64,000 nucleotides of DNA from Candidatus Jettenia sp. AMX2 (GTDB lineage: Bacteria; Planctomycetota; Brocadiia; Brocadiales; Brocadiaceae): the NCBI GenBank assembly GCA_030583665.1, contig CP129469.1, positions 1,603,043 through 1,667,042 on the forward strand. Direction: 5' to 3'. The position numbers and the translations under genes are program-made. The notes below the pieces were generated by a model, which saw only the letters and a list, made by a program, of their open reading frames with translations, did not search any database and was not told where the DNA came from. This document shows positions 1 to 64,000 of the stretch, in pieces. Numbering within the stretch: the stretch's first letter is position 1; each line of letters begins with the position of its first letter.

Positions 1-193
1 AAATGGCCACCTTTGATGAAGCAGGGGTTTCGGAACCGGAGAATAAATGTTAGTTTGCAATGAAGGCAGGATGCAGGTAAACACAGATTAACAGGATTTA
101 AAAAACAAGGAGGTCTGTCAAAAACACTTGCATTTCTTAAGTCATGGATTATAAGGTTTGAAACATAGTAGTCTGTAAAAAATTCCAGTCTTC
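1..193. other. Left-edge stretch without a convincing gene
   Basis: A plus-strand reading frame enters from the left edge and stops at 51-53; its last 16 codons could be the 3' end of a gene lying outside the window, but nothing in them is recognisable. From about 76 the sequence contains a fragment resembling the dispersed 'acagattaacagg' motif seen elsewhere between genes. I see no other gene or RNA. Confidence 0.3.
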
Positions 194-289
194 TCAATCT
201 GACACCTCAGATTCAGATAGCTCACGCACATAATCCAGACATTCAGTAATTTGTTTTTTTGTTAGGCCTGGAAGATTCTCAAGTATCTC
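194..289 (-). pseudogene. C-terminal remnant of a DUF433 antitoxin-like gene
   Basis: Read on the minus strand, 31 codons ending in TGA (194-196) give a peptide that starts EILENLPGLTKKQITECLDY. This matches the well-known C-terminal helix-turn pattern of DUF433 proteins (EIL..yPgLt.eqi...l.Y), which are antitoxins usually paired with DUF5615 PIN-like toxins. No start codon or N-terminal half is present: upstream the frame runs into the motif 'taacccgaacaagtcgga', a variant of which also occurs near 34321. No toxin partner is recognisable downstream. I read it as a decayed toxin-antitoxin fragment. Confidence 0.6.
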
Positions 290-341
290 CTAACCCGAAC
301 AAGTCGGAAAGGACAAATCCGAAGCGAGAAATCTGAGAGTC

Positions 342-374
342 AACCCTGTAAGGGTTTTAAACCCTTACAGGGTT
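342..374. repeat. Inverted repeat AACCCTGTAAGGG / CCCTTACAGGGTT
   Basis: A near-perfect palindrome with arms AACCCTGTAAGGGTTT and AAACCCTTACAGGGTT. Related AACCCTGNCAGGGTT palindromes occur at about 24576-24607 and 28146-28180, so this belongs to a dispersed hairpin family. It could act as a transcription terminator but no T-tract follows. The stretch from 376 to 688 shows no convincing gene. Confidence 0.7.
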
Positions 375-701
375 AATGTTATTAATATTTTTGCTGAAAA
401 TGCCAAAATATTTTTTATTAGATACTAGGTTGCCCTTCCGATTCATAGTAAAATTTATTTGCGGTGAGCATACTCATTTCTGGTTCTTAAATTCCTTTTT
501 TCACATACAAAATTTCTTTGTTGAACAGGGTTTTACTGCTACAATATTTATTATAAGAATTGGTTCTTTTCATGTGTTTTGATATTTGCTGTATGTCGTT
601 CCAGGCGTTTGTCAACCAGGCTTACATTGAAATGTTCCCGGCAAACTATGGGTGTTTCTAATAAATAAACGGAAATAAGTTTTACCTTAAAGGAGGGGAA
701 A

Positions 702-1925
702 ATGATAAAACAGTTCATTGCCGGTAGTTGTTACTCATATGTATTAAGCTCGGATAAAGAAGCATTCATAATTGATCCTCATATAAGCTTGCTGGATGAA
801 TATAACGACTATTTGAAAAAAAATAAGCTTACGCTTAAGTTTGTTATAGATACGCATACGCATGCCGACCATTTTTCCCTGGCAGCGGTGTTAAAGAAAA
901 AACATGGCGCTTCAGTCCTCATGCACGAAAACGCAATTTCAAGTGTAGCGGATAAACGGTTAAAAGAAAATGATCAGGTTGCTATCGGTTCCATCAGTTT
1001 TAAGGTAATCTATACACCAGGGCATACGGACGATGCAATGAGTTTATATGGTGAAAAAAGGCTGTTTACCGGTGATATTCTCTTGATTGGCAGCGTTGGC
1101 CGCACCGATTTCCAGAATGGTTCTCCCGAATCTATGTTTGATACCTTGCAGAAATTAAAGTCGCTGCCTGATGAAACCATAATTTGTCCGGGACATGACT
1201 ATCATGAAGTTCGTTCATCAACTCTTAAGAAAGAAAAAGAAACAAATCCCTTTCTGAAAGAAACCGATAAAGAGGCATTTGTCAAAAACATGCGTTCGAA
1301 GGTCATCCCAAAGCCTTTTAATATCGAAAATATAATCCGTGTAAACCAGAAAGGCGAGGCTGCGGCATTAGAGATGATCTCTCCCAAAGAGGCTTTATCG
1401 GAAATTGAGAAAAACCCTCAGACTAAATTATTGGACGTGCGGTCAGTCTTAGAATTCGACCAGGCGCATATTAAAGATGCAGTCAACGTGCCTATAGATA
1501 TGATTCATGCTAAAATTAATGAGCTGAGTCAATCCGGGAAAAGTTACATTGTTCTTTGCCGTACCGGTAATCGTTCTCCTATGGCTGCCGATATGCTAAT
1601 ACAGTCAGGTATCCATGGTGTTAAGGTAATGCACGGTGGGGTAACACGCTGGCAAAAAGAAGGATTGCCTGTTATTAAGGGCGAAGGTGGTGTATCATTG
1701 GAACGCCAGGTGAGGACAATTGCAGGAAGCCTGATATTATCAGGGATACTTCTTTCATGGTTCGTACATCGGGGGTTTATTGCCATACCGCTCTTTGTAA
1801 GCTGCGGGCTTATTTTTGCCGGCCTTACTGATAACTGCCTTATGGGGATGTTGTTGATGAAGTTGCCTTACAATAAGAAATTATATAAAACAAAGCATGG
1901 TGGTGGAACCTGTGCCGCAGGGTAA
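702..1925 (+). CDS. Metallo-beta-lactamase / rhodanese / DUF2892 fusion protein
   Basis: A 407-residue three-part protein. Residues 1-210 are a metallo-beta-lactamase fold of the persulfide dioxygenase/glyoxalase II type, with the metal motif THTHADH at 51-57 and further ligands in PGHTD (106-110), D125 and H165. Residues 225-328 are a rhodanese domain with the persulfide-forming cysteine C286 in the loop CRTGNR. Residues 335-395 are a hydrophobic DUF2892-like membrane segment as in YgaP. The likely role is oxidation or transfer of sulfane sulfur (glutathione- or protein-persulfide) at the membrane. The start is supported by a strong AAAGGAGGGG ribosome binding site at 690-699. No operon partner is intact; a rhodanese remnant overlaps the stop codon. 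Confidence 0.9.
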   Translation: MIKQFIAGSCYSYVLSSDKEAFIIDPHISLLDEYNDYLKKNKLTLKFVIDTHTHADHFSLAAVLKKKHGASVLMHENAISSVADKRLKENDQVAIGSISFKVIYTPGHTDDAMSLYGEKRLFTGDILLIGSVGRTDFQNGSPESMFDTLQKLKSLPDETIICPGHDYHEVRSSTLKKEKETNPFLKETDKEAFVKNMRSKVIPKPFNIENIIRVNQKGEAAALEMISPKEALSEIEKNPQTKLLDVRSVLEFDQAHIKDAVNVPIDMIHAKINELSQSGKSYIVLCRTGNRSPMAADMLIQSGIHGVKVMHGGVTRWQKEGLPVIKGEGGVSLERQVRTIAGSLILSGILLSWFVHRGFIAIPLFVSCGLIFAGLTDNCLMGMLLMKLPYNKKLYKTKHGGGTCAAG

Positions 1926-2043
1926 TAGGAAAGCGGGAAAGGATAGCATGGCAGAAATATTATAGGTCATTCTGAGAGAGGTATACCACATGAGCGGCGG
2001 CATCCCCGAATGGAATAAAGAGGGTCTTCCGGTAGTAAAGTAA
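1921..2043 (+). pseudogene. Rhodanese C-terminal remnant with in-frame stop
   Basis: In the frame of position 1921 the sequence reads GNRKAGKDSMAEIL, a TAG stop, then VILREVYHMSGGIPEWNK and EGLPVVK before TAA at 2041-2043. This is the catalytic-loop-to-C-terminus portion of a rhodanese: GNR after the active cysteine, then the typical VYHMSGGIPEW..EGLPV ending. It overlaps the stop of the upstream fusion gene, and the upstream gene itself ends its rhodanese domain in a similar motif (HGGVTRWQKEGLPVI). It is most likely the tail of a second, tandem rhodanese gene that has been deleted and mutated. Confidence 0.65.
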
Positions 2044-2192
2044 ATGAAGATGGTAGCGGCTGTTTTTAAAACAGAAGGGTAGTTCCTCACAAGAAAGGTT
2101 AAAGTTCGTTTATCTTGCATACCATGTTCATCAGGCTACTATCGCCAAATCAATGTTGACCAATATATTGAAAAGCCATACAATTTACTTTT

Positions 2193-3098
2193 ATGTTCAA
2201 ACCAGCTTATATAAATCTGTACCGGACGGGTAAACTTGACGAGAGGGTCGAAAGTGCCCGGAAATTATTAAAAGAGTGCCAGATATGTCCGAGACGATGC
2301 AAGGTCAACCGGCTTGAAAATAAATCAGGTATTTGTAAGGTGGGCAGATTGCCAAAGGTTTCGAGTTATAATCCGCACTTTGGAGAAGAATCTCCATTGG
2401 TTGGCATGCATGGTTCAGGAACTATCTTTATTACTTCGTGTAATTTGGGCTGCGTATTCTGTCAAAATTATGATATCAGCCATCTGGGAGAAGGATACGA
2501 AGTTTCTTTCGAACGATTCGCACAAATGATGATCGAATTACAGAATATGGATTGTCACAATATTAATTTTGTTACCCCTACCCATGTTGTACCCCAGATA
2601 CTCGAAGCACTTCCCATTGCCATCAGGGGAGGTTTAAAGATACCACTGGTCTATAACACCGGTGGTTATGATCTCGTGGAAACCTTGCAATTACTGGATG
2701 GAATTTTCGACATTTACATGCCCGATTTTAAATTCTCCGATAATGATACTGCAGCCAGATTGTGCAGGGCAGAGGACTATCCCGAAGTAGCCATGAAGGC
2801 TATTAAGGAGATGCACAGACAGGTAGGCGACCTTGTTATAAACGAACGTGGTATTGCAGAAAGAGGGCTGATCGTCCGGCATCTTGTTATGCCCAATGAA
2901 TTAGCCGGAACATGCAAGGTTATGCAGTTTCTGGCCGGGGAAATCTCACGAAATACCTATGTTAATATCATGGATCAATATTATCCCTGTGGTCTTGCCC
3001 GCCAATATCCGGAAATCAACCGCCGGATCACCGCTGAAGAATTTGAGTATGCCCTCCGGATCGCGCATGAAGAAGGTATCCGCAGGTTAGCTGATTAA
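2193..3098 (+). CDS. Radical SAM protein of the PflX/COG1313 family
   Basis: A 301-residue radical SAM enzyme. The [4Fe-4S]/SAM motif CX3CX2C is at C83-C87-C90 (CNLGCVFCQNY). An N-terminal four-cysteine segment (C29, C32, C36, C48: CQICPRRCKVNR...GICKVG) is typical of this family and probably binds an additional metal centre. Family members resemble pyruvate formate-lyase activating enzymes but their substrate is unknown; the name PflX is historical. The start is uncertain: the upstream spacer is AT-rich with no strong Shine-Dalgarno sequence. The gene stands alone, about 150 bp after a rhodanese remnant and convergent with an ATPase pseudogene. Confidence 0.85.
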   Translation: MFKPAYINLYRTGKLDERVESARKLLKECQICPRRCKVNRLENKSGICKVGRLPKVSSYNPHFGEESPLVGMHGSGTIFITSCNLGCVFCQNYDISHLGEGYEVSFERFAQMMIELQNMDCHNINFVTPTHVVPQILEALPIAIRGGLKIPLVYNTGGYDLVETLQLLDGIFDIYMPDFKFSDNDTAARLCRAEDYPEVAMKAIKEMHRQVGDLVINERGIAERGLIVRHLVMPNELAGTCKVMQFLAGEISRNTYVNIMDQYYPCGLARQYPEINRRITAEEFEYALRIAHEEGIRRLAD

Positions 3099-3133
3099 GC
3101 AGTTTAAACCAGAATATAATGAAAACCTTTATC

Positions 3134-3746
3134 TTACTTCCTCAGCCACGCACCCATAATCGGGTCTGTTAGCCGGTACTTATTTTTCCCATCCTTTTCT
3201 ATCAAGTCCTTTTCAAGCAATGCCCGTATTTTTTCGATTCGACAAGTTCGGTAACTTCCTGAAATTCATCAAGTGCAATGCACGCCAGAAGCTTTTTCTT
3301 TTTCACATAGTTATACATTCCTTCCATAAGGTCTTCGAGGAGGATTTCTAATGTAGCGCTGCGGTCAAATTTCACAAGGAAACCAAGTCCTTCCGGTGTT
3401 ACTTCGAATACAGGAACCAACCTGCTAAACAAGTTTTTTACTTTATCTCCAAACGTTCGCGGGTCAACCCCCCCCTCCCTATCCCTTTGAGGATAGCCGT
3501 AGCAAGCATAGAAACAAAATCATGCTCTGATGATACGGGAAATAAATCTACATAAACGGTCAATACCCCTTCTTTCCCGAGTTCTTTCAATACCTGATTC
3601 ACAAGGGAAGACTTCCCATATCTTCTTGGTGAATAAAGGACAATGTTTTGACAATTTTTTGCATAGTTTATTAGATCGGCCAGTTCCTGTTCTCTATTGC
3701 AAAAATCTTCTTCTTTTGCAATGCCTATAGTAAACGGATTTTGCAT
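3134..3746 (-). pseudogene. Archaeal-type AAA ATPase, frameshifted and internally deleted
   Basis: The N-terminal part (3746 to about 3476) carries the Walker A region SPRRYGKSSLVNQ of the prokaryotic DUF234/archaeal-ATPase family. At a run of eight Cs (3468-3475 on the plus strand) the frame is lost. The next part continues in another frame to the Walker B motif ACIALDEFQE (about 3275). The family normally has some 150 more residues here, but the sequence jumps directly to a winged-helix tail that reads ALLEKDLIEKDGKNKYRLTD and PIMGAWLRK, ending at 3134, in yet another frame. So one frameshift and one internal deletion have inactivated the gene. The homopolymer shift alone could be a sequencing error; the deletion could not. 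Confidence 0.75.
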
Positions 3747-4027
3747 AGTATTCCCTTAGAATTATTCTATATAAATTATTCTCATAGAATAAATCAAAAT
3801 CTCCTGGCTGTCAAGTCTTTAAAACTGATTGAATGGGAATATTTATTTTTGAACAAATCAAATATCTTGTATTTTACCTTTTACCAAGGTAATATGTTGG
3901 TGATTTCAAGCAATTATAGTAAACGCATTAAATTGGTTCACATGCACAACATTAAAGCAGGCTTTACTTTGTATGTTTACAGGTTAAAAACGAGGGGCTG
4001 AAAGTTTGACATACGATATTCTTAGCG

Positions 4028-4330
4028 TGACCTTTGGCCGCAACCAAATTCGAAATACTAAACAATTTCAAATGCGTTCTTTGCACCTTTTCGATGAACT
4101 ATTACGATTTATTTTTTGTTTTCTAATCCCGAAGGAATGTCATGATTATAGCAAAAGTCATACAAAAGATTTCTAACCCCGAAGGGGTGACATAGAAAAC
4201 CCACGATCATCTTACAATCATGCCACCCCTTCGGGGTTGTTGGTTTTTGCTTGTTCATTTACTATAAATCATGTCAGCCCTTCGGGCTTGGTGCGGCCTT
4301 TGGCCGCAGCCAAATTAGAAATACTGTAAC
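4028..4330. repeat. Dispersed repeat family A, copy 1 (about 300 bp)
   Basis: The element begins with TTTGGCCGCAACCAAATT and ends with a second, diverged copy of the same segment, giving terminal direct repeats of about 40 bp. Inside are three GAAGG/CCTTC hairpin units: TAATCCCGAAGGAATGTCAT, CTAACCCCGAAGGGGTGACA, and the inverted CCACCCCTTCGGGGTTG. Other copies lie at 11641-11958, 13480-13818 and 19357-19663. No open reading frame is conserved. It is a non-coding, hairpin-rich element, possibly mobile. The rest of 3747-4470 holds nothing else I recognise. Confidence 0.8.
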
Positions 4331-4470
4331 ACTTTAGTTTTTTGAAAACATCAATGGTTCAAAATACCTATGTGGCTGTGTAGATGCAATTCATGAATTG
4401 CATCTACAGCTTACGAATGCTGTAATTGCTGGATTTTTTCAAAAAACTAAAGTGTTACGAAATACTGAAA

Positions 4471-4777
4471 TTTCCTCCCCCCTGTCTGCGTACGGTGACC
4501 TGCCTGCGGCGCAGGCATGGCGCACAGGCAGGCTTGATGGGGTCTGTCTGCGTGCTGTCCGCCTGCCTGAGCGAGTCCGCTCGCATTCAGGCATAGCACA
4601 GGTAGGGAGGCTAGGTGGGGGTGAATAAGAATTGAAAAAAGAACTACGGCATAGAGCAAAAATGCTCAGAAAACGATCCACCGATGCAGAAAAAAGTCAC
4701 AAGAAAAGCATTGGTTGATTGATTGACCCACCCTCCCCTAACCCCTCCCATCGAGGGAGGGGAATTTGTCAAGCTTA
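4471..4777. repeat. Dispersed repeat family C, copy 1, with two inserted palindromes
   Basis: An approximately 300-bp GC-rich element starting TTTCCTCCCCCCTGTCTGCG and ending GGGAGGGGAATTTGTCAAGC. The same element occurs at 19664-19908, again right after a family A copy, and a shorter version is at 12165-12299. This copy is longer because palindromes of 22 bp (4499-4520) and about 34 bp (4560-4593) sit in the centre of hairpins that lack them in the 19.7-kb copy. Open frames across it are artefacts of repeat sequence. Confidence 0.8.
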
Positions 4778-5079
4778 TTCCTTGTCATTCGAGTCGCTTT
4801 AGAGAATATGTGCCTGAGCTTAATATAGTATCATATAAGGTGCCGTTATCAGGTTATATTATCCCCCAAACCAGATGGAGTGATCATGCCTCCTTTTGGG
4901 ATAGCGGATACCCGGCCCTTATGTTGGCTGACACGGCCATGTTCCGGAATCCTTACTACCATACACCATATGATAAATACGAAAACCTTGATTTTATCTT
5001 TATGGTAAATGTAACGAAGGCCGTAATCAGTGTTATTCTGAATCTTGATAACTATAGCGCAGAATCCGTCCCTTCATAA
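4777..5079 (+). pseudogene. C-terminal fragment of an M28 family zinc aminopeptidase
   Basis: The open frame starts inside the preceding repeat (the codons from 4723 translate repeat DNA), but from about 4777 it encodes a genuine peptidase tail: SDHASFWDSGYPALMLADTA then MFRNPYYHTPYDKYENLDF. That is the conserved SDH...FW..G.PA....DTA..RN..YHT..D..E.LD pattern with zinc-ligand residues of M28 peptidases. About 200-300 N-terminal residues, including the first metal ligands, are missing. The repeat has apparently replaced or been inserted at the 5' part of the gene, so the product is unlikely to be functional. Confidence 0.75.
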
Positions 5080-5096
5080 CCTTTCACTATCAGCGT

Positions 5097-5849
5097 TCAT
5101 CCGTGTCCCGTTTTTCTACCAGCGTTTATCTGCGTCTTTTTATCGTAGCCCCGTTTTACGATAAGAACGGACATATATCCCCTTCCACTATACCTGAGAG
5201 ATATCAGATCGTGGGTAAAAAAAGCATTTTTTTGTCCGATATACGAGGCGAATAAGGCATTGTCTGTGAGCCTTAGCTCCTCAAGTAATTCAATTACTTC
5301 ATTCAGTTTCTTTGCGACCTTCATCATGACAACGGTGTCGAACGCTTCAAGGACAGGGCGTAATTCATTCATATCATCCGGCACGGGAATTACCGCCAGC
5401 CGTTCATCCCCGGATAATAGCGGATAATTAGCTGCACTTGCCGCAGCATTATATGAGGTAATGCCGGGAATGGTATGGATCTCCTGCCCCGGCAGCATGG
5501 TTTCCAGTTGGCGCAGCAAATAGATGTAGGTACTAAAGGTCAGGGGATCCCCCAGTGTCAGATACGCTACATCGTATCCGGCGTTGATCTCTGCCAAAAT
5601 TTCTTCAGCGGCTTTGCGCCATGCTGAGGTAAGGACCAATCTGTCCTTCGTCATGGGATAAACCTGCTCAATCACCTTTTTATCTTTTACGTACTCCCGG
5701 ACAATCTCCAGCGCAATACTATCCTCTTTGGAGCCGGACTTCGGAACAAAGATACAATCTGCATTCCGGATAATACGAACCGCCTTCAGTGTGAGAAATT
5801 CCTGGTCACCGGGACCAAGGCCAATACCATAGAAGCTACCTGTTTTCAT
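5097..5849 (-). CDS. cbiL: Precorrin-2/cobalt-factor II C20-methyltransferase CbiL
   Basis: A 250-residue SAM-dependent methyltransferase of the tetrapyrrole (CbiF-like) fold. The N-terminal motif GIGLGPGD is at residues 8-15, TLGDP at 98-102 and the SAM-contact region IPGITSYNAAA at 127-137. It should methylate C20 of (cobalt-)sirohydrochlorin in the anaerobic corrin pathway. The last 15 or so residues (DKKTQINAGRKTGHG) are not part of the family; they translate a copy of a dispersed intergenic repeat containing GACGCAGATAAACGC. It is separated by about 500 bp of repeats from cbiE, which lies on the same strand. Confidence 0.9.
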   Translation of the reverse strand: MKTGSFYGIGLGPGDQEFLTLKAVRIIRNADCIFVPKSGSKEDSIALEIVREYVKDKKVIEQVYPMTKDRLVLTSAWRKAAEEILAEINAGYDVAYLTLGDPLTFSTYIYLLRQLETMLPGQEIHTIPGITSYNAAASAANYPLLSGDERLAVIPVPDDMNELRPVLEAFDTVVMMKVAKKLNEVIELLEELRLTDNALFASYIGQKNAFFTHDLISLRYSGRGYMSVLIVKRGYDKKTQINAGRKTGHG

Positions 5850-5899
5850 GATAGATTAGACTCCAACCCTTTTTCATTTAAGTTTTGGGATTACCATTG

Positions 5900-5975
5900 T
5901 TCTCTATCACCCCTTCGGGGTTAAAATATGTTTTCTGCCTCTTGCTATAATCATGACATCCCTTCGGGATTAAGA
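5900..5975. repeat. Partial family A repeat unit
   Basis: Two hairpin units, ATCACCCCTTCGGGGTTAAA and GACATCCCTTCGGGATTAAG, spaced by GCTATAATCATGACAT, match the internal part of the family A element but lack its terminal repeats. It is a fragment or a solo unit. Confidence 0.65.
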
Positions 5976-6049
5976 AAAAATAGGTTAAAACCATAATTAT
6001 ACCCTTTGGGCTAATGGATAAAGATCAATTGGTATTCCTTAAGTATATT

Positions 6050-6305
6050 TGGCAGGCAGTGCCTACATGAATGTATAGGAATTTCAAACCAGGTATTCCT
6101 CCCCCTTGATGGGAGGAAAATGTTTAGCTCATGTAGGGTGGGCACCACCCACCGGAAAATATAACGTATAGGAATTTCAATATTTGTATCATAGCATACC
6201 AGACAACACCCTGAATCCCCCTTTTCGTTCGACTGAGCTCACGACGAAGTCTAAGGGGAACCCGAGGAAATTCCTCCTTAAGAAAAGGGGCAAGGGGGTT
6301 GTCTT
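6050..6305. repeat. Mixed repeat fragments between cbiL and cbiE
   Basis: Contains ATGTATAGGAATTTCAAACC followed by AGGTATTCCTCCCCCTTGAT (same junction as at 12145-12182), a hairpin of the type GGGTGGGCACCACCCACC (6134-6151), and a segment resembling the 'cccccttttc...aaaaggggcaagggggttgt' family also seen at 28189-28228. No gene is visible; the interval probably carries only the cbiL-side leader. Confidence 0.6.
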
Positions 6306-6348
6306 TGATTGGTATTTGCCGTTTTTATTAAAAAATGAACTTAATCCC

Positions 6349-6993
6349 TCATTCTCTGATCACAACCACCACAACCATCCCTTTTGTTTTTATGGTCAGT
6401 GCAGAGGTTAAATCCATTTCACAAATACGCTCGTCCGGCAGGGAAAGATTCTCGCAAACATACATGCGTCTCCCTCTCATACCATTTTTTAACAACCGCC
6501 TGGCAATAACAGCAGGGGTATTTTTATCATCCGTTAGTATTCCAACCTTATCGTGTTCCCTGACCTTTTTAACAAGCTCTTTATGTCCGCTATCCCTTCC
6601 GTGCAGGCTGATGAAACACGCATCGTCCCATGATTCTCCGATAGCGGCAAAGGCAAGTTGTATACTGCTGATGCCAGGAATAATCATACAGTTCTCACGG
6701 CCCAGTGTCTTCACCATCATTTTTGTGTAACTGAAAAAACCGGGGTCTCCGCTTACCAGTACCACGACTTGTTCCGTGTAACTCCACGCACCAATTTTAT
6801 CTATCATAGTCCGGTAATTTTTTTCCAGGACTATTTTCCGGGCATTACTATCTGGAAACAGCTTGAGCAACCGGCGGCTTCCTACAAGGATATCCGCCTT
6901 TTTAATATAAGAAAGGGCCCTGGGGAAGATATATGACTTCAGCCCCGGTCCGCATCCGATAATGATAACCTTATTTCTTTGCTGTTTATCCAT
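6349..6993 (-). CDS. cbiE: Cobalt-precorrin-7 (C5)-methyltransferase CbiE
   Basis: A 214-residue protein of the CbiE type, the N-terminal half of CobL. Conserved segments are GCGPG (13-17), SGDPGFFS (81-88), IPGISSIQLAFA (105-116) and SLHGRD (129-134). It methylates C5 of cobalt-precorrin-7 and normally works with the decarboxylating C15-methyltransferase CbiT, for which no gene is seen here. Its start codon lies 55 bp inside the end of cbiD, so the two are transcribed together and probably translationally coupled. Confidence 0.9.
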   Translation of the reverse strand: MDKQQRNKVIIIGCGPGLKSYIFPRALSYIKKADILVGSRRLLKLFPDSNARKIVLEKNYRTMIDKIGAWSYTEQVVVLVSGDPGFFSYTKMMVKTLGRENCMIIPGISSIQLAFAAIGESWDDACFISLHGRDSGHKELVKKVREHDKVGILTDDKNTPAVIARRLLKNGMRGRRMYVCENLSLPDERICEMDLTSALTIKTKGMVVVVVIRE

Positions 6994-8084
6994 TTCTTAG
7001 CACCATCCGAGATACCTGTAACGGAACTCTTCATATCAAAGAGGATAATGCCGGTTTCTATCACGACGGATGGTTGTTTTTCCCTGCAAAATTCAAGCAC
7101 CTTATCCTCGATCATTCCTGCTACATTGTCCATTACCGGCACATTCACATCATGTAGTACCCTGACAATTCCTTCTACCGTAGAAGACCCTTCCAAAGCA
7201 TTGTACACTGCATCAGGAAGATGCATATGCCGGATGATATCTAAAAGGATATCATTTGCAGGCCCTGACACAACACTGTGGGTATGAAAATCACCCCGTA
7301 GCAATTTAGCAAGTTTCCCCGGATGCCCTGCAAGGATAATTCTTTTAAACTGCCTTCTCAGCGCCTCCTCCAGCATAAAACCTACGAAATTACTTATCTG
7401 AACGATCTGATCCCCGGGAATTGCAACCAGGTTGCGGACAGAACGTTCACCCAGACTGCCTGGCACCAGTACCACTGTTTCGTATCCCATCGCACGGGCA
7501 ATATCGAGTCCGCATAACAACGAGACCCTGAAGGCATCTTCCGACATTGGTCTGACGATACCCGTAGTACCGATAATAGATATCCCGCCCACAATGCCAA
7601 GCCTGGGGTTAAACGTCTTCTCCCCCAAAGCCTTACCGTCCGGTACGGAGATTACAACCCTTACGCCGGCACCGGCACCAATAACCTCCCGTACGGCGCT
7701 CTCAATCATGCGCTGCGGCACGGGATTAATTGCCGCTTTACCGACAGGAACCTGCAATCCTGGCCTGGTTACCCGTCCGACCCCCTCTCCGCCGTCAATC
7801 TCTATTAAACCTGTGTCGTTCCGTTCAACCCGTGCATATACCCTGCACCCGTTAGTCACATCAGGATCATCCCCGGCATCTTTTTGCACGGCACACCCGG
7901 ACCAATTGTGAAAGAGTTGCTTGTGGAGGATTTTTAGTTTGAGCCTGATACCAGCCGGGGTACCGATCTCTTCATCATCGGGGATGATCCCTTTTACAAG
8001 GCCGGTTGCCGCTGCCTTTGCTGCCGCAGTTGCACAGCTTCCCGTTGTATAACCTGACCGTAAAGTTATTGGTGTAATTGACAT
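6939..8084 (-). CDS. cbiD: Cobalt-precorrin-5B C1-methyltransferase CbiD
   Basis: About 381 residues with the diagnostic N-terminal signature SGYTTGSCATAAAKAA (residues 10-25). CbiD methylates C1 of cobalt-precorrin-5B in the oxygen-independent cobalamin pathway. I prefer the ATG at 8084: it is preceded by AGGAG, although only two bases away. An in-frame ATG at 8132 would add 16 residues (including MRTVKSSLHNPAASGD) partly encoded by a GTGGGC/GCCCAC repeat and has no ribosome binding site. The gene overlaps cbiE downstream and follows a LuxR-type regulator gene on the same strand by about 80 bp. Confidence 0.92.
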   Translation of the reverse strand: MSITPITLRSGYTTGSCATAAAKAAATGLVKGIIPDDEEIGTPAGIRLKLKILHKQLFHNWSGCAVQKDAGDDPDVTNGCRVYARVERNDTGLIEIDGGEGVGRVTRPGLQVPVGKAAINPVPQRMIESAVREVIGAGAGVRVVISVPDGKALGEKTFNPRLGIVGGISIIGTTGIVRPMSEDAFRVSLLCGLDIARAMGYETVVLVPGSLGERSVRNLVAIPGDQIVQISNFVGFMLEEALRRQFKRIILAGHPGKLAKLLRGDFHTHSVVSGPANDILLDIIRHMHLPDAVYNALEGSSTVEGIVRVLHDVNVPVMDNVAGMIEDKVLEFCREKQPSVVIETGIILFDMKSSVTGISDGAKKWINSKEIRLSLSDADRG

Positions 8085-8162
8085 ATCTCCTGATGCCGCA
8101 GGGTTGTGTAAAGAGGATTTAACAGTCCTCATCTTATGTGGGCACCGCCCGCCAAAAAATAA

Positions 8163-8834
8163 TTAACCAAGCAGTTTCGGTCTTCCGGTCATGAGAGCAG
8201 CAACGATTCCCGTCCTTGTGGTAACGCCAAATTTTCTTGTCAGGAGCTTCATGTACCCTTTCACCGTATTGAGACTCAGGCCAATAATCTGGGCTATTTC
8301 CTTATTGCTTCTGTCATCAAGAAGCAACCGTATTATTTCCTTTTCGCGGTTGTTCAGATTCCACATCCTGAAAATCCTGGAAAGGTTTAACGAATCACGG
8401 GATACTCTTTCCATAATAAACAGGTATTGTACCTTTTGTTCCGGGCCAGCAGGCCGCAGGTAACCGGTGTCAAGAACGACCCCTGTTACCCCAAACACCC
8501 TTCGTTCACTTTTAAGCAAATCTAAAAAATCTGCCTCGTTCCCCCCCTTTTTCACGGTTTCCATGAACACATCAGATCTCTTATCGAGTAATTCTTTCCA
8601 TCGCGCACACAACGATGCAACATACGAAAAATATATCCTCCCGTTCCCTGAGCCGGAAAATGACCGGAAAAGGACGCTATGCGCCTCTTCATTACAGTAA
8701 AGTATCGTATCCTTCTTTTTCAACTGCGGAACATATACCACGAAGGCTGATGAAGACGAGCTACCCTGGTTAAAGTTACCTTCATAGACCGTGCTTTCAA
8801 TACCGTTAAAATGGTTCGTTTGTTTCGGAGGCAT
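8163..8834 (-). CDS. LuxR-type transcriptional regulator with N-terminal sensor-like region
   Basis: 223 residues. Residues 160-217 form a GerE/LuxR winged helix-turn-helix: LNNREKEIIRLLLDDRSNKE followed by IAQIIGLSLNTVKGYMKLL. Residues 30-145 look like a PAS-type ligand domain (alternating hydrophobic strands, ending YLFIMERVSR) but no cofactor residues can be assigned. No receiver domain is present, so it is not a phosphorylated response regulator. It lies directly upstream of cbiD on the same strand, which suggests co-transcription or regulation of the cobalamin genes, an inference only. A 49-codon open frame ends three bases before its ATG. Confidence 0.85.
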   Translation of the reverse strand: MPPKQTNHFNGIESTVYEGNFNQGSSSSSAFVVYVPQLKKKDTILYCNEEAHSVLFRSFSGSGNGRIYFSYVASLCARWKELLDKRSDVFMETVKKGGNEADFLDLLKSERRVFGVTGVVLDTGYLRPAGPEQKVQYLFIMERVSRDSLNLSRIFRMWNLNNREKEIIRLLLDDRSNKEIAQIIGLSLNTVKGYMKLLTRKFGVTTRTGIVAALMTGRPKLLG

Positions 8835-8837
8835 ATT

Positions 8838-8987
8838 TTACCTTATGAAAGTTATTTTTATGAACAATGCCAAATCTGCAGGATTACCCTGGCGGTTTAA
8901 TATTTTCATGAACCAAAACCATGCGAGGTATGCCCTGCCCACCATCACCGCGACTAACCTGGTTTTACAGATATTAATATCTTGCAT
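8838..8987 (-). CDS. Possible 49-residue leader peptide upstream of the LuxR-type gene
   Basis: An ATG frame encodes MQDINICKTRLVAVMVGRAY then LAWFWFMKILNRQGNPADLA and a short basic tail, stopping three bases before the regulator's ATG. The composition (hydrophobic, Trp/Phe-rich centre) looks like a small membrane peptide, and the tight spacing is what translational coupling would need. No strong Shine-Dalgarno is visible upstream. It matches no family I know and may be a chance frame. Confidence 0.35.
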   Translation of the reverse strand: MQDINICKTRLVAVMVGRAYLAWFWFMKILNRQGNPADLALFIKITFIR

Positions 8988-9219
8988 ATAAAAATCAAGT
9001 ATTTTTATTTTATCATACCTGGGATATTCATTTAGGTGGTCTCTAAATAGGGCTTCTAAATGGGGTTAGCTATTGGACTTAATGAATGTATAATTATGCA
9101 GAAGAAAATAAGATTAATTCAACAGAAGGGAGGATAAGAGAAACCGTATATAATTGGTTTATTTTTTTTGTAATGAATTACATTTTACATGATTGACAAT
9201 CCTAAAAAAACTTTAAGAA
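8988..9219. other. Promoter-bearing intergenic region between divergent genes
   Basis: AT-rich spacer between the divergent regulator/leader and the secreted-protein gene. It contains no repeat of the families seen elsewhere and no gene. The AT-rich stretch 9140-9200 just upstream of the AAGGAG ribosome binding site at 9219-9224 probably holds the promoter of the secreted protein gene. Confidence 0.4.
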
Positions 9220-9232
9220 GGAGCATGAGAAA

Positions 9233-10510
9233 ATGAAATTGAGCAACTTTTTCAAACAAACCGCCATTATGATTTTCATAATGGTTTTTGGACTGGCCTT
9301 CGCGACATCTATTTTTGCCGCAAAAGATGTTATTTATCCTTCAAACGTCAACAACGTAAAGGTAAATGGTTCTCTTACAGATTTTACACTTAACACAACT
9401 GTTGAAGCTAACGGTCACGTAACACTGAATACTCCAATCATCCCGGAAGCAGAGGTATCTTTAACAGCTATCTGGTTTATCAAAAATAATGCTGGGGGGG
9501 TGCTGCTAATACTAGCTATCCAAGGACAGTGAATTTTACAAGCACCACTACAAAAGAGTCTTCTTCTGTACTTCCTTTGAGTGTTACCATAACTCATCCA
9601 TCCTACGTGGTCACATCTGCCAGTGACACATGCAACACAACCATCAGCTTTATCACACCGACAGACATTGGAGGTTATCAAGTGAAGATCAATGCTGCAG
9701 ACTCAGTTACAGGGCAGGGATCTAACACAACGCTGATTGGAAAAGACCTCTACATCTGCTTCACCGTTAATGAATCAGTCGTAATCCCGAATATCAATAC
9801 TACGCTAACTGTGGATCAACAATGTGTTCTTTTGAATGCAGGCGAGGTCGATCTAAAAGCAACCCTGAAAGAATCTAACAGCAATAGTAAACCAATTTCT
9901 GAGGCCATAATTTACTTCTACATCAATCCGGAACTTGACCCAGACGGCAATCTTACTGGTAATAATGAGGATAATTACATAGGCTATGCAACAACCAATG
10001 AAGATGGTATTGCAACCCTGACTTTCAACGTCAACGGCCTGGGAGTGGAAGACCATAACCTTTATGCCGAATACAGAGGATACTCAAACTATAATCCATC
10101 GAACGATAGTAACACCCCTTGGCATTAACTATCTGTTTATAGGCTTCCAGCCTCCTATTAACGCCTCAGGTAACAGCAAATTTGCTAGTGGTAAAGTGAT
10201 TCCCATCAAAATCAGGTTTGTCGACGCCAACTTACAATCGGTACCTGATGCTAAACCAGAAGTATGGTTAAAAAATCTTTCCAGTGCTATAAGTCTTGGC
10301 GAAGAAAATGCAGCAACATCTGTGTCTTCCGCTGATACTGGCTGTATTATGCGATATGTGCCCGCAGACGGCCATTATATCTATAACTGGGATCTTGGTA
10401 GTCTGAACAATGGTTGCTACGAAGTATTCGTAAGATTATACGACAGCCCTACCTGCAGCAAGAATCCCTACTCCGTACTCATAACGGTCGATAAGAAGGG
10501 TAAGAAGTAA
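9233..10510 (+). pseudogene. Secreted Ig-like surface protein, disrupted by two frameshifts
   Basis: Three overlapping frames encode one protein of about 425 residues. It begins with a clear signal peptide (MKLSNFFKQTAIMIFIMVFG..AFATSIFAA) after an AAGGAG ribosome binding site. The middle is Thr/Ser/Asn-rich beta-sandwich sequence. The C-terminal 130 residues contain a PxKF-like extracellular domain (VIPIKIRFVDA...HYIYNWDLGSL...CYEVFVRL). The first shift lies at a seven-G run (9494-9500), the second near ACACCCC (about 10111-10118). Both are at short homopolymers, so they may be sequencing errors, true mutations, or phase-variation sites. I therefore label it a pseudogene as written. It is monocistronic and ends in a strong terminator. 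Confidence 0.7.
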
Positions 10511-10527
10511 TATTTTAGCTTTTAGCA

Positions 10528-10563
10528 AACAAGGTCATGCATCGATCGATGCATGACCTTGTT
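10528..10563. terminator. Perfect 36-bp palindromic bidirectional terminator
   Basis: Two perfect 18-base arms, AACAAGGTCATGCATCGA and TCGATGCATGACCTTGTT, with no loop mismatch, followed on the plus strand by ATTTTT and preceded by AT-rich sequence on the other side. It lies exactly between the convergent secreted-protein gene and the cbiX-cbiC gene, whose stop codon overlaps its right end, so it probably terminates both transcripts. Confidence 0.85.
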
Positions 10564-11578
10564 ATTTTTCCATATCCTTCGCCAGTTGTATCATAGCATT
10601 CATAACCGATGCTGCCACAGCACTTCCTCCCTTTCTGTTTGTATTGGTTATGTAAGGAACAGAAATCTCCTTTAACGCATATTTCGCCTCAACGGCACCT
10701 ACAAAACCCACAGGGATGCCCACCACCAAGGCAGGCTGTGCCTGACCTTTTTTGATAAGTTGAATAAGCTCGAATAATGCAGTCGGGGCATTGCCAATGA
10801 CCACAACACCGTCTTTCATCTCATCGACGGAATGCTGCATGGCCATAATGGCACGTGTCTTTCCCAATCGGGTGGCATCGTCAATGACAGATTTATCACC
10901 AATCTTGCAGATTATCTTGCCTCCGAATTTCTCAACCGGCCCCCCGCTGATACCCGACCTCACCATGTTTACATCGGTAACGATATTCTTCCCCTCCCTT
11001 ACGGACCGGATGCCTGCCTCAACGGCCTGCGGATGGAATACGAGATTGTATGCATACTCCGTATCGCCCGCTGCATGTATGGCACGCCGGATAACCGGCC
11101 TGTGCAGTTCAGGCACGGACTCCAGATCGACAAGCTTATCGATGATATCAAAACTCTCATCAACAATCGCCTGCGGCTGTTCAATACGCAGCTTGTTCCC
11201 GTACTGTTTTTCGATCAGTACCTCATGGATACGGTCTGCCGCAATGAGGGCAATCCGTTCATCTGCGCCAATATTATTGGCATAAATAAACTCCACCTGC
11301 GGATAATGCGATTTTTCCAGCTCTAACATCTCAGGGATATCTTTATACACATGATTCCCCCTGAAAAGTAACAGCGGCACTACGACGATCCGGTCAATAC
11401 CCTGTTCCACTATCTTTTTAACAACCTCGCCAAATCCTGGCTCTGCCAGTTGTAAGAATGCCGCCTCTACCCTATCCCACCGGTTCATTGCACGAAGCAT
11501 ATCGGCAACCTTGAACAAACCCTCGTTACCGGTGCTTAATTTACTGCCATGTGAAATAAGTATAATGCCTGTTTTCAT
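10562..11578 (-). CDS. CbiX-CbiC fusion: sirohydrochlorin cobaltochelatase / cobalt-precorrin-8 methylmutase
   Basis: 338 residues with two domains. Residues 1-125 are a CbiX-type chelatase with metal-site histidines H10 (ILISHGSK) and H76 (FRGNHVYKD). Residues 135-338 are CbiC/CobH, which moves the C11 methyl to C12; the active-site histidine is in RRAIHAAGDTEY (H168) and the TDVNMV (201-206) and GNAPTALF motifs are present. One protein would thus perform the cobalt-insertion entry step and the last ring-methyl rearrangement. The ATG at 11578 is preferred because AAGGAA precedes it; an upstream TTG at 11593 is possible but less likely. It is separated from cbiD by the regulator and the secreted protein. 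Confidence 0.9.
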   Translation of the reverse strand: MKTGIILISHGSKLSTGNEGLFKVADMLRAMNRWDRVEAAFLQLAEPGFGEVVKKIVEQGIDRIVVVPLLLFRGNHVYKDIPEMLELEKSHYPQVEFIYANNIGADERIALIAADRIHEVLIEKQYGNKLRIEQPQAIVDESFDIIDKLVDLESVPELHRPVIRRAIHAAGDTEYAYNLVFHPQAVEAGIRSVREGKNIVTDVNMVRSGISGGPVEKFGGKIICKIGDKSVIDDATRLGKTRAIMAMQHSVDEMKDGVVVIGNAPTALFELIQLIKKGQAQPALVVGIPVGFVGAVEAKYALKEISVPYITNTNRKGGSAVAASVMNAMIQLAKDMEK

Positions 11579-11589
11579 TTCTATTCCTT

Positions 11590-11640
11590 TCAAAAAAAGG
11601 ACGCAGATGAACGCAGATAAAAATTACCACGGATGAACCT
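11590..11640. repeat. GACGCAGATGAACGCAGATAAA short repeat
   Basis: The sequence AAAAGGACGCAGATGAACGC followed by AGATAAAAATTACCACGGAT recurs in either orientation at about 5110-5145, 12360-12475, 13445-13480 and 14040-14065. It is a short dispersed motif, often at the edge of larger repeats. Confidence 0.7.
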
Positions 11641-11958
11641 GGCGCGGCCTTTGGCCGCAACCAAATTTGAAATACGAAACAGTTTCAAATGCGTTCTTTG
11701 CACCTTTGTGGTAAACTATTACGATTTATTTTTTGTTTTCTAATCCCGAAGGGGTGACATAGGAAACCCATGATCATCTTACAATCATGCCACCCCTTTG
11801 GGGTTATCAGTCAGCAGTTGTTCATTGGTTATAATAATATCACCCCTTCGGGGTTGTTGGTTTTTGTTTGTTTATTTACTATAATCATGTCAGCCCTTCG
11901 GGCTTGGCGCAGCCTTTAGCACAACCAAATTCGCAATACCAAACAATTTCAAATGACA
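11641..11958. repeat. Dispersed repeat family A, copy 2
   Basis: Same structure as the copy at 4028: begins GGCGCGGCCTTTGGCCGCAA, ends GGCGCAGCCTTTAGCACAAC plus CAAATTCGCAATACC, with CCCGAAGGGGTGACAT and CCACCCCTTTGGGG hairpins inside and one extra ATCACCCCTTCGGGGTTG unit. No coding potential. Confidence 0.8.
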
Positions 11959-12164
11959 AAATACTCAATGCCAAAAACTTTACGTAAGCCTTATCTCTTC
12001 AATGCCTTACGGTTATGTATTTTGAAAAGCGAGCTTAAAAAACAAGATGTTGATGGATAGTAGTACGGAAAACACGGATAAAAGGCATTGAGACAGGATA
12101 AACAAGATTAACAAAGATTACAGGGTTTTTACTTTCTGTTCATGTATAGGAATTTCAAACCAGG

Positions 12165-12479
12165 TATTCCTCCCCCTTGATGGGGTCTGTCTGCGTGCTG
12201 TCGCACAACACAGGCAGGGAGGTTAGGTGGGGGTGAAGGAAAAGAATCTATCGCATGTCCCATCACCCTCCCCTAACCCCTCCCATCAAGGGAGGGGAAT
12301 ATTGAGTTGCCGAAGGCCCAAAGTCTATCTTGTAAATCCTGTTAATCCTGTCTAATATCCTTATCAGCGTCTATCAGCGTTCATCTGCGTCCTATTTCTT
12401 TTGTCCGTGCCTCTCCGTGTCAATCCGTGGTAATTTTTATCAGCGTTCATCTGCGTCCTGCGTAATCTTCTAAATCCTG
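12165..12479. repeat. Family C repeat (short copy) and tandem GACGCAGATGAACGC motifs
   Basis: 12165-12299 is a 135-bp version of the family C element, with one hairpin insert (CTGTCTGCGTGCTGTCGCAC..) and the CACCCTCCCCTAACCCCTCC arm. From 12330 to 12479 variants of TCTGCGTCC/TCATCTGCGT, TTAATCCTGTCTAA and CCGTGGTAATTTTTATCAGC follow each other. No gene is present downstream of dusB. Confidence 0.7.
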
Positions 12480-13448
12480 TCAAGCAGCCTTATGTCCCTG
12501 AACGCGCTTCTCATAGGAATTCATAAGGTCAATAATCTCCTCAGAATTTTTGCATCTAACCAGAAGTGGTCGTAATTCAGTAGCCAATGGCAAAGCGGTA
12601 ATATATTTTGTTATGTGTTTACGGAAAAGAATTATCCCAATCTCATTCCCATAGTATGCCTGCATAAGTGACAAATGGCGCCGGATAACCTCAATTTTTT
12701 CGCTATAGGGCACATGATCCCTGTCCCTATACTGAAATATCCACGGGTTACCGATAGCGGCGCGTCCGATCATTATACCGTCACAGCCGGTATGCCGTTT
12801 TATATGTTCAATATCTGCCGCACATTTCACATCGCCGTTTCCGATAACGGGGATCTTTACCGTCTGTTTCACCTCAGCAATAGCGTCCCAATCTGCCTTG
12901 CCCCGGAAAAGCTGAGATCTAGTCCGTCCGTGTACGGCAATGAGGGATGCGCCGCTGTCTTCTAAAATCCGTGCAACATCAAGGTAATTGCGTGATTTGT
13001 CATCCCATCCCAGCCTGATCTTCCCGGTTACCGGAACACGGAGTATCTTCGTCAGCATCCGGAAAATCCGCCCTATTTTCACCGGATATCTCAGAAGCCC
13101 TGCCCCGGCCCCTTTACCAGCAATATCCGATACCGGACAGCCCATGTTGACATCAATGATATCAGGTCCTAATACCTCCATCATCCGGCATGCCTCTGAA
13201 AGTTTATCTTCATCATTACCAAGTATCTGGAATGCAACAGGCCTTTCAATAGGCCTGAAATCCAAAAGTTGAAAGGTTTTCTTGTTCTTCCACAGCACAC
13301 CGTCCATGGAAACAACTTCAAGATAGCTCATTGCCATACCGAATTCACGACAGATTAACCGGTACGGGACATCCGAAAACCCGGCCATAGGTGACAGGAT
13401 CAAATCCCCACAGATAGGGATACCCCGTATGAAAAAACCAGGATTCAT
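12480..13448 (-). CDS. dusB: tRNA-dihydrouridine synthase, DusB type
   Basis: 322 residues from the ATG at 13448. A TIM-barrel flavoenzyme that reduces uridine to dihydrouridine in the tRNA D-loop. Visible motifs are LSPMAGFSD (18-26), the catalytic cysteine C104 in DVNMGCP, AVHGRTRSQ (about 174-182) and IGNGDV (FMN phosphate binding), then GIMIGRAAIGNPW. A longer open frame starts at 13544, but its first 32 residues translate the family A repeat, so I place the start after it. Repeats flank the gene on both sides and no operon partner is visible. Confidence 0.9.
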   Translation of the reverse strand: MNPGFFIRGIPICGDLILSPMAGFSDVPYRLICREFGMAMSYLEVVSMDGVLWKNKKTFQLLDFRPIERPVAFQILGNDEDKLSEACRMMEVLGPDIIDVNMGCPVSDIAGKGAGAGLLRYPVKIGRIFRMLTKILRVPVTGKIRLGWDDKSRNYLDVARILEDSGASLIAVHGRTRSQLFRGKADWDAIAEVKQTVKIPVIGNGDVKCAADIEHIKRHTGCDGIMIGRAAIGNPWIFQYRDRDHVPYSEKIEVIRRHLSLMQAYYGNEIGIILFRKHITKYITALPLATELRPLLVRCKNSEEIIDLMNSYEKRVQGHKAA

Positions 13449-13479
13449 ATGAACACCGATAAAAATTACCACGGATAGA

Positions 13480-13818
13480 CACAGCGCGGCCTTTGGCCAC
13501 AACCAAATTCGAAATTCGAAATTCGGATTTCGAAACAGTTTCAAATGCGTTCTTTACACCTTTTCGATGAACTATTACGATTTATTTTTTGTTTTCTAAT
13601 CCCGAAGGGATGTCATGATTATAGCAAAAGTCATACAAAAGATTTCTAACCCCGAAGGGGTGACATAGGAAACCCACGATCATCTTACAATCGTGCCACC
13701 CCTTCGGGGTTGTTGGTTTTTGTTTGTCCATTTACTATAATTATGTCAGCCCTTCGGGCTTGGCGCAGCCTTTGGCGCAACCAAATTCGAATTTCGAAAT
13801 TCGGAACAATTTTAAATG
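13480..13818. repeat. Dispersed repeat family A, copy 3
   Basis: Begins CAGCGCGGCCTTTGGCCACA and ends GGCGCAGCCTTTGGCGCAAC then CAAATTCGAATTTCGAAATT. Both ends carry an expanded ATTCGAAATTCGAAATTC tract compared with other copies. Internal hairpins match copy 1 almost base for base (ATTATAGCAAAAGTCATACA). Its left end supplies a false N-terminal extension to the dusB frame. Confidence 0.8.
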
Positions 13819-14191
13819 ACAAAAAACTCAATGCTCCAAACTATACGTAAATCTCATCTAATTAATATCTTACGGTTGTGTATTTTTAAAAACAAGCACA
13901 AAAAACAAGATGTTGATGGATAGTAGTACAGATTAAAGAACATGGGACGCTGATAAACGTTAACGGTATAGTTTTTTTTTGAATATTTTTATCATAGCAT
14001 TCTCTTTTATCTGTTAATTCTTTATCTTTTAAATCCTGATAGTCTGCGTTTATCTGCGTCCTCTTTATTTCTTTAAAACCGATAATTATAACAAAGTGGC
14101 AATAGATATCATTTGTTTTTTTTATTATAATAGGTATTTTCCGGTGGGCGGCGCCCACCCTGCATGATCTGCGTAACGGAATTAAAAAATT
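13819..14191. other. Intergenic region upstream of menG, mostly repeat debris
   Basis: Holds an AAGAACAAGATGTTGATGGATAG-like segment that also follows the family A copies near 12030 and 19920, a GTCTGCGTTTATCTGCGTCC motif (about 14042-14061) and a GGTGGGCGGCGCCCACC hairpin (14141-14159). A minus-strand open frame here translates repeat DNA only. The menG promoter should lie at 14100-14180 but I see no clear consensus. Confidence 0.55.
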
Positions 14192-14926
14192 ATGATTACA
14201 CAAACTGACTTGTTAACAAAAAAAGGGGTTTATATCCGGCAGATGTTTGGTTCGATCGCCAGGGTATATGACCTTTTAAATACTATTTTGAGCTTTAACC
14301 TTGATAAGAAATGGCGGACATTTGCCGTAAAGGTCAGCAAGGTTGCTCCGGATGCAAAGGTTCTGGACGTTTGCACCGGTACGGGTGATCTGGCAATTGC
14401 ATACGCAAAGGCCTTAAGCAATGAAGGGAAAGTAATCGGAAGCGATTTTTGCCATGAGATGGTCAGGCTTGCAGACCAGAAGCTCCGGAAAAAAGGACTT
14501 TTGGGGAAGATAAAGGTAATCGGGGCCGATACCCTGTGTTTACCTTTTCGTGATAATTATTTTCACGTCTCAGCAGTTGCCTTCGGGATAAGGAATGTAT
14601 CGGATTTAAGGTCAGGCATTGCCGAAATGATGCGAATAACCGCACCGGGCGGACGTGTTGTAATCCTTGAATTCTCACAACCCATAAACCCGCTCTTCAA
14701 GAAGATCTATTACGGTTATTTTAAAAAAATACTGCCCTTTATCGGACGGCTTATCTCACGCAGTAAATACAACGCTTACTCCTATCTCCCCTCGTCTGTG
14801 CTGAACTTTCCTGACCGTTACGGTTTGCAGGCAGAGATGGAGGCTTGTGGTCTTGTTCATGTGGAGATCTATTCAAAAACATTCGGGATTGTTACGGTAC
14901 ACGTCGGACAGAAACCTTCTCTATGA
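14192..14926 (+). CDS. menG: Demethylmenaquinone C-methyltransferase MenG/UbiE
   Basis: 244 residues. A class I SAM methyltransferase with the SAM-binding motif VLDVCTGTGDLA (57-68), AFGIRNVSD (about 130-138), PGGRVVILEFS and the C-terminal SYLPSSVLNFPD region typical of UbiE/MenG. It converts demethylmenaquinone to menaquinone, the expected respiratory quinone of an anaerobic planctomycete, and so links to the cytochrome b module at 46 kb. It converges with pheT, and its last codons overlap the 3' end of pheT by six bases. Confidence 0.92.
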   Translation: MITQTDLLTKKGVYIRQMFGSIARVYDLLNTILSFNLDKKWRTFAVKVSKVAPDAKVLDVCTGTGDLAIAYAKALSNEGKVIGSDFCHEMVRLADQKLRKKGLLGKIKVIGADTLCLPFRDNYFHVSAVAFGIRNVSDLRSGIAEMMRITAPGGRVVILEFSQPINPLFKKIYYGYFKKILPFIGRLISRSKYNAYSYLPSSVLNFPDRYGLQAEMEACGLVHVEIYSKTFGIVTVHVGQKPSL

Positions 14927-16921
14927 TGTTCGTAATTCAGCTCCAAGTTTATTCCGGAGGGCATCCAGGATGGCCTGCACCGCCGCATCAGCCTCTTCTC
15001 CCCTCAGTGTCCTGTCGTGTGCCTGAAAACAGAGGCTGAACGCAACGCTTTTTTTTCCTGCGGGGATCTGTTTGCCGCGGTAAATATCGAAGAACTGTAT
15101 CTCTTTCAGGAACGGCACATGGGTCCCGGTAATACACTGTTCAACCGACGCCCACGCTGCCCGCTCATCAACAATCACTGCAAGATCGCGAATAACAGAA
15201 GGATACTGCGATAACGCATGATATTCCTTCGTAAAATTTGATTTTTCTGTTAAAAGTTCGACGTCGATCTCCAACAAGCATGGTTCCGTTTTCAATCCCA
15301 GGTCCCTGCTTGCCTCTCCGATGTATCCAAGGACCCTGCCGTCCAGCAGTATCCTGGCGGCCCTTTCTTCCCTGAATAACCCTGGTTTGCAGAACGGTGT
15401 CCATACACATTTTGAAGAAATACCCAGTTGGTGCAGCAACAACTCAACGGTCCCTTTTAAACTGTAAAAATCCGTATCTGCCAGCATGGACAGGCATGTT
15501 TTCTCAAGCGGTGCCGCTTCACCTGCAAGATAAACCCTTGCAATCTCAAAAATCCTTACCTTATCAGTGCCATGATTGATATTATACCTCTTTGCCGTAA
15601 TAAGGTTCGGCAAGAGGCATGTCCGCAAACGGCACTCTTCCAGCCTCAGCGGATTGGCAATGTCAACGGGCTCTTTGTCAGACCATAAATTTACCAACTG
15701 AAACGGAGAGGCATCGACGATGCTGTACGTTTTCACCTCGAAAAATCCGATGCCGGTCAGAGACTGACGAATAAGGTCCTCTGCCATCTCATATTTGCTC
15801 TTTCCGCTCCCGCGTACAGGAATGGAGGTCTTTGTGGGGATATTGTTATAGCCATAAATCCTGGCAATCTCCTCAATAAGGTCGATCTCCCGGTAAACAT
15901 CACCCCGGAAACTTGGCACCTCAACATTAATATCACCGCTTAGCGTATGGATAACGGTAAATTGCAGTCTTTTTAAGATATTACAGGTTACGTCCCTTGT
16001 TATTTCCCTGCCAAGCACTTTCGTGAGCCTGCCGGGGCGAAGCGTAATCATCTTTTTCTCATACTCTCTCGATTTTATATCTATGGTTTTTTCAAAAATC
16101 ATTCCGTCAGCATAACTCCTCATGAGTTTTACAGCACGTTGAGAGGCAAAAATGACCCCTTCAGGGTCAGTGCCTCTCTCGAAACGGTATGAGGAGTCTG
16201 AAGCAAGCCCCAGCGCCTTTGACGTACGCCGCACCTGCCTTGGCTCGAATAGGGCACATTCAAGAAGGATATTTGTTGTGGATGCAGAAACCTCCGTTTC
16301 CTTATTTCCCATAATCCCGGCAATGGCAACCGGTTTTTTACTGTCTGCAATAACCAGCATATCATGAAAAAGCGGCCGCAGTGCACCCTGAATGGTGACG
16401 ATTTCCTCACCGTCTCTTGCCCTTCTTACCTTTACGGTACGATCTGATATTTTATCCAGGTCAAAGGCATGAAGCGGCTGTCCCGTCTCCATCATCACGT
16501 AATTGGTAATATCAACAATATTATTAACCGGCCGGAGACCCAGGCACAACAACCTTTTTTGGATAAATTCCGGGGAGGGTTTTACCTTTACGTTCCGTAT
16601 AATTGTTGCTGTATAATGGGGACATAAGAGAGGTTCCTCAACAAAAACGGTAAAGCCTTCCGTTTCTTTATACATGACCTCATCATGTATTTCCGGCAGG
16701 CACAGGTCTCTCTCAATCACAGCCGATACCTCCCGTGCAATACCAATAATCCCAAGACAATCAGGCCGGTTAGAGGTAACCTCCACCTCCAGGCAGAAAT
16801 CATCGTCCACGGGTTTTATATCGGCAACCACAAGCCCTGCGTCTGTCAGCTTCTCCGCCAGTTCCACGGCGGATAAGCCAAAATCAACATATTCTTTTAA
16901 CCAGTTATAGCTAATCTTCAC
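14921..16921 (-). CDS. pheT: Phenylalanyl-tRNA synthetase beta subunit, short form
   Basis: 666 residues starting at a GTG (16921), because the family begins MKISYNWLKEYV, matching the codons from here; a longer in-frame reading is within pheS. The B3/B4 editing domain, the B5 domain and the C-terminal ferredoxin-fold anticodon-binding domain (YPSVIRDLAVIVDE ... end) are visible. The EMAP-II-like tRNA-binding domain that E. coli PheT (795 residues) carries between residues 40 and 150 is absent: residue 30 (LVVADIKP) passes straight to FCLEVEVTSNRPDCLG. pheS ends one base upstream, so the two are coupled. Confidence 0.93.
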   Translation of the reverse strand: MKISYNWLKEYVDFGLSAVELAEKLTDAGLVVADIKPVDDDFCLEVEVTSNRPDCLGIIGIAREVSAVIERDLCLPEIHDEVMYKETEGFTVFVEEPLLCPHYTATIIRNVKVKPSPEFIQKRLLCLGLRPVNNIVDITNYVMMETGQPLHAFDLDKISDRTVKVRRARDGEEIVTIQGALRPLFHDMLVIADSKKPVAIAGIMGNKETEVSASTTNILLECALFEPRQVRRTSKALGLASDSSYRFERGTDPEGVIFASQRAVKLMRSYADGMIFEKTIDIKSREYEKKMITLRPGRLTKVLGREITRDVTCNILKRLQFTVIHTLSGDINVEVPSFRGDVYREIDLIEEIARIYGYNNIPTKTSIPVRGSGKSKYEMAEDLIRQSLTGIGFFEVKTYSIVDASPFQLVNLWSDKEPVDIANPLRLEECRLRTCLLPNLITAKRYNINHGTDKVRIFEIARVYLAGEAAPLEKTCLSMLADTDFYSLKGTVELLLHQLGISSKCVWTPFCKPGLFREERAARILLDGRVLGYIGEASRDLGLKTEPCLLEIDVELLTEKSNFTKEYHALSQYPSVIRDLAVIVDERAAWASVEQCITGTHVPFLKEIQFFDIYRGKQIPAGKKSVAFSLCFQAHDRTLRGEEADAAVQAILDALRNKLGAELRTS

Positions 16922-16922
16922 C

Positions 16923-17939
16923 TTAAAATTGAGATAAAAAACGGATGTCGTTCTCGTAAAAGAGACGGATATCACCGATGCCGTACCTCAGCATGGTAAT
17001 TCGTTCGACACCCATGCCGAACGCAAATCCTGTATATCTTTCAGCATCATAATGCACTGCTTTAAAAACATTGGGGTCAACCATCCCGGCACCCAATATC
17101 TCCACCCATCCGCTGTAAGAGCATACACTGCACCCCTTACCAGTGCATAGAGAGCATGATATATCTACCTCTGCACTCGGCTCGGTAAAAGGAAAGAAGG
17201 ATGGCCTGAAACGCATCCGGACGTCTTTTCCGAAATAGGTTTTAATAAACTGATTCAGCACCCCTTTCAGGTCTGCAAAACTCACCCCTTCATCAACAAG
17301 CAGTCCCTCTACCTGATGAAACATAAATGAATGGCGGGCATCAACGGTATCGGGTCTGTATACCCTGCCGGGAGCTATAATACGGACGGGCGGTTGTTGT
17401 TTTTCCATAATACGGATCTGAACCGTGGATGTCTGGCTTCTCAGGAGCAAATCGTTTTTGATATAGAAGGTATCAAAATCCGTCCGGGAAGGATGATCGG
17501 CAGGGATATTCAGGGCCTCAAAGTTATAGTATTCTGTTTCGATCTCCGGCCCGTAGGCCACATCAAAACCCAACCGGGCAAAAACCTCTTTGATGTCGTC
17601 TATCGTTTGGGAAATGGGATGCCTTTTTCCTTCAGGGGGGCGTTTCCCGGGCAATGTTATGTCAAAAAATTCTTTTTCAGCGCGGGGCGCAGGTTCTCCG
17701 GATAATCTTCTTATTATGTCTTCTATACGGTTATTGGCTTCGGTTTTCAGGGAATTCACCTGCTGTCCGAAAGCAGCGCGCTGCTCTGCCGGCAGCGTCG
17801 GGATGCATTTCATAAAATCGCTGACGATGCCTTTTCTTCCCAGATATTTTAGTCTGAGCTGTTCGGCGTCTTTCAGCGTCTGAACCGATTCCGCTTCTTT
17901 TTGCAAATTCCTTTTGATTTCTTCAAGTTTTTCCAACAT
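16923..17939 (-). CDS. pheS: Phenylalanyl-tRNA synthetase alpha subunit
   Basis: 338 residues from the ATG at 17939. The N-terminal coiled coil (MLEKLEEIKRNLQKEAES) is followed by the class II catalytic core with motif 2 (TVDARHSFMFHQVEGLLVDE) and motif 3 (GFAFGMGVERITMLRYGIGD). A cysteine cluster CSLCTGKGCSVCSYSGW near 280 may bind zinc, as in many bacterial PheS. The longer frame from 17996 has no family support. It is the fourth gene of the infC-rpmI-rplT-pheS-pheT order. Confidence 0.95.
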   Translation of the reverse strand: MLEKLEEIKRNLQKEAESVQTLKDAEQLRLKYLGRKGIVSDFMKCIPTLPAEQRAAFGQQVNSLKTEANNRIEDIIRRLSGEPAPRAEKEFFDITLPGKRPPEGKRHPISQTIDDIKEVFARLGFDVAYGPEIETEYYNFEALNIPADHPSRTDFDTFYIKNDLLLRSQTSTVQIRIMEKQQPPVRIIAPGRVYRPDTVDARHSFMFHQVEGLLVDEGVSFADLKGVLNQFIKTYFGKDVRMRFRPSFFPFTEPSAEVDISCSLCTGKGCSVCSYSGWVEILGAGMVDPNVFKAVHYDAERYTGFAFGMGVERITMLRYGIGDIRLFYENDIRFLSQF

Positions 17940-18031
17940 ATTCAGAGTATAAACAACAGAGGCACGTCTCCCTCGCATTGGTAAAAGGAAAGACATGCCT
18001 GATTATTCCACAAACCGGTAATTTTGAGTAT

Positions 18032-18385
18032 TTACCCGGCAGCCTTTACTTGCTCAACAAGCTTTCCGAAGGCAGGTTTATCATTCACAGCCATTTCGGC
18101 CAGCATCTTCCGGTCTAACCCTACGTTAGCCTTCAGCAATCCATGCATAAAACAGCTGTAGGAAAGGCCATGTTCCCTTACGGCCGCATTGATTCTGGTA
18201 ATCCACAGTTCTCTGAACTTCCTCTTGCGCGCCTTTCTGTCACGGAACGAATAGGCCATAGCACGGATATACGTTTCCATTGCCTTGCGGTACAAATTAC
18301 CGCGCCCGCCCCAATAACCCTCTGTCTTATTTAATAACCTTTTTCTTGCCCTTTTTCTGGCAGCACCTTTTGTTGCTCTTGGCAT
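18032..18385 (-). CDS. rplT: 50S ribosomal protein L20
   Basis: 117 residues, full length for L20, beginning [18 protein letters not shown] and with the typical [13 protein letters not shown] and LWITRINAA segments. It binds 23S rRNA early in assembly. It is 40 bp downstream of rpmI in the conserved infC-rpmI-rplT order; in other bacteria L20 represses this operon, but no operator structure was identified here. Confidence 0.97.
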
Positions 18386-18425
18386 GTTACTATTCTCTCA
18401 TAAAAATTTAAAATGTGTAGTCCGC

Positions 18426-18635
18426 TTACTTACTGTATTTAATATAGTGTAACGCCTCTTTCATGTTCTTGCTAAAGGCAGGTGACGCCTCTGTTTTCTT
18501 CCTCAGTGATTGCCTTTTCCTTCCCGGTTTCCCTGACATCAGGTGGCTCTTGCCGGCCTTTGATCTCAGCACCTTTCCTGTAGCAGTAACCTTTATTCTC
18601 TTTTTCAACCCCTTGTGGGTTTTTAATTTTGACAT
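18426..18635 (-). CDS. rpmI: 50S ribosomal protein L35
   Basis: 69 residues, MSKLKTHKGLKKRIKVTATG at the start and a basic C-terminus. Full length for L35. A GGGAGG ribosome binding site lies seven to twelve bases before the ATG. Sits 33 bp downstream of infC. Confidence 0.96.
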   Translation of the reverse strand: MSKLKTHKGLKKRIKVTATGKVLRSKAGKSHLMSGKPGRKRQSLRKKTEASPAFSKNMKEALHYIKYSK

Positions 18636-18668
18636 TTCTAAAACCTCCCTTGCGATAGATATAAAATG

Positions 18669-19166
18669 TTATTTTGGAGTCAGAATTATTCCCATTTTCC
18701 GGTCATCTGATGTTCTTTCCCTTTCTACTTTGGCAATATCCTCTAATGCAGAAGCAATCTGATTCAGGATGTTTTCCCCCAGCTCAGCATGAGCCCTTTC
18801 CCTGCCCTTAAACATCATATTGATAAGCACACGGTTTTTGTGCTCTAAAAACCTCCTTGCCTGGCGAATCTTTGTCTGGATGTCGTGTTCGCCGGTCTTT
18901 GGCCTCAGTCGTAATTCCTTTAGCTGAACAACATGCTGTTTTTGGTGCATTTTTTTCTTCTGTTTGTATTTATACTTACCATAATTCATGATTTTACAAA
19001 CAGGCGGGGTTGCATCCGGCGCCACCTCTACAAGGTCCTGCTCCACACTCTTTGCCCTTGCAAGGGCCTCCTCCCTGCTGACCACCCCGACTTGCACGCC
19101 ATTTTCATCAATCAACCGGACCTGCGAAGCGCGTATACGTTCATTAAACCTTAAATCTTGTGAAAT
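18669..19166 (-). CDS. infC: Translation initiation factor IF-3 with an AUU start codon
   Basis: 165 residues when started at ATT (19164-19166). The translated start ISQDLRFNERIRASQVRLID contains the family's RxNExIRAxxVRLID signature, which would be lost if the first ATG-type codon further inside were used. A perfect GGAGGAG Shine-Dalgarno lies seven bases upstream. AUU is the classic infC start that lets IF-3 repress its own translation. The N-domain (to about residue 80) and the C-domain (QLKELRLRPKTGEHDIQTK) are intact. Confidence 0.95.
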   Translation of the reverse strand: MSQDLRFNERIRASQVRLIDENGVQVGVVSREEALARAKSVEQDLVEVAPDATPPVCKIMNYGKYKYKQKKKMHQKQHVVQLKELRLRPKTGEHDIQTKIRQARRFLEHKNRVLINMMFKGRERAHAELGENILNQIASALEDIAKVERERTSDDRKMGIILTPK

Positions 19167-19173
19167 GTATATT

Positions 19174-19180
19174 CTCCTCC
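19174..19180 (-). promoter_or_regulatory. Ribosome binding site of infC (GGAGGAG)
   Basis: Perfect Shine-Dalgarno sequence seven bases before the ATT codon at 19166. Its strength and spacing are the main reason to accept the non-standard start. Confidence 0.9.
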
Positions 19181-19190
19181 AAAAAAGTTT

Positions 19191-19340
19191 AAATTAAGCC
19201 TTCGGCGACTAAAAAACACATTTTCCCTCCCTTGACGGGAGGGATTAAGGGAGGGTGATCACAGATTGTTCCTTTCACCCCCACCTAACCTCCCCCATCG
19301 AGGGGGAGGAATTAACAGTTTGAAATTCCTATACATTAAA
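19191..19340. repeat. Dispersed repeat family B, copy 1 (palindrome-free state)
   Basis: Begins AAATTAAGCCTTCGGCGACT, continues AAAAAACACATTTTCCCTCC and GTGATCACAGATTGTTCC, and ends GTTTGAAATTCCTATACATT. Copies at 34150-34320 and 38323-38533 agree nearly base for base except at 19290-19297, where they carry extra hairpins of about 31 and 61 bp. This copy therefore represents the empty site. Confidence 0.85.
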
Positions 19341-19356
19341 TTAGCCACGGATTAGC

Positions 19357-19663
19357 TCAGCGCGGCCTTTGGCCGCAACCTAATTCGAAATACTAAACAG
19401 CTTCAAATGCGTTCTTTGCACCTTTTCGATGAACTATTACGATTTATTTTTTGTTTTCTAATCCCGAAGGGATGTCATGATTATAGCAAGAGTCATACAA
19501 AAGATTTCTAACCCCGAAGGAGTGACATAGGAAACACACGTCCATCTTACAATCATGCCACCCCTTCGAGGTTGTTGGTTTTTGTTTGTTCATTTACTAT
19601 AATCATGTCAGCCCTTCGTACTTGGCGCAGCCTTTGGCCGCAACCTAATTCGAAATACTAAAA
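19357..19663. repeat. Dispersed repeat family A, copy 4
   Basis: Begins TCAGCGCGGCCTTTGGCCGC and ends CCTTTGGCCGCAACCTAATT, with the same internal GAAGG hairpins as the other copies. It lies between thrS and infC, sandwiched between a family B and a family C element. Confidence 0.8.
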
Positions 19664-19908
19664 TTTCCTCCCCCCTGTCTGCGTGTGGTGACGCACAGGC
19701 AGGCTTGATGGGGCCTGTCTGCGTGCTGTCGCACAGCACAGGCAGGGAGGCTAAGTGGGAGTAAATAAGAATTGAAAAAGAACTACGGCATATAGCAAAA
19801 ATTCTCAGAAAACGCCCCACCGATGCAGAAAAAAGTCATAAGAAAAGCATTGATTGACCCACCCTCCCCTAACCCCTCTCATCGAGGGAGGGGAATTTAT
19901 CAAGCTTA
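19664..19908. repeat. Dispersed repeat family C, copy 3
   Basis: Same as 4471-4777 including GAATTGAAAAAGAACTACGG and CACCGATGCAGAAAAAAGTC, but its two hairpins (19675-19703 and 19721-19745) lack the inner palindromes present in the 4.5-kb copy. About 110 bp of AT-rich sequence follow before the thrS stop codon. Confidence 0.8.
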
Positions 19909-20017
19909 TGCATTTTGAAAAACAAGCACAAAAAACAAGAAGTTAGTTGATAGTAATACGGATAAACACCAAAAATATTCACGTATGAAAAGATGTCCTG
20001 AAATTCATATGCCCGAC

Positions 20018-21940
20018 TTATGCTTTTTCCTCTACTTCCCTACTAACTTTGCTGATAAAATCCTCAAGTGAAAGCACACCCTCGTTCCCCTCTTTTCTGC
20101 TTCTTATGGAAACCGTCCCTGATTGCATCTCCTTATCACCTACAATCAGCAAATAAGGAATTTTTTCTAAAGTGCCTTCCCGTATTTTATAATTAATCTT
20201 TGTATTACCGGTATCACATTCTACCCGAAAATTCTCTGAAAGCAACCGTGCCTGTATTTTTTTTGCATAATCAATATGCGCATCGGTAATCGGCAATATG
20301 CGCATTTGTACCGGTGCAATCCACAAAGGAAAATCTCCGGCATAGTGTTCTATCAGGCAACCGATAAACCGCTCCATTGCCCCAAGAACCGTACGGTGAA
20401 TCATCACAACCCGGTGATGAAAACCGTCTGAGCCTACATAGTTTACGTCAAATCTTTCGGGAAGATTGAAATCCACCTGGATGGTAGGTCCCTGCCACCC
20501 ACGTCCGATGGCATCCCTGACCTTAATATCAATGGCCGGACCATAAAACTTTGCCTCGCCTTCCATGCGGGTATAAGGCAACCCCATTCTCTCCAAGGCA
20601 ATCCGCAAGGCGTCCTCGGCATGTTCCCATACCTCGTCACGTCCTATATAGTGCTCTTTTTCACCTTTGCCGCGCACGCTCAATTCTATCTCGTATTCCT
20701 TAAACCCGAAACTGGTCAGCATAAACTGGGCTAAATTGATTACCCCCAGGATTTCACCTTCCAACTGGTCCGGTGTACAGAATATGTGAGCATCGTCCTG
20801 GGTAAACCCGCGTACCCGCAGCAACCCATGGAGGACCCCGGACCTCTCATACCGGTACACGGTTCCCAGCTCCCCCCACCGCAAAGGAAGGTCGCGGTAA
20901 CTCCGGAGCTTCGTCTTATACATAAGCACGGCAAAAGGACAGTTCATGGGTTTCAGGATATATTCCTGTTTATCAACCTCAATGGGTGCATACATACTCT
21001 CCCGGTAGAAGTTCCAATGGCCGCTGGTTTTCCATAAGTTAATCTTCGCAATGTGGGGACTGTAAACAATCTCATATCCCCTTTTAAAGTGCTCTTCCTT
21101 CCAGAAATTCTCTATACTGTTCCGTATTCGTGCACCTTTCGGATGCCAGAAGGTTAAGCCGGCCCCACCCTCTTCATGGAAACTGAAAAGGTCTAAATCC
21201 TTTCCTATCTTTCTGTGATCGCGGTTTTTGGCCTCTTCCAGAAATTTCAGATAATTATCAAGCTCTTCCCTGGTGAAGAATGCAGTGCCATAGATACGCT
21301 GCAGCATGGGGTTTGTTTCTTTCCCGCGCCAGTATGCTCCCGCAATACTCAGGAGCTTAAAAACCTTTACCATACCCGTCCTCCGGATATGCGGACCACG
21401 GCACAAGTCGATAAAACCATCCTGCTGGTAAAAGGAAACCGTATCACTGTTGATATCCCTGATGAGCTCTGCCTTAAATGGCTGCCCGAGTTCTTCCATC
21501 TTTTTTATAGCAGCATCACGGGGCAGTTCCATCCTTTTAAAGGGTATGTTCTCATGGATAATCCTTTTTATTTCCTCTTCAATTTTCTTCAGGTCTTCCT
21601 CTGTAAGTGTATGCTGCAGGCCAAAATCATAATAAAACCCGTTTTCAATAGTCGGACCTATACCGAGTTTTACACCGGGAAATAACCTGCTGACCGCCTG
21701 CGCCATGATATGGGCTGTACTGTGACGAAGGATCTCCAGACCTTCTTTGGTTCCTTCGGTGATTACCGATACGGAGGTGTCTTGTTTGATAGGATAATCG
21801 AGATCCACCGGTACACCGCTGGCCTTTCCGGCCAGCGCCTTTTCACCTGAACGACTATCAATCGAACTTGCAACTTCACCAATTGTTATGCTGTCTTTGT
21901 ACTCTTTTTTTGTCCCGTCAGGTAAAGTAACCTTAACCAT
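20018..21940 (-). CDS. thrS: Threonyl-tRNA synthetase
   Basis: 640 residues from the ATG at 21940 (MVKVTLPDGTKKEY), the usual ThrS length. Domains: TGS (1-62), editing domain with the HSTAH motif, class II core with the zinc-cysteine motif MNCPFA and RYERSGVLHGLLRVRGFTQD (motif 2), and a C-terminal anticodon-binding domain. A longer open frame reaches 22126, but its first 62 residues are artefact: they translate the neighbouring tRNA-Val gene (LDKQEVTGSSPVSP) and a GTGGGC repeat. Normally thrS is the first gene of the infC cluster; here 830 bp of repeats intervene. Confidence 0.95.
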   Translation of the reverse strand: MVKVTLPDGTKKEYKDSITIGEVASSIDSRSGEKALAGKASGVPVDLDYPIKQDTSVSVITEGTKEGLEILRHSTAHIMAQAVSRLFPGVKLGIGPTIENGFYYDFGLQHTLTEEDLKKIEEEIKRIIHENIPFKRMELPRDAAIKKMEELGQPFKAELIRDINSDTVSFYQQDGFIDLCRGPHIRRTGMVKVFKLLSIAGAYWRGKETNPMLQRIYGTAFFTREELDNYLKFLEEAKNRDHRKIGKDLDLFSFHEEGGAGLTFWHPKGARIRNSIENFWKEEHFKRGYEIVYSPHIAKINLWKTSGHWNFYRESMYAPIEVDKQEYILKPMNCPFAVLMYKTKLRSYRDLPLRWGELGTVYRYERSGVLHGLLRVRGFTQDDAHIFCTPDQLEGEILGVINLAQFMLTSFGFKEYEIELSVRGKGEKEHYIGRDEVWEHAEDALRIALERMGLPYTRMEGEAKFYGPAIDIKVRDAIGRGWQGPTIQVDFNLPERFDVNYVGSDGFHHRVVMIHRTVLGAMERFIGCLIEHYAGDFPLWIAPVQMRILPITDAHIDYAKKIQARLLSENFRVECDTGNTKINYKIREGTLEKIPYLLIVGDKEMQSGTVSIRSRKEGNEGVLSLEDFISKVSREVEEKA

Positions 21941-21974
21941 GTATTTTTTATTGAAATTTCCCTTGTATATCTGT

Positions 21975-22055
21975 AAGGTGGGCACTGCCCACCAAAATAA
22001 GTTCTGTAAATGAATGAAACGGTAATTGGCAGGCAGTGCCTGCCCTACTGACTGG
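21975..22055. repeat. GGTGGGCACTGCCCACC / GGCAGGCAGTGCCTGCC hairpin pair
   Basis: Two short palindromes, AAGGTGGGCACTGCCCACCA (21976-21994) and TTGGCAGGCAGTGCCTGCCC (22026-22046), in the thrS leader. Related hairpins are near 6134, 8136 and 14141. They form a dispersed small palindrome family and might affect the mRNA leader of thrS. Confidence 0.65.
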
Positions 22056-22077
22056 AAGGACTGATGCATCTCAATTA

Positions 22078-22154
22078 TGGTGGGCGATACTGGACTCGAA
22101 CCAGTGACCTCTTGCTTGTCGAGCAAGCGCTCTAGCCAACTGAGCTAATCGCCC
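22078..22154 (-). tRNA. tRNA-Val (anticodon GAC), CCA encoded
   Basis: A full 77-nt cloverleaf on the minus strand. Acceptor stem GGGCGAT pairs with ATCGCCC, discriminator A, then encoded CCA. The anticodon loop is TCGACAA in a CTTGC/GCAAG stem, giving GAC. The T arm is ACTGG-TTCGAGT-CCAGT. It lies 137 bp upstream of thrS on the same strand. Confidence 0.97.
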
Positions 22155-22484
22155 CAGGTATTGTTCATTGAAAGAATACCCAGTCCTATCCCGAAACCTT
22201 TAATAATATCATACTTAGGCGAATTCATCTTATCAGAAAGGATTTTTTATGTCAAGTGAAAACGATTTTGTGCCATTTTGCTGACAAATTCATAAATTTA
22301 AAAAAGTATTTCAAAACACCCCATGCTTTGCTATCATTAAAAATGAGAATTACAAATATAGCAAGTAAATAAAAACAGGAGCGGTTTAATAGCATAGCGA
22401 TTTTTGTTGTATGAAAGAGGTTTTTGAAGACAACCCCCTGAATCCTTTTTTTAATGGGGACTTTGAGGAATTAATTTAAAGATC
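22155..22484. other. Intergenic region between tRNA-Val and nadA
   Basis: AT-rich spacer between divergent transcription units, expected to hold the tRNA promoter and the nadA promoter. 22385-22465 contains a copy of the AGCATAGCGATTTTTGTTGT / GACAACCCCCTGAATCC repeat also seen at 28296-28370. No gene is present. Confidence 0.5.
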
Positions 22485-23390
22485 ATGTCATCTCTTACAG
22501 AAAAAATAAAAGAACTAAAAACAAAAAGAAACGCAGTAATCCTTGCACATAATTATCAGAGAGGCGAGATACAGGACATCGCAGACTTTACCGGCGACTC
22601 ACTGGGACTCTCCCAGCAGGCGGCAAAGACAAAGGCCGATATTATCGTTTTCTGCGGGGTGCACTTTATGGCGGAAACAGCCTCCCTCCTTTGTCCTGAT
22701 AAGATTGTCTTGCTGCCCGACGAACATGCGGGATGCCCGATGGCTAATATGGTAACCCTGAAGCAACTTCAGATAAAGAAAAAAGAATACCCGAACGCTA
22801 AAGTAGTTTGTTATGTAAACAGCACCGCCGCTGTGAAGGCAGAGAGCGACATTTGCTGCACATCCTCCAATGCAACCAGGATTGTATCATCAATTGACAA
22901 GGATGAGGAGATCCTTTTTATACCGGATAAGAGTCTGGGGGCATATGTATCCTCACAACTAAACCGTCCTATGATACTCTGGGAGGGCTACTGCCCTACC
23001 CATCACAGGATTCTGGCGGAACATATTGTGACATTAAAAAAAGAACACCCGCAGGCAAAGGTTGTTGTTCATCCGGAATGCACATCCGATGTGATAGCGT
23101 TGGCAGACCATGTTGCCAGTACTACGGGCATTGCCAAATATTGCAGGGAGAACGATGCCAATGAATTTATTATAGGGACAGAGATCGGTATTTTGCACCG
23201 TTTGAAAAAAGAGAACCCGCAAAAATCCTTTTACGCAATTACCCGGCTTGCCGATTGTTCCAACATGAAACTTATCAGTCTGGAAAAGGTCCTGTGGTCC
23301 CTCGAAGATATGGTTTATCAGGTAAAGGTACCTGATACTATTGCAGACAGGGCACGAACAGCCATTCAGAGAATGCTCGAACTGTCATAA
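22485..23390 (+). CDS. nadA: Quinolinate synthase NadA
   Basis: 301 residues, full length. Condenses iminoaspartate with dihydroxyacetone phosphate to quinolinate, the first committed product of de novo NAD synthesis. The three conserved cysteines of the catalytic [4Fe-4S] cluster are C84 (HAGCPMA), C170 (EGYCPTHH) and C258 (LADCSNMK). AHNYQ (21-25) and GDSLGLS (37-43) are substrate-contact motifs. It precedes larE by about 270 bp of repeat. nadB and nadC are not in the window. Confidence 0.96.
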   Translation: MSSLTEKIKELKTKRNAVILAHNYQRGEIQDIADFTGDSLGLSQQAAKTKADIIVFCGVHFMAETASLLCPDKIVLLPDEHAGCPMANMVTLKQLQIKKKEYPNAKVVCYVNSTAAVKAESDICCTSSNATRIVSSIDKDEEILFIPDKSLGAYVSSQLNRPMILWEGYCPTHHRILAEHIVTLKKEHPQAKVVVHPECTSDVIALADHVASTTGIAKYCRENDANEFIIGTEIGILHRLKKENPQKSFYAITRLADCSNMKLISLEKVLWSLEDMVYQVKVPDTIADRARTAIQRMLELS

Positions 23391-23433
23391 TTGTCCGTTT
23401 TAACAAAAATCAGGGTGCAGACAAAAATAGTTG

Positions 23434-23545
23434 ATGTCATTGCGAGGAACGAAGTGACGAAGCAATCCTGATATTGCACAGAACACGGTATCTTCCCCCA
23501 GGATCCGGGCAATGCGAGATTGCTTCGGCTACGCCTCGCAATGAC
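23434..23545. repeat. Inverted repeat family D, copy 1 (GTCATTGCGAGG...)
   Basis: Left arm TCATTGCGAGGAACGAAGTG ACGAAGCAATCC and right arm GAGATTGCTTCGGCTACGCC TCGCAATGAC form an imperfect long hairpin of about 110 bp with an AGAACACGGTATCTTCCCCC loop. The same element is at 24689-24799, partially at 25842-25917 and 28019-28076. Similar MITE-like hairpins are widespread in bacteria. Split motifs are contiguous. Confidence 0.8.
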
Positions 23546-23663
23546 GGAATGGTGACCATAATGTAATAATACCGAAGCGTTTAAACGGCTTGAACAGTTT
23601 GAACTGTATTATTTTGTGCTGCCTGCAATCCTGCAATGAAGATAACAATTACGCCAGGAGATT

Positions 23664-24479
23664 ATGGATACGAAAGAAAAACTGAAAAAATTACAGGATA
23701 CGGTAAAAGGGCTGGAAAGCGTTGTGATAGCCTTTTCAGGCGGCGTTGACAGTTCACTGGTTGCAAAGGTGTGCTATGACGTCCTTGGTGAAAAGGCTCT
23801 TGCCGTTACTGCGCGTTCTGAAACCTATCCTGCCCATGAATACGAGGAGGCGGTAAAAATCGCCCAGGAGATCGGTATTCCTCATATGACTATCCATACG
23901 AGTGAACTGGGTATCAAGGGGTTCGCAGACAACCCCCCCAACCGGTGCTATTTTTGCAAATCGGAACTATTCGGGAAACTGAAAGAGATTGCCGGAGATA
24001 AGGGTTACAAGCACGTCGCAGACGGCGCTAACCTCGATGATACCGGTGAATACCGTCCCGGTCTCGATGCCGCAAGGGAACTCGAGGTACACAGCCCCCT
24101 GAAAGAGAGCGGATTAAGAAAGGCAGATATCAGGGAGATAGCGAAGTACCTGAATCTTTCCAACTGGGATAAACCCCCGTATGCCTGCATGTCGTCCCGG
24201 TTCCCTTACGGAGAACCGATAACAGAAGAAAAGTTATCCCTGGTTGCCGCCGCAGAAAATTATCTGCGAAGCATTGGTTTAAGGCAATTCCGGGTCAGAC
24301 ACCATGATACCATTGCGCGCATTGAGGTATTGCCAGAAGACATCCCTGCCCTCCTGGATGCAGGCAGGCGGAATGAACTCGTCAGGAAATTTAAGGAGAT
24401 TGGTTACCAATACGTCACCCTCGATATGGAAGGCTACCGGAGTGGAAGTATGAATGAGGTTCTTGGCAGGAAAGGGTAA
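23664..24479 (+). CDS. larE: LarE-type pyridinium dithiocarboxylate mononucleotide synthase (sulfur insertase)
   Basis: 271 residues. PP-loop ATP pyrophosphatase motif SGGVDSS at 25-31. LarE adenylates and then thiolates the pyridinium carboxylates made by LarB, on the way to the nickel-pincer cofactor. This protein has CYFC (C95, C98) and C175 in ACMSSRFPYG, at the position of the sacrificial cysteine of the Lactiplantibacillus enzyme. The three-cysteine set suggests the cluster-bearing, catalytic LarE variant rather than the sacrificial one (inference). A larC gene is at 38.5 kb; larB and larA are not seen. Confidence 0.88.
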   Translation: MDTKEKLKKLQDTVKGLESVVIAFSGGVDSSLVAKVCYDVLGEKALAVTARSETYPAHEYEEAVKIAQEIGIPHMTIHTSELGIKGFADNPPNRCYFCKSELFGKLKEIAGDKGYKHVADGANLDDTGEYRPGLDAARELEVHSPLKESGLRKADIREIAKYLNLSNWDKPPYACMSSRFPYGEPITEEKLSLVAAAENYLRSIGLRQFRVRHHDTIARIEVLPEDIPALLDAGRRNELVRKFKEIGYQYVTLDMEGYRSGSMNEVLGRKG

Positions 24480-24495
24480 TACCCCATCTTAAAAC

Positions 24496-24680
24496 GACTG
24501 AGTAATTTCTGTAAGGTATTGTCCGGTTTTTCATGGGGTCAAAGATTTTAGGCATTATTTATGTCGTTATGCATAGTAATAACCCTGACAGGGTTCTCAA
24601 CCCTGTCAGGGTTTTTGGCAGTCATAATTCCCCTTAGCAAAGGGGATTCAGGGGGTTGTAGAAACGCTCAAATGACATTT
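24496..24680. repeat. Composite repeat with AACCCTGTCAGGGTT palindromes (family E)
   Basis: TAATTTCTGTAAGGTATTGT to TATTTATGTCGTTATGCATA matches 31320-31405 with about 15 per cent divergence. It is followed by palindromes AACCCTGACAGGGTT and AACCCTGTCAGGGTT and then GGCAGTCATAATTCCCCTTA and AGGGGGTTGTAGAAACG, which match 28146-28235. So units are shared in different combinations at different sites. Confidence 0.7.
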
Positions 24681-24688
24681 CCCAATTG

Positions 24689-24799
24689 TCATTGCGAGGA
24701 GCGAAGCGACGAAGCAATCCCAATACTGCGCAGAACACGGTATCTTACCCCAGGTCCTAGAGGTGCGAGAATCCTTCGGCTACGCCTTGCAATGATGGA
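24689..24799. repeat. Inverted repeat family D, copy 2
   Basis: TCATTGCGAGGAGCGAAGCG with the loop AGAACACGGTATCTTACCCC and right arm ending CGCCTTGCAATGATGG. Same orientation as copy 1. Confidence 0.8.
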
Positions 24800-24915
24800 A
24801 TGGCGCTGGCATATACGATTATAAGAACAGTATTGTTTCGCTTTGCTATGATATTTCCCTCCCTTTTTGTGCCGGATTGTCAGCGTGTGTGTTTCATTTT
24901 ACCAATGTAAGAAAA

Positions 24916-25614
24916 TTACTGCAGGATTGCCGTATCAGTCCCGAAAATACTAGGTGTATTAGCAGCACGATTAGCATCATCAACTGCAAACCAAATATTA
25001 TCGTAGGCCGCACCATCATACCAACCGCAAGTCGAAGTACCCTTCCACTCCACATGACCATCGATATAAAGAACATTTTGTCCTTTATGTTTATGATTAG
25101 CTGAGAGCCATGTTGCTGGAATAGTATCTACACCTAACTTGTCAGCAACGATGGCAACGCCCGGGTCATCCAAAGGGGTATGATTATCATCGTAGCCGTA
25201 GCTGCATCTTGCATTTGTGAATGTAGCGGGATCATTTGCCCTCAGACCCAAAACACCCTCTTGAGTCTCAGCGGCAACGGTAGCATCACTTGGACATCTG
25301 AAGATCTTCCTGTCGCTTATGTACTGATCAAAGAGTTTCCCCAGTGACTCTAACTCTTTAGGTCCAGTATCGCTTTCATCTGGTTCAGTACCTGCTTTAC
25401 CCCCCGTAGGAAATGTTTCGCCATTTTCATTGGCATACATATGCATCGCAAGACCTATCTGTTTGAGGTTGGAGGCGCACTGCGTTCTCCGTGCCGACTC
25501 GCGTGCCCTCGCCAGGGCAGGCAGCAGGATGCCCGCAAGTATACCAATAATGGCAATTACCACCAGCAACTCAATTAATGTAAAACCAAAACTACTCCTT
25601 TTCTTCATCTTCAT
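24916..25614 (-). CDS. Planctomycete-type prepilin / pseudopilin
   Basis: 232 residues. A short positively charged leader with cleavage site G10-F11 ([20 protein letters not shown]) and Glu5 of the mature protein mark a type IV pilin-like signal for PilD-type peptidase. The C-terminal part has the region [15 protein letters not shown], close to the H-X9-DG motif common in planctomycete prepilin-like proteins. Four or more cysteines could make disulfides. A c-di-GMP-I riboswitch with terminator lies 355-540 bp upstream on the same strand, so expression probably depends on c-di-GMP. GGAGAAAAG precedes the start. Confidence 0.88.
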
Positions 25615-25841
25615 AACTTTTCTCCTTCCCGAAAACCGTTAAGGTAATCACTTATGACCTTACATACTTTTTATTCATCAATACGCTCACCTCCCTTTAC
25701 AAAAAAAAGACAAGAAATTTCAACCGTATTACATGGGCTTTATTCCGTAGCGTTAAACAGGTGAAACCGAACAATACAGGGGAAAGATTGCGTCTTCGGT
25801 TTATGAGCAGATATACTAAACATGCGGGATTTTTTAACACG

Positions 25842-25917
25842 TCATTGCGAGAAGTGAAGCGACGAAGCAATCTCCGCCTTTGAGATTGCCCGTGAAGCGT
25901 TCCTTGCAATGACTGGC
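25842..25917. repeat. Inverted repeat family D, copy 3 (shortened), inside the prepilin leader
   Basis: TCATTGCGAGAAGTGAAGCG ... TTGCCCGTGAAGCGTTCCTT ..GCAATGAC. It lies between the riboswitch terminator and the prepilin gene, so it lengthens the 5' leader of the pilin mRNA. Confidence 0.75.
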
Positions 25918-25968
25918 GAGGGAGTCCTGGAGAGATGTCCGGTTTCATCCTTAAAATACGGTAAAAAC

Positions 25969-26024
25969 AAAAAAACCTTACTACGGAAACAGAACGGACA
26001 TATTTCCGGCAGTAAGGTTTTTTA
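25969..26024 (-). terminator. Intrinsic terminator of the c-di-GMP riboswitch
   Basis: On the minus strand: AACCTTACTGCCGGAAA, loop TATGTCCGTTCTG, TTTCCGTAGTAAGGTT, then seven Ts. It follows the riboswitch aptamer by about 30 nt. The arrangement is that of an expression platform acting by transcription termination. Whether c-di-GMP favours or prevents the terminator cannot be read off the sequence. Confidence 0.85.
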
Positions 26025-26047
26025 ATTTTATTTGTCTTTATATTTTT

Positions 26048-26155
26048 ATACATTGTTCGGTAGCAAGGCTATCTTCCCGCACCCTTTTTTCTGTGTGCGT
26101 AAGACCCTTTCCTTTGCGTCCCCTGATCACTCAGGGTTTGCCATTGTCGTAATGT
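26048..26155 (-). promoter_or_regulatory. Cyclic di-GMP-I (GEMM) riboswitch aptamer
   Basis: On the minus strand the aptamer core is contiguous: ATGGCAAACCCTGAGTGATC, AGGGGACGCAAAGG, a GGGTCTTACGC stem-loop with the GGGTGCGGGAAGATAGCC partner, and TTGCTACCGAACAATG. These match the GEMM consensus (GGCAAACC ... GGGACGCAAAGC ... GGTAGCC...TTACCGA). The GGCAAACC/tetraloop and GACGCAAAG segments that contact the ligand are conserved. It sits upstream of a prepilin gene, a common target of this riboswitch class. Confidence 0.92.
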
Positions 26156-26295
26156 GTTTTAAGAAAACTGAGACCTATATACCATAGCCGTTCTACAGTG
26201 TCAATAAAAATTTTTAAAAAATCCAGAGCAGGAAATCAAAACACTTGCCAGGGTAAATAAAAAACAGTAAGATTACTTATAATAAATCAGGTCTT

Positions 26296-26378
26296 GCAGG
26301 GGCGAAGCATTGCTGTTGTTAAGTCTCTCTGTGATTTATTATGCTTTGAACTGCAAATGCTTCGCCCCTGCAAAAATC
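26296..26378. repeat. GGGCGAAGCATT inverted repeat (family F), copy 1
   Basis: CAGGGGCGAAGCATTGCTGT on the left and AAATGCTTCGCCCCTGCAAA on the right form a long hairpin with an AT-rich loop. A related element is at 33920-33990 with TAGAGGGCGAAGCATTTGTC and ATGCTTCGCCCCTAC. Nothing else is visible in 26160-26440 apart from AT-rich sequence and GAAATTCCTATACAATTAAA. Confidence 0.75.
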
Positions 26379-26443
26379 ATTGAAATTCCTATACAATTAA
26401 AATACTTCATGCCATTATTACAGAAAAACGGAACCAGGTTATT

Positions 26444-27457
26444 ATGAAAGAGGCAATGTTTTTTGAAAAGCTCGGGGATAAAAGGGTAAGGTGCTATCTT
26501 TGCCGTCATCATTGCGTTATCGGAGAGGGAAAGAAAGGGATATGCCGCGTAAGGGAAAACCGTGGAGGGACGCTATACTCGCTCGTTTACAGAAAGCTTA
26601 TTTCAGAACATATTGACCCTATTGAAAAAAAGCCCCTTTTTCATTTCTATCCCGGCACCACATCGTTTTCTGTGGCAACAGTCGGATGCAATTTCCGTTG
26701 TTTAAACTGCCAGAACTATGAAATATCACAACTGCCTGCGGATTCTGAGCAGATCGCCGGCAGTGATATTGAACCCGAAAAGATTGTTGAGGATGCCCTG
26801 AATTCCCGTTGTAAAAGTATCGCCTATACCTACACCGAACCAACAATATTTTTTGAATATGCCTATGATATTGCGAAACAAGCGGATATCCGCTCAATAA
26901 AAAACGTATTTGTAACGAATGGATACATAACCCGCGAGGCATTAGCAACAATACGGCCATATCTTCACGCTGCAAATATTGATTTAAAAAGTTTTTCTCC
27001 TGAAACGTACAGGCAACTATCCGGCGCACGCCTGGAACAGGTTTTAGACTGCATCCGTTCTTACCGGGAGATGGGAATCTGGATAGAAATAACCACACTG
27101 ATTATTCCGGAGGTTAACGATTCCGCATCCGAATTGAGACAGATTGCCGGATTTATAAAGGACACAGGACCCGGCATACCGTGGCATATAAGCCGTTTTT
27201 ATCCGGCATACCGGCTTCTGGAAAAACCACCAACGCCGTTAAATACCCTTAAAATGGCGCGTGAGATCGGACTGGAGGCCGGCCTGAGATATATTTATAT
27301 AGGGAATGTGCACAGCGAGGAAGGAGAAAATACCTGTTGTTATAACTGCCACAAAGTCCTTATTAAAAGATATAATTATCAGATTATTGAGAATAACATC
27401 ATAAATTCACAATGTCCGGCATGTAAGACACCCATTGACGGATGTTTTGAAGTTTAA
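26444..27457 (+). CDS. AmmeMemoRadiSam-system radical SAM enzyme
   Basis: 337 residues. Radical SAM motif CX3CX2C at C82-C86-C89 (CNFRCLNCQNY). The N-terminus has CYLCRHHC (C17, C20, C24) and GIC (C34), and the C-terminus has CCYNCHKV and CPAC cysteine pairs, which probably bind further metal ions. This is the PflA-like COG1180 family that often occurs with AMMECR1 and Memo proteins; neither partner is in the window. The substrate is unknown. It is followed after 31 bp by a universal stress protein gene, so the two may be co-transcribed, and a glycyl-radical-like protein lies 1.1 kb on. Confidence 0.88.
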   Translation: MKEAMFFEKLGDKRVRCYLCRHHCVIGEGKKGICRVRENRGGTLYSLVYRKLISEHIDPIEKKPLFHFYPGTTSFSVATVGCNFRCLNCQNYEISQLPADSEQIAGSDIEPEKIVEDALNSRCKSIAYTYTEPTIFFEYAYDIAKQADIRSIKNVFVTNGYITREALATIRPYLHAANIDLKSFSPETYRQLSGARLEQVLDCIRSYREMGIWIEITTLIIPEVNDSASELRQIAGFIKDTGPGIPWHISRFYPAYRLLEKPPTPLNTLKMAREIGLEAGLRYIYIGNVHSEEGENTCCYNCHKVLIKRYNYQIIENNIINSQCPACKTPIDGCFEV

Positions 27458-27488
27458 AAGATTCCTGAACATTTACCCTGGAGATTAT

Positions 27489-27953
27489 ATGATTGTACTA
27501 AAAAAGATATTATGCCCTGTAGACCACTCTGAATGTTCATACCTTGCTTTAAAATATGCCATCTCCCTCTCACTGAAAGACGAGGCCAAATTATATCTGA
27601 TGCACGTGATTGATTCACGTTTTTTTGAAATGGAGACATACAAACTCAGTCCCTATAACATCAGTGAATCCGAGCTGGCAAAAATCCATTCTGATTTAAT
27701 GAAGAGTTTACCGGAAGGGACAACCGACCTGTTAGAGGTAGAGACTATTGTAGTAAAAGGAGTGCCGTTTAATGAGATACTGAACACTTCTCAGGAAGTA
27801 GGGGCAGATATTATCGTGATGGGTACGCATGGAAGGACGGGACTTTCCCACGTCATGATGGGGAGTGTTGCTGAAAAGGTTGTACGCAAGTCCGCTTGTC
27901 CTGTACTGACGGTAAGGATGCCTGCACCACCGGTAATACCCCTTTCAGGTTAA
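27489..27953 (+). CDS. Universal stress protein (UspA family)
   Basis: 154 residues from the ATG at 27489, which has TGGAG six bases upstream. A Rossmann-like domain with the ATP-binding G-2X-G-9X-G(S) pattern in MGTHGRTGLSHVMMGSVAEK near the C-terminus. A longer open frame from 27435 overlaps the radical SAM stop and is not supported. A paralogue with the same motif is at 63.4 kb. Confidence 0.88.
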   Translation: MIVLKKILCPVDHSECSYLALKYAISLSLKDEAKLYLMHVIDSRFFEMETYKLSPYNISESELAKIHSDLMKSLPEGTTDLLEVETIVVKGVPFNEILNTSQEVGADIIVMGTHGRTGLSHVMMGSVAEKVVRKSACPVLTVRMPAPPVIPLSG

Positions 27954-28018
27954 ATATGGAGGGCATGGCATCGCCTGCCATCGATGAGTATATTTTCCGG
28001 CGGACGGTGTCTACCCTG

Positions 28019-28400
28019 CCTGAGATTGCTTCGGGGCTCTGCACTCCGTTACGAACCCCTCGCAATGACAGGTGGAAGTGTCGTGAGGGAGCTTTTTGCT
28101 GACAGAGAGGTATCTTCCTTTTCATTGTAATCCCTATCACTAGTAATTACCCTGACAGGGTTCTCTACCCTGCCAGGGTTTTTGGCAGTCACAATTCCCC
28201 CTTAGAAAAGGGGGCAAGGGGGTTGTAGAAACGTGTGAGTAAACACAACTTCCAAAATTCTCCATTATCAATGGAGATTTAACTGGAGCAGCTTGATAGC
28301 ATAGTGATTTTTGTTGTATTAAAGAAATTTTTGAAGACAACCCCCTAAATCCTCCTTTGCTAAGGGGGACTTGTCAGGCAATTCCCCTTTACTAAGCAGG
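28019..28400. repeat. Cluster of families D and E repeat fragments
   Basis: 28019-28076 is a shortened family D hairpin (GAGATTGCTTCGGGGCTCTG ... CGCAATGACAGG). 28146-28182 has CCCTGACAGGGTTCTCTACC and CCTGCCAGGGTTTTTGG. 28189-28235 and 28330-28400 are inverted copies of AATTCCCCCTTAGAAAAGGG / TCCTCCTTTGCTAAGGGGGA. No gene is present from 27954 to 28530. Confidence 0.7.
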
Positions 28401-28508
28401 CGTTTTCAAATGAAATTTGTGAATGAGCAGGAATCTAAATAGTTACGCTATTTTTACCTTTTTATTTAGACCTTTACTTTTAAAGATAAACTATTTATCA
28501 TAAAGAGT

Positions 28509-28595
28509 TAGACTTCTTCCTTTATAAACAAAAAGCCATTGCAGCGTGGACACCGCAATGGCTTTGTAACCGGATTCTTCGGGGAAGAAGTCTGT
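28509..28595 (-). terminator. Nested hairpin terminator downstream of the glycyl-radical-like gene
   Basis: The inner stem, read on the minus strand, is AAGCCATTGCGGTG / CGCTGCAATGGCTTTTTG (28531-28566) followed by a T-rich tract. An outer inverted repeat AGACTTCTTCC / GGAAGAAGTCT encloses it (28509-28518 and 28583-28593). It lies right after the stop codon at 28604. Confidence 0.75.
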
Positions 28596-28603
28596 CTTTT
28601 TTC

Positions 28604-29017
28604 CTAAACAGAATACCTTCCCATGTGCCTGTCATGTAACTCCCCTACCTTTGATTTATTCCAGTTTGATACCCTGCTATAATAGCCTACGATCCGGGTA
28701 ACTCCATGGAGACGCAGAGACGTTCCCGTTTCGAGTGCATGTATAACAGCACCTAAATCCTGTCTGAGTACTGCATCAATACTGACAGAAAAGGCACATT
28801 CTAATTTGTGATTTATAATCTTGAGTAAATGTTCCTGCGGTGTGTCCCCGTCAATATCCCCATCTATCTCCAAAAAAACATGACCCTCAACAGCAGCATC
28901 AAATGCCCTTAATTTTTCTTCAATAAAAGACTGAATATCTCCATGGCTGCCGTATGTTCCATTCACTTTCCTGCTCATAACACCTGCCACAGAGTTTTCC
29001 AATGTTACAATCGCCAT
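28604..29017 (-). CDS. Small protein with a C-terminal NrdD-like glycyl-radical segment
   Basis: 137 residues starting at the ATG at 29017, supported by AAAGGAGGG eight bases upstream. The C-terminal 32 residues (VTRIVGYYSRVSNWNKSKVG then ELHDRHMGRY) closely resemble the end of anaerobic ribonucleotide reductase NrdD, where the glycine of R(V/I)xGY is the radical site; G111 is the equivalent here. The N-terminal 100 residues are unlike NrdD. They contain an acidic stretch (LEIDGDIDGDTP) and predicted helices, and match no family I know. By analogy with the autonomous glycyl radical cofactor GrcA this could be a spare-part or carrier protein. That role is a hypothesis. Confidence 0.6.
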   Translation of the reverse strand: MAIVTLENSVAGVMSRKVNGTYGSHGDIQSFIEEKLRAFDAAVEGHVFLEIDGDIDGDTPQEHLLKIINHKLECAFSVSIDAVLRQDLGAVIHALETGTSLRLHGVTRIVGYYSRVSNWNKSKVGELHDRHMGRYSV

Positions 29018-29148
29018 TACTTTAAACCCTCCTTTCAAGAATGATTTTTAAACTATCCCGATATCACTAATACTTTTGCAACATCCCTGTCTATCACTTT
29101 ACAACTTCCCCTTCTATCACCTCCTTTGCATAATGTTAAAATCGCCCG

Positions 29149-29178
29149 GTAGAGACGCGAAATCTTGCGTCTCTCTAC
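29149..29178. repeat. GTAGAGACGC inverted repeat
   Basis: Arms GTAGAGACGC and GCGTCTCTCTAC around the loop GAAATCTT, in the leader of the glycyl-radical-like gene. The GTAGAGACGCG..GCGTCTC motif is a common bacterial dispersed palindrome; one copy is seen here. Confidence 0.65.
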
Positions 29179-29317
29179 TGCCTATATGTTGTATACCACT
29201 ATCGCCATATCTAATCAGAAAAAAAATTATTGTCAAGAATAAAAATACAATAATTTGTATAGGGCATTTCTGTTAATACCATATATTGAAAGATAAGCAT
29301 TTTTTACATAGATACTT

Positions 29318-29458
29318 ATGAAAATAATGATCGTATCGGACACATCAACTTGTTGTATGGACAAAACAGGGGAAGCGTTTAACGAATATGAAGAATACAA
29401 GGTAATCAACCCTCTTCTTTTCCAGCCTCAATCAGGAGACCATAAACCGTCTATCTGA
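29318..29458 (+). CDS. Possible 46-residue small protein followed by a terminator
   Basis: ATG frame reading MKIMIVSDTSTCCMDKTGEA then FNEYEEYKVINPLLFQPQSG and a short tail. The stop codon falls inside the stem-loop at 29439-29473, the tight spacing expected of a real transcript end. It has a CC pair and acidic middle, and no family is recognised. No clear Shine-Dalgarno precedes it, so it may be a chance frame over a small RNA. Confidence 0.35.
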   Translation: MKIMIVSDTSTCCMDKTGEAFNEYEEYKVINPLLFQPQSGDHKPSI

Positions 29459-29475
29459 GCGGTTATGGTTTTTCA
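29439..29475 (+). terminator. Stem-loop terminator ACCATAAACCG / CGGTTATGGT + T tract
   Basis: A 10-bp stem with one bulge, loop TCTATCTGAG, followed by TTTTCATT. It lies upstream of the HAD gene, so it ends a short transcript beginning in 29200-29320 or attenuates the HAD mRNA. Confidence 0.65.
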
Positions 29476-29511
29476 TTGAAACGGACTTGTATACTTAGTA
29501 AAATCCATTAC

Positions 29512-30162
29512 GTGAAAAAGGCCGCCATTTTTGATATCGATGGAACAATAATTAAAAACATATCATCCGAAAGGGTATTTTTTCGCTATCTCCTCGAAAA
29601 AAAGATCATTACTGCTAAGGATATTTTGCGATTTGCAAAGGTGTTTATTTATAACATATTATCATTAAAAGGTATATATGTAAGGAAAAATAAATACTAT
29701 CTGAAGGACAGGGAATACAAAAGCATCGTTTCGGTAATCCACGAGTGTTTCCACGAACGAATTTCCCCCTCTATTTCCACAACAGCCCTGGAAGAGATAA
29801 ACAAATTAAAAGAAAATGGTCACGTTATTATATTGCTATCAGGGACATTAAGTCCTTTCGTGGAATGTTTTAAAAAATACTGTAATGCCGATGTAGGAAT
29901 AGGAACCAAACTGGCAGTCAATCCTGAGGGAAGAATTACCGGTGAGATCGATGGTATTCATACTTACAGCAAGGGGAAAGCCGAAATAATGGACAGCATT
30001 GCAGCAGAATACAATCTGGACCTTTCTTCCTCATATGCATTTGCCAATCAATATCTGGATGTAAAATTTATGCGTATGGTAGGATATCCGGTAGCGGTAA
30101 ACGCAAGTCCCATGCTCCGGATGTATGCAAAAATGAATCGTTGGAGGATGGTAGAATTTTAG
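29512..30162 (+). CDS. HAD-superfamily IB hydrolase (SerB-like phosphatase)
   Basis: About 216 residues from the GTG at 29512, which gives the expected start VKKAAIFDIDGTI; an in-frame TTG at 29476 is an alternative. Motif I is DIDGT (nucleophile D8), motif II is LLSGT, and motif III/IV is in YAFANQYLDVKFM. The subclass IB family dephosphorylates phosphoserine, phosphocholine or lipid head groups; the substrate is not predictable. The nitroreductase gene follows 12 bp later, so the two form an operon. Confidence 0.8.
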   Translation: MKKAAIFDIDGTIIKNISSERVFFRYLLEKKIITAKDILRFAKVFIYNILSLKGIYVRKNKYYLKDREYKSIVSVIHECFHERISPSISTTALEEINKLKENGHVIILLSGTLSPFVECFKKYCNADVGIGTKLAVNPEGRITGEIDGIHTYSKGKAEIMDSIAAEYNLDLSSSYAFANQYLDVKFMRMVGYPVAVNASPMLRMYAKMNRWRMVEF

Positions 30163-30174
30163 GAAAGGAGGCTT

Positions 30175-30678
30175 ATGGATATCTATAACGTAATAAAAGC
30201 AAGGCGCAGCATCCGTTCTTACAAGAGGGATCCCGTTGAAGAGGAAAAACTGTACCGGATTTTAGAGGCTGCACGGCTGGCTCCGAGCGCTGCAAACAGA
30301 CAACCCATTTTTTTTGTTGTCGTGAAGGAAGAAAAAATAAAACAGCAATTAAAGCTTGTCTACCGTGAAGAATGGTTTTATACCGCCCCGATCATTATCT
30401 GTGCCTGCAGCATTCCGGAAAAGGCATGGAGGCGAAATGACGGAAAAAATTATGCAGATGTTGATGCAACAATTGCAATGGACCATCTTATTCTTGCTGC
30501 AACGGCAGAAGGGCTGGGCACCTGCTGGATTGCTGCCTTTCAAGCCCCGCTCTTAAAATCGATTCTTAACCTTCCTTCCGGCATTGAACCATTGGCAATA
30601 ACACCGGTTGGATACCCTTTAAATATCCCTGAACCGACCCATCGCAAACCAATGGAGGATTTCTTAAAAGTTATTTAG
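30175..30678 (+). CDS. Nitroreductase family protein
   Basis: 167 residues, FMN-dependent nitroreductase fold of the short type: N-terminal IKARRSIRSYKRDPV (FMN phosphate contact), LEAARLAPSAANRQP, and C-terminal GLGTCWIAAF and TPVGYP motifs. A strong AAAGGAGG ribosome binding site supports the ATG. Substrate unknown. It overlaps the convergent PEGA lipoprotein gene by eight bases. Confidence 0.88.
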   Translation: MDIYNVIKARRSIRSYKRDPVEEEKLYRILEAARLAPSAANRQPIFFVVVKEEKIKQQLKLVYREEWFYTAPIIICACSIPEKAWRRNDGKNYADVDATIAMDHLILAATAEGLGTCWIAAFQAPLLKSILNLPSGIEPLAITPVGYPLNIPEPTHRKPMEDFLKVI

Positions 30679-31135
30679 TGGTTTCTGCTATGCCTTGTAT
30701 TCGCTCCCGTAATTCCAGGGCATTTTTCATTACCTCTCTCTGGCGCTCTTCAACTGATATATGTTTGACAGGCTCCAGTTCATAATAAAGGTAATGTTCA
30801 TCTTTCAACGTCACAGGCAGCAGGACTTCGCTGAAGAAATCCAGCGGAAACATCTGATAGAAAGGACGTCTGATTTTCTCGTATACAATAAACCGTTCAT
30901 ATAAAAGCCTCCCCTCGCCATCCGTCTTCTCCAGCATAATCTTTCGTGTACCGTAGTAAATAAAAGAAGTTGTAACCGGTGTTTCACCAATTGGCTCATT
31001 ATCCAAAAAAACCGTAGCACCGGGAGGATCAGAATCAATCGTAAGCGACCGCAATACACATCCACTGAGTGACAGATAACTGAATAATCCGGTAAGGAGA
31101 GATAAAAAAATCCGTTTTAAAAATATTTTTTGCAC
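30671..31135 (-). CDS. PEGA-domain lipoprotein
   Basis: About 154 residues from a GTG at 31135 (VQKIFLKRIFLSLLTG..). A lipoprotein signal ends in the lipobox LSLSGC. The PEGA domain (TIDSDPPGATVFLDNEPIGE then TPVTTSF) is followed by a charged C-terminal region. A TTG start at 31171 is possible but the signal peptide fits the GTG better and AAAGG precedes it. Role unknown; probably anchored in the outer or inner membrane facing the periplasm. Confidence 0.75.
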   Translation of the reverse strand: MQKIFLKRIFLSLLTGLFSYLSLSGCVLRSLTIDSDPPGATVFLDNEPIGETPVTTSFIYYGTRKIMLEKTDGEGRLLYERFIVYEKIRRPFYQMFPLDFFSEVLLPVTLKDEHYLYYELEPVKHISVEERQREVMKNALELRERIQGIAETTK

Positions 31136-31249
31136 TTTCAGGCCTTTTAAAATAGTATCGGGATCGAACAAGTGCGATTATTATAATTTCTTCCCTATTC
31201 CGTGTCTATAATTAAATTGAATACATAGGTATAATGTTAAAGGGGTGTT

Positions 31250-31405
31250 TGGCAGTCATAATTCCCCTTTGCTAATGGAGACTTAGCAGGTACAAATTCA
31301 TTTATAGAGCGACTTAAATAATGCCGCATAATTTCCGTAAGATATTATTCGGTTTTTCATAATGTCAAAGATTTCAGGCGTTATTTATGCCGTTATGTAT
31401 AAAAA
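31250..31405. repeat. Family E repeat fragment
   Basis: GGCAGTCATAATTCCCCTTT followed by TAATTTCCGTAAGATATTAT and GGCGTTATTTATGCCGTTAT. The two halves occur in the opposite order at 24496-24660, so the units were rearranged between the two sites. Confidence 0.6.
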
Positions 31406-31407
31406 CG

Positions 31408-32391
31408 TTATGGCGTCACAGGAATGTCAAGAAACTGATTTTTCTCATCGATTACCGCAGACGTCTTTAACTCAGTGCATAATTTCTGCATTTTTACCAG
31501 TATCCTTTCGGCATCCGCATGCCTTGCCATTATTGCCTGAAAATTACTAATCATGGTTGGATAGAGCCTGAGCTTGCAGATTCGGGAGTTCCATATCTCA
31601 ACAGTAAAAAGAAAAGACTCGTCGTTCCGTTCTATCTCATCTACTGCATAATCATCAATAAAATTGCCTGCACTGTAGATTATTGGCCTGCCCATGTATA
31701 TCTCTACACCCTGAAAAACATGGCAGGAATGGCCAAAAACAATATCGGCACCGGAATCAATCAAGTGATGGCCAAAGGTGATATGATCAGGCTGAGGCCG
31801 GTAGCCCCAGTTTGGTCCCCAATGTGCCGAGACAATCAAGAGGTGCACTTCTTTTTTCGTCGTGCGTATAATTTCAAAAAGCATCCTGGCACGATCATCC
31901 TGTGTATCGATAGGAACATAAAACACTCCGGGTTTTTCCCTGGTGGCTCCCCAATCCGGCTCATTATCCGTAAAGGCAATAAAACCGGCTGTTTTGTCCT
32001 GTATTTTCCATCGTGCAGGACGTGATGCCTCATCAAGATTACTGCCGGCGCCGGCATGATGGATACCGGCACGGTCCAGGATCCTTAACATTTCAAACAT
32101 CGCTTCATATTCAAAATCCAATGTATGATTATTTGCCAGAGAGACAGTGTCTATCCCTGCGGTTTTCAGCACCCCAACATTCCTGGCATCTGACCGGAAG
32201 TGAAAGACCTTCGGTGTTACCGACCACGGGCTGCCCCGGTCAGATATAACACACTCAAGGTTGCAAATACGCGCACTGGCATCCCGAAATACCGGCAAGG
32301 TATTGCCCCACGGGTATGCTGCGGATTCTTCCTGTAAAACCGCATTCACCATCCGGCCAAGCATCACATCACCGGCAAAAAGAAATTTCAT
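31408..32391 (-). CDS. CapA-family poly-gamma-glutamate synthesis-like protein
   Basis: 327 residues from the ATG at 32391, preceded by GAGG nine bases upstream. A calcineurin-like metallophosphatase fold: FAGDVMLGR near the start, CNLECVISDRG, SLANNHTLDFE and HWGPNWGYRPQ are the metal-binding motifs of the CapA family. No signal peptide or membrane anchor is visible, so it may be a cytoplasmic relative rather than the capsule protein. It stands between repeats and the divergent-free hydrolase gene, 26 bp away on the same strand. Confidence 0.85.
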   Translation of the reverse strand: MKFLFAGDVMLGRMVNAVLQEESAAYPWGNTLPVFRDASARICNLECVISDRGSPWSVTPKVFHFRSDARNVGVLKTAGIDTVSLANNHTLDFEYEAMFEMLRILDRAGIHHAGAGSNLDEASRPARWKIQDKTAGFIAFTDNEPDWGATREKPGVFYVPIDTQDDRARMLFEIIRTTKKEVHLLIVSAHWGPNWGYRPQPDHITFGHHLIDSGADIVFGHSCHVFQGVEIYMGRPIIYSAGNFIDDYAVDEIERNDESFLFTVEIWNSRICKLRLYPTMISNFQAIMARHADAERILVKMQKLCTELKTSAVIDEKNQFLDIPVTP

Positions 32392-32417
32392 ATTATTTTT
32401 CCTCATCAAAGATCATA

Positions 32418-33086
32418 CTAACCTGCCTGTCCCGGGAATTTACCGGTAAACCATTCCAGTGCCAGCCGGGCAACCTCTTCCAGTTTTCCCGGTTCTTCAA
32501 AAAGATGGGTGGCGCCGGGAATAATAACGAGTTCCCTGGGGCACGTTAGCTGTGCATAGGCAGCTTCATTGAGAGGAATAACCGCCATATCATTTCCCCC
32601 TACCATAAGCAATGTTGGCGCCCTTACACGATTTAGGTACTCCATGGCAAGATCGGGACGTCCTCCGCGTGAAACCACAGATGCAATCCCGTCCGGTTCC
32701 CGTGCGGCTGCCTGCAATGCTGCAGCAGCGCCAGTGCTTGCACCGAAATAGGCAATCTTTTTCCCCTTTAATTCCTGCTGTTTCTGCACCCAACGGGCGC
32801 AAGCTAAAAGACGGTCTGCAAGAAGATCTATATTAAAAACCTTCTGCCTGTCTGTATCCTCTGACTCTTCCAAAAGATCCGCCAGCAGTGTGGCAATACC
32901 CCCATTCTGAAGAACCCGTGCTACAAAATTATTCCTGGGACTGAAACGGCCGCTCCCGCTGCCATGAGCAAAGATCACTACCCCTTTTATCCGGGCAGGC
33001 AGACCTAATATACCTCTCAGATTCACGGTATCTGCCGGAATTGTAACCTCGTTTTCCTGTTTTTCAATAAATGTTGTTTTATCCAT
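32418..33086 (-). CDS. Dienelactone-hydrolase-type alpha/beta hydrolase
   Basis: 222 residues from the ATG at 33086. Alpha/beta hydrolase with the nucleophile serine in YFGASTGAAAAL and the histidine in GATHLFEEPG; HGSGSGRFSPRN is the oxyanion-side loop. This type often appears beside, or fused to, phosphoribosyltransferases, and the next gene upstream is one, 45 bp away. Substrate unknown. Confidence 0.85.
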   Translation of the reverse strand: MDKTTFIEKQENEVTIPADTVNLRGILGLPARIKGVVIFAHGSGSGRFSPRNNFVARVLQNGGIATLLADLLEESEDTDRQKVFNIDLLADRLLACARWVQKQQELKGKKIAYFGASTGAAAALQAAAREPDGIASVVSRGGRPDLAMEYLNRVRAPTLLMVGGNDMAVIPLNEAAYAQLTCPRELVIIPGATHLFEEPGKLEEVARLALEWFTGKFPGQAG

Positions 33087-33131
33087 AAACCGGTACACCT
33101 TACCTTTCTGAAAATAAACCGTGTATTCTTT

Positions 33132-33827
33132 TCAGATATTCTCCTGAACGCCGGAGGGGCCTTGCAGTTCAAATCTGGCCCAATTGCGACGAAGGATTTC
33201 AACTGCTTCCTCATCACCCACCTGACTGAAATCCAGATACCAGCTGCCAACGGCAATAAACGACTCTGGCACTGAGAGACAAACTACTTCATCAGAAAAA
33301 GCACTGACCATATCAATGCTACTTCTGGCGGCAACCGGCACTGCAGTGATCAGCTTCGCAGGATTGCGCCTCCGGAGGCCTTCCAGCGCTGCCCTGAAGG
33401 TATATCCTGTTGCAATGCCATCGTCAACCACCACAACGTTCTTTCCGGTGATATCAGGAGGAGGCCGGTTACCCCTGTACAACCGCAGCCGGCGGTCTAT
33501 TTCCTCTTTCTGATAAGCAATCTCATTATTTAAGTAATCCTGTGAAACTCCCAGCATACGGACAATTTCTTCGTTAATAATACTGATATTATCCCCGTCT
33601 ACTACGGCACCAATCCCTAATTCAGGCTGATATGGAGCCCGTATCTTGCGGACAATGACAACATCAAGTTGCGCGGAGAATGTATCTGCTATTTTTTCTG
33701 CAACTACAACCCCGCCACGGGGGATACCGAGTATTATCACCGGCTGTTTTTGATATCCTTTTTTGGCAAGTGCTTCCGCCAGCCGACGGCCGGCATCATG
33801 CCTGTCTTTAAAAATCATCTCTCTCAT
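33132..33827 (-). CDS. Phosphoribosyltransferase family protein
   Basis: 231 residues of the PRTase fold, with the PRPP-binding loop VVVVDDGIATGYT (about 127-139) and the N-terminal GIPRGGVVVAEKIAD. The GGAGGATATGT sequence precedes the ATG at 33827. Such proteins (COG1926) are conserved next to dienelactone-type hydrolases, but their base or substrate is unknown. The gene is the first of a three-gene minus-strand unit with the hydrolase and CapA. Confidence 0.85.
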   Translation of the reverse strand: MREMIFKDRHDAGRRLAEALAKKGYQKQPVIILGIPRGGVVVAEKIADTFSAQLDVVIVRKIRAPYQPELGIGAVVDGDNISIINEEIVRMLGVSQDYLNNEIAYQKEEIDRRLRLYRGNRPPPDITGKNVVVVDDGIATGYTFRAALEGLRRRNPAKLITAVPVAARSSIDMVSAFSDEVVCLSVPESFIAVGSWYLDFSQVGDEEAVEILRRNWARFELQGPSGVQENI

Positions 33828-33919
33828 ACATATCCTCCTCTTACCATAGAAAATATACCTTATTACTCATATGTCAATACAATTTTCAAAATATAGCCAA
33901 AAGCTTCGTAACATTGTAG

Positions 33920-33990
33920 AGGGCGAAGCATTTGTCGGTTTGTTTATGAACACATGGATACCAATTTATAGCAAATGCTTCGCCCCTACA
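33920..33990. repeat. GGGCGAAGCATT inverted repeat (family F), copy 2
   Basis: TAGAGGGCGAAGCATTTGTC ... AAATGCTTCGCCCCTACACG, a hairpin of about 70 bp. The flanks AAAAGCTTCGTAACATTG and CGAATTGTTACAAAGCTTCT are themselves inverted copies (33899-33917 and 34018-34038), so this element sits inside a larger inverted repeat. Confidence 0.75.
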
Positions 33991-34149
33991 CGATCATGCA
34001 TGGGCATTTTCAAAAAACCGAATTGTTACAAAGCTTCTGCTTTTGGCTATAAAATATTACAACATTTCTGAATTTTGGCATTGACATTTAAAACAAGTGT
34101 TTTACACTTACACCATAAAGTAAAAGATGATTGTGTAAAAATATTCATC

Positions 34150-34320
34150 AAATTAGGCCTTGGGCGACTAAAAAACACATTTTCCCTCCCTTGACGGGAG
34201 GGATCAAGGGAGGGTGATCACAGATTGTTCCTTTCACCCCCAACTAACCTCCCTGCCTGTGCTGTGCGACAGCACGCAGACAGGCCCCATCGAGGGGGAG
34301 GAATTAACAGCTTGAAATCC
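34150..34320. repeat. Dispersed repeat family B, copy 2 (one palindrome inserted)
   Basis: Same as 19191-19340 but with an inserted hairpin TGCCTGTGCTGTGCGACAGC and ACGCAGACAGG at 34254-34284. The remaining bases match the palindrome-free copy. Confidence 0.85.
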
Positions 34321-34559
34321 TAACCCGAGTGAGTCGGAAGAATGCCAAAAGTTGGGCAGTATGAAAACATTCTCCAAAGCCTAACGTAAAGCGGAATTCC
34401 AAACTCTTTAAAAAGTATTTTTGCTGAAAATGTTAAAATGTATCTCTGAAGGTATTACGCCTTTCCCAAGACCGCGCTTGGGAATTGTCGATGTTTAGGC
34501 GCTAAGCGCCTTTTTATATACACAACAAATTTTTTCCTTGATCCTGAAGCATCACAAAA
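34321..34559. other. Spacer upstream of the TetR gene with two hairpins
   Basis: Contains TTCCCAAG-ACCG-CGCTTGGGAA (about 34462-34483) and AGGCGC-TAA-GCGCCT plus TTTTT (34497-34515), a plausible terminator on the plus strand. Together they could end a small RNA transcribed from about 34380, or act as a leader structure for the TetR gene. No coding frame is present. Confidence 0.4.
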
Positions 34560-35234
34560 ATGGCAAAGACAATACATCGCAAAACACAACAAAGACTCCT
34601 GGAGGCAGCAGGTGAAATCTTTGCACTGCACGGCTTCAGAAAAGCTACTATCCGTGAGATCTGTAAGCATGCGCATGCAAATGTTGCATCAGTAAATTAT
34701 CACTTTCGTAACAAAAACGCCCTCTATGTTGCTGTACTTCAGTATGCACACCAATGTGCAGTCAGGAAATACCCGCCGGATTCCGGCCTCAGAAAAGAAG
34801 CTACTGCCAAAGAGCGGTTACGGGCATTTATCAGATCACTTCTCTTGCGTTTCCTTGATGAAGGCCGTACAGCATGGTATGGCAAGCTCATAGCAAGAGA
34901 AATGACCGAACCGACACCGGCACTTGAAATCCTTGTGGAAAAAGAGATACGCCCTTTATCCCGGCAACTCGAATTTATTGTCCGTGAATTGCTGAATTCA
35001 CCGGCAAGTGATGATTTGATTCAATTATGTGTCAGAAGTATTTTGGCTCAATGTATTTTCTATCATCATGTGCGCCCTGTAATTGACCGCCTTTATCCGG
35101 ATCAGAAATATCGTCCTCATGATATTGAACGGTTAGCTGACCATATTACCCGCTTTTCACTGGGTGCTATAAAAGAACTGAAGAAACAAAATACGGTTAC
35201 GAAAAAAGAGACAGTCAATGTTGCTGGGTCCTGA
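34560..35234 (+). CDS. TetR-family regulator of the CecR (DUF1956) type
   Basis: 224 residues. N-terminal helix-turn-helix: RLLEAAGEIFALHGFRKATI then REICKHAHANVASVNYHFRN. The C-terminal domain (residues 80-210) matches the CerR/DUF1956 pattern. Members of this type often control efflux pumps of the HlyD/ABC kind; no such pump is nearby. It lies alone upstream of the Slp pair by 180 bp. Confidence 0.85.
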   Translation: MAKTIHRKTQQRLLEAAGEIFALHGFRKATIREICKHAHANVASVNYHFRNKNALYVAVLQYAHQCAVRKYPPDSGLRKEATAKERLRAFIRSLLLRFLDEGRTAWYGKLIAREMTEPTPALEILVEKEIRPLSRQLEFIVRELLNSPASDDLIQLCVRSILAQCIFYHHVRPVIDRLYPDQKYRPHDIERLADHITRFSLGAIKELKKQNTVTKKETVNVAGS

Positions 35235-35414
35235 CAGGCACCGGTATACACGACAAATTGTTTCTTTAAAATTACCGTATCGCTTTATTTTCTTTTCGTG
35301 ATATATTTTGTATATTTTTAGTATATAATAAAATTAGTTTAGCAATCCGTTGCTTCTGTTAATCTTGCCTGTATAAAAACCCTATTTACCTTAACTGGCA
35401 GGAGGCATACACTC

Positions 35415-35936
35415 ATGATAAAGAGCAGCAATCTCCATGTTTTTTCAAAACCTGCATTGATCTTATTTTTTGTATTGTTAACAGGGTGTGCTCCGGTCAT
35501 ATCAAAACAAATAAGAGAACAGGTGAATCCTCACATTACCGACGAGGCTGTTTTAAAAAATCCGGAACGTTACAAAGGCGAAATAGTTATTTTAGGCGGA
35601 ACGATTCTGGAATCAGAAAACACGGAAGAAGGCACCTTGATAATGGCGTTACACCGTCCCGTAACATCTCGTGGAAGACCAAGAGCAATAGACGAATCTG
35701 CCGGACGATTTATCGCGATTGCCGATCATTATCTGGACGTGGCCCTCTACGGAAGCGGCCGTTCTGTAACCATTGCGGGAGAAGTTAAGGAACCGAGAAT
35801 CCTCCCTCTGGGGGATATAAAATATAATTATCCCGTAATCGGTATTAAAGAAATATATCTCTGGCCGGTCGAGAGACGGCTTTATGATCCTGGACCTAGA
35901 ATCCATATTGGTTTTGGTCTCGGATATCGTTTTTAA
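35415..35936 (+). CDS. Slp-family outer-membrane lipoprotein, copy 1
   Basis: 173 residues. Signal peptide ending in the lipobox LLTGC (Cys26 region), then the Slp signature (APVISKQIREQV...NPERYKGEIVILGGTI..). Slp proteins are stress- or starvation-induced outer-membrane lipoproteins. The C-terminus is GLGYRF. A paralogue starts 41 bp downstream, indicating tandem duplication. Confidence 0.85.
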   Translation: MIKSSNLHVFSKPALILFFVLLTGCAPVISKQIREQVNPHITDEAVLKNPERYKGEIVILGGTILESENTEEGTLIMALHRPVTSRGRPRAIDESAGRFIAIADHYLDVALYGSGRSVTIAGEVKEPRILPLGDIKYNYPVIGIKEIYLWPVERRLYDPGPRIHIGFGLGYRF

Positions 35937-35976
35937 TATTTCAGAGATGAAAATGACTGGAAAAGGAGCGTTTACC

Positions 35977-36525
35977 ATGCAAAAGAAAAACAATCTGTAT
36001 TCCATTCCCCGCAAATTATTGATCACTCTGTCTTTATTAGCAACCATTGCTGGTTGTGCACCGGTTATATCAAAGCAACTCAGGCAGCAGATTGAACCGG
36101 ACCTTACCGCGGAGGACATCCTGAAAGACCCTGACCGGTACACGGGCAAGGTGTTTATGGTAAGCGGAACTATTCTTGAGACCGAAATTACCGAAGAAGG
36201 TACTTTTATAAAAATACTGCATCGTCCGGCAACGTTTCGGGGAAGGCCTAAGGATGTAGATGAATCAGCAGGAAGGTTTCTGGCGCTTACCGACCGGTAC
36301 CTTGATCCGGTTGTTTACGCAAAAGACCGTTCCATAACCGTAGCAGGCGAAATTTTGGGGAAGCGTACCCTTCCTTTGGGAAAGATACAGTATGATTATC
36401 CGCTCATTCACGCCAGGGAAATATACCTCTGGCCGCTTACTCCGGAACTGTCCAGGCCTTATCCTTATCCCTATCCTTACTATTATGACCATTGGTGGTG
36501 GCGCCGTGGTTATTGGTACTATTAA
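35977..36525 (+). CDS. Slp-family outer-membrane lipoprotein, copy 2
   Basis: 182 residues from the ATG at 35977, which has AAAAGGAG eight bases upstream; the longer frame from 35884 overlaps copy 1. Lipobox IAGC; the body is about 60 per cent identical by eye to copy 1 (APVISKQLRQQI, GKVFMVSGTILETE). The tail is remarkable: it ends in an aromatic run rich in Tyr, Pro and Trp (PYPYPYPYYYDHWWWRRGYW). The last 89 bp overlap the 3' end of the convergent DCC gene. Confidence 0.82.
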   Translation: MQKKNNLYSIPRKLLITLSLLATIAGCAPVISKQLRQQIEPDLTAEDILKDPDRYTGKVFMVSGTILETEITEEGTFIKILHRPATFRGRPKDVDESAGRFLALTDRYLDPVVYAKDRSITVAGEILGKRTLPLGKIQYDYPLIHAREIYLWPLTPELSRPYPYPYPYYYDHWWWRRGYWYY

Positions 36526-36913
36526 TGGCTGGAAATACCATGAGAGGCCATAGGGTTTTTGATATAATATATCTGTTCTGAGCAATCCACCGGTAGATTT
36601 CATAGAAAAGCACTTTAATTACGGGAATTTTAAATAAGCAGGAAAACCACCGGAAACCCCTTAACCTGTTTACTATCTCCGGCACAATCATGTCACCAGT
36701 TATGATTTTACGGTCCGGTAGTATCACATGAAGTGATTGGAGGCAGGCATCCTCTGATATTTCAGGAAAACGGTTCTGCCGTTCTTCCGACTGGCAGGAA
36801 AGAAACTCAAAGATGTCCCTCCGTAATGCATGGAGTTCAATCCACTTTATACATCCACGACACAAACAGCAGCTATCATCATAAATAATAATAACCGAAC
36901 CTTTATCCTTCAC
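36437..36913 (-). CDS. DCC-family thiol-disulfide oxidoreductase-like protein (DUF393)
   Basis: 158 residues. The DCC motif YDDSCCLCRGCIKW (11-24) is a thioredoxin-like CxxC active site. The C-terminal 28 or so residues (HGATTNGHNSKDRDKDKAWT) are hydrophilic and encoded antisense to the slp copy 2 tail, so the gene probably extended into its neighbour by loss of a stop codon. It may reduce or form disulfides in unknown partners. Confidence 0.8.
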   Translation of the reverse strand: MKDKGSVIIIYDDSCCLCRGCIKWIELHALRRDIFEFLSCQSEERQNRFPEISEDACLQSLHVILPDRKIITGDMIVPEIVNRLRGFRWFSCLFKIPVIKVLFYEIYRWIAQNRYIISKTLWPLMVFPAINSTNNHGATTNGHNSKDRDKDKAWTVPE

Positions 36914-36969
36914 CTGTATTTTTTTTGAATAGAAAAGTGCAGTTTTTTTGACACAACAGGAATCTGCTT

Positions 36970-37530
36970 TTACCAGTCTGACTGCACCTCTATCTCACAA
37001 AGTTTAATTCCTGATAGATTGGAAATATCCCTCACCGGCTGGCTTCCATCATACTTACTTTCCAGAACGGCATTCCCATTATTATAGATTGTCACCGGTT
37101 CGTTGTTAATATTCCTCTGGAGCATAAATTTATAGTGGAATTTTGTACGGTCTCCGGAGTTTCTGGTAATAACCGATACAATTCTGTTTTTACCTGGCAG
37201 CAGTTTGTCTTCCGCAGTGCAGAAGGTCTTGTATCTGAATCTCTCGGCCTTCCCGGCTTCTAAAAAAACAAGAGCTACTTCGTCCCCTTCGGTTAGTTCT
37301 GTAAGGTTAAATCCTAAACCGCTTAATCCGCCGGTAACGGTAACTTTTTCCGGATTTTTATGGATAATTTTTCTGGTACTATCCCAGGCACCGGGATCTT
37401 TTAAAAAATAATCAACAATATTCCCCTGGGCAAAACAAAAAGTAACCATAAAGAAATTCACGACTACGGCTAAGAAGCCAGGGATTATAGGTAACCGGAA
37501 ATGTTTTTTCTGTAATTTATCGTTTTCCAT
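36970..37530 (-). CDS. Secreted protein of unknown function
   Basis: 186 residues with a signal peptide (basic MENDKLQKKHFR then PGFLAVVVNFFMVTFCFAQG). The mature part contains GLSGLGFNLTELTEGDEVAL and regular beta-strand-like alternation. I recognise no family. It overlaps the nadD 3' end by 14 bp, suggesting co-expression with nadD. Confidence 0.6.
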   Translation of the reverse strand: MENDKLQKKHFRLPIIPGFLAVVVNFFMVTFCFAQGNIVDYFLKDPGAWDSTRKIIHKNPEKVTVTGGLSGLGFNLTELTEGDEVALVFLEAGKAERFRYKTFCTAEDKLLPGKNRIVSVITRNSGDRTKFHYKFMLQRNINNEPVTIYNNGNAVLESKYDGSQPVRDISNLSGIKLCEIEVQSDW

Positions 37531-38206
37531 AGAGATTATGCACCTTAATATATTCCTCTACACACCGGGGAACCAAATATCTTATGCTACGCCCGTTCCG
37601 CAGCCTGTTCCTGATATCAGTGGAAGATATGCCGATAGACGGTATCCTGACCTTCAAACGGTAAATATCATCGTTTAATCTGGAAATAAAACCTTCTTCA
37701 CTCTTGTCCTCTGTTTTACCGGTCGATAACGGAATGATATCATTCACTTTCAATAAAGAATTTTCCGGCATTTTATTGCAGCACGCACCTTCTGGCAGGG
37801 TCAGAGAGCGATTGACCACGATAAAACGGCACATTTGCAAGAGGATGGTAATATCTTTCCAGGTATTTATTTCATGCAGCATATCTGATCCGATAATTAA
37901 GAAAAAGTTGTCTTTCTCCCCGTATATTTTCCTTAGGGTTTTTACCGTATCTATCGTATATGATTTCCCTTTTCGTGCAGTTTCCAGATCAGAAATCTCA
38001 AAATGTTCATTATCATGTATTGCGTCCTTTACCATTATGTATCTATGTGAGGCATCGGCCAGATCCTCTGATTCCTTATGAGGAGATATTCCTGTAGGAA
38101 TAAACAATACCTTTGATAAGGTTCGTTGCTGAAACACCTCTTCGGCAGCAATGAGGTGACCTATATGTATCGGGTTAAATGATCCGCCAAATATACCAAT
38201 ATCCAT
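37517..38206 (-). CDS. nadD: Nicotinate-nucleotide adenylyltransferase NadD
   Basis: 229 residues from the ATG at 38206. Nucleotidyltransferase motif GGSFNPIHIGHL (7-18), with the GxFxPxHxGH signature, and ISSTDIRNRLRNG near the C-terminus. It makes nicotinate adenine dinucleotide, which is both an NAD precursor and the substrate of LarB in nickel-pincer cofactor synthesis. It is divergent from larC, 357 bp away. Confidence 0.92.
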   Translation of the reverse strand: MDIGIFGGSFNPIHIGHLIAAEEVFQQRTLSKVLFIPTGISPHKESEDLADASHRYIMVKDAIHDNEHFEISDLETARKGKSYTIDTVKTLRKIYGEKDNFFLIIGSDMLHEINTWKDITILLQMCRFIVVNRSLTLPEGACCNKMPENSLLKVNDIIPLSTGKTEDKSEEGFISRLNDDIYRLKVRIPSIGISSTDIRNRLRNGRSIRYLVPRCVEEYIKVHNLYGKR

Positions 38207-38322
38207 TATTCTATCATTATACAAACGATAGAAATGAATGTAAATACCTCAATGAAAATGCGTTTATTTTTCATTGACTCAACAAAAACAGTGTGTTAGC
38301 ATTCTTTGAATTATCCTGTGAT

Positions 38323-38533
38323 AAATTAGGTCTTCAGCGACTAAAAAACACATTTTCCCTCCCTTGACGGGAGGGATTAAGGGAGGGTGATCACAGATTG
38401 TTCCTTTCACCCCCACCTAACCTCCCTACCTGTGCTGTGCCTGACTGCGAGCGGACTCGCTCAGGCAGGCGACAGCACGCAGACAGGCCCCATCGATGGG
38501 GAGGAATTAACAGTTTGAAATTCCTATACATTA
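38323..38533. repeat. Dispersed repeat family B, copy 3 (two nested palindromes)
   Basis: Same as 19191-19340 and 34150-34320. It carries the outer hairpin of copy 2 (38427-38487) and, in the centre of that hairpin, a further palindrome CCTGACTGCGAGCGGACTCG followed by CTCAGGCAGG (38440-38469). It forms the leader of larC. Confidence 0.85.
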
Positions 38534-38562
38534 AAATACTTAACTTATCTGAGGAGAATTTT

Positions 38563-39783
38563 TTGAAGGTTGCGTATTTTGATTGTTTTTCCGGCATAAG
38601 TGGAGATATGGCCCTTGGTGCCTTTGTTGATGCAGGTCTGGACATTAACATCCTAAAAGAACAATTGGCAAAACTCCATATGCATGGTTATGAAATTTCC
38701 GCGGAAAAGGTAAGGCGGGCAGGTATAAGCGGCACCAAGGTACAGGTTGTCGTCTCCCGGAATAAGAAACACATGCATCCGGATTCGCATCCGCATCATA
38801 ACCATAACTCACATTTTAACCTGACCGATATCCAGGCAATGATAGAGAAGAGCGATCTCAGTGACGCCGTCAAGACTGACAGCGGTAAGGTTTTTCAAAG
38901 ACTGGGAATGGTTGAGGCAAAAGTTCATGACACCTCCATAGAGGAGATACATTTCCATGAGGTAGGCGCCATTGATTCAATCGTTGATATTGTCGGATCG
39001 GTAATTGCAATTAAACATTTTGGGATTGAAAAGATCTATTTCTCACCCGTTCCGACTGGTCACGGATATACGCAATGTGAGCACGGTACATTTCCGGTAC
39101 CGCCTCCGGCCGTTGCTGAACTGTTGAAAGGACAGTTTATAAAATCCGTTGATATTGAAAAGGAATTGACGACACCAACGGGCGCTTCAATAATAACCGC
39201 ATTGGGAGAAGGGTTACATACGGTTCCGGAAATGAAGATTCTTTCTGTCGGTTATGGTGCCGGCAGTTACAACAACCCTGCTATTCCTAACTTATTACGC
39301 ATATTTATCGGAGAAACCGTTCCGGATACGGGATCGAATGAAATGTGGGTGGTGGAAACAAATATCGATAACATGTCCGGTGAAATATTGGGGTATGTTA
39401 TGGGTAAGCTATTTGAGTCTGGTGCAGTGGATGTTTATTTCACACCCGTACAAATGAAAAAAGGACGTCCCGGGACTGTTATTACTGCTCTTGTATCTGA
39501 ATCAGACCTGCCTTCTGTTGAACAGACTTTCTTTTGTCAAACGTCAACCTTTGGCATAAGGAAATATAAAGTAGTCCGCAAAGTACTTGCCCGCGAGTTT
39601 AAAGAATTTGACAGCCGGTTTGGTAAGATAACAATTAAAGTAGGAAGATTTAACAGTGAAATCAGGAGTTTTTCTCCCGAATATGAAGATTGCAAAAGGA
39701 TTGCCGAAGAAAAAGGCATCCCGCTGAAACAGGTTTATCGTATTATTACACAAGACCTGGAAAATACCGGGTTTTTGAAATAA
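38563..39783 (+). CDS. larC: LarC: nickel insertion protein for the nickel-pincer cofactor
   Basis: 406 residues from the TTG at 38563, preceded by GAGGAG seven bases upstream; this gives the family start MKVAYFDCFSGISGDM. LarC inserts Ni into pyridinium-3,5-bisthiocarboxylate mononucleotide. A histidine-rich linker (HMHPDSHPHHNHNSHF, about 71-86) probably binds nickel. The N-domain has EEIHFHEVGAIDSIVDIVGS; the C-domain TNIDNMSGEILGYVMGKL is the catalytic half. In lactobacilli the two halves need programmed frameshifting; here they form one frame. Confidence 0.92.
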   Translation: MKVAYFDCFSGISGDMALGAFVDAGLDINILKEQLAKLHMHGYEISAEKVRRAGISGTKVQVVVSRNKKHMHPDSHPHHNHNSHFNLTDIQAMIEKSDLSDAVKTDSGKVFQRLGMVEAKVHDTSIEEIHFHEVGAIDSIVDIVGSVIAIKHFGIEKIYFSPVPTGHGYTQCEHGTFPVPPPAVAELLKGQFIKSVDIEKELTTPTGASIITALGEGLHTVPEMKILSVGYGAGSYNNPAIPNLLRIFIGETVPDTGSNEMWVVETNIDNMSGEILGYVMGKLFESGAVDVYFTPVQMKKGRPGTVITALVSESDLPSVEQTFFCQTSTFGIRKYKVVRKVLAREFKEFDSRFGKITIKVGRFNSEIRSFSPEYEDCKRIAEEKGIPLKQVYRIITQDLENTGFLK

Positions 39784-39798
39784 ATCCTTTTCTTGTTG

Positions 39799-40269
39799 TT
39801 ATTTCATATCCTGCCTTATGGTCATTAACATCTGGATGATAGTATCTATCCGTTGATTGATAGCGCTCATTTCACTTCTTAATTGTCCCATTTCAGCCCG
39901 CAACTGGCCCGTTTCGCTTTTTATCTCGCTTTTTAACTGACCTATTTCAGTCCGTAACTGGGCAGTCTCGTTTTTTACTTCATTCTTTAATTGATTCATT
40001 TCAGTCCGCAATTGACCAGTTTCGCTATTTAAATCACCCCTTAACTGTCCTATCTCACTTCTCAACTGTCCTACCTCGTTCTTAACCTCTGTTCTCAACT
40101 GACCAATATCTGTATCCATCTTCTGGATAAGGTATCTGAAATCATCTTCCTGACGTTTCTTAATTTCTTTAATCTCAGAAATAATTTCTGTAGCTCTTTC
40201 ATCTACTGCCTGGTAAACCAATTCAAGCGTTACTTTTCTTAAGGTGTGCTTTATTATCTCCTTCAACAC
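39799..40269 (-). CDS. Coiled-coil protein with 18-residue tandem repeats
   Basis: 156 residues from a GTG with AAAGGAG upstream. Residues 55-135 consist of 18-residue units such as RTEMNQLKNEVKNETAQL, RTEIGQLKSEIKSETGQL and RSEIGQLRGDLNSETGQL. The DNA carries matching 54-bp tandem repeats (about 39870-40095). The pattern predicts a long coiled coil. No signal peptide or membrane segment. Neighbouring yajQ starts upstream with 10 bp spacing. Confidence 0.7.
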   Translation of the reverse strand: MLKEIIKHTLRKVTLELVYQAVDERATEIISEIKEIKKRQEDDFRYLIQKMDTDIGQLRTEVKNEVGQLRSEIGQLRGDLNSETGQLRTEMNQLKNEVKNETAQLRTEIGQLKSEIKSETGQLRAEMGQLRSEMSAINQRIDTIIQMLMTIRQDMK

Positions 40270-40279
40270 CTTTCTCCTT

Positions 40280-40774
40280 TTATTTGAAGTTTATAAACTG
40301 CATGGCAAAATCATACTCCTGGTCCTTGATTGCCTTGATAACCGTCTGGAGGTCGTCTATTTTTTGTCCTGTCACACGAACCTTATCCTCCTGGATCTGT
40401 GCCTGTACCTTAAGTTTCAGTCCCTTAATAAATTTGACAAGTTCCTTCGCCTTCTCCATAGGGATACCTGACTGAAACGTAATAGTCTGGCGGAGTGTGC
40501 CGCCGATTGCATGTTCGGTTTTTCCATAATTCAGCGATTTTAAAGGAATACCTCTTTTCTCAAGTTTATCATGCAAAATATCCTTTAGGCTACTCAGCTT
40601 ATAATCGTCGTCAGCAATTACTGTTATGGAATTATCCTTATTGAGCGTAAGAGATGACTTGCTTCCTTTGAAATCGTATCGCACTGCAAGCTGCTTTTTT
40701 GTCTGATCAATTGCATTACCAACCTCGTGCATTTCAATCTTGCAGACAATATCAAACGAATGCATTTCCGGCAT
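40280..40774 (-). CDS. yajQ: YajQ-family nucleotide-binding protein
   Basis: 164 residues, standard length. Two alpha/beta ferredoxin-like repeats, starting MHSFDIVCKIEMHEVGNAID and with YDFKGSK, KLSSLKDILHDKL and GIPLKSLNYGKTE. YajQ proteins bind c-di-GMP in some species and act with transcription factors. Its presence beside a window containing a c-di-GMP riboswitch is suggestive only. Start at the first ATG; ATG four codons later is possible. Confidence 0.92.
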   Translation of the reverse strand: MPEMHSFDIVCKIEMHEVGNAIDQTKKQLAVRYDFKGSKSSLTLNKDNSITVIADDDYKLSSLKDILHDKLEKRGIPLKSLNYGKTEHAIGGTLRQTITFQSGIPMEKAKELVKFIKGLKLKVQAQIQEDKVRVTGQKIDDLQTVIKAIKDQEYDFAMQFINFK

Positions 40775-40800
40775 ACAGCCCCCCTTTCAATCTGATCCTT

Positions 40801-41532
40801 TTAATATCCCAATCTTCGTATTTCTTCTTCCGTAAATCCGACAAAATGTGCTAATTCGTGACGTACAACATTCCTTATCCTTCGTTTAATCTCTTCATCC
40901 GAACGGCAGATGGCTTCGATATTTTTTTGAAAGAGTGTAATCCTTTCAGGCATTGTTCCTGCATGCCAGATACTCCGTTTATTGAGCGGCACACCTTCAA
41001 ATAACCCCAGCAGGACACTATCGGGCCTGATTTTCATTTTTTTTAACACATCCTGTGCCGGACGGTCTTCCACAACAACGGACACGTTTGATAAATACTT
41101 ATGCAAGCCTTCTGGCAGTTCTTTTATTGCATCGACTACCAATTGGTCAAAGATTGCCGTGTGCTTAACGCACAACTCTTCCTGGTCTGTCTCCTCTGCA
41201 GCAGCGTCAGCGATTTCATGAAGATAATATTTTCCGGTAAATATTTTCCCGATTAAATAAATAATTCCACCGATTATGGCAAGTGTCACCCACATACTCC
41301 AGCCATGCAAAAGCATTGCACCGCCTACACCACCCAGTATTGCAACGATAGTAAAAAATCCCATTATTACCGTAAATTGACCTGTATTTTTACCACTCAA
41401 TTTCCTGGTAAGTAAGGGAAATATTTCCAAACCGCAGCCGGCGCATACCAAACCCTTTTTCTTTCCTGATGGGTCAATCCGGTATCCCTTGCCACAATGA
41501 AAACATTTCATGAATTCCAAGTCTTTAATCAT
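40801..41532 (-). CDS. Zincin-like metallopeptidase with zinc ribbon and membrane segments
   Basis: 243 residues. N-terminal zinc ribbon (CFHCGKGYRI...CAGCG), two hydrophobic membrane segments (FTVIMGFFTIVAILGGVGGA and WSMWVTLAIIGGIIYLIG), and a C-terminal zincin domain with HELAHFVGF (HExxH). The zincin part is the PF06262 family of minimal bacterial zinc proteases. Substrate unknown. Confidence 0.8.
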   Translation of the reverse strand: MIKDLEFMKCFHCGKGYRIDPSGKKKGLVCAGCGLEIFPLLTRKLSGKNTGQFTVIMGFFTIVAILGGVGGAMLLHGWSMWVTLAIIGGIIYLIGKIFTGKYYLHEIADAAAEETDQEELCVKHTAIFDQLVVDAIKELPEGLHKYLSNVSVVVEDRPAQDVLKKMKIRPDSVLLGLFEGVPLNKRSIWHAGTMPERITLFQKNIEAICRSDEEIKRRIRNVVRHELAHFVGFTEEEIRRLGY

Positions 41533-41730
41533 AAATTTGCAAAATCACATCACATATTTTTATGCCTTACCCGATTATAAAATCTATCGAGAAAATTATA
41601 CCTTATAATTCCGATATTTTAAATAAGTTTTGAATCCATTATCAGATTTAAAATACAGATTTTTTATGTCGTACTTACGCCATACCTTTTTGAATTCTAT
41701 CATAGTATTACCATTATTACACCGTTATCA
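41533..41730. other. Intergenic AT-rich stretch
   Basis: No gene visible. Contains an approximate TTGAAT/TATTTT pair and AT runs. The beginning of the IS remnant may extend leftward to about 41690 but no motif can be assigned there. Confidence 0.4.
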
Positions 41731-41916
41731 GATCTTTATGGTGAATACGGTCTTCATCCTTCTGTATTTTACCGTTGGCAGAAGATATTGTTTGAAAATG
41801 GGGCATCTGTCTTTAAGTTACAAAATGGTGCCCGAGAGAGAAATAGGGAAGAGAAGGTAAAAAAATTGGAAGAGAGGTTGGCACATAAGTATGAGGTCAT
41901 TGCTGAGTATGACTAA
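41731..41916 (+). pseudogene. IS3-family transposase OrfA remnant
   Basis: In the frame ending at TAA 41914-41916 the sequence reads DLYGEYGLHPSVFYRWQKIL FENGASVF then ...KVKKLEERLAHKYEVIAEYD. This matches the helix-turn-helix (S..YRWqk.F.eng...F) and the leucine zipper (VeeLe.kLa.KdevIaEl) of IS3 OrfA. No start codon, no OrfB and no terminal inverted repeats remain. It overlaps the 3' end of the convergent hydrolase gene. Confidence 0.7.
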
Positions 41917-42580
41917 TAAAAAATTTGCAGATTTTTTGTGAAACATAATCCTCATATCCTCGATAAAAATGATCAGTACCCTGTACTAATTCCAGAATTT
42001 TTGGAGAAGATATTTCCAAAAAACCCTTTAACGTCTCTCCGGTAGTTACAGCAAAATCATTTTCACTATAAAGAAACAATTTTTCCTTTTTGCAATGACG
42101 TAAGAAATCCAGGTTATACGGGCCAAATGGTACGGATATAGATGCCAATGCCTTCACATGGCTATTTTCCATGCCGACCCTCATACCAACTACGGCGCCA
42201 AATGAATATCCTGCAATAAAGATTTCATCTCTATCAGTTTGGGATATTAAGAAATTTAATGCAGCCTGTACATCGTTAAAAGCATCAAGGTAACCCTCAC
42301 CATGTAAAGAATCTTCCCAACGCTGGTTTCTTTGAACAATATCCTTTTCACGGCTTTCACTGTTTCCCACACCTCGATAGTTAAAACGGAGAGACATAAA
42401 TCCCATCTGAACCGACATCTGTGCAAGACTCATAATTACATTATTATCCATATTACCACCCAGAATGGGATGCGGTGCACACAAGAGAATTGATGGAGAT
42501 GATTGAGAAACCCCGTTATATGTTAATACACCTTCCAGATTCAGATCATCTGATGCAAAATGTACATATTCTTCAATCAT
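41897..42580 (-). CDS. Alpha/beta hydrolase of the COG2945 type
   Basis: 227 residues. Serine nucleophile in AGYSFGAVVGM; PHPILGGNMDNNV near residue 38 is typical of the 'CC/PHPLYGGTM' group of small hydrolases; RFNYRGVGNSE follows. Catalytic His is near GTDHFYRGYE. The 3' end overlaps the IS3 remnant by 20 bp. Function unknown; perhaps an esterase. Confidence 0.8.
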   Translation of the reverse strand: MIEEYVHFASDDLNLEGVLTYNGVSQSSPSILLCAPHPILGGNMDNNVIMSLAQMSVQMGFMSLRFNYRGVGNSESREKDIVQRNQRWEDSLHGEGYLDAFNDVQAALNFLISQTDRDEIFIAGYSFGAVVGMRVGMENSHVKALASISVPFGPYNLDFLRHCKKEKLFLYSENDFAVTTGETLKGFLEISSPKILELVQGTDHFYRGYEDYVSQKICKFFISHTQQ

Positions 42581-42659
42581 ATTTTAAGCAGTTATACCTG
42601 AACAAAAATATTTTACCATTTTCGTATCATCTGATTTTTGAACCTTAGCCTTTTTCTGT

Positions 42660-43544
42660 TTATTGTTCAATTGACTCCAGGAGCATTTGCGATAACCTGA
42701 AGTTATGCATACCATATAACTGAACCAGTCTTAAAATGTCATGTATATCTTTATTGATATCCTTCTTATAGAATTGTTTAGTTTTGCTACTAAGTGTCTC
42801 CTTCCATGCATCGTACAATAATCCATAATCGGGATTATGGCATTCTACGCAGTTTTCCCGAACAGCCTTAAATGAATATCCTTCCGGTTCCAATTTGTGG
42901 CAATCTGTACAGGAAACAGCATTGAACATCCAATCGGGTTTTTTTGAGATACTGTTTTTTATATTTCCATTTATATAAGCCCTCACATCAGCATGACATT
43001 TTAAACAACCATCTTCATTTGCAGAAATACTTTTCACCAAAGGTTTATCTGAATTTTCCCCTGATGATGCGTTATTCTTCAGGGATAAAGGATTTATGGG
43101 TATTTTATCTGTTTTTCTATGATGGCAGGTCCAACAATCTTTGTTCTGTATAACCAATCTGCCATGCATCTCCATATTGACAGGACTACTATCGTGGCAC
43201 TGATTGCACGCCAGCCCATGATTAAGTGAGTGGGTCTTGTGCCGGAAAACCTTCCCCTGGTATATTGTACGATATGCCAGATAGTTAACATGACACCGGT
43301 CAGTACAGGAACTTGTTGAAGGTTGATATTTCTGGTCAAACATTACTTCCTGTTCATCGTAGCAAAAAGACGTACCTTGCTTTTTTTCAGAGGAGAAAGA
43401 TGCTGAAGGTGCTTGTTTCTTGTTTATATATCCTTTTGCTGATGAAGTTTTTAATGGTTTTATTCCAAAACCGCTACATTTCCAAAGTAATGGTTGCAAT
43501 AAAACAATACTTATGAAAAAAATAGAAAAAGAAAGGAATTTCAT
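42660..43544 (-). CDS. Multiheme c-type cytochrome with six candidate haem sites
   Basis: 294 residues. N-terminal signal or anchor (FLSFSIFFISIVLLQPLL), then haem motifs CNQCH (113-117), CWTCH (137-141), CLKCH (180-184), CTDCH (212-216) and CVECH (232-236), plus a CX3CH motif CTDRCH (80-85) in place of a normal CXXCH. Distal histidines (for example H102, H105, H127) could serve as axial ligands. It starts inside an ATGA overlap with the upstream cytochrome gene, so it is translationally coupled. Probably a periplasmic electron carrier for the cytochrome b module. Confidence 0.82.
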   Translation of the reverse strand: MKFLSFSIFFISIVLLQPLLWKCSGFGIKPLKTSSAKGYINKKQAPSASFSSEKKQGTSFCYDEQEVMFDQKYQPSTSSCTDRCHVNYLAYRTIYQGKVFRHKTHSLNHGLACNQCHDSSPVNMEMHGRLVIQNKDCWTCHHRKTDKIPINPLSLKNNASSGENSDKPLVKSISANEDGCLKCHADVRAYINGNIKNSISKKPDWMFNAVSCTDCHKLEPEGYSFKAVRENCVECHNPDYGLLYDAWKETLSSKTKQFYKKDINKDIHDILRLVQLYGMHNFRLSQMLLESIEQ

Positions 43545-44815
43545 GGCATATGGTCAGGTACAGGCTCACCTATTACCTGCTTTACATTTTCGATGCTGTA
43601 GTCTAATAGATCTTTAACGTACTTAATATTGTGGGCACCGTTACTTCCGTCCTCCTTGATGAGTTGATAATTTACTTCTGCTTCCTGAATTACGGGATGT
43701 CTGGCATTGCGTTGCCTTTTTGCCTTTCCCAGCAAAGAATTTAACAAACGCATTCCCGATACGGTGAAATGTATCTGTTCAGAAAGTATTTTATCAAATC
43801 CTCTCTCATGACAGTTATTACACACTTCAGGCGCTACATTCGTGGAGAATTGCTTATCCTTATGGCATGCAGAACAATTCAGTGTAGCAAGACACATAGG
43901 ATCCGGCTTCCCCTTAACCCCCCTTCCTCCCTGTCCCATCATAATCAGTTTTTGTATTGTATGGTTTTTCTGAATAGTTTTAGAGTAACTGCTTTCGTAA
44001 ATAGTATCAGGAACGTTTTGGGTTTCGGGCCAGCCGTGTTTTATTGAAGCATGACACGAACTACAATCCGTTTTATGTTTATTAATATGAATATCGTGGA
44101 GATCCGGTACACTTTGATATTTATCAGTAACATGTATGTGGCATTGAAAACAATTCTTTCTGTCTACTTCTCCATATCCTTGAATAATCTGAAAGTGACA
44201 ATCGGAACAAAGCACCTTTTCATTTCCCTCATACACGTCATGATTAAAGGTTTTTCCGTAGATCTCTGTGGTTTTTTTAATATGGCCATGACATAAGGTA
44301 CAATCAGAAATGGGTTTTTTATCTTGTACGTAAAAAAGTTTTTTAGTATCTATAAAGTGACAGGTATTACACGTGGTTTCATTGGTTTCAAAATGCTTTT
44401 CCCCACCGACACCGGAGTGGCACGAGGTACATTTGAGACTGAAACTTCCGGCAATCCTGTAAATATGTGTTTTATGCTGAAATGGTTTTATGCTTTTGTA
44501 CACACTGGTTTTTGCTAATAACGTAGAGAGTGGATGACATTGCTCCGCAGTGCAATGCTCATTACTCATTTCTGTGGCCATCATACGTAGACCTTCATTC
44601 TCATGGGTGTGACAATCTATACAACCAATCTCCCCTGATAGCTTCTTGCAAGCGTTATTAAAGGTAATTGCATCGTGGCATTTTGCGCAATATTGAGGAT
44701 AATTTGGCCTTGCCATCGTAATACCAAATACGACAACAACCACCCCTATGGCTGCAAGGGAAAATATTGCAAGCCTGACCGTTGTCTTTTTGTTCAGTTT
44801 TTTTACTTCGTTAAA
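43541..44815 (-). CDS. Membrane-anchored multiheme c-type cytochrome with eleven candidate haem sites
   Basis: 424 residues from the ATG at 44815. An N-terminal membrane anchor (LAIFSLAAIGVVVVVFGITM) is followed by CAKCH, CIDCH, a CX4CH site (CTAEQCH), CTSCH, CNTCH, CTLCH, CSDCH, CFQCH, CSSCH, CSACH and CNNCH. The first part resembles NapC/NrfH-type anchored cytochromes that accept electrons from quinol. An upstream TTG at 44863 would add 16 residues but hydrophobicity and context fit the ATG better. No homologue can be named; expected to sit on the membrane facing the periplasm or anammoxosome lumen. Confidence 0.82.
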   Translation of the reverse strand, partial: FNEVKKLNKKTTVRLAIFSLAAIGVVVVVFGITMARPNYPQYCAKCHDAITFNNACKKLSGEIGCIDCHTHENEGLRMMATEMSNEHCTAEQCHPLSTLLAKTSVYKSIKPFQHKTHIYRIAGSFSLKCTSCHSGVGGEKHFETNETTCNTCHFIDTKKLFYVQDKKPISDCTLCHGHIKKTTEIYGKTFNHDVYEGNEKVLCSDCHFQIIQGYGEVDRKNCFQCHIHVTDKYQSVPDLHDIHINKHKTDCSSCHASIKHGWPETQNVPDTIYESSYSKTIQKNHTIQKLIMMGQGGRGVKGKPDPMCLATLNCSACHKDKQFSTNVAPEVCNNCHERGFDKILSEQIHFTVSGMRLLNSLLGKAKRQRNARHPVIQEAEVNYQLIKEDGSNGAHNIKYVKDLLDYSIENVKQVIGEPVPDHMP

Positions 44816-44870
44816 CATATAAAACACCAATGAAAATAGTAATGAATGACCACTAATAAACAATTATGAC

Positions 44871-45854
44871 TTATTGTCTGTATGTTACCTCTGCCAGCGT
44901 AATAACCGTATCTTTATCAAAAGAGGTTCTGGCCATATTTGCCCTTAATAACCACGAACCTTCCTCATACTGAAAGCAAAATGGTATAATTCTCTTTTCC
45001 TTATATTTCAAGGCAGTTTTTAATTCCACGAACAGTGACTCTTTCTGATGACCGATAACCTGATCTGACATATCCAGCAATTCTATTGTCACAACAACTT
45101 CCCTATAACCATAATCCCCTGTCGGCACACTGTGAGGAATGGACGTATTTTCAATTTCCAGTATACCCTCGATTCTGCCTTCTGAACCGATTACTTTTGT
45201 AAACGACATTATTAATAACCTATCGTTTTCTTTCAACAGATTGTGATATGAAAACAAATGCTGCTTTCCTTCTCTCTTAGGATATATCTTTTGCCATGGA
45301 TCGTCCTGGATAAGTTTCCGTTGTATCGCAGGCATGTGGCAATCCTGACATGTTTTCCTCTCTTCCGAAGTATCAGATTCCTGCCATACCCTGAAGGTAT
45401 CTACATGACATTTTCCACATAATTCGCTTGTTCTGTAGAAAGGATTATTTTCTGAAACGGGGTGGGGTCCACGCGCAGGCGTAGGACCGCTTAATTTGCA
45501 GTCATTTAAATGACAACTAATGCAATTTACCCCCTCTTCCATATTTACCATACGTGGTTCAATCCTGGCATCAACAAAAATAGTCTCGGGGACATGACAC
45601 CCCAGGCAAAAGGTAAATTGATAGTTATTCGTTTCCTCTTTAAACGCAGTATTCTTAAAACTTTGTGCGTGCGGTGAGTTCTTCCATTCATAATAAATAT
45701 CTCTGTGGCAATCCCCGCACCGTTCGGATTTTGAAGATTTTACACCTTTTTCAACGAGTTCAGGATATATATTACAACTTACAGGTAAAACACACACGGT
45801 TAGTAAAAGAATTGGAATATATGTCCTTGTGAGCCTTATGGATTTATAAAACAT
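44871..45854 (-). CDS. Pentahaem cytochrome c554-like lipoprotein
   Basis: 327 residues from the ATG at 45854, which overlaps the end of the upstream cytochrome b gene by 19 bp. Signal peptide ends near LPVSC, a likely lipobox. Haem motifs: CGDCH, CLGCH, CISCH, CGKCH and CQDCH. The YYEWKNSPHAQSF and GPHPVSENN segments match the cytochrome c554 domain. The C-terminal 130 residues are a haem-free beta domain with PHSVPTGDYGYREV (hydroxylamine-reductase-like cytochrome tail). Confidence 0.82.
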   Translation of the reverse strand: MFYKSIRLTRTYIPILLLTVCVLPVSCNIYPELVEKGVKSSKSERCGDCHRDIYYEWKNSPHAQSFKNTAFKEETNNYQFTFCLGCHVPETIFVDARIEPRMVNMEEGVNCISCHLNDCKLSGPTPARGPHPVSENNPFYRTSELCGKCHVDTFRVWQESDTSEERKTCQDCHMPAIQRKLIQDDPWQKIYPKREGKQHLFSYHNLLKENDRLLIMSFTKVIGSEGRIEGILEIENTSIPHSVPTGDYGYREVVVTIELLDMSDQVIGHQKESLFVELKTALKYKEKRIIPFCFQYEEGSWLLRANMARTSFDKDTVITLAEVTYRQ

Positions 45855-46252
45855 AGAGTCATTACAAAAATGATTGCAGCAATAACAATAGAAAACGGTA
45901 TTGGCCGTCGCCACAAATTATTATTTCTTTTGTAGCCGTTGTTAAAAAGCGATACATTATGCCTTTTCCCGTCCGTAATGAATGGCCATGAAATAAACAG
46001 CAATAAGCTGAATACTAATAAAGCAATGAACAAAACTTCGTGCTGGATAAGATTACGTAATCTGTATACCGGTAGAAAAAACCACGGGATATGATCCGGC
46101 TTGTTCGTAAATTTACATGGTAAGGGTAATATGATAACGGCAACCAGTTCAATAACGACTAAAAAACATGCTACGATGGTATGCCTGAACATTTCGTTTG
46201 GGAAAAAGGGTTCAAGTTCATTAGGTTTTTTGTCTTTTGTATAATCTTTCAT
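45836..46252 (-). CDS. Cytochrome b C-terminal (subunit IV-like) protein with altered PEWY site
   Basis: 138 residues from the ATG at 46252; a TTG at 46276 is possible because AGGAG precedes it. The FFPNEMFRHTIVACFLVVIE helix and PDHIPWFFLPVYRLRN loop align with the C-terminal cytochrome b (PetD) domain. The quinol-oxidation motif PEWY is replaced by IPWF (55-58), so the catalytic glutamate is missing. Three hydrophobic helices are visible. It lies between the N-terminal cytochrome b gene and the c-type cytochromes. Confidence 0.8.
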   Translation of the reverse strand: MKDYTKDKKPNELEPFFPNEMFRHTIVACFLVVIELVAVIILPLPCKFTNKPDHIPWFFLPVYRLRNLIQHEVLFIALLVFSLLLFISWPFITDGKRHNVSLFNNGYKRNNNLWRRPIPFSIVIAAIIFVMTLCFINP

Positions 46253-46332
46253 GTGGTAAAACGGATTATTTGTCAACTCCTAACCGTGTGACATTAAATA
46301 AATTATTCTTCTGGCCTTATGCCAATAAACTC

Positions 46333-46875
46333 CTACAGATGCTCATAAATACCTGTCTTTCTCACCATAAAGAAGTGCATGCTCATAAATAATGCCATCG
46401 CCAACGGAATACCAATAACATGCAAGGTATAAAAGAATATCAAATGCATGGTAAGGCGTTCACTCCCGTTGTGGAAAGACAATTTGCTCCCTGTATAATA
46501 CATAAGAAAAGTAAGAATGAGCAAGCATGCGCCCGATACCCAGTGTAATTCCCGCGGATGCCGGTAAATCCCCTTGAAGAGGATACGAAGCATGTGACCA
46601 AGTACCATTCCGATCATGATGTGAGGTCCTACAGCATGAAGACGCTGAATAAGCCATCCGTAAGGAACCTGATGACTCACATACTGAATACTGGCTGTTG
46701 CCTCATGAGCACTTGGAATAAAGTAGAACATAAGAAATATCCCCGTACCAAGCTGGATGATAAATACAAGCAGGGACAGCCCACCCATGCATCCGAACCA
46801 ACTCAAACCTTTTGGGATTAATTTCCGTGTAACATTATCCTCTATAAATTCCCTGAAGAAGCCCTTATGTTTCAT
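46333..46875 (-). CDS. Cytochrome b N-terminal (b6-like) protein lacking the cd loop
   Basis: 180 residues from the ATG at 46875. Four membrane helices with the bis-histidine pairs of two b haems: H80/H94 (RLHAVG, LGHMLRI; spacing 14) and H152/H167 (TLHVIG, SMHFFM; spacing 15, the b6 value). Between HWVSG and TLH only about 40 residues remain, whereas b6 has about 69, so the cd1-cd2 helices of the quinol-oxidation pocket are missing. It overlaps the aminotransferase stop by 11 bp and is likely the core membrane electron carrier of this cluster. Confidence 0.87.
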   Translation of the reverse strand: MKHKGFFREFIEDNVTRKLIPKGLSWFGCMGGLSLLVFIIQLGTGIFLMFYFIPSAHEATASIQYVSHQVPYGWLIQRLHAVGPHIMIGMVLGHMLRILFKGIYRHPRELHWVSGACLLILTFLMYYTGSKLSFHNGSERLTMHLIFFYTLHVIGIPLAMALFMSMHFFMVRKTGIYEHL

Positions 46876-48178
46876 TTTGTTTCTTATCAATAAATATGCC
46901 GTCTAATATATCCGTCATATAATCTATATCATTGCGGGTAATTACCAAAGGCGGCTGGAATGTAAGTACGTTTCGTGAAACGCCGGTTTTTCCTGCCAGA
47001 ATTCCACGTTCTTTCAACTCTTCAAGTATAGCATCAGTCTCTTCAACCGCGGGAATCTTGTCCTCATTTACGAGTTCAACACCCAGCATAAGCCCTTTTC
47101 CTCTGATATCTCCAATAAGAGCATACCTTTGTTTCATTTTCAGCAGCTTATCCTTCAAATAACCTCCAAGTTCCTCAGCCTTCTGCACAAGCTGGTATTT
47201 TTCAATAACACCGATAGTTGTCAAAGCAGCAGTGGCAGATACGGGATTACCGCCTGTTGTAGAAGCGCCGGGACGCGTATAAGATTGAGCTATTTTATCG
47301 CTTGTTATAAAGGCACCCATGGGAGTACCATTGGATATGGCTTTTGCCATTGTCATTATGTCTGGAATAACCTCCCAGTGTTGCATAGCAAACATTTCTC
47401 CCGTTCGCCCAAAACCGGTCTGTACCTCGTCTGCTATGAAAAGAACCTGGTATTTATCAAGAATTTTACGAACTACCTTAAAATACTCTGAAGGCGGTGT
47501 AATAATACCACCGTTGCCCTGTATAGGCTCGACAATAAAAGCAGCAAAATCATCATCCTTAACAACATCTTCTATACATGTTGCACACCGCAGATTGCAG
47601 AGTGGGTAAGTAAGTTCAAATGCACAACGATAGCAATATGCCGATGGAATATGAACAATATCATTCAGGGGGGAAGGGTCTGTCCTCCACATCGAAAGTC
47701 CCGTTAAATTCATCGCAAGTTTTGTACGTCCGTGAAGACCCTGGTTGACGGCAACAATCCTGCGTTTCTTTGTATGTAACTGGGCAAGAAGTACCGCCCC
47801 TTCGTTTGCTTCAGAACCACTTGCGCAAAAGAAAGATCGCCTGAGTGTCCCAGGTGAAATCATCGCCAATTTTTCTGCAAGCTCCACAATAGGCTGAGTG
47901 AGATAAATAGTTGTGGTGTGTTGAAGGGTTTTTATCTGCTCACATACCTTCTCTACAATTTCAGGATTACAATGTCCCGCATTCATTACAGACACCCCAC
48001 CGTAGAAATCCAGATATTGTTTACCGGCATGGTCGTACAAGTACTGCATTTCACCCCTGACAATCTGCATGGGTTTTTTGTAAAAATGGTATACACAGGG
48101 AATAAGATATTCCAGTTTCTTTTGAAGAATGGCATCTGGCCCGATGTAGTTTCCTGTCATGTTTATCTTATCGTTCAT
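46865..48178 (-). CDS. Class III PLP aminotransferase (AGXT2/ornithine type)
   Basis: 437 residues from the ATG at 48178; ATG at 48160 is an alternative. PLP motifs: ASGSEANEGA, DEVQTGFGRTG and the lysine in MTMAKAISNGTPMG. A cysteine-rich insert CYRCAFELTYPLCNLRCATC (near residues 191-210) matches the CYRCPFGLxYPxC segment of alanine-glyoxylate-type aminotransferases; it is complete here. The reaction in this organism is not predictable. The 3' end overlaps cytochrome b, so transcription with the cytochrome cluster is likely. Confidence 0.85.
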   Translation of the reverse strand: MNDKINMTGNYIGPDAILQKKLEYLIPCVYHFYKKPMQIVRGEMQYLYDHAGKQYLDFYGGVSVMNAGHCNPEIVEKVCEQIKTLQHTTTIYLTQPIVELAEKLAMISPGTLRRSFFCASGSEANEGAVLLAQLHTKKRRIVAVNQGLHGRTKLAMNLTGLSMWRTDPSPLNDIVHIPSAYCYRCAFELTYPLCNLRCATCIEDVVKDDDFAAFIVEPIQGNGGIITPPSEYFKVVRKILDKYQVLFIADEVQTGFGRTGEMFAMQHWEVIPDIMTMAKAISNGTPMGAFITSDKIAQSYTRPGASTTGGNPVSATAALTTIGVIEKYQLVQKAEELGGYLKDKLLKMKQRYALIGDIRGKGLMLGVELVNEDKIPAVEETDAILEELKERGILAGKTGVSRNVLTFQPPLVITRNDIDYMTDILDGIFIDKKQNET

Positions 48179-48251
48179 AAAGGAAATAAATCGTATTTTC
48201 CCTAAAATTATTTTGACACTTTTAGCAAAAATAGTATTTTTCAAGAACAAG

Positions 48252-48355
48252 CGTCCCCGCTTGTCATAAAGGTAATATTTTGCAGGCAGGGCAAACCTTT
48301 ATGCTTTCCTGCAAAAATGCAAGGCTAAAGCCCTCCCCTACTTTTTGGAAAAAGG
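48252..48355. repeat. Palindrome-rich repeat between aminotransferase and U32 genes
   Basis: Contains AGGCAGGGCAAACCTTTATG with GCTTTCCTGCAAAAATGCAA and GGCTAAAGCCCTCCCCTACT, a family known from bacterial intergenic regions (GGGCTAAAGCCC type). No gene lies in 48179-48439. Confidence 0.5.
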
Positions 48356-48439
48356 AAAGTAAGGTGTGTAAAAATGTCTTAACACACCGCCAAATCCCCT
48401 TGTTATAGGTGAGTTAGAAAAATCGCTGCCAAAGGCAGC

Positions 48440-50446
48440 TTAATTTATACTTCTCATTACTGCTGCTGTGCTCGGAGAATGGGTTATATCTTGTGCATAA
48501 CCACCCAGATTAAACCCCCTTGGACTTTCTCTTGCAAGTATATCCCAATCACTTTCCTTTATCGGTAATGAGAGATTAGAATGTTCCTGCGCGATATTTA
48601 AGTACTTTCGGTATAAACCAACAAGGGTTTTTATGAACGCATCTTCGTAATATTGCGATTCGATCCTCAATATACGTACACCTGTCCGCGTAAAGGTGCC
48701 AAGATATGGTAATACGCAAATATCCCTTGCAAGCAGAAGATGATTACGGCAGTATTGATCTATTTCTATGGGACGGATCTCCCCGCGTTCATCCTTCAGG
48801 GCATATCCAATGTATTGACACATCTGCCTGCAATGGTCCTTTTTATGGGATTTAGAAGTTGTCATGGCAGGAATACAATGTTCCAGTATCATACTGCAGA
48901 CAGGACCGTGAACAATGCATTCCACCGGCAGCAATGCCTCCCGTGATAATTGTTTCAAATGTTTATAGGAACATTCCAGGGAGGCCGTAATCCCGGTAGC
49001 GCCAAGTTCCTTTAAAAGTTTTAATGCGTGTGTATTGAGGACATTAAACGAATAATCTCCTAAAACTTTCAGACCAAATTCCCTTGCAAGGCGCATAGTA
49101 CCAAGGCTATGAACCAATACGAAATCAACATCGGAAAATACTGCCTGTTCAAACAACCATAATACACCGGCCATTTCCTGGGGAGTAGTTACACGGGGTG
49201 TACTCATTCCTATGGTTTTACCTGCGTCACGGACCCTTTTGCATGCTTCGGCATAAGATGATTTTGTCCAAAACTGTTTTTTTAACGGTGATACTTCGCC
49301 ATTTATATAGATACGGTCTGCGCCTTCTTCAAGCGCGGCCTTTAAACCACTCATGGAAGCAACTTTTACAGATAGCAGCGGGTATGCTTCGTTTTTCTGC
49401 TTTATGAAAGATTCTTCAAAAGGGTTATGATAAATATCTTCTTTCAACAGGGATACCTCTTTTGCTGCACGGCTTAAGAAGAGGGGTTCCCGGCTGCCCG
49501 ATATATCAACGAGAGAAGCAGATCCGGATGAAAAAGCTATTGATGTTGTAAATTCACGTACCCGATGGTTATACAATTGCTCGTAGTCCATGGAACTCAT
49601 AGAATAAGCAAGCGGGTTATCATGATAGGCATCGATTGCTTTCCTATAGACACCAACAACTATCCTCAGGAAATCAGCATGCCTCATGCGTCCCTCAATT
49701 TTTAATGAACAAACCCCCGCGTGGATGAGGTCCGGAATATGCCGCAGGAGGCACATATCTTTCATAGCCAACAAATATCCTGTAGGTAAATCTCCTATTA
49801 GCTGTCCTGAATTATTTTCTACCAGTGAATAACGCCAGCGGCAAGGCTTCATGCATTCTCCACGATTGGCACTCTTACCAAAAAGAACACCACTGGCATA
49901 ACACTGACCGCTCTGGCAAATGCAAAGATCTCCATGGACAAAATATTCAACTTCAATTCCCGTCTTTTCCTGAATTTCTTTTACCTGTGCCAGGGAAATA
50001 TCCCTTGAAGTGATAATGCGGCTCACACCAAGTTCCTTCAGCGCCAGTGCAGATTCGATATTATGGATGTTCATCATAGTGCTGATATGAACAGGCGTAT
50101 GAATCTCCATTTGTCTGATTAATTGTAATACACCAAGATCCTGAACGATAATTGCGTCTACCCGGATTTCATGTAAATATTGAAGAAAAAGATATATGTC
50201 CCTCATCTCGTCGTCACAGAGCAGGTTGTTTACCACGACATAGAGTTTTACTCTTTTGTCGTGGGCATATTGTACGGCGTCTGCAATTTGTTTTTCGGTA
50301 AAGTGAAAGTCTGACCTGTGGAGACGCATGTTAAAACGTTTACCGCCAATGTATACGGCATCGGCACCTGCCTCTACTACAGCAGTCAAAGCATCCCAGC
50401 GTCCTGCCGGTGCAAGTAATTCAATCCTCTTTTCTGATAACTTCAT
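48440..50446 (-). CDS. Peptidase U32-family protein (tandem two-domain)
   Basis: 668 residues. N-terminal U32 domain with IELLAPAGRWDALTAVVEAG and the cysteine cluster EYFVHGDLCICQSGQCYASG ... CMKPCRW, likely to bind an Fe-S cluster as in RlhA/UbiU relatives. The second half (from about 355) resembles another U32 repeat, with VECIVHGPVCSMILEHCIPA. Bacterial U32 proteins modify rRNA or ubiquinone by oxygen-independent hydroxylation; the target here is unknown. It is 148 bp downstream of the AMP-ligase-like gene. Confidence 0.85.
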   Translation of the reverse strand: MKLSEKRIELLAPAGRWDALTAVVEAGADAVYIGGKRFNMRLHRSDFHFTEKQIADAVQYAHDKRVKLYVVVNNLLCDDEMRDIYLFLQYLHEIRVDAIIVQDLGVLQLIRQMEIHTPVHISTMMNIHNIESALALKELGVSRIITSRDISLAQVKEIQEKTGIEVEYFVHGDLCICQSGQCYASGVLFGKSANRGECMKPCRWRYSLVENNSGQLIGDLPTGYLLAMKDMCLLRHIPDLIHAGVCSLKIEGRMRHADFLRIVVGVYRKAIDAYHDNPLAYSMSSMDYEQLYNHRVREFTTSIAFSSGSASLVDISGSREPLFLSRAAKEVSLLKEDIYHNPFEESFIKQKNEAYPLLSVKVASMSGLKAALEEGADRIYINGEVSPLKKQFWTKSSYAEACKRVRDAGKTIGMSTPRVTTPQEMAGVLWLFEQAVFSDVDFVLVHSLGTMRLAREFGLKVLGDYSFNVLNTHALKLLKELGATGITASLECSYKHLKQLSREALLPVECIVHGPVCSMILEHCIPAMTTSKSHKKDHCRQMCQYIGYALKDERGEIRPIEIDQYCRNHLLLARDICVLPYLGTFTRTGVRILRIESQYYEDAFIKTLVGLYRKYLNIAQEHSNLSLPIKESDWDILARESPRGFNLGGYAQDITHSPSTAAVMRSIN

Positions 50447-50594
50447 AATTTTTCCTTATTTCGATTGTATATGAATTTTCATTTTCCTTATGCGGTTTAC
50501 AGGATGGTGCGGACAAACTGAGTTTGCCCGTAATTGTCTGGATAAGCACATGGATAGGGAATATGAAATGCGTACCATCCAAAAACCTGCTCAT

Positions 50595-51749
50595 TTAATA
50601 AACACCGGGTCTTGCCCTTTCTCTCAATTCTTGCAACAACGATGGATTTCTGATCCCGTCCTGATATATACCAAGCAATCGGGTTTTTTTTGTCGCTGCA
50701 ATCCGGATAGCCTCATCCCTTTCAAACATATTTGGAATAAAAAAGGACTCGTCAAGCCGGTGACATACAACTTGTCCTTTTTTCCCATATTCAACGATCT
50801 GTGAAAGACGGTGTTGAACGGGCCGGACACCGTCTTTTGTCGAAACAACCTGCAGCACCAGACGGGGTCCCGGTGGATAGTAATCCAGATCAAAATCTCC
50901 GGACTCATCAATCTCCATACAGAGGCCAAACAGAGTATTCCCATAGCCGGCAATATGAATGGCATTGGGAAAGAGGTCAGTTTTAAACCTTTTCAATTGT
51001 TCCTTTTCAAGGGCAACCCCGCCGTAATGAATTCCCTGGATTTGCATTCTTTGTTCAACATCCATTTCCCCGGCAAGATGCATGAGGAGTGGAGGTGTCG
51101 TGAAAATTACTCCAATATACTGCCGTTTCAGTATATCCAGTGCCTGTTCAACAATGTGGCTAAGATACCTTTTATAACCAAGTGAATTTGGCTTAAACTT
51201 TTTTATCCATCGCGGGTCCAGATCAATAGAAAAAGGGGACATACTACCCATACTCCTCGCAACCGGACCAACTGCTTTACCAATAATATGGGGACCACTT
51301 GGACCAACCCATAGCCAATTAACGCCCCTGGGAAAGCCTCTCTGTACCGCAACGTACCGAAACCATTCAACAAAGGCAGTAAAAAACTCGTCTTTCAAAT
51401 AAGCCGTTACCTTGGGGAATCCCGTTGTCCCTGCCGTTTCTCCCAATATTAAATCCTCTTTATTTCTCAAATATATTTCTGGAATAAAGTGTTCTATTGG
51501 ATATCGTCGAAGATCTTCTTCCTCCATAGGGCCAAGGAGGCAAAGTTCGGACAGAGAAGATATGTCTCTCCTTGCGTTGATTCCAAGCGTTTTTTCCTTT
51601 TGAAGCCAATATCGGGAACCAATGACCGGATCAAAGTGAATTGATAATACCTGCTGCAGCCACGTATCAATAGATGTGCCAAACCATCTGGCATTACACA
51701 AGCCTGATAAAACCGGGTACCGGTCTAATAAAGCACGTTCGTGACCCAT
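50595..51749 (-). CDS. AMP-forming ligase-like protein (PaaK/F390-synthetase type)
   Basis: 384 residues from the ATG at 51749, which follows GAGAGGG. The nucleotide loop is ETAGTTGFPKVT (about 118-129). Mid-protein GGVALEKEQLKRFK and IHIAGYGNTLFG fit the adenylating A8 region of phenylacetate-CoA ligase relatives. Likely activates a carboxylic acid to an acyl adenylate or CoA ester. It lies at the end of a probable lipid operon, 108 bp after the RND gene. Confidence 0.7.
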   Translation of the reverse strand: MGHERALLDRYPVLSGLCNARWFGTSIDTWLQQVLSIHFDPVIGSRYWLQKEKTLGINARRDISSLSELCLLGPMEEEDLRRYPIEHFIPEIYLRNKEDLILGETAGTTGFPKVTAYLKDEFFTAFVEWFRYVAVQRGFPRGVNWLWVGPSGPHIIGKAVGPVARSMGSMSPFSIDLDPRWIKKFKPNSLGYKRYLSHIVEQALDILKRQYIGVIFTTPPLLMHLAGEMDVEQRMQIQGIHYGGVALEKEQLKRFKTDLFPNAIHIAGYGNTLFGLCMEIDESGDFDLDYYPPGPRLVLQVVSTKDGVRPVQHRLSQIVEYGKKGQVVCHRLDESFFIPNMFERDEAIRIAATKKTRLLGIYQDGIRNPSLLQELRERARPGVY

Positions 51750-51857
51750 GAAAATACCCTCTCTATTGCAATGCTGCCGTTGTCGTTTTTTATACATTTA
51801 TGTTCCATAAAATTAACATCCGGTTTTAACGGATTCGCTTATTCCGCACTGCCAGTC

Positions 51858-54224
51858 TCAGAATTTTGGTTTAAAAAGCATCAAACAACTGGGCGATATG
51901 AGTAAATCTGATATAATCGCATTTAATAAGGTAATACTTGTCAGCAAGCCAAAATATTGTACAGGTTTAAAACCTGATAAAGAAAAGACTGCAAACCCGC
52001 ATGCAGCCGATAGGGAAGTAAACAAGGCCGTTTTTCCTACTCCCTGTAATGTCCTGTGTATCGCTCCTGAATAATCTCCATCATCGGACAACTCCCTTTT
52101 AAAACGGTAAAATATATGAATCGTATTATCAACAGAGATCCCGAGGGTTATACTGGCAATCATAATAGTAGCCGCATCAAGCCTCATGCCGTTAAAACCC
52201 ATCAATCCCAGTGTTATCGTAATTGGCAGCAGGTTGGGAATAATACTGATAAGTCCTATCTTTACTGATTTTAAGGCAATTGCTATGGAAAGAAACGTCA
52301 GCAAAAAAGCTATTGAAAATGACCATATTTCGCTCCAGAGTATATTTTCCTGGACATTAATCAGAAGTGGAACAATTCCCGTAATACGCCAGGATAAAAC
52401 GGCTGTATTGAGGTGTTTTTGAATATATTCTTTTATTGACTCAATAATCGTCTTATAACGGTTTGAACCCACCTGTTTCATACGTACGGATATCCTCGCA
52501 TTGGTAAGGTCTTTTGTATACAGACAATCAACATTTTTATCTCCGTAGAAAGAAACCAATCTCAGATAATCCGCAGCTTCTTTCCCGGTAACCGGAAGAG
52601 AAGAATGTGGCTTCTTGTCACCTTTTATGTTCTGATGGATATTCAGGATATAATTTGCTACCGAGAGTGAAGTGGTTACCTCGGATATACCGTGAAGATA
52701 TCTTTGCAGAGTGGTTATACTGTTCAAAGTGTCCGTCTGAAATACGCTGGTGCCATTCGTTGTTTCCGCAACGATTTCGATAGGTAACAATCCAGTAAGG
52801 TTACTCTCAATATAATGATTGTCCTTTACAATTCTACTGTGTTTTGGGAAAGAGGCCATAATATCAGATTCTATTTTGATTTTTAAGATGCCCCATACTG
52901 AGACTCCTCCCGCTATAAATCCGCATATAAGAATAATATTTTTATATTTTATAACAAAAGAGCTCAACCAGGAAAGAAAGCCACCGAAATCCTGTTCTTT
53001 ACCCCATCTTCTCTTGAAATTGTTTTTTTTGAACAATACAAAATATTCACCTTTTTTTTGGAAAGCCTCTCCGGGATAAACCGGTATCCGGAATGGTACA
53101 AAAGAAAGGAGTATGGGTAGAAGCACCATGCCGACAATAAAGGTAAGCGCTGCGCATCCACCCATAAATAAACCTGTAATAAAAACAGGCGGGATGTTGC
53201 TGGCGGTAAGTGAAATGAATCCGATCATCGTTGTAAGGGCAGCCATAAGGACAGGGACGCCAATGTGCCGCACAGTGCGACAAATGGCATCTTCAATATT
53301 CAGGGAAAAATTACACTCACGGTAATAATGGTTCATAAAATGAATCGAGGTAGAAAGGGAAATAATAAAGGTAAGAGGAATCAGCATGTTTGAGACCATA
53401 TTCATCGTTTGGCCACTGAGTACAAAACAGCCGGTAATCCATACAACGCAAACCCCTACCATTGTGATCGGGATAAGCACTCCTGATATTTTTCTGAACA
53501 AACACCCCAATACCATTATCGATATTATGAACATATACGGTGTAAGCCTTGCCATATCACGTTTTGACATGCGGTCGAGTTCTGCATTTACTACAGAGGG
53601 TCCGGCCAGACGATACCAGCTTCTTTTTTTCATGGTATCCATTTCTGCAGCAACAATGTCTTTAAGAACATTCCGGACTTCTGATACCAATTGTTTCCTT
53701 GCCTCAGGTCCCGTACATTTCACCGTTGCTATAATAGCTGTGGTCCTGCCATTTTTTGAAATAATGGTATTTTGATACACCGTATCCCTGAGTGTTTGCC
53801 TTTTGAAGACAGCCATTACCGGCTGGTCTTTACGGTAGCGAATTACCTCCTGAAAAAGAGGTGATGCCATTTTATGTTTAAATACATCAGCCAATGACAC
53901 CACATTCACAACACCCTCTATCTTTTTCAGATTTTCCGCAAGGGTATTGATCTGCCGGATACGCTCTTTTGTGAACAGATTCGCAGAGCTCAAGGCTACG
54001 ACCAGGAATTCCTCATCCCCGAATTTTTTTAAAAAATCCCTGTAATAGTTCAGGTCGTCGTCTTGTTTTGAAAACCAGATTTCTATGGAGTTGTCTGTTT
54101 TCATTCCGGTGGAATAATAACCAAAAAATACCGTCATTATGGCTATACAGATAATAATTATTATTTTATACTTGAACAGGATTCGAATGTAATTTTTCAA
54201 AATTAAACCTTTTTTTATAAGCAT
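51858..54224 (-). CDS. RND-superfamily transporter (MMPL/COG1033 type)
   Basis: 788 residues. Two repeats of a large periplasmic loop and membrane helices: YIRILFKYKIIIIICIAIMT at the N-terminus, then helices near 230-400 and 690-785. Features SISTSIHFMNHYY and LGISVDNTIHIFYRFKREL (both conserved RND permease motifs, with D-N in the second repeat). These proteins export lipids such as hopanoids or glycolipids. It has SCP2 and reductase genes upstream in the same operon. Confidence 0.87.
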   Translation of the reverse strand: MLIKKGLILKNYIRILFKYKIIIIICIAIMTVFFGYYSTGMKTDNSIEIWFSKQDDDLNYYRDFLKKFGDEEFLVVALSSANLFTKERIRQINTLAENLKKIEGVVNVVSLADVFKHKMASPLFQEVIRYRKDQPVMAVFKRQTLRDTVYQNTIISKNGRTTAIIATVKCTGPEARKQLVSEVRNVLKDIVAAEMDTMKKRSWYRLAGPSVVNAELDRMSKRDMARLTPYMFIISIMVLGCLFRKISGVLIPITMVGVCVVWITGCFVLSGQTMNMVSNMLIPLTFIISLSTSIHFMNHYYRECNFSLNIEDAICRTVRHIGVPVLMAALTTMIGFISLTASNIPPVFITGLFMGGCAALTFIVGMVLLPILLSFVPFRIPVYPGEAFQKKGEYFVLFKKNNFKRRWGKEQDFGGFLSWLSSFVIKYKNIILICGFIAGGVSVWGILKIKIESDIMASFPKHSRIVKDNHYIESNLTGLLPIEIVAETTNGTSVFQTDTLNSITTLQRYLHGISEVTTSLSVANYILNIHQNIKGDKKPHSSLPVTGKEAADYLRLVSFYGDKNVDCLYTKDLTNARISVRMKQVGSNRYKTIIESIKEYIQKHLNTAVLSWRITGIVPLLINVQENILWSEIWSFSIAFLLTFLSIAIALKSVKIGLISIIPNLLPITITLGLMGFNGMRLDAATIMIASITLGISVDNTIHIFYRFKRELSDDGDYSGAIHRTLQGVGKTALFTSLSAACGFAVFSLSGFKPVQYFGLLTSITLLNAIISDLLISPSCLMLFKPKF

Positions 54225-54230
54225 TACCGG

Positions 54231-54596
54231 TTACAGATAATTGACCAGAATATTCATCTTTAAAGCCAGGAAAACGTCCCCTCTTATATCTACCTTTCTC
54301 TGAAAAAACGCCTGTTGGGGTGTTATTTCACGTCTGATGATAGATAAAAAAGTAGCGCTGTCCAAAGTAAAGACACAGGTGGGTTTTTTATGCAATTCTT
54401 CTGTGACTTCCTTCACGATACCGTTTTCTATTACGACATCCCATTTCCCATTTCCATTATCTGATATCTCAAACTGAATAACGGCGTTAAGATCATATAT
54501 TTTAGGAATGGAAGACTTATTTACCCTCTCCTTTAACAGCCGGTTAAAATAATCTGTATGGGTTATATTTTCTGGAATTACCGGTCTTTCATCCAT
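54231..54596 (-). CDS. SCP2 sterol-transfer-family protein
   Basis: 121 residues. The C-terminal CVFTLDSATFLSIIRREITP followed by QQAFFQRKVDIRGD is the conserved core of SCP2-like lipid-carrying domains (hydrophobic tunnel). A small soluble lipid carrier, spaced by only six bases from the RND gene downstream and 42 bp from the SDR gene upstream. It probably carries a lipid intermediate for the operon. Confidence 0.8.
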   Translation of the reverse strand: MDERPVIPENITHTDYFNRLLKERVNKSSIPKIYDLNAVIQFEISDNGNGKWDVVIENGIVKEVTEELHKKPTCVFTLDSATFLSIIRREITPQQAFFQRKVDIRGDVFLALKMNILVNYL

Positions 54597-54638
54597 TTGT
54601 TTATAAACTGCCGAAGCATTTCCACACTATAATAGAGA

Positions 54639-55817
54639 TCAAACAGAGAAAAAAGAGTGATGACTGTGACTTATTTTTCTCTTACCCCAGTTAGCATCCA
54701 CTGCATACGCAATGAGATTATCCAGGATATCCTGAGTTATAAGAGGACATTCTATCCCTGTACCTCTGAGAAGTTTTCCAGTTTCCGTTGAATCAAAACA
54801 AGGTTCTCCAAACATGTACGGACGGAAGGACTCTGTCCCTTTTAGGAATAATTTTTCATACAAGGAATAAGGTGATGTTCGGAATTCATTCAAAGACACT
54901 ATTTTTAGTTGATGGATACCAGTTGCAGTTCTCATCCACTCAGCAAGTTCACCAAGTGTCGGCGGAGATGGATTTACTATGTGGAATGTGGCATTTATAC
55001 TTTCTTCCTGAATGGAAACTGCAGCTATAGCACGTGCAGCATAATCTACCGGCACGAGATTTAAAGTACTGTATTTATCTCCAGGAATCCTTAAAGGTGT
55101 CCGGTAATTGACACTGTTTAACAATTTTCTGTTTCTCATCCGTATCTCATGGTTTTTACAACGGTATAACCCTTTAGCGAAGACATAGATGTTATCGAAA
55201 CTTTTGGTAAAGTCTGTCCTTGAATCTCCAATGATAATACTGGGACGGTAAACAGTTACCGGAATATCGTATTTTCCGGTAAATTGACGCAACAATCTTT
55301 CCGCTTCAAATTTTGATTTTTCATAGGTATTGTTGAATGATTGTCCCTTTTCCAACTCATATTCAAAAACCACTCCCCGCCTTGTTCCTGCCACATAGGC
55401 AGTACTGATGTAATGAAGCCTTTTAGGTTTATTTGAAAGACAAAACCAGAATATATGTTCGGTACCATGCACATTCGTATCTATTAATGTATTATCCGCA
55501 GTATTGCTGAACTTCGTTGCAGCAGCGCAGTGAAGTACCTCGTTAACGGTATTCGTTAACCTTAAATACGTTTCTCCGTCAAGTCCCAGGCAAATCTCAC
55601 AAACATCCCCCTCGATCACTTCAATGCGATCTTTGAATGTATTACATGATATCCCGGGCAGCGTTGGAAATATTTCAGGGATCCTTTCTTTTACCCGAAC
55701 CCCTGCTTTCTTCCTTACCAGGAGTTTCAGATAATAACCCATTTCGAGGAATTCCCTTGCAAGATAACTCCCTAGAAATCCTGTTGATCCCGTTATTAAT
55801 ATTGTTTTTTGCTTCAT
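54639..55817 (-). CDS. Extended SDR / acyl-(CoA) reductase-like protein (NAD_binding_4)
   Basis: 392 residues. Rossmann motif GSTGFLGSYLA (10-20), STAYVAGT (138-145; S138) and catalytic Y165-x3-K169 (NTYEKSKFEAE). This is the fatty-acyl-CoA reductase/thioester-reductase branch of SDRs. It would convert an acyl-CoA or acyl-adenylate to aldehyde or alcohol, using the AMP-ligase-like protein as a possible partner. It is the first gene of the operon, 38 bp downstream of the predicted sigma-54 transcription start. Confidence 0.82.
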   Translation of the reverse strand: MKQKTILITGSTGFLGSYLAREFLEMGYYLKLLVRKKAGVRVKERIPEIFPTLPGISCNTFKDRIEVIEGDVCEICLGLDGETYLRLTNTVNEVLHCAAATKFSNTADNTLIDTNVHGTEHIFWFCLSNKPKRLHYISTAYVAGTRRGVVFEYELEKGQSFNNTYEKSKFEAERLLRQFTGKYDIPVTVYRPSIIIGDSRTDFTKSFDNIYVFAKGLYRCKNHEIRMRNRKLLNSVNYRTPLRIPGDKYSTLNLVPVDYAARAIAAVSIQEESINATFHIVNPSPPTLGELAEWMRTATGIHQLKIVSLNEFRTSPYSLYEKLFLKGTESFRPYMFGEPCFDSTETGKLLRGTGIECPLITQDILDNLIAYAVDANWGKRKISHSHHSFFSV

Positions 55818-55866
55818 TGTTTATAACAATTAACCATAGGTTTTTATTTCTATGGTTGGAATAAAA

Positions 55867-55882
55867 GCAACGGGGATGCCAG
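55867..55882 (-). promoter_or_regulatory. Sigma-54 promoter (-24/-12) of the lipid operon
   Basis: On the minus strand the sequence TGGCATCCCCGTTGCT fits TGGCAC-N5-TTGCW with one mismatch, including the invariant GG-N10-GC. The expected start is about 12 bases downstream, leaving a leader of about 40 nt before the ATG at 55817. An NtrC-type activator gene lies directly upstream. Confidence 0.8.
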
Positions 55883-56006
55883 GTGATTTCTAGAGAGACG
55901 AGAAGAAGACTGGTAGGGATACTTTATGTATCTGAGGATATACAGTTAGAACTGAATAAATTTTTATTTTATGATACTGTAGAATTAATCAGTGAGTACA
56001 AAACCA

Positions 56007-56019
56007 TGTAATATTTACA
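56007..56019. promoter_or_regulatory. TGTAA-TAT-TTACA dyad, possible activator site
   Basis: A perfect 5-base dyad with a 3-base spacer, 125-137 bp upstream of the sigma-54 promoter. The distance is typical of enhancer-like sites bound by NtrC-type activators. Only one copy was noticed; binding by the neighbouring regulator is inferred. Confidence 0.35.
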
Positions 56020-56226
56020 TTGTATATTGATAATTTTTACAAAAGTCTGAAAATGCTGAAATAAAAGGGAAATACGATACGGTAAATTTACCTATAGTTC
56101 TGTAAAAACAAAATATCACTTTTATAGGCTTTAGAAACCCCCTATTTTCTTGGAAATTCCGCTATACAATATGACATTTTGTTTTGAGATCACTATACTT
56201 CCGTTCCCGGCTTGCTTTTATTATAA

Positions 56227-57576
56227 TTACTGATCAATCTGATAGGCTTTCAACTTGTTATATAGGGTTTTTAATGATATACCAAGAGTTTTTGCTGTAT
56301 AAGTCTTGTTCCATTGCTTCTCATGTAATATTTTAAGGATATGCGTTTTCTCCATCTCCGAAAGGGTTTCTTCCGTCCCGTCTGTAACATTCATATGTAA
56401 TGGTATACCAATGATATTTTCCGGCAAATCTTCTATGGAAATACAATCACCTTCCGCTAATATTACCAGTCTTTCTATGGCATTCTCGAGTTCGCGCACG
56501 TTACCTGGCCATGTGTATTTTGTCATCATTTCCATTGCATCCGGAAGCAGTATTTTTTTTTGCTTATTTCGGGAATTTTTTTGAAGAAAATACTGGATCA
56601 TGGCAGGGATATCCTCCTTTCTTTCCCGAAGTGGTGGAACAAACACCGGGATTACATTCAAACGGAAATAGAGATCTTCCCTGAATTTCCCATGCTTTAC
56701 TTCCATTGCAAGGTTTTTGTGGGTAGCCGCTATAATACGTGTGTCTGTCATAATTATTTTGTTATCACCCACGCGCCGGATTTCTCCCGACTGAACAACG
56801 CGAAGGAGCTTTGATTGTGTGCTAACCGTTAATTCACCAATCTCGTCCATGAACAACGTGCCTCCATCAGCCAATTCAAACAAACCGGTTCTTGATTCTG
56901 TAGCACCGGTGAATGCACCCTTTACATGTCCAAACAACTCACTCTCCAGTAAGGTCTCCTGAAGGGTAGCACAATTAACTACAACAAATGGTTTATCCGC
57001 TCTTGCACTTCGCCTATGAATTGTATGAGCCACGAGTTCCTTTCCAACACCACTTTCCCCCTGAATTAGTACAATAGTGTCAGAAGGTGCTACCTTGTTT
57101 ATCGTTTTGTACAAAGTAGTCATTGCCATACTATCCCCAACCATAAATGGATCACTCCGGATTTCTCTTACCAATTTCCTGAGATGAGCATTTTCCTTAT
57201 TCAATGCCCTTTTTTCAATGGCTTTTTGGAGCAACATATCCAATTTGTTTAATCGGCAAGGTTTCGTAAGATAATCATAAGCACCTAACCTTATTGCCAG
57301 AACAGCGTTTTCAATGGTTCCCTGGCCCGTCAGGACGATAACTTCCGTGGTAGGTTCCAGCTCCTTTATTTTTTTTAACGTCTCAATTCCATCCATATCA
57401 GGCATTCTTATATCCAGGATCACCGCATCAAAATCCCGTTCATGCATATTTTTTATGGTCTCTATGCCGCCGGCACAACAGGTTACTCGATATCCCATGC
57501 GATTGAGTTCATTTGACATAACATTCCGAAACGTATCTTCATCATCGGTAAATATAATGTTGGATTTTTTATTCAT
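56227..57576 (-). CDS. NtrC-family sigma-54-dependent response regulator
   Basis: 449 residues: receiver domain (D11, D12, phospho-acceptor D55 in VILDIRMPD), AAA+ domain with GESGVGKE (173-180) and the sigma-54 contact loop GAFTGA (220-225), and a C-terminal Fis-type HTH ([20 protein letters not shown]). It overlaps the kinase gene by four bases (ATGA). It is the likely activator of the sigma-54 promoter about 350 bp downstream. Confidence 0.95.
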
Positions 57577-59150
57577 AACGAATTACCTGTTATTCCATCT
57601 GCTGCTAGTGGTAACGATATGGTGAAGGTGGCACCCTTGCCGGAGCCTTCGCTGAATGCCTCGATACTTCCATTATGAATATTAATAATACCATAGCATA
57701 TTGCCAGCCCAAGTCCCGTTCCTTTACCCATCGATTTTGTTGTAAAGAATGGGTCGAATATTTTGTCAAGATGTTCAGGTTTAATCCCAACACCGGAATC
57801 CTTAATAATAATTTGAATATGTGTTTGATTTCTGAATGCTGATAAATGAATATCCCCACCAGTTTCTGTTGCATGAAGTGCATTGATTATCAGATTATGA
57901 AAAACTTGCTGTAATTGTTGAGTATCCCCTATTACGTAACAGGCCTCTTCAGAAAGGCCAAGTTGAACATTTTGCCTTTTTGACTGAAATTGGTACTGAA
58001 CTGCAGAAAGGGCATCGCATATTAGAGAACGAATATCGATTCGTTCAAATTTAGGTTCGGAATGTCTTGCGAAATTTAATAAGTTTGAAATTATTGATTT
58101 ACAGCGATAGGTTTCATCACAGATAATTTTCAGATATTCCGGGAAAATTTTTAATTCTTTCTCACAATCTAATTTTTCTCTCTGACTCATGAAATATTTC
58201 AACCGTTCTATTAAACCCTCGGCACAACCGGCTACAGAAGCCAGAGGATTGTTGACCTCGTGTGCCAATCCGGCAGCAAGCGTTCCGATACTTGCTAATT
58301 TTTCTGACTGTATCAACCTACGTTGGGTATCTTGTAATTCCTTATATGCTTTACGAATTTCATGGGTTCTTTCATCAACCTTAAGTTCCAAGGTATTACG
58401 TGCATCAACCAGTTGCTTTGTCCTAACTGCAATAATTCTTTCCGCTTTTAATACTATCAGGAAAAGGATAAAAAACAAGACCCCCATTGAAGAGCCAGTT
58501 ATGATAATCGCCTTCTTCCTCACTTTAGCCGCTTGTTTCGTAAAACCAGATATTTCCTGGTAAATTTTTATAACTCCGACCTGATAGTCTTTTTTAAACT
58601 CATTTTTTTGCATATCATAAATAGGATAATAGCTTTCGAGCAAACACTCTTCTACATAAGCACTCTCCGAGTCTCTTGTACCGGCCAAACGTACTTCGGA
58701 GGCGGGGATACCACAAATGGCAGAATCAAGTTTTCTATTTACACCACGGTTTAAAGTAAGCCCAACATGCTCCTGTACCGTACTATAAATAATGTGGCCT
58801 TCCATGTTGTATAAATATAATTCCTTGATATGTAACCCATACAGGCTTTTCCGAATAACTCTATCGAGTCTCCTGAATTGTCTGTAATTATTTTCGGGAT
58901 CGATTTGTTTTCCTTTCCGAAGCATTGGAAGAAGAAATTCTTTATAAATATCATGGTTTATGTGAGTAATAAAATAGTGTGCGTATTCCTCGCTTTGTTT
59001 CATTAATTCCTGATTTTCCTTATGCTGGCATATCCATCCAACAACAAAGCTTATTATACCAATGGTTACAAAGCTGGTAATGGTATAGTACAGTATCAAA
59101 TTAAATTTTTCTGGATGGAGAATTTTTTGGAGTTTCGGCAACATTGCCAT
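57573..59150 (-). CDS. Membrane sensor histidine kinase
   Basis: 525 residues. First membrane helix 18-40, periplasmic or lumenal sensing domain 41-210 (with HYFITHINHD and a double-Cys segment), second helix 213-234, coiled-coil linker and HisKA with phospho-acceptor H297 (GLAHEVNNPLAS), then HATPase motifs DSGVGI, GKGTGLGLAIC. Partner of the response regulator. The ligand cannot be predicted. Confidence 0.93.
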   Translation of the reverse strand: MAMLPKLQKILHPEKFNLILYYTITSFVTIGIISFVVGWICQHKENQELMKQSEEYAHYFITHINHDIYKEFLLPMLRKGKQIDPENNYRQFRRLDRVIRKSLYGLHIKELYLYNMEGHIIYSTVQEHVGLTLNRGVNRKLDSAICGIPASEVRLAGTRDSESAYVEECLLESYYPIYDMQKNEFKKDYQVGVIKIYQEISGFTKQAAKVRKKAIIITGSSMGVLFFILFLIVLKAERIIAVRTKQLVDARNTLELKVDERTHEIRKAYKELQDTQRRLIQSEKLASIGTLAAGLAHEVNNPLASVAGCAEGLIERLKYFMSQREKLDCEKELKIFPEYLKIICDETYRCKSIISNLLNFARHSEPKFERIDIRSLICDALSAVQYQFQSKRQNVQLGLSEEACYVIGDTQQLQQVFHNLIINALHATETGGDIHLSAFRNQTHIQIIIKDSGVGIKPEHLDKIFDPFFTTKSMGKGTGLGLAICYGIINIHNGSIEAFSEGSGKGATFTISLPLAADGITGNSL

Positions 59151-59355
59151 ATCAATTTTGCCTCAAACACAGAACGATTGCAATGAGATGATCCGTAAAA
59201 AGCCGGATAAATTAAAATACAAAAGGCATAAAAATACCTGAGAACGGCCTGGGAATTACATCCTGTTGAATCCAAACATTCTTAAGATTATTATTTACTG
59301 CCGGCAGGAAGTCTGTCCCAACATTAAAGGCAAAAGTACCATAACAAGTCCGGAC

Positions 59356-62300
59356 TTATTCATTTGTCTTTTTTAAGATTGTATCCTGGAATTCATCTTT
59401 TTTCATCTCTCCCTGTTTGTCCTGAAAAGGAACAGGAAAAGGTACAACAGAACGAATATGAATATCACGCAGCGGGAAAGCAATAACAATATTATTCTTA
59501 CGGAATACTTCGTCGATCGCAAAATGAAGTTCGCTCATGGTAAACCATCGTTTTCCTGGGTCATCTCCCCAGAAATATAGTTCAAATTTCAAGGCATTGT
59601 CGCCAAATTCAGCAAACCGCACAAATGGTTCAGGATAAATTTTGACATTGGTATTCTGTTTTGCAATATCCAGCAAACACTTTTTTACCAGATTTACATC
59701 AGAACCATATGCAACCCCTACCTTGACAACCCCTCTCAGGCGCGATGTCGGAAGCGTCCAGTTTGTCACACGATTATCAATAAATTTTGCATTCGGCACC
59801 GTTATCGTAATTCCATCCGGAGTCAAAAGCGTCGTACTCCTTGCATTGATCCGTTCAATGGTTCCCAGAACCCCGTCTTCCAAAGTAATAACGTCCCCAA
59901 CACGCAAAGGACGTTCAAAGAGCAGGATAATACCGCTTACAAAATTACTGATAATATTCTGCATACCAAAACCAACGCCGATACCAAAGGCACCGGCAAA
60001 TATCGTCAAACTCCTTAAAGGAATACCCGCCATGTTAAGACCGATAACTGCTGCAATAGCAACAATCGTATAGCGTATGATGTTGGATAATGTTTGCCTT
60101 GGTCCCCGTTCCAGACGGAATTTATTAAATACCTTTTCTTCGAGTAAATTTTTAATATATCGTGCTGCAAAAAAGGCTATTATCAGGATAATTAATGCAA
60201 AGATAATCTTTACCGGTGTGGTATATCTGCCTTCCTCAAAAACAAAACGGTATTGCATCCATCTTTTTATGGTATCAAATACTGAGTTAACATAACGAAA
60301 TGTTTTTTGAACAATATACGGTGCTGCCGGTGAATACAATGCGTCATAAAAGGCCATGAACCATACCCGGATAACAACTATCGCTGTGATAAGAGAAATA
60401 CTGTATTTCAGGACGATATCACAGAACTCCAAAGGAATAAGTTTTTTCTCTTCTGAATCTGAAGCAGTTTTTCTTCCGGTATCACTTTTCAACCGGGATT
60501 CTTTAAGATAGTTCAAACGTGAATCAAGGTACTTCCAGATAAAGAACGCAATGAAAACAATAACAAAACTCTTTATACATGTTCTTAATAAGGCATACGT
60601 TAAAACAGAATATCCAAGGCTTCTTATCGCAAAAAGAGAAACAACAAAGACGATAAAAACCGGATAAATTATGGTTATTATGCGATAGATAAGTTTTCCC
60701 AACTGGCTTTCAACATTTGGCAACAATTTAAATAGTAATGTTTTCTGTGTTGCAAGCCATAGCAAGAGAATCAACATCCCTACACGGTAGATAAACCAGA
60801 GTAATTCAATCACATCATGCTTGTAGCTAAAAACGGTCAATACAGAAATTGTTGATAAAGAAATCAAAGAAAACAATAAAATGGCATTTAAGGACTTATA
60901 CAGGTGTATGGGTGAAACGTAAGCAAATGAGGTGATAAGTTTTTTATCACCCTTTTCCGGACTAATAGACTCGACAAGGAATCCCTTCAGCACCTTATAT
61001 GCTGTTATCAGAGTTAATACCAAGATTACTGCAATTATAGCGGGATCATCGATACGAAACAGAACTGAAAATATGAGAAAAAAGATTGTTATCAACAGAA
61101 AGGTTATACTTTTCTGAGCTATGATGAAAAGGCCGGGCAGCAATCTGGATTTATAATAGGATACATATACTTCGTACAATGCCTGTATCCTGCCAGCAGA
61201 CCATTTATAAAAACGCCTTTTTATAAACCATAATCCGGCAAGGAGTGTTGTTAATAATCCCAACCGTATCCAAAAAGTAATAGTACCTTTTTTCTCATAG
61301 AGATATGCCATCATCCTTCTGCCTTTTTCATCGACAGAGGCAAAAAGGTAGTCTATGTGGCCATAAAGGTCTGTCAAATCCGTATACACTGCCTTTATTG
61401 TTTCTACCGAGATGTCACTTTCTTCTCTTGTCCAGATATTGGCGGCCCGCAAGGCAAGCAATTCTTCTTTCTTCTTTTCCAACAAGGTTAATGCGTCATT
61501 TTTTATTTCAAGCCGTTCGTTCAGTCTCTCTAATCTTGCTGAGATAAGTTTCCGCTGTTCGTCCAGTAACTCTATTCTTTGATAAGCATATTCTTTTGCC
61601 ATCTGTGCCAATTCTTTATTCTGAAAAGCAGCTATTTCGTTTTCCGTCCGTACTGCTTCGTTATATGCCTTTGTAAGGTTATCAGCCAGTAAACTTTCTT
61701 CTTGTTGTAAAAGTCCAATCAAATTCTCTACTGCGATTCTTGAATATGAAAACCGCCTTATTTCTGACTCCACTTTTTTCAGGGATTCGCCGATCTCGGA
61801 CGGTATAATACTTTTGTTTAGTAAAAGTCCTAAATCTGCTTCGAGTTTCTTATATTCCGTAATATCCCGGTACCTCTGCGTACCATCGGTAATAAGCTCA
61901 TCTTTTCTTCTTGCAACAAGCCCGGCTTGCCTGTGAACCTCAGCTTCGAGTTCCAGCACCCTCTTTCTCTCCGGAGAAACAGCAATCTGTTGTTTTAATG
62001 CTGCCTCCTCCTCCTTTCTGACCGCTTCCTGGAAAGCTTTTTCAGCCTCTGCCCTTGTTTTTTCGGCAATTTTCAAATGAACTTCCTCACTATTTCTGGC
62101 AGCTTCCAGCTCTATTTGTTTTCTTTCCAGCTCTTCAGACTCTTTCTTCTTTTCCAAACGGTTTATCTTCTCCGCCAGAAAAGCGACATTAAGATCCGCA
62201 TTTTTCAGTATCTGCAGTGCCTGATCATAGCGGATATGTGCTGTTTTTAACCGTGTCTGAAAAATGGTAACCCATTTTTCGTTTACCAATCTTCTCAGGT

Positions 62301-63111
62301 GTAAAATTTTCTCAATCTTTTCCTCTGCCTTTTTTATCAGTTCCGGGTCATCAATCTCTGATTTCATCAGTTCTAATTCCCTTGCAAGGGATTGCTCCCT
62401 CTCGGAGGTTCTCTGTTTAACGTCTTCCAGTTCCTGGGTAAAAAAGGATACAATAGCATCTCTTTCCTTAAGATTAGCCTGAGACGTTGCCGTGTAACCT
62501 CTTGAAACATCAATCTCTTTTCTTATTGTTTGAATCTGTTCGTAAGGGACAGTCTTCAGTGCTTCATCTATTTTCTGAATAGATTCCAGCAATGCCACCT
62601 GATCATCATAAGCCCTTAATTGCCTTCTCAGGGCTGCGATCTGATCCTCGTAAGTCTCAATCAATTCCTTATCGACATCGATCCTTTCTCTGAAAACGGA
62701 AAGTTCCTTATTAAGGAATTCAAAAAATCCTGGGTCAATATCACTTGCCCTGTAATCCCTGCTCTCTTGCCGCAATGTTTCCAGTTCGGCATTTGCCGAC
62801 TCAATATCCGTTTTTAAATCTGATATCAATAACTCTAATTCCCGGATAGTTTTTTCAGCATGTGACCTTGTTTCCTCCGTTTTTTCCCTTGCCTTCTCAA
62901 CATCTTCCGCTCTTACTGTTATGCCCATTTCCGCAATTTTTATTTCTCCGGTTCTTCTCTCCGTAGCCTGAACCGTTGCAGACAGAGAGAAATTTACATA
63001 CCAAAAACAAATACCGAGATAGAGCAGAATAACAGGGAAAATATTCCTTTTTTTCTCTGGTATGTGATTCCAAAACATTCCGGTTCTCCTAAAATGCATT
63101 ATCTTTTTCAT
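59356..63111 (-). CDS. Giant MscS-family mechanosensitive channel (KefA/MscK-like)
   Basis: 1251 residues. Signal/anchor at the start, then about 500 residues of charged coiled coil (about residues 60-560), several membrane helices, and the C-terminal MscS core: helix ...AFGIGVGFGMQNIISNFV, beta domain SGIILLFERPLRVGDVITLE. The large periplasmic coiled coil exceeds that of E. coli MscK (about 1120 residues in total). Function: osmotic release, maybe with a sensor role for the coiled-coil part. Confidence 0.87.
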   Translation of the reverse strand: MKKIMHFRRTGMFWNHIPEKKRNIFPVILLYLGICFWYVNFSLSATVQATERRTGEIKIAEMGITVRAEDVEKAREKTEETRSHAEKTIRELELLISDLKTDIESANAELETLRQESRDYRASDIDPGFFEFLNKELSVFRERIDVDKELIETYEDQIAALRRQLRAYDDQVALLESIQKIDEALKTVPYEQIQTIRKEIDVSRGYTATSQANLKERDAIVSFFTQELEDVKQRTSEREQSLARELELMKSEIDDPELIKKAEEKIEKILHLRRLVNEKWVTIFQTRLKTAHIRYDQALQILKNADLNVAFLAEKINRLEKKKESEELERKQIELEAARNSEEVHLKIAEKTRAEAEKAFQEAVRKEEEAALKQQIAVSPERKRVLELEAEVHRQAGLVARRKDELITDGTQRYRDITEYKKLEADLGLLLNKSIIPSEIGESLKKVESEIRRFSYSRIAVENLIGLLQQEESLLADNLTKAYNEAVRTENEIAAFQNKELAQMAKEYAYQRIELLDEQRKLISARLERLNERLEIKNDALTLLEKKKEELLALRAANIWTREESDISVETIKAVYTDLTDLYGHIDYLFASVDEKGRRMMAYLYEKKGTITFWIRLGLLTTLLAGLWFIKRRFYKWSAGRIQALYEVYVSYYKSRLLPGLFIIAQKSITFLLITIFFLIFSVLFRIDDPAIIAVILVLTLITAYKVLKGFLVESISPEKGDKKLITSFAYVSPIHLYKSLNAILLFSLISLSTISVLTVFSYKHDVIELLWFIYRVGMLILLLWLATQKTLLFKLLPNVESQLGKLIYRIITIIYPVFIVFVVSLFAIRSLGYSVLTYALLRTCIKSFVIVFIAFFIWKYLDSRLNYLKESRLKSDTGRKTASDSEEKKLIPLEFCDIVLKYSISLITAIVVIRVWFMAFYDALYSPAAPYIVQKTFRYVNSVFDTIKRWMQYRFVFEEGRYTTPVKIIFALIILIIAFFAARYIKNLLEEKVFNKFRLERGPRQTLSNIIRYTIVAIAAVIGLNMAGIPLRSLTIFAGAFGIGVGFGMQNIISNFVSGIILLFERPLRVGDVITLEDGVLGTIERINARSTTLLTPDGITITVPNAKFIDNRVTNWTLPTSRLRGVVKVGVAYGSDVNLVKKCLLDIAKQNTNVKIYPEPFVRFAEFGDNALKFELYFWGDDPGKRWFTMSELHFAIDEVFRKNNIVIAFPLRDIHIRSVVPFPVPFQDKQGEMKKDEFQDTILKKTNE

Positions 63112-63427
63112 AATACCCTGTATAATGGTAAAAATTATTGTTGTCTCTATTGTCTGTAACCAGTGAAGCTATTCTGTTCTGCGGAAAAAATGTACCTAAG
63201 CAGCAAGGCTTACGTGCGTAAGTTTAGCAGTAAATTTTCTCAAATTCTAGAATATTTTATACAGAATCTTTGAATGTTAAGCCTGAGTACTTATTAATCT
63301 AAAAAGGATAATTTATCGGATGGGAATTTATCTTGAACCAGGTATGATCGGGTGTTGTTAAAATACAAACGTTGTAAACAGGGAAAATAACGCCAAACAA
63401 TCCCTTCCCCGTTTTAATTTTGAAAAA
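63112..63427. other. Intergenic stretch between the MscS and USP genes
   Basis: No gene visible. CTTACGTGCGTAAG at about 63209-63222 forms a short dyad; otherwise AT-rich sequence typical of a promoter region, though it should hold the mscS promoter on the minus strand. Confidence 0.4.
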
Positions 63428-63865
63428 CTACATTTTTACCTGCTTTCTCACACATAACACCGGACAATGTGCCTTTTTTATTACATTCTCTGCTACGCTG
63501 CCAATAACCATATGTGCAATACCTGTACGGCCTTGAGTGCCCATGACTATAAGATCTATCTCTTTATCGAGCGCAGCCTTTATGATTTCATCGGCGGGGT
63601 TACCAGCCGTAATCAGGATTTCTGACTTTATACAATTTTTTGCATCTTCCGGAATCTCATCTATGAGTTTTTTGTTAAGCATCTCAACCGTTTCCGAATC
63701 AAGGCTATATTCGGTACCCAACCGGAGTCCTCCATAGTCAATTTTATCCTCTACGTATATAAGGTAAAGCCTGGCCGCATCCTTTACAGCCAGTTTTACA
63801 GCATATCTCAGCGCGTTAACTGAACTCTCTGAAAAATCAAGGGGACAAAGAATTTTCTTAAACAT
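63428..63865 (-). CDS. Universal stress protein, second copy
   Basis: 145 residues with the ATP-binding signature MGTQGRTGIAHMVIGSVAEN. Similar to the 27.5-kb USP in both length and motif (SALRYAVKLAVKDAARLYLI corresponds to LALKYAISLSLKDEAKLYLM). CGGAGAAGACC precedes the ATG. A single gene; the region to the right edge (63866-64000) shows no coding sequence. Confidence 0.92.
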   Translation of the reverse strand: MFKKILCPLDFSESSVNALRYAVKLAVKDAARLYLIYVEDKIDYGGLRLGTEYSLDSETVEMLNKKLIDEIPEDAKNCIKSEILITAGNPADEIIKAALDKEIDLIVMGTQGRTGIAHMVIGSVAENVIKKAHCPVLCVRKQVKM

Positions 63866-64000
63866 TTTGGTCTTCTCCGTTTTGCATGGATAAAAAACAT
63901 AAACATTTTTTCGGGAAGTCTTATCACATAGTAAGGTATACTTTTACGATAAGATAAAAAAATAAAATATGAAAACCTCGTCAGTTTACCGCAACCTTTT

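What the first reader, a model, noticed from the sequence alone, without database searches (positions are those of the whole stretch)
28604..29017. Stand-alone protein with an NrdD-type glycyl-radical tail and a novel N-domain
137 residues with the TRIVGYY...NWNK...GELHDR tail that normally ends the catalytic subunit of anaerobic ribonucleotide reductase, but attached to a 100-residue domain of unknown type. GrcA plays a comparable spare-part role for pyruvate formate-lyase. Two PflA-like radical SAM genes lie in the window (2.2 kb and 26.4 kb), the second only 1.1 kb away, and could be activases. The substrate-activase link is a hypothesis.
Basis: partly seen in the sequence, partly recalled or inferred. 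Interest (0 to 1): 0.75.

Follow-up and report, generated by a model that had tools for sequence, protein, structure and literature searches.

The report
Trans-acting glycyl-radical subunit for NrdD
Anammox and related bacteria, and many phages, carry a small separate protein that appears to hold the radical needed by the oxygen-free DNA-precursor enzyme NrdD; in whole lineages NrdD has lost its own radical site, so this looks like the first spare part for this enzyme, and in some species an obligatory subunit of it.

Summary
In detail: 28604-29017 (-) encodes 137 aa ending in an NrdD-type glycyl-radical tail, Gly111. The best evidence lies outside the window. The protein occurs in nearly all anammox-order genomes sampled (56 of 59) and in another planctomycete family, always with Gly111. 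In the window's family NrdD keeps its own radical glycine, so there the protein is a spare part. In the sister families (Scalindua and others), in the other planctomycete family, and in one member of the window's family, NrdD has lost the glycine loop but keeps its catalytic cysteine motif and, where examined, strong purifying selection and a nearby NrdG activase. Many of these genomes have no class I or II ribonucleotide reductase, so glycine-less NrdD plus this protein is most likely the working enzyme. About 49 distinct stand-alone homologues lie on viral contigs; in the two checked in detail they sit among phage structural genes. Its activase guess is not: the neighbouring radical SAM gene belongs to another family, and NrdG sits beside nrdD. 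The N-domain matches no known family. No paper found describes this. Nothing has been tested biochemically.

The parts
28604..29017 (-). Gene of the stand-alone glycyl-radical protein, 137 aa, stop codon included
   Evidence: ORF and sequence; homologues in 56 of 59 genomes of the order
28607..28708 (-). NrdD-type glycyl-radical tail, residues 104-137 (HGVTRIVGYYSRVSNWNKSKVGELHDRHMGRYSV)
   Evidence: PF13597 positions 534-560; invariant residues
28685..28687 (-). Codon of Gly111, the expected radical residue
   Evidence: Aligned with the glycine of the RIVGYF loop of NrdD; invariant in 70 homologues
28718..28945 (-). N-domain, residues 25-100, helix - three strands - two helices, inferred docking domain
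   Evidence: AlphaFold2 models with mean pLDDT of 83-96 per ten-residue block from residue 31 to 100; no family match
29027..29034 (-). Shine-Dalgarno sequence AAGGAGGG
   Evidence: Read from the sequence
28531..28565 (.). Inverted repeat AAAGCCATTGC / GCAATGGCTTT, possible terminator between convergent genes
   Evidence: Read from the sequence; not scanned or tested

Best explanation
The protein is a glycyl-radical subunit that works in trans on class III ribonucleotide reductase (NrdD). NrdG, a radical SAM activase, makes the radical on Gly111 of the small protein. The small protein docks on NrdD through its N-domain and inserts its loop beside the catalytic cysteine. That cysteine gives up its hydrogen to the glycyl radical and starts nucleotide reduction. 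In the window's own organism NrdD still has its glycine, so the protein is most likely a spare part that rescues NrdD whose backbone oxygen has cut at the glycine, as GrcA/YfiD does for pyruvate formate-lyase. In Scalindua-type and some other planctomycete lineages NrdD has lost its glycine and depends on the small protein. Phages carry copies, probably to keep host NrdD working during infection. Shown by sequence: the tail, its invariance, the loss of the NrdD glycine, retained catalytic motif, purifying selection, NrdG linkage, absence of other reductases in some genomes, phage carriage. Inferred: docking, activation by NrdG, radical transfer, rescue.
For: Gly111 and its motif are invariant in 70 homologues. 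Of 68 NrdD compared, the radical motif is intact in 38 and lost in 30; 26 of the 30 come from genomes with the small protein. All 28 glycine-less NrdD outside the dead clade f16 keep the finger-loop motif L[SA]ACCRLR. Their core dN/dS is 0.02-0.08 where measured (f3, f2), near that of intact NrdD (0.02-0.04), and NrdG2 lies next to or near nrdD in the four lineages checked. Across lineages the glycine loop and following helix are 80% identical between intact NrdD (core 70%) but 22-36% between glycine-less NrdD and intact NrdD that have no small protein (core 68-69%); the small-protein tail stays 72-78% identical while its N-domain is 16-20%. Nine f32-type genomes and f4 and several f3 genomes have no class I/II reductase. 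A dead NrdD relative (f16) lost both glycine and cysteine, unlike these. The window's genome has no PF01228 glycyl-radical enzyme, so NrdD is the only such target found. Precedent: GrcA supports E. coli PflB G734A, which lacks its own radical glycine (PMC12338860).
Against: No biochemistry exists. Two genomes with glycine-less NrdD, G100 (96% complete) and G294 (77%), show no small protein. In f2, two NrdD keep a glycine at the aligned site inside an otherwise decayed loop. The gene is not linked to nrdD in the window's genome (about 1.27 Mb apart). Binding of the small protein to NrdD could not be modelled here, and the predicted radical loop is of low to middling confidence. Most of the comparison rests on metagenome assemblies. 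In the window's own genome NrdD is intact, so there the role is inferred from relatives.
Confidence: 0.83

Rival explanations
1. It is a regulator of NrdG rather than a radical donor: the tail mimics NrdD, occupies the activase and limits radical formation.
For: In the window's family NrdD is intact, so a decoy would have something to regulate; the tail is close to that of NrdD.
Against: A decoy does not need an invariant radical glycine, and it does not explain why NrdD could lose its glycine where the protein is present while keeping its catalytic motif.
Confidence: 0.06
2. It carries a glycyl radical for a different, unrecognised enzyme, and NrdD decay in sister lineages is unrelated.
For: Its N-domain matches no known family, and no physical link to NrdD is shown.
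Against: No other glycyl-radical enzyme of the PF01228 type was found in the window's genome. Genomes with the small protein encode NrdD, apart from a few incomplete assemblies. In most f32-type genomes the glycine-less NrdD is the only reductase found.
Confidence: 0.05
3. Glycine-less NrdD are dead enzymes on the way out and the small protein is a leftover tail fragment.
For: A truly dead-looking NrdD relative exists in the phylum (G008 and G045). Many f2 and f3 genomes also have a class I/II-type reductase.
Against: Core dN/dS of 0.02-0.08, intact finger loop, NrdG kept, and no other reductase in f32, f4 and several f3 genomes. Phages would not be expected to keep a leftover.
Confidence: 0.03
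4. A nearby radical SAM gene (26444-27457 or 2193-3098) is the activase.
For: Closeness, and synteny throughout the window's own family.
Against: The nearer one is AmmeMemoRadiSam, the other passes no activase cut-off; the linkage is not seen in the Scalindua-type neighbourhoods.
Confidence: 0.03

Closest known systems
GrcA/YfiD of E. coli and Y06I of phage T4 (autonomous glycyl radical cofactor for pyruvate formate-lyase)
   Same: Small stand-alone protein with the enzyme's C-terminal glycyl-radical segment and an extra N-terminal part; carried by cells and by phage; GrcA works with an enzyme that lacks its own radical glycine (PMC8683613, PMC12338860)
   Different: Pyruvate formate-lyase-type tail (PF01228), not found here; serves a different enzyme; its N-terminal half is disordered, here it is a predicted folded domain; no lineage known to me depends on GrcA
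NrdD, class III ribonucleotide reductase catalytic subunit (PF13597, TIGR02487)
   Same: The last ~30 residues, including the radical glycine loop and the following helix
   Different: No catalytic barrel, no finger-loop cysteine, no zinc Cys4 site; unrelated N-domain
Cis-split NrdD with an adjacent small tail ORF (seen here in the phylum of G311, and in viral contigs L282, L283)
   Same: Glycine tail on a separate polypeptide
   Different: There the tail ORF is 45-79 aa, directly follows nrdD and has no extra domain; here the gene is unlinked, has a folded N-domain and can coexist with an intact NrdD
NrdJa/NrdJb split class II reductase
   Same: Ribonucleotide reductase split into two chains (PMC9669993)
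   Different: Adenosylcobalamin enzyme; no glycyl radical

Membership tests
NrdD (class III RNR catalytic subunit) | C-terminal glycyl-radical loop R-[IV]-V-G-Y followed by NWN..K..EL.DR | tested here: met
   Residues 104-131
NrdD (class III RNR catalytic subunit) | Catalytic barrel with finger-loop cysteine; profile score over the Pfam cut-off | tested here: not met
   Only 28 residues align, 22.9 of 26.2 bits; 137 aa in all
NrdD (class III RNR catalytic subunit) | Zinc Cys4 site just before the glycine loop | tested here: not met
   The 137-aa translation has a single cysteine and no Cys pairs
GrcA/YfiD (autonomous glycyl radical cofactor) | PF01228-type glycyl-radical domain | tested here: not met
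   No PF01228 match to the protein; none in the genome
GrcA/YfiD (autonomous glycyl radical cofactor) | Small stand-alone protein with an invariant radical glycine, separate from its enzyme | tested here: met
   Gene unlinked to nrdD; G111 invariant
GrcA/YfiD (autonomous glycyl radical cofactor) | Restores activity to a radical-less or oxygen-cut enzyme after activation | not testable with these tools
   Needs biochemistry; indirect support from glycine-less NrdD
Cis-split NrdD | Tail ORF directly next to a truncated nrdD | tested here: not met
   NrdD full length and about 1.27 Mb away in the same genome
AmmeMemoRadiSam enzyme as activase partner | Conserved linkage across lineages that have the protein | tested here: not met
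   Linked in the Brocadia-type loci only; Scalindua-type loci have other neighbours
Known fold for the N-domain | Structural match in the PDB | tested here: inconclusive
   Best Foldseek E 0.2 and 0.32; best VIA-align Z 4.3 and 4.2

The most novel reading that the evidence does not exclude
A class III ribonucleotide reductase exists as an obligatory two-part enzyme in which the radical sits on a separate, exchangeable subunit, and phages bring their own copy of this subunit to run the host's enzyme.
Probability: 0.7. Interest if true: 0.9.

Novelty: new variant of a known kind. Interest (0 to 1): 0.86.

Why it matters
Glycyl-radical enzymes are cut by oxygen at the radical glycine. Only GrcA/YfiD and Y06I, both for pyruvate formate-lyase, were validated spare parts in 2021, and the authors of that work raised the possibility of others for other glycyl-radical enzymes (PMC8683613). 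This is a strong candidate for ribonucleotide reductase, the enzyme that makes DNA precursors. Lineages in which NrdD has already lost its glycine are a natural experiment that makes the mechanism directly testable. It bears on how anammox bacteria survive oxygen and on how phages control nucleotide supply. It also warns that an NrdD annotation does not mean a self-sufficient enzyme.

Tried and rejected
Activase from the neighbourhood: rejected. Fold of the N-domain: two AlphaFold models gave no convincing PDB match; this does not show that the fold is new. One viral predicted structure, A0A5Q2WAZ7 (163 aa, 34% identity, E 1.8e-6), is probably a phage homologue but could not be traced in the annotated phage collection. 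PHROGs holds no convincing family for the protein. Plasmids: none. Independent-pairs test on the NrdD tree: too few pairs to reach significance. Papers: searches on spare parts, in-trans glycyl radicals, planctomycete NrdD, split NrdD and anammox reductases found nothing on this protein; the library is open-access only.

Full report
What is there. The reverse-strand ORF 28604-29017 encodes 137 aa with a good ribosome-binding site. Only its last 28 or so residues resemble a known family, the extreme C-terminus of NrdD, with the radical glycine at position 111. The genome is a single 3.46-Mb contig. Its full NrdD (813 aa) lies about 1.27 Mb away with an intact tail, GISRIVGYFSRINNWNKSKIGELADRH, between an NrdR-like gene and NrdG2. 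No class I or II reductase (PF02867) was found in this genome, and no other glycyl-radical enzyme of the PF01228 type. NrdD is therefore the only reductase found and the only candidate partner found.

Who has it. Close relatives are anammox bacteria: Jettenia, Loosdrechtia, Brocadia, Scalindua. In a sample of the order, 57 of 59 genomes matched the profile; in one of these, G181, the only match is the NrdD tail, so 56 carry the small protein. In a phylum-wide sample it appeared in families f1 (the window's), f2, f3, f4 and f32; one short ORF near a contig end in G275 is unresolved. Planctomycetaceae-type MAGs carry a shorter version of about 105 aa. Gly111 is invariant in all 38 cellular sequences and in all 70 cellular and viral sequences aligned.

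The key finding. In the window's family f1 all NrdD tails compared but one are intact. In f2, f3, f4, f70 and f32 the NrdD keeps its zinc cysteines, but the radical loop has decayed: for example CSYCDASNLYSIKRSASQDRVNNWDMTKMQELVNRH in f3, SSNSCCSKKVNLW in f4. In f1 genome G157 the loop reads RIGDYF, with aspartate at the glycine position. Overall 38 of 68 NrdD are intact and 30 lost. Of the 30, 26 come from genomes with the small protein; the other four are G100, G294 and the two f16 homologues. Parsimony gives at least five changes on the NrdD tree, so the loss was probably repeated, though the count cannot tell gain from loss. Named examples with glycine-less NrdD include Scalindua sediminis, S. 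arabica, S. rubra and several Planctomycetaceae MAGs; Jettenia ecosi and Brocadia sapporoensis keep the glycine.

These NrdD do not look dead. All 28 glycine-less NrdD outside f16 keep the finger-loop motif L[SA]ACCRLR. The nrdD core evolves under strong constraint, dN/dS 0.02-0.08 in f3 and f2 pairs, against 0.02-0.04 in intact relatives. NrdG2 lies next to or near glycine-less nrdD in f2, f3, f4 and f32. In contrast, a distant NrdD relative (f16, G008 and G045) has lost both the glycine and the finger-loop cysteine, which is what a dead enzyme looks like. Conservation tells the same story. Between intact NrdD of distant lineages the glycine loop and helix are 80% identical, more than the core (70%). 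Between glycine-less NrdD and intact NrdD without a small protein they are 22-36% identical while the core stays at 68-69%. The small protein's tail is 72-78% identical across lineages although its N-domain is only 16-20%. Selection for the radical loop seems to have moved from NrdD to the small protein.

No back-up in many of them. Nine f32-type genomes have no class I or II reductase, nor do both f4 genomes and f3 genomes G227, G235, G263 and G271 at 93-95% completeness. One of the nine, G322, has in addition a cis-split NrdD of another type, and no NrdD was found in G320; none was found in G263 either. As every cell needs a supply of deoxyribonucleotides, the glycine-less NrdD together with the small protein is most likely the working enzyme in most of these. 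This is inference from incomplete assemblies, but it holds in many genomes at once.

Phages. A scan of viral contigs gave 70 loci. Script output lists 51 distinct tail ORFs; two of them are cis-split NrdD tails (L282, L283), leaving about 49 stand-alone proteins of roughly 90-170 aa with variable N-domains, a few with uncertain starts. A motif search recognised no NrdD in the fetched flanks of these. In the two contigs checked with PHROGs in detail the gene sits among phage structural genes: major head and tail proteins in L249, terminase and portal in L258; L215 carries transposition proteins of the phage type. One viral record, L216, carries the same second copy as Brocadia sapporoensis. This parallels phage T4, which encodes Y06I for pyruvate formate-lyase (PMC8683613).

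Mechanism. The best model is a radical carrier working in trans, activated by NrdG, docking through the N-domain. The predicted N-domain (helix, three strands, two helices) is well ordered in the models and the tail ends in a helix. The radical loop itself is of low to middling confidence. The fast sequence change of the N-domain fits a docking surface that follows its partner, but this is inference. In the window's organism the role would be rescue of oxygen-cut NrdD; in glycine-less lineages it would be essential. Direct precedent for the second role is E. coli, where GrcA supports a pyruvate formate-lyase variant lacking its radical glycine (PMC12338860).

Right: the tail, its glycine, the new domain, the GrcA comparison. 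Unsupported: the activase. The nearby radical SAM protein is the AmmeMemoRadiSam enzyme. It is kept next to this gene in the window's family but absent from the Scalindua-type neighbourhoods, where the gene lies beside ORFs that look like Lon, Hsp20, GroEL and a BadF-like ATPase (names read from sequence).

Limits. No wet-lab data. Exceptions G100 and G294 lack a detected small gene. Two f2 NrdD keep a glycine in a decayed loop. Small-protein presence was scored from profile hits, and most genomes are metagenome assemblies. The literature searched is open-access only.

Noticed in passing
L285, L287, L289-L292, L294-L297, L299-L301, L303 (phylum of G311, small genomes of 0.5-1.4 Mb): NrdD is often split there: a long ORF lacking the glycine tail is followed closely by a 45-79 aa ORF with a motif like CEVYSRVVGYIRPVxQWNxGK. 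A natural cis-split class III reductase; no paper on it was found.
   Followed up: partly
L282 and L283 (viral contigs), L122 (G021:C42), L201 (G322:C81): Further NrdD split from a small adjacent tail ORF.
   Followed up: partly
L120/L196 (G045) and L121/L197 (G008), family f16: Full-length NrdD relatives that lost both the radical glycine (RIADYF) and the finger-loop cysteine; probably not reductases.
   Followed up: partly
L170/L208 and L216, L171, L172, L173: Second copies of the small gene in genomes of the window's family; one is the same as in a viral record (L216). The 625-aa ORF at L172:4-1878 looks like a terminase large subunit, judged by eye only.
   Followed up: partly
L019, L021, L022, L025, L026, L031, L033, L034: In Scalindua-type genomes the small gene follows ORFs that look like GroEL, Hsp20 and Lon, a stress cluster; names read from sequence.
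   Followed up: no
window 27498-27953 (+): Universal stress protein gene convergent with the small gene, kept in this place in all 14 Brocadia-type loci compared.
   Followed up: no
window 2193-3098 (+): Radical SAM-like protein of 301 aa that passes no NCBIfam cut-off (best NrdG2, 24 bits against 131); function unknown.
   Followed up: no
L016 (G311): A small-protein homologue in a genome of what appears to be another phylum, whose NrdD is of a different type with intact glycine; possibly a phage contig in the bin.
   Followed up: partly
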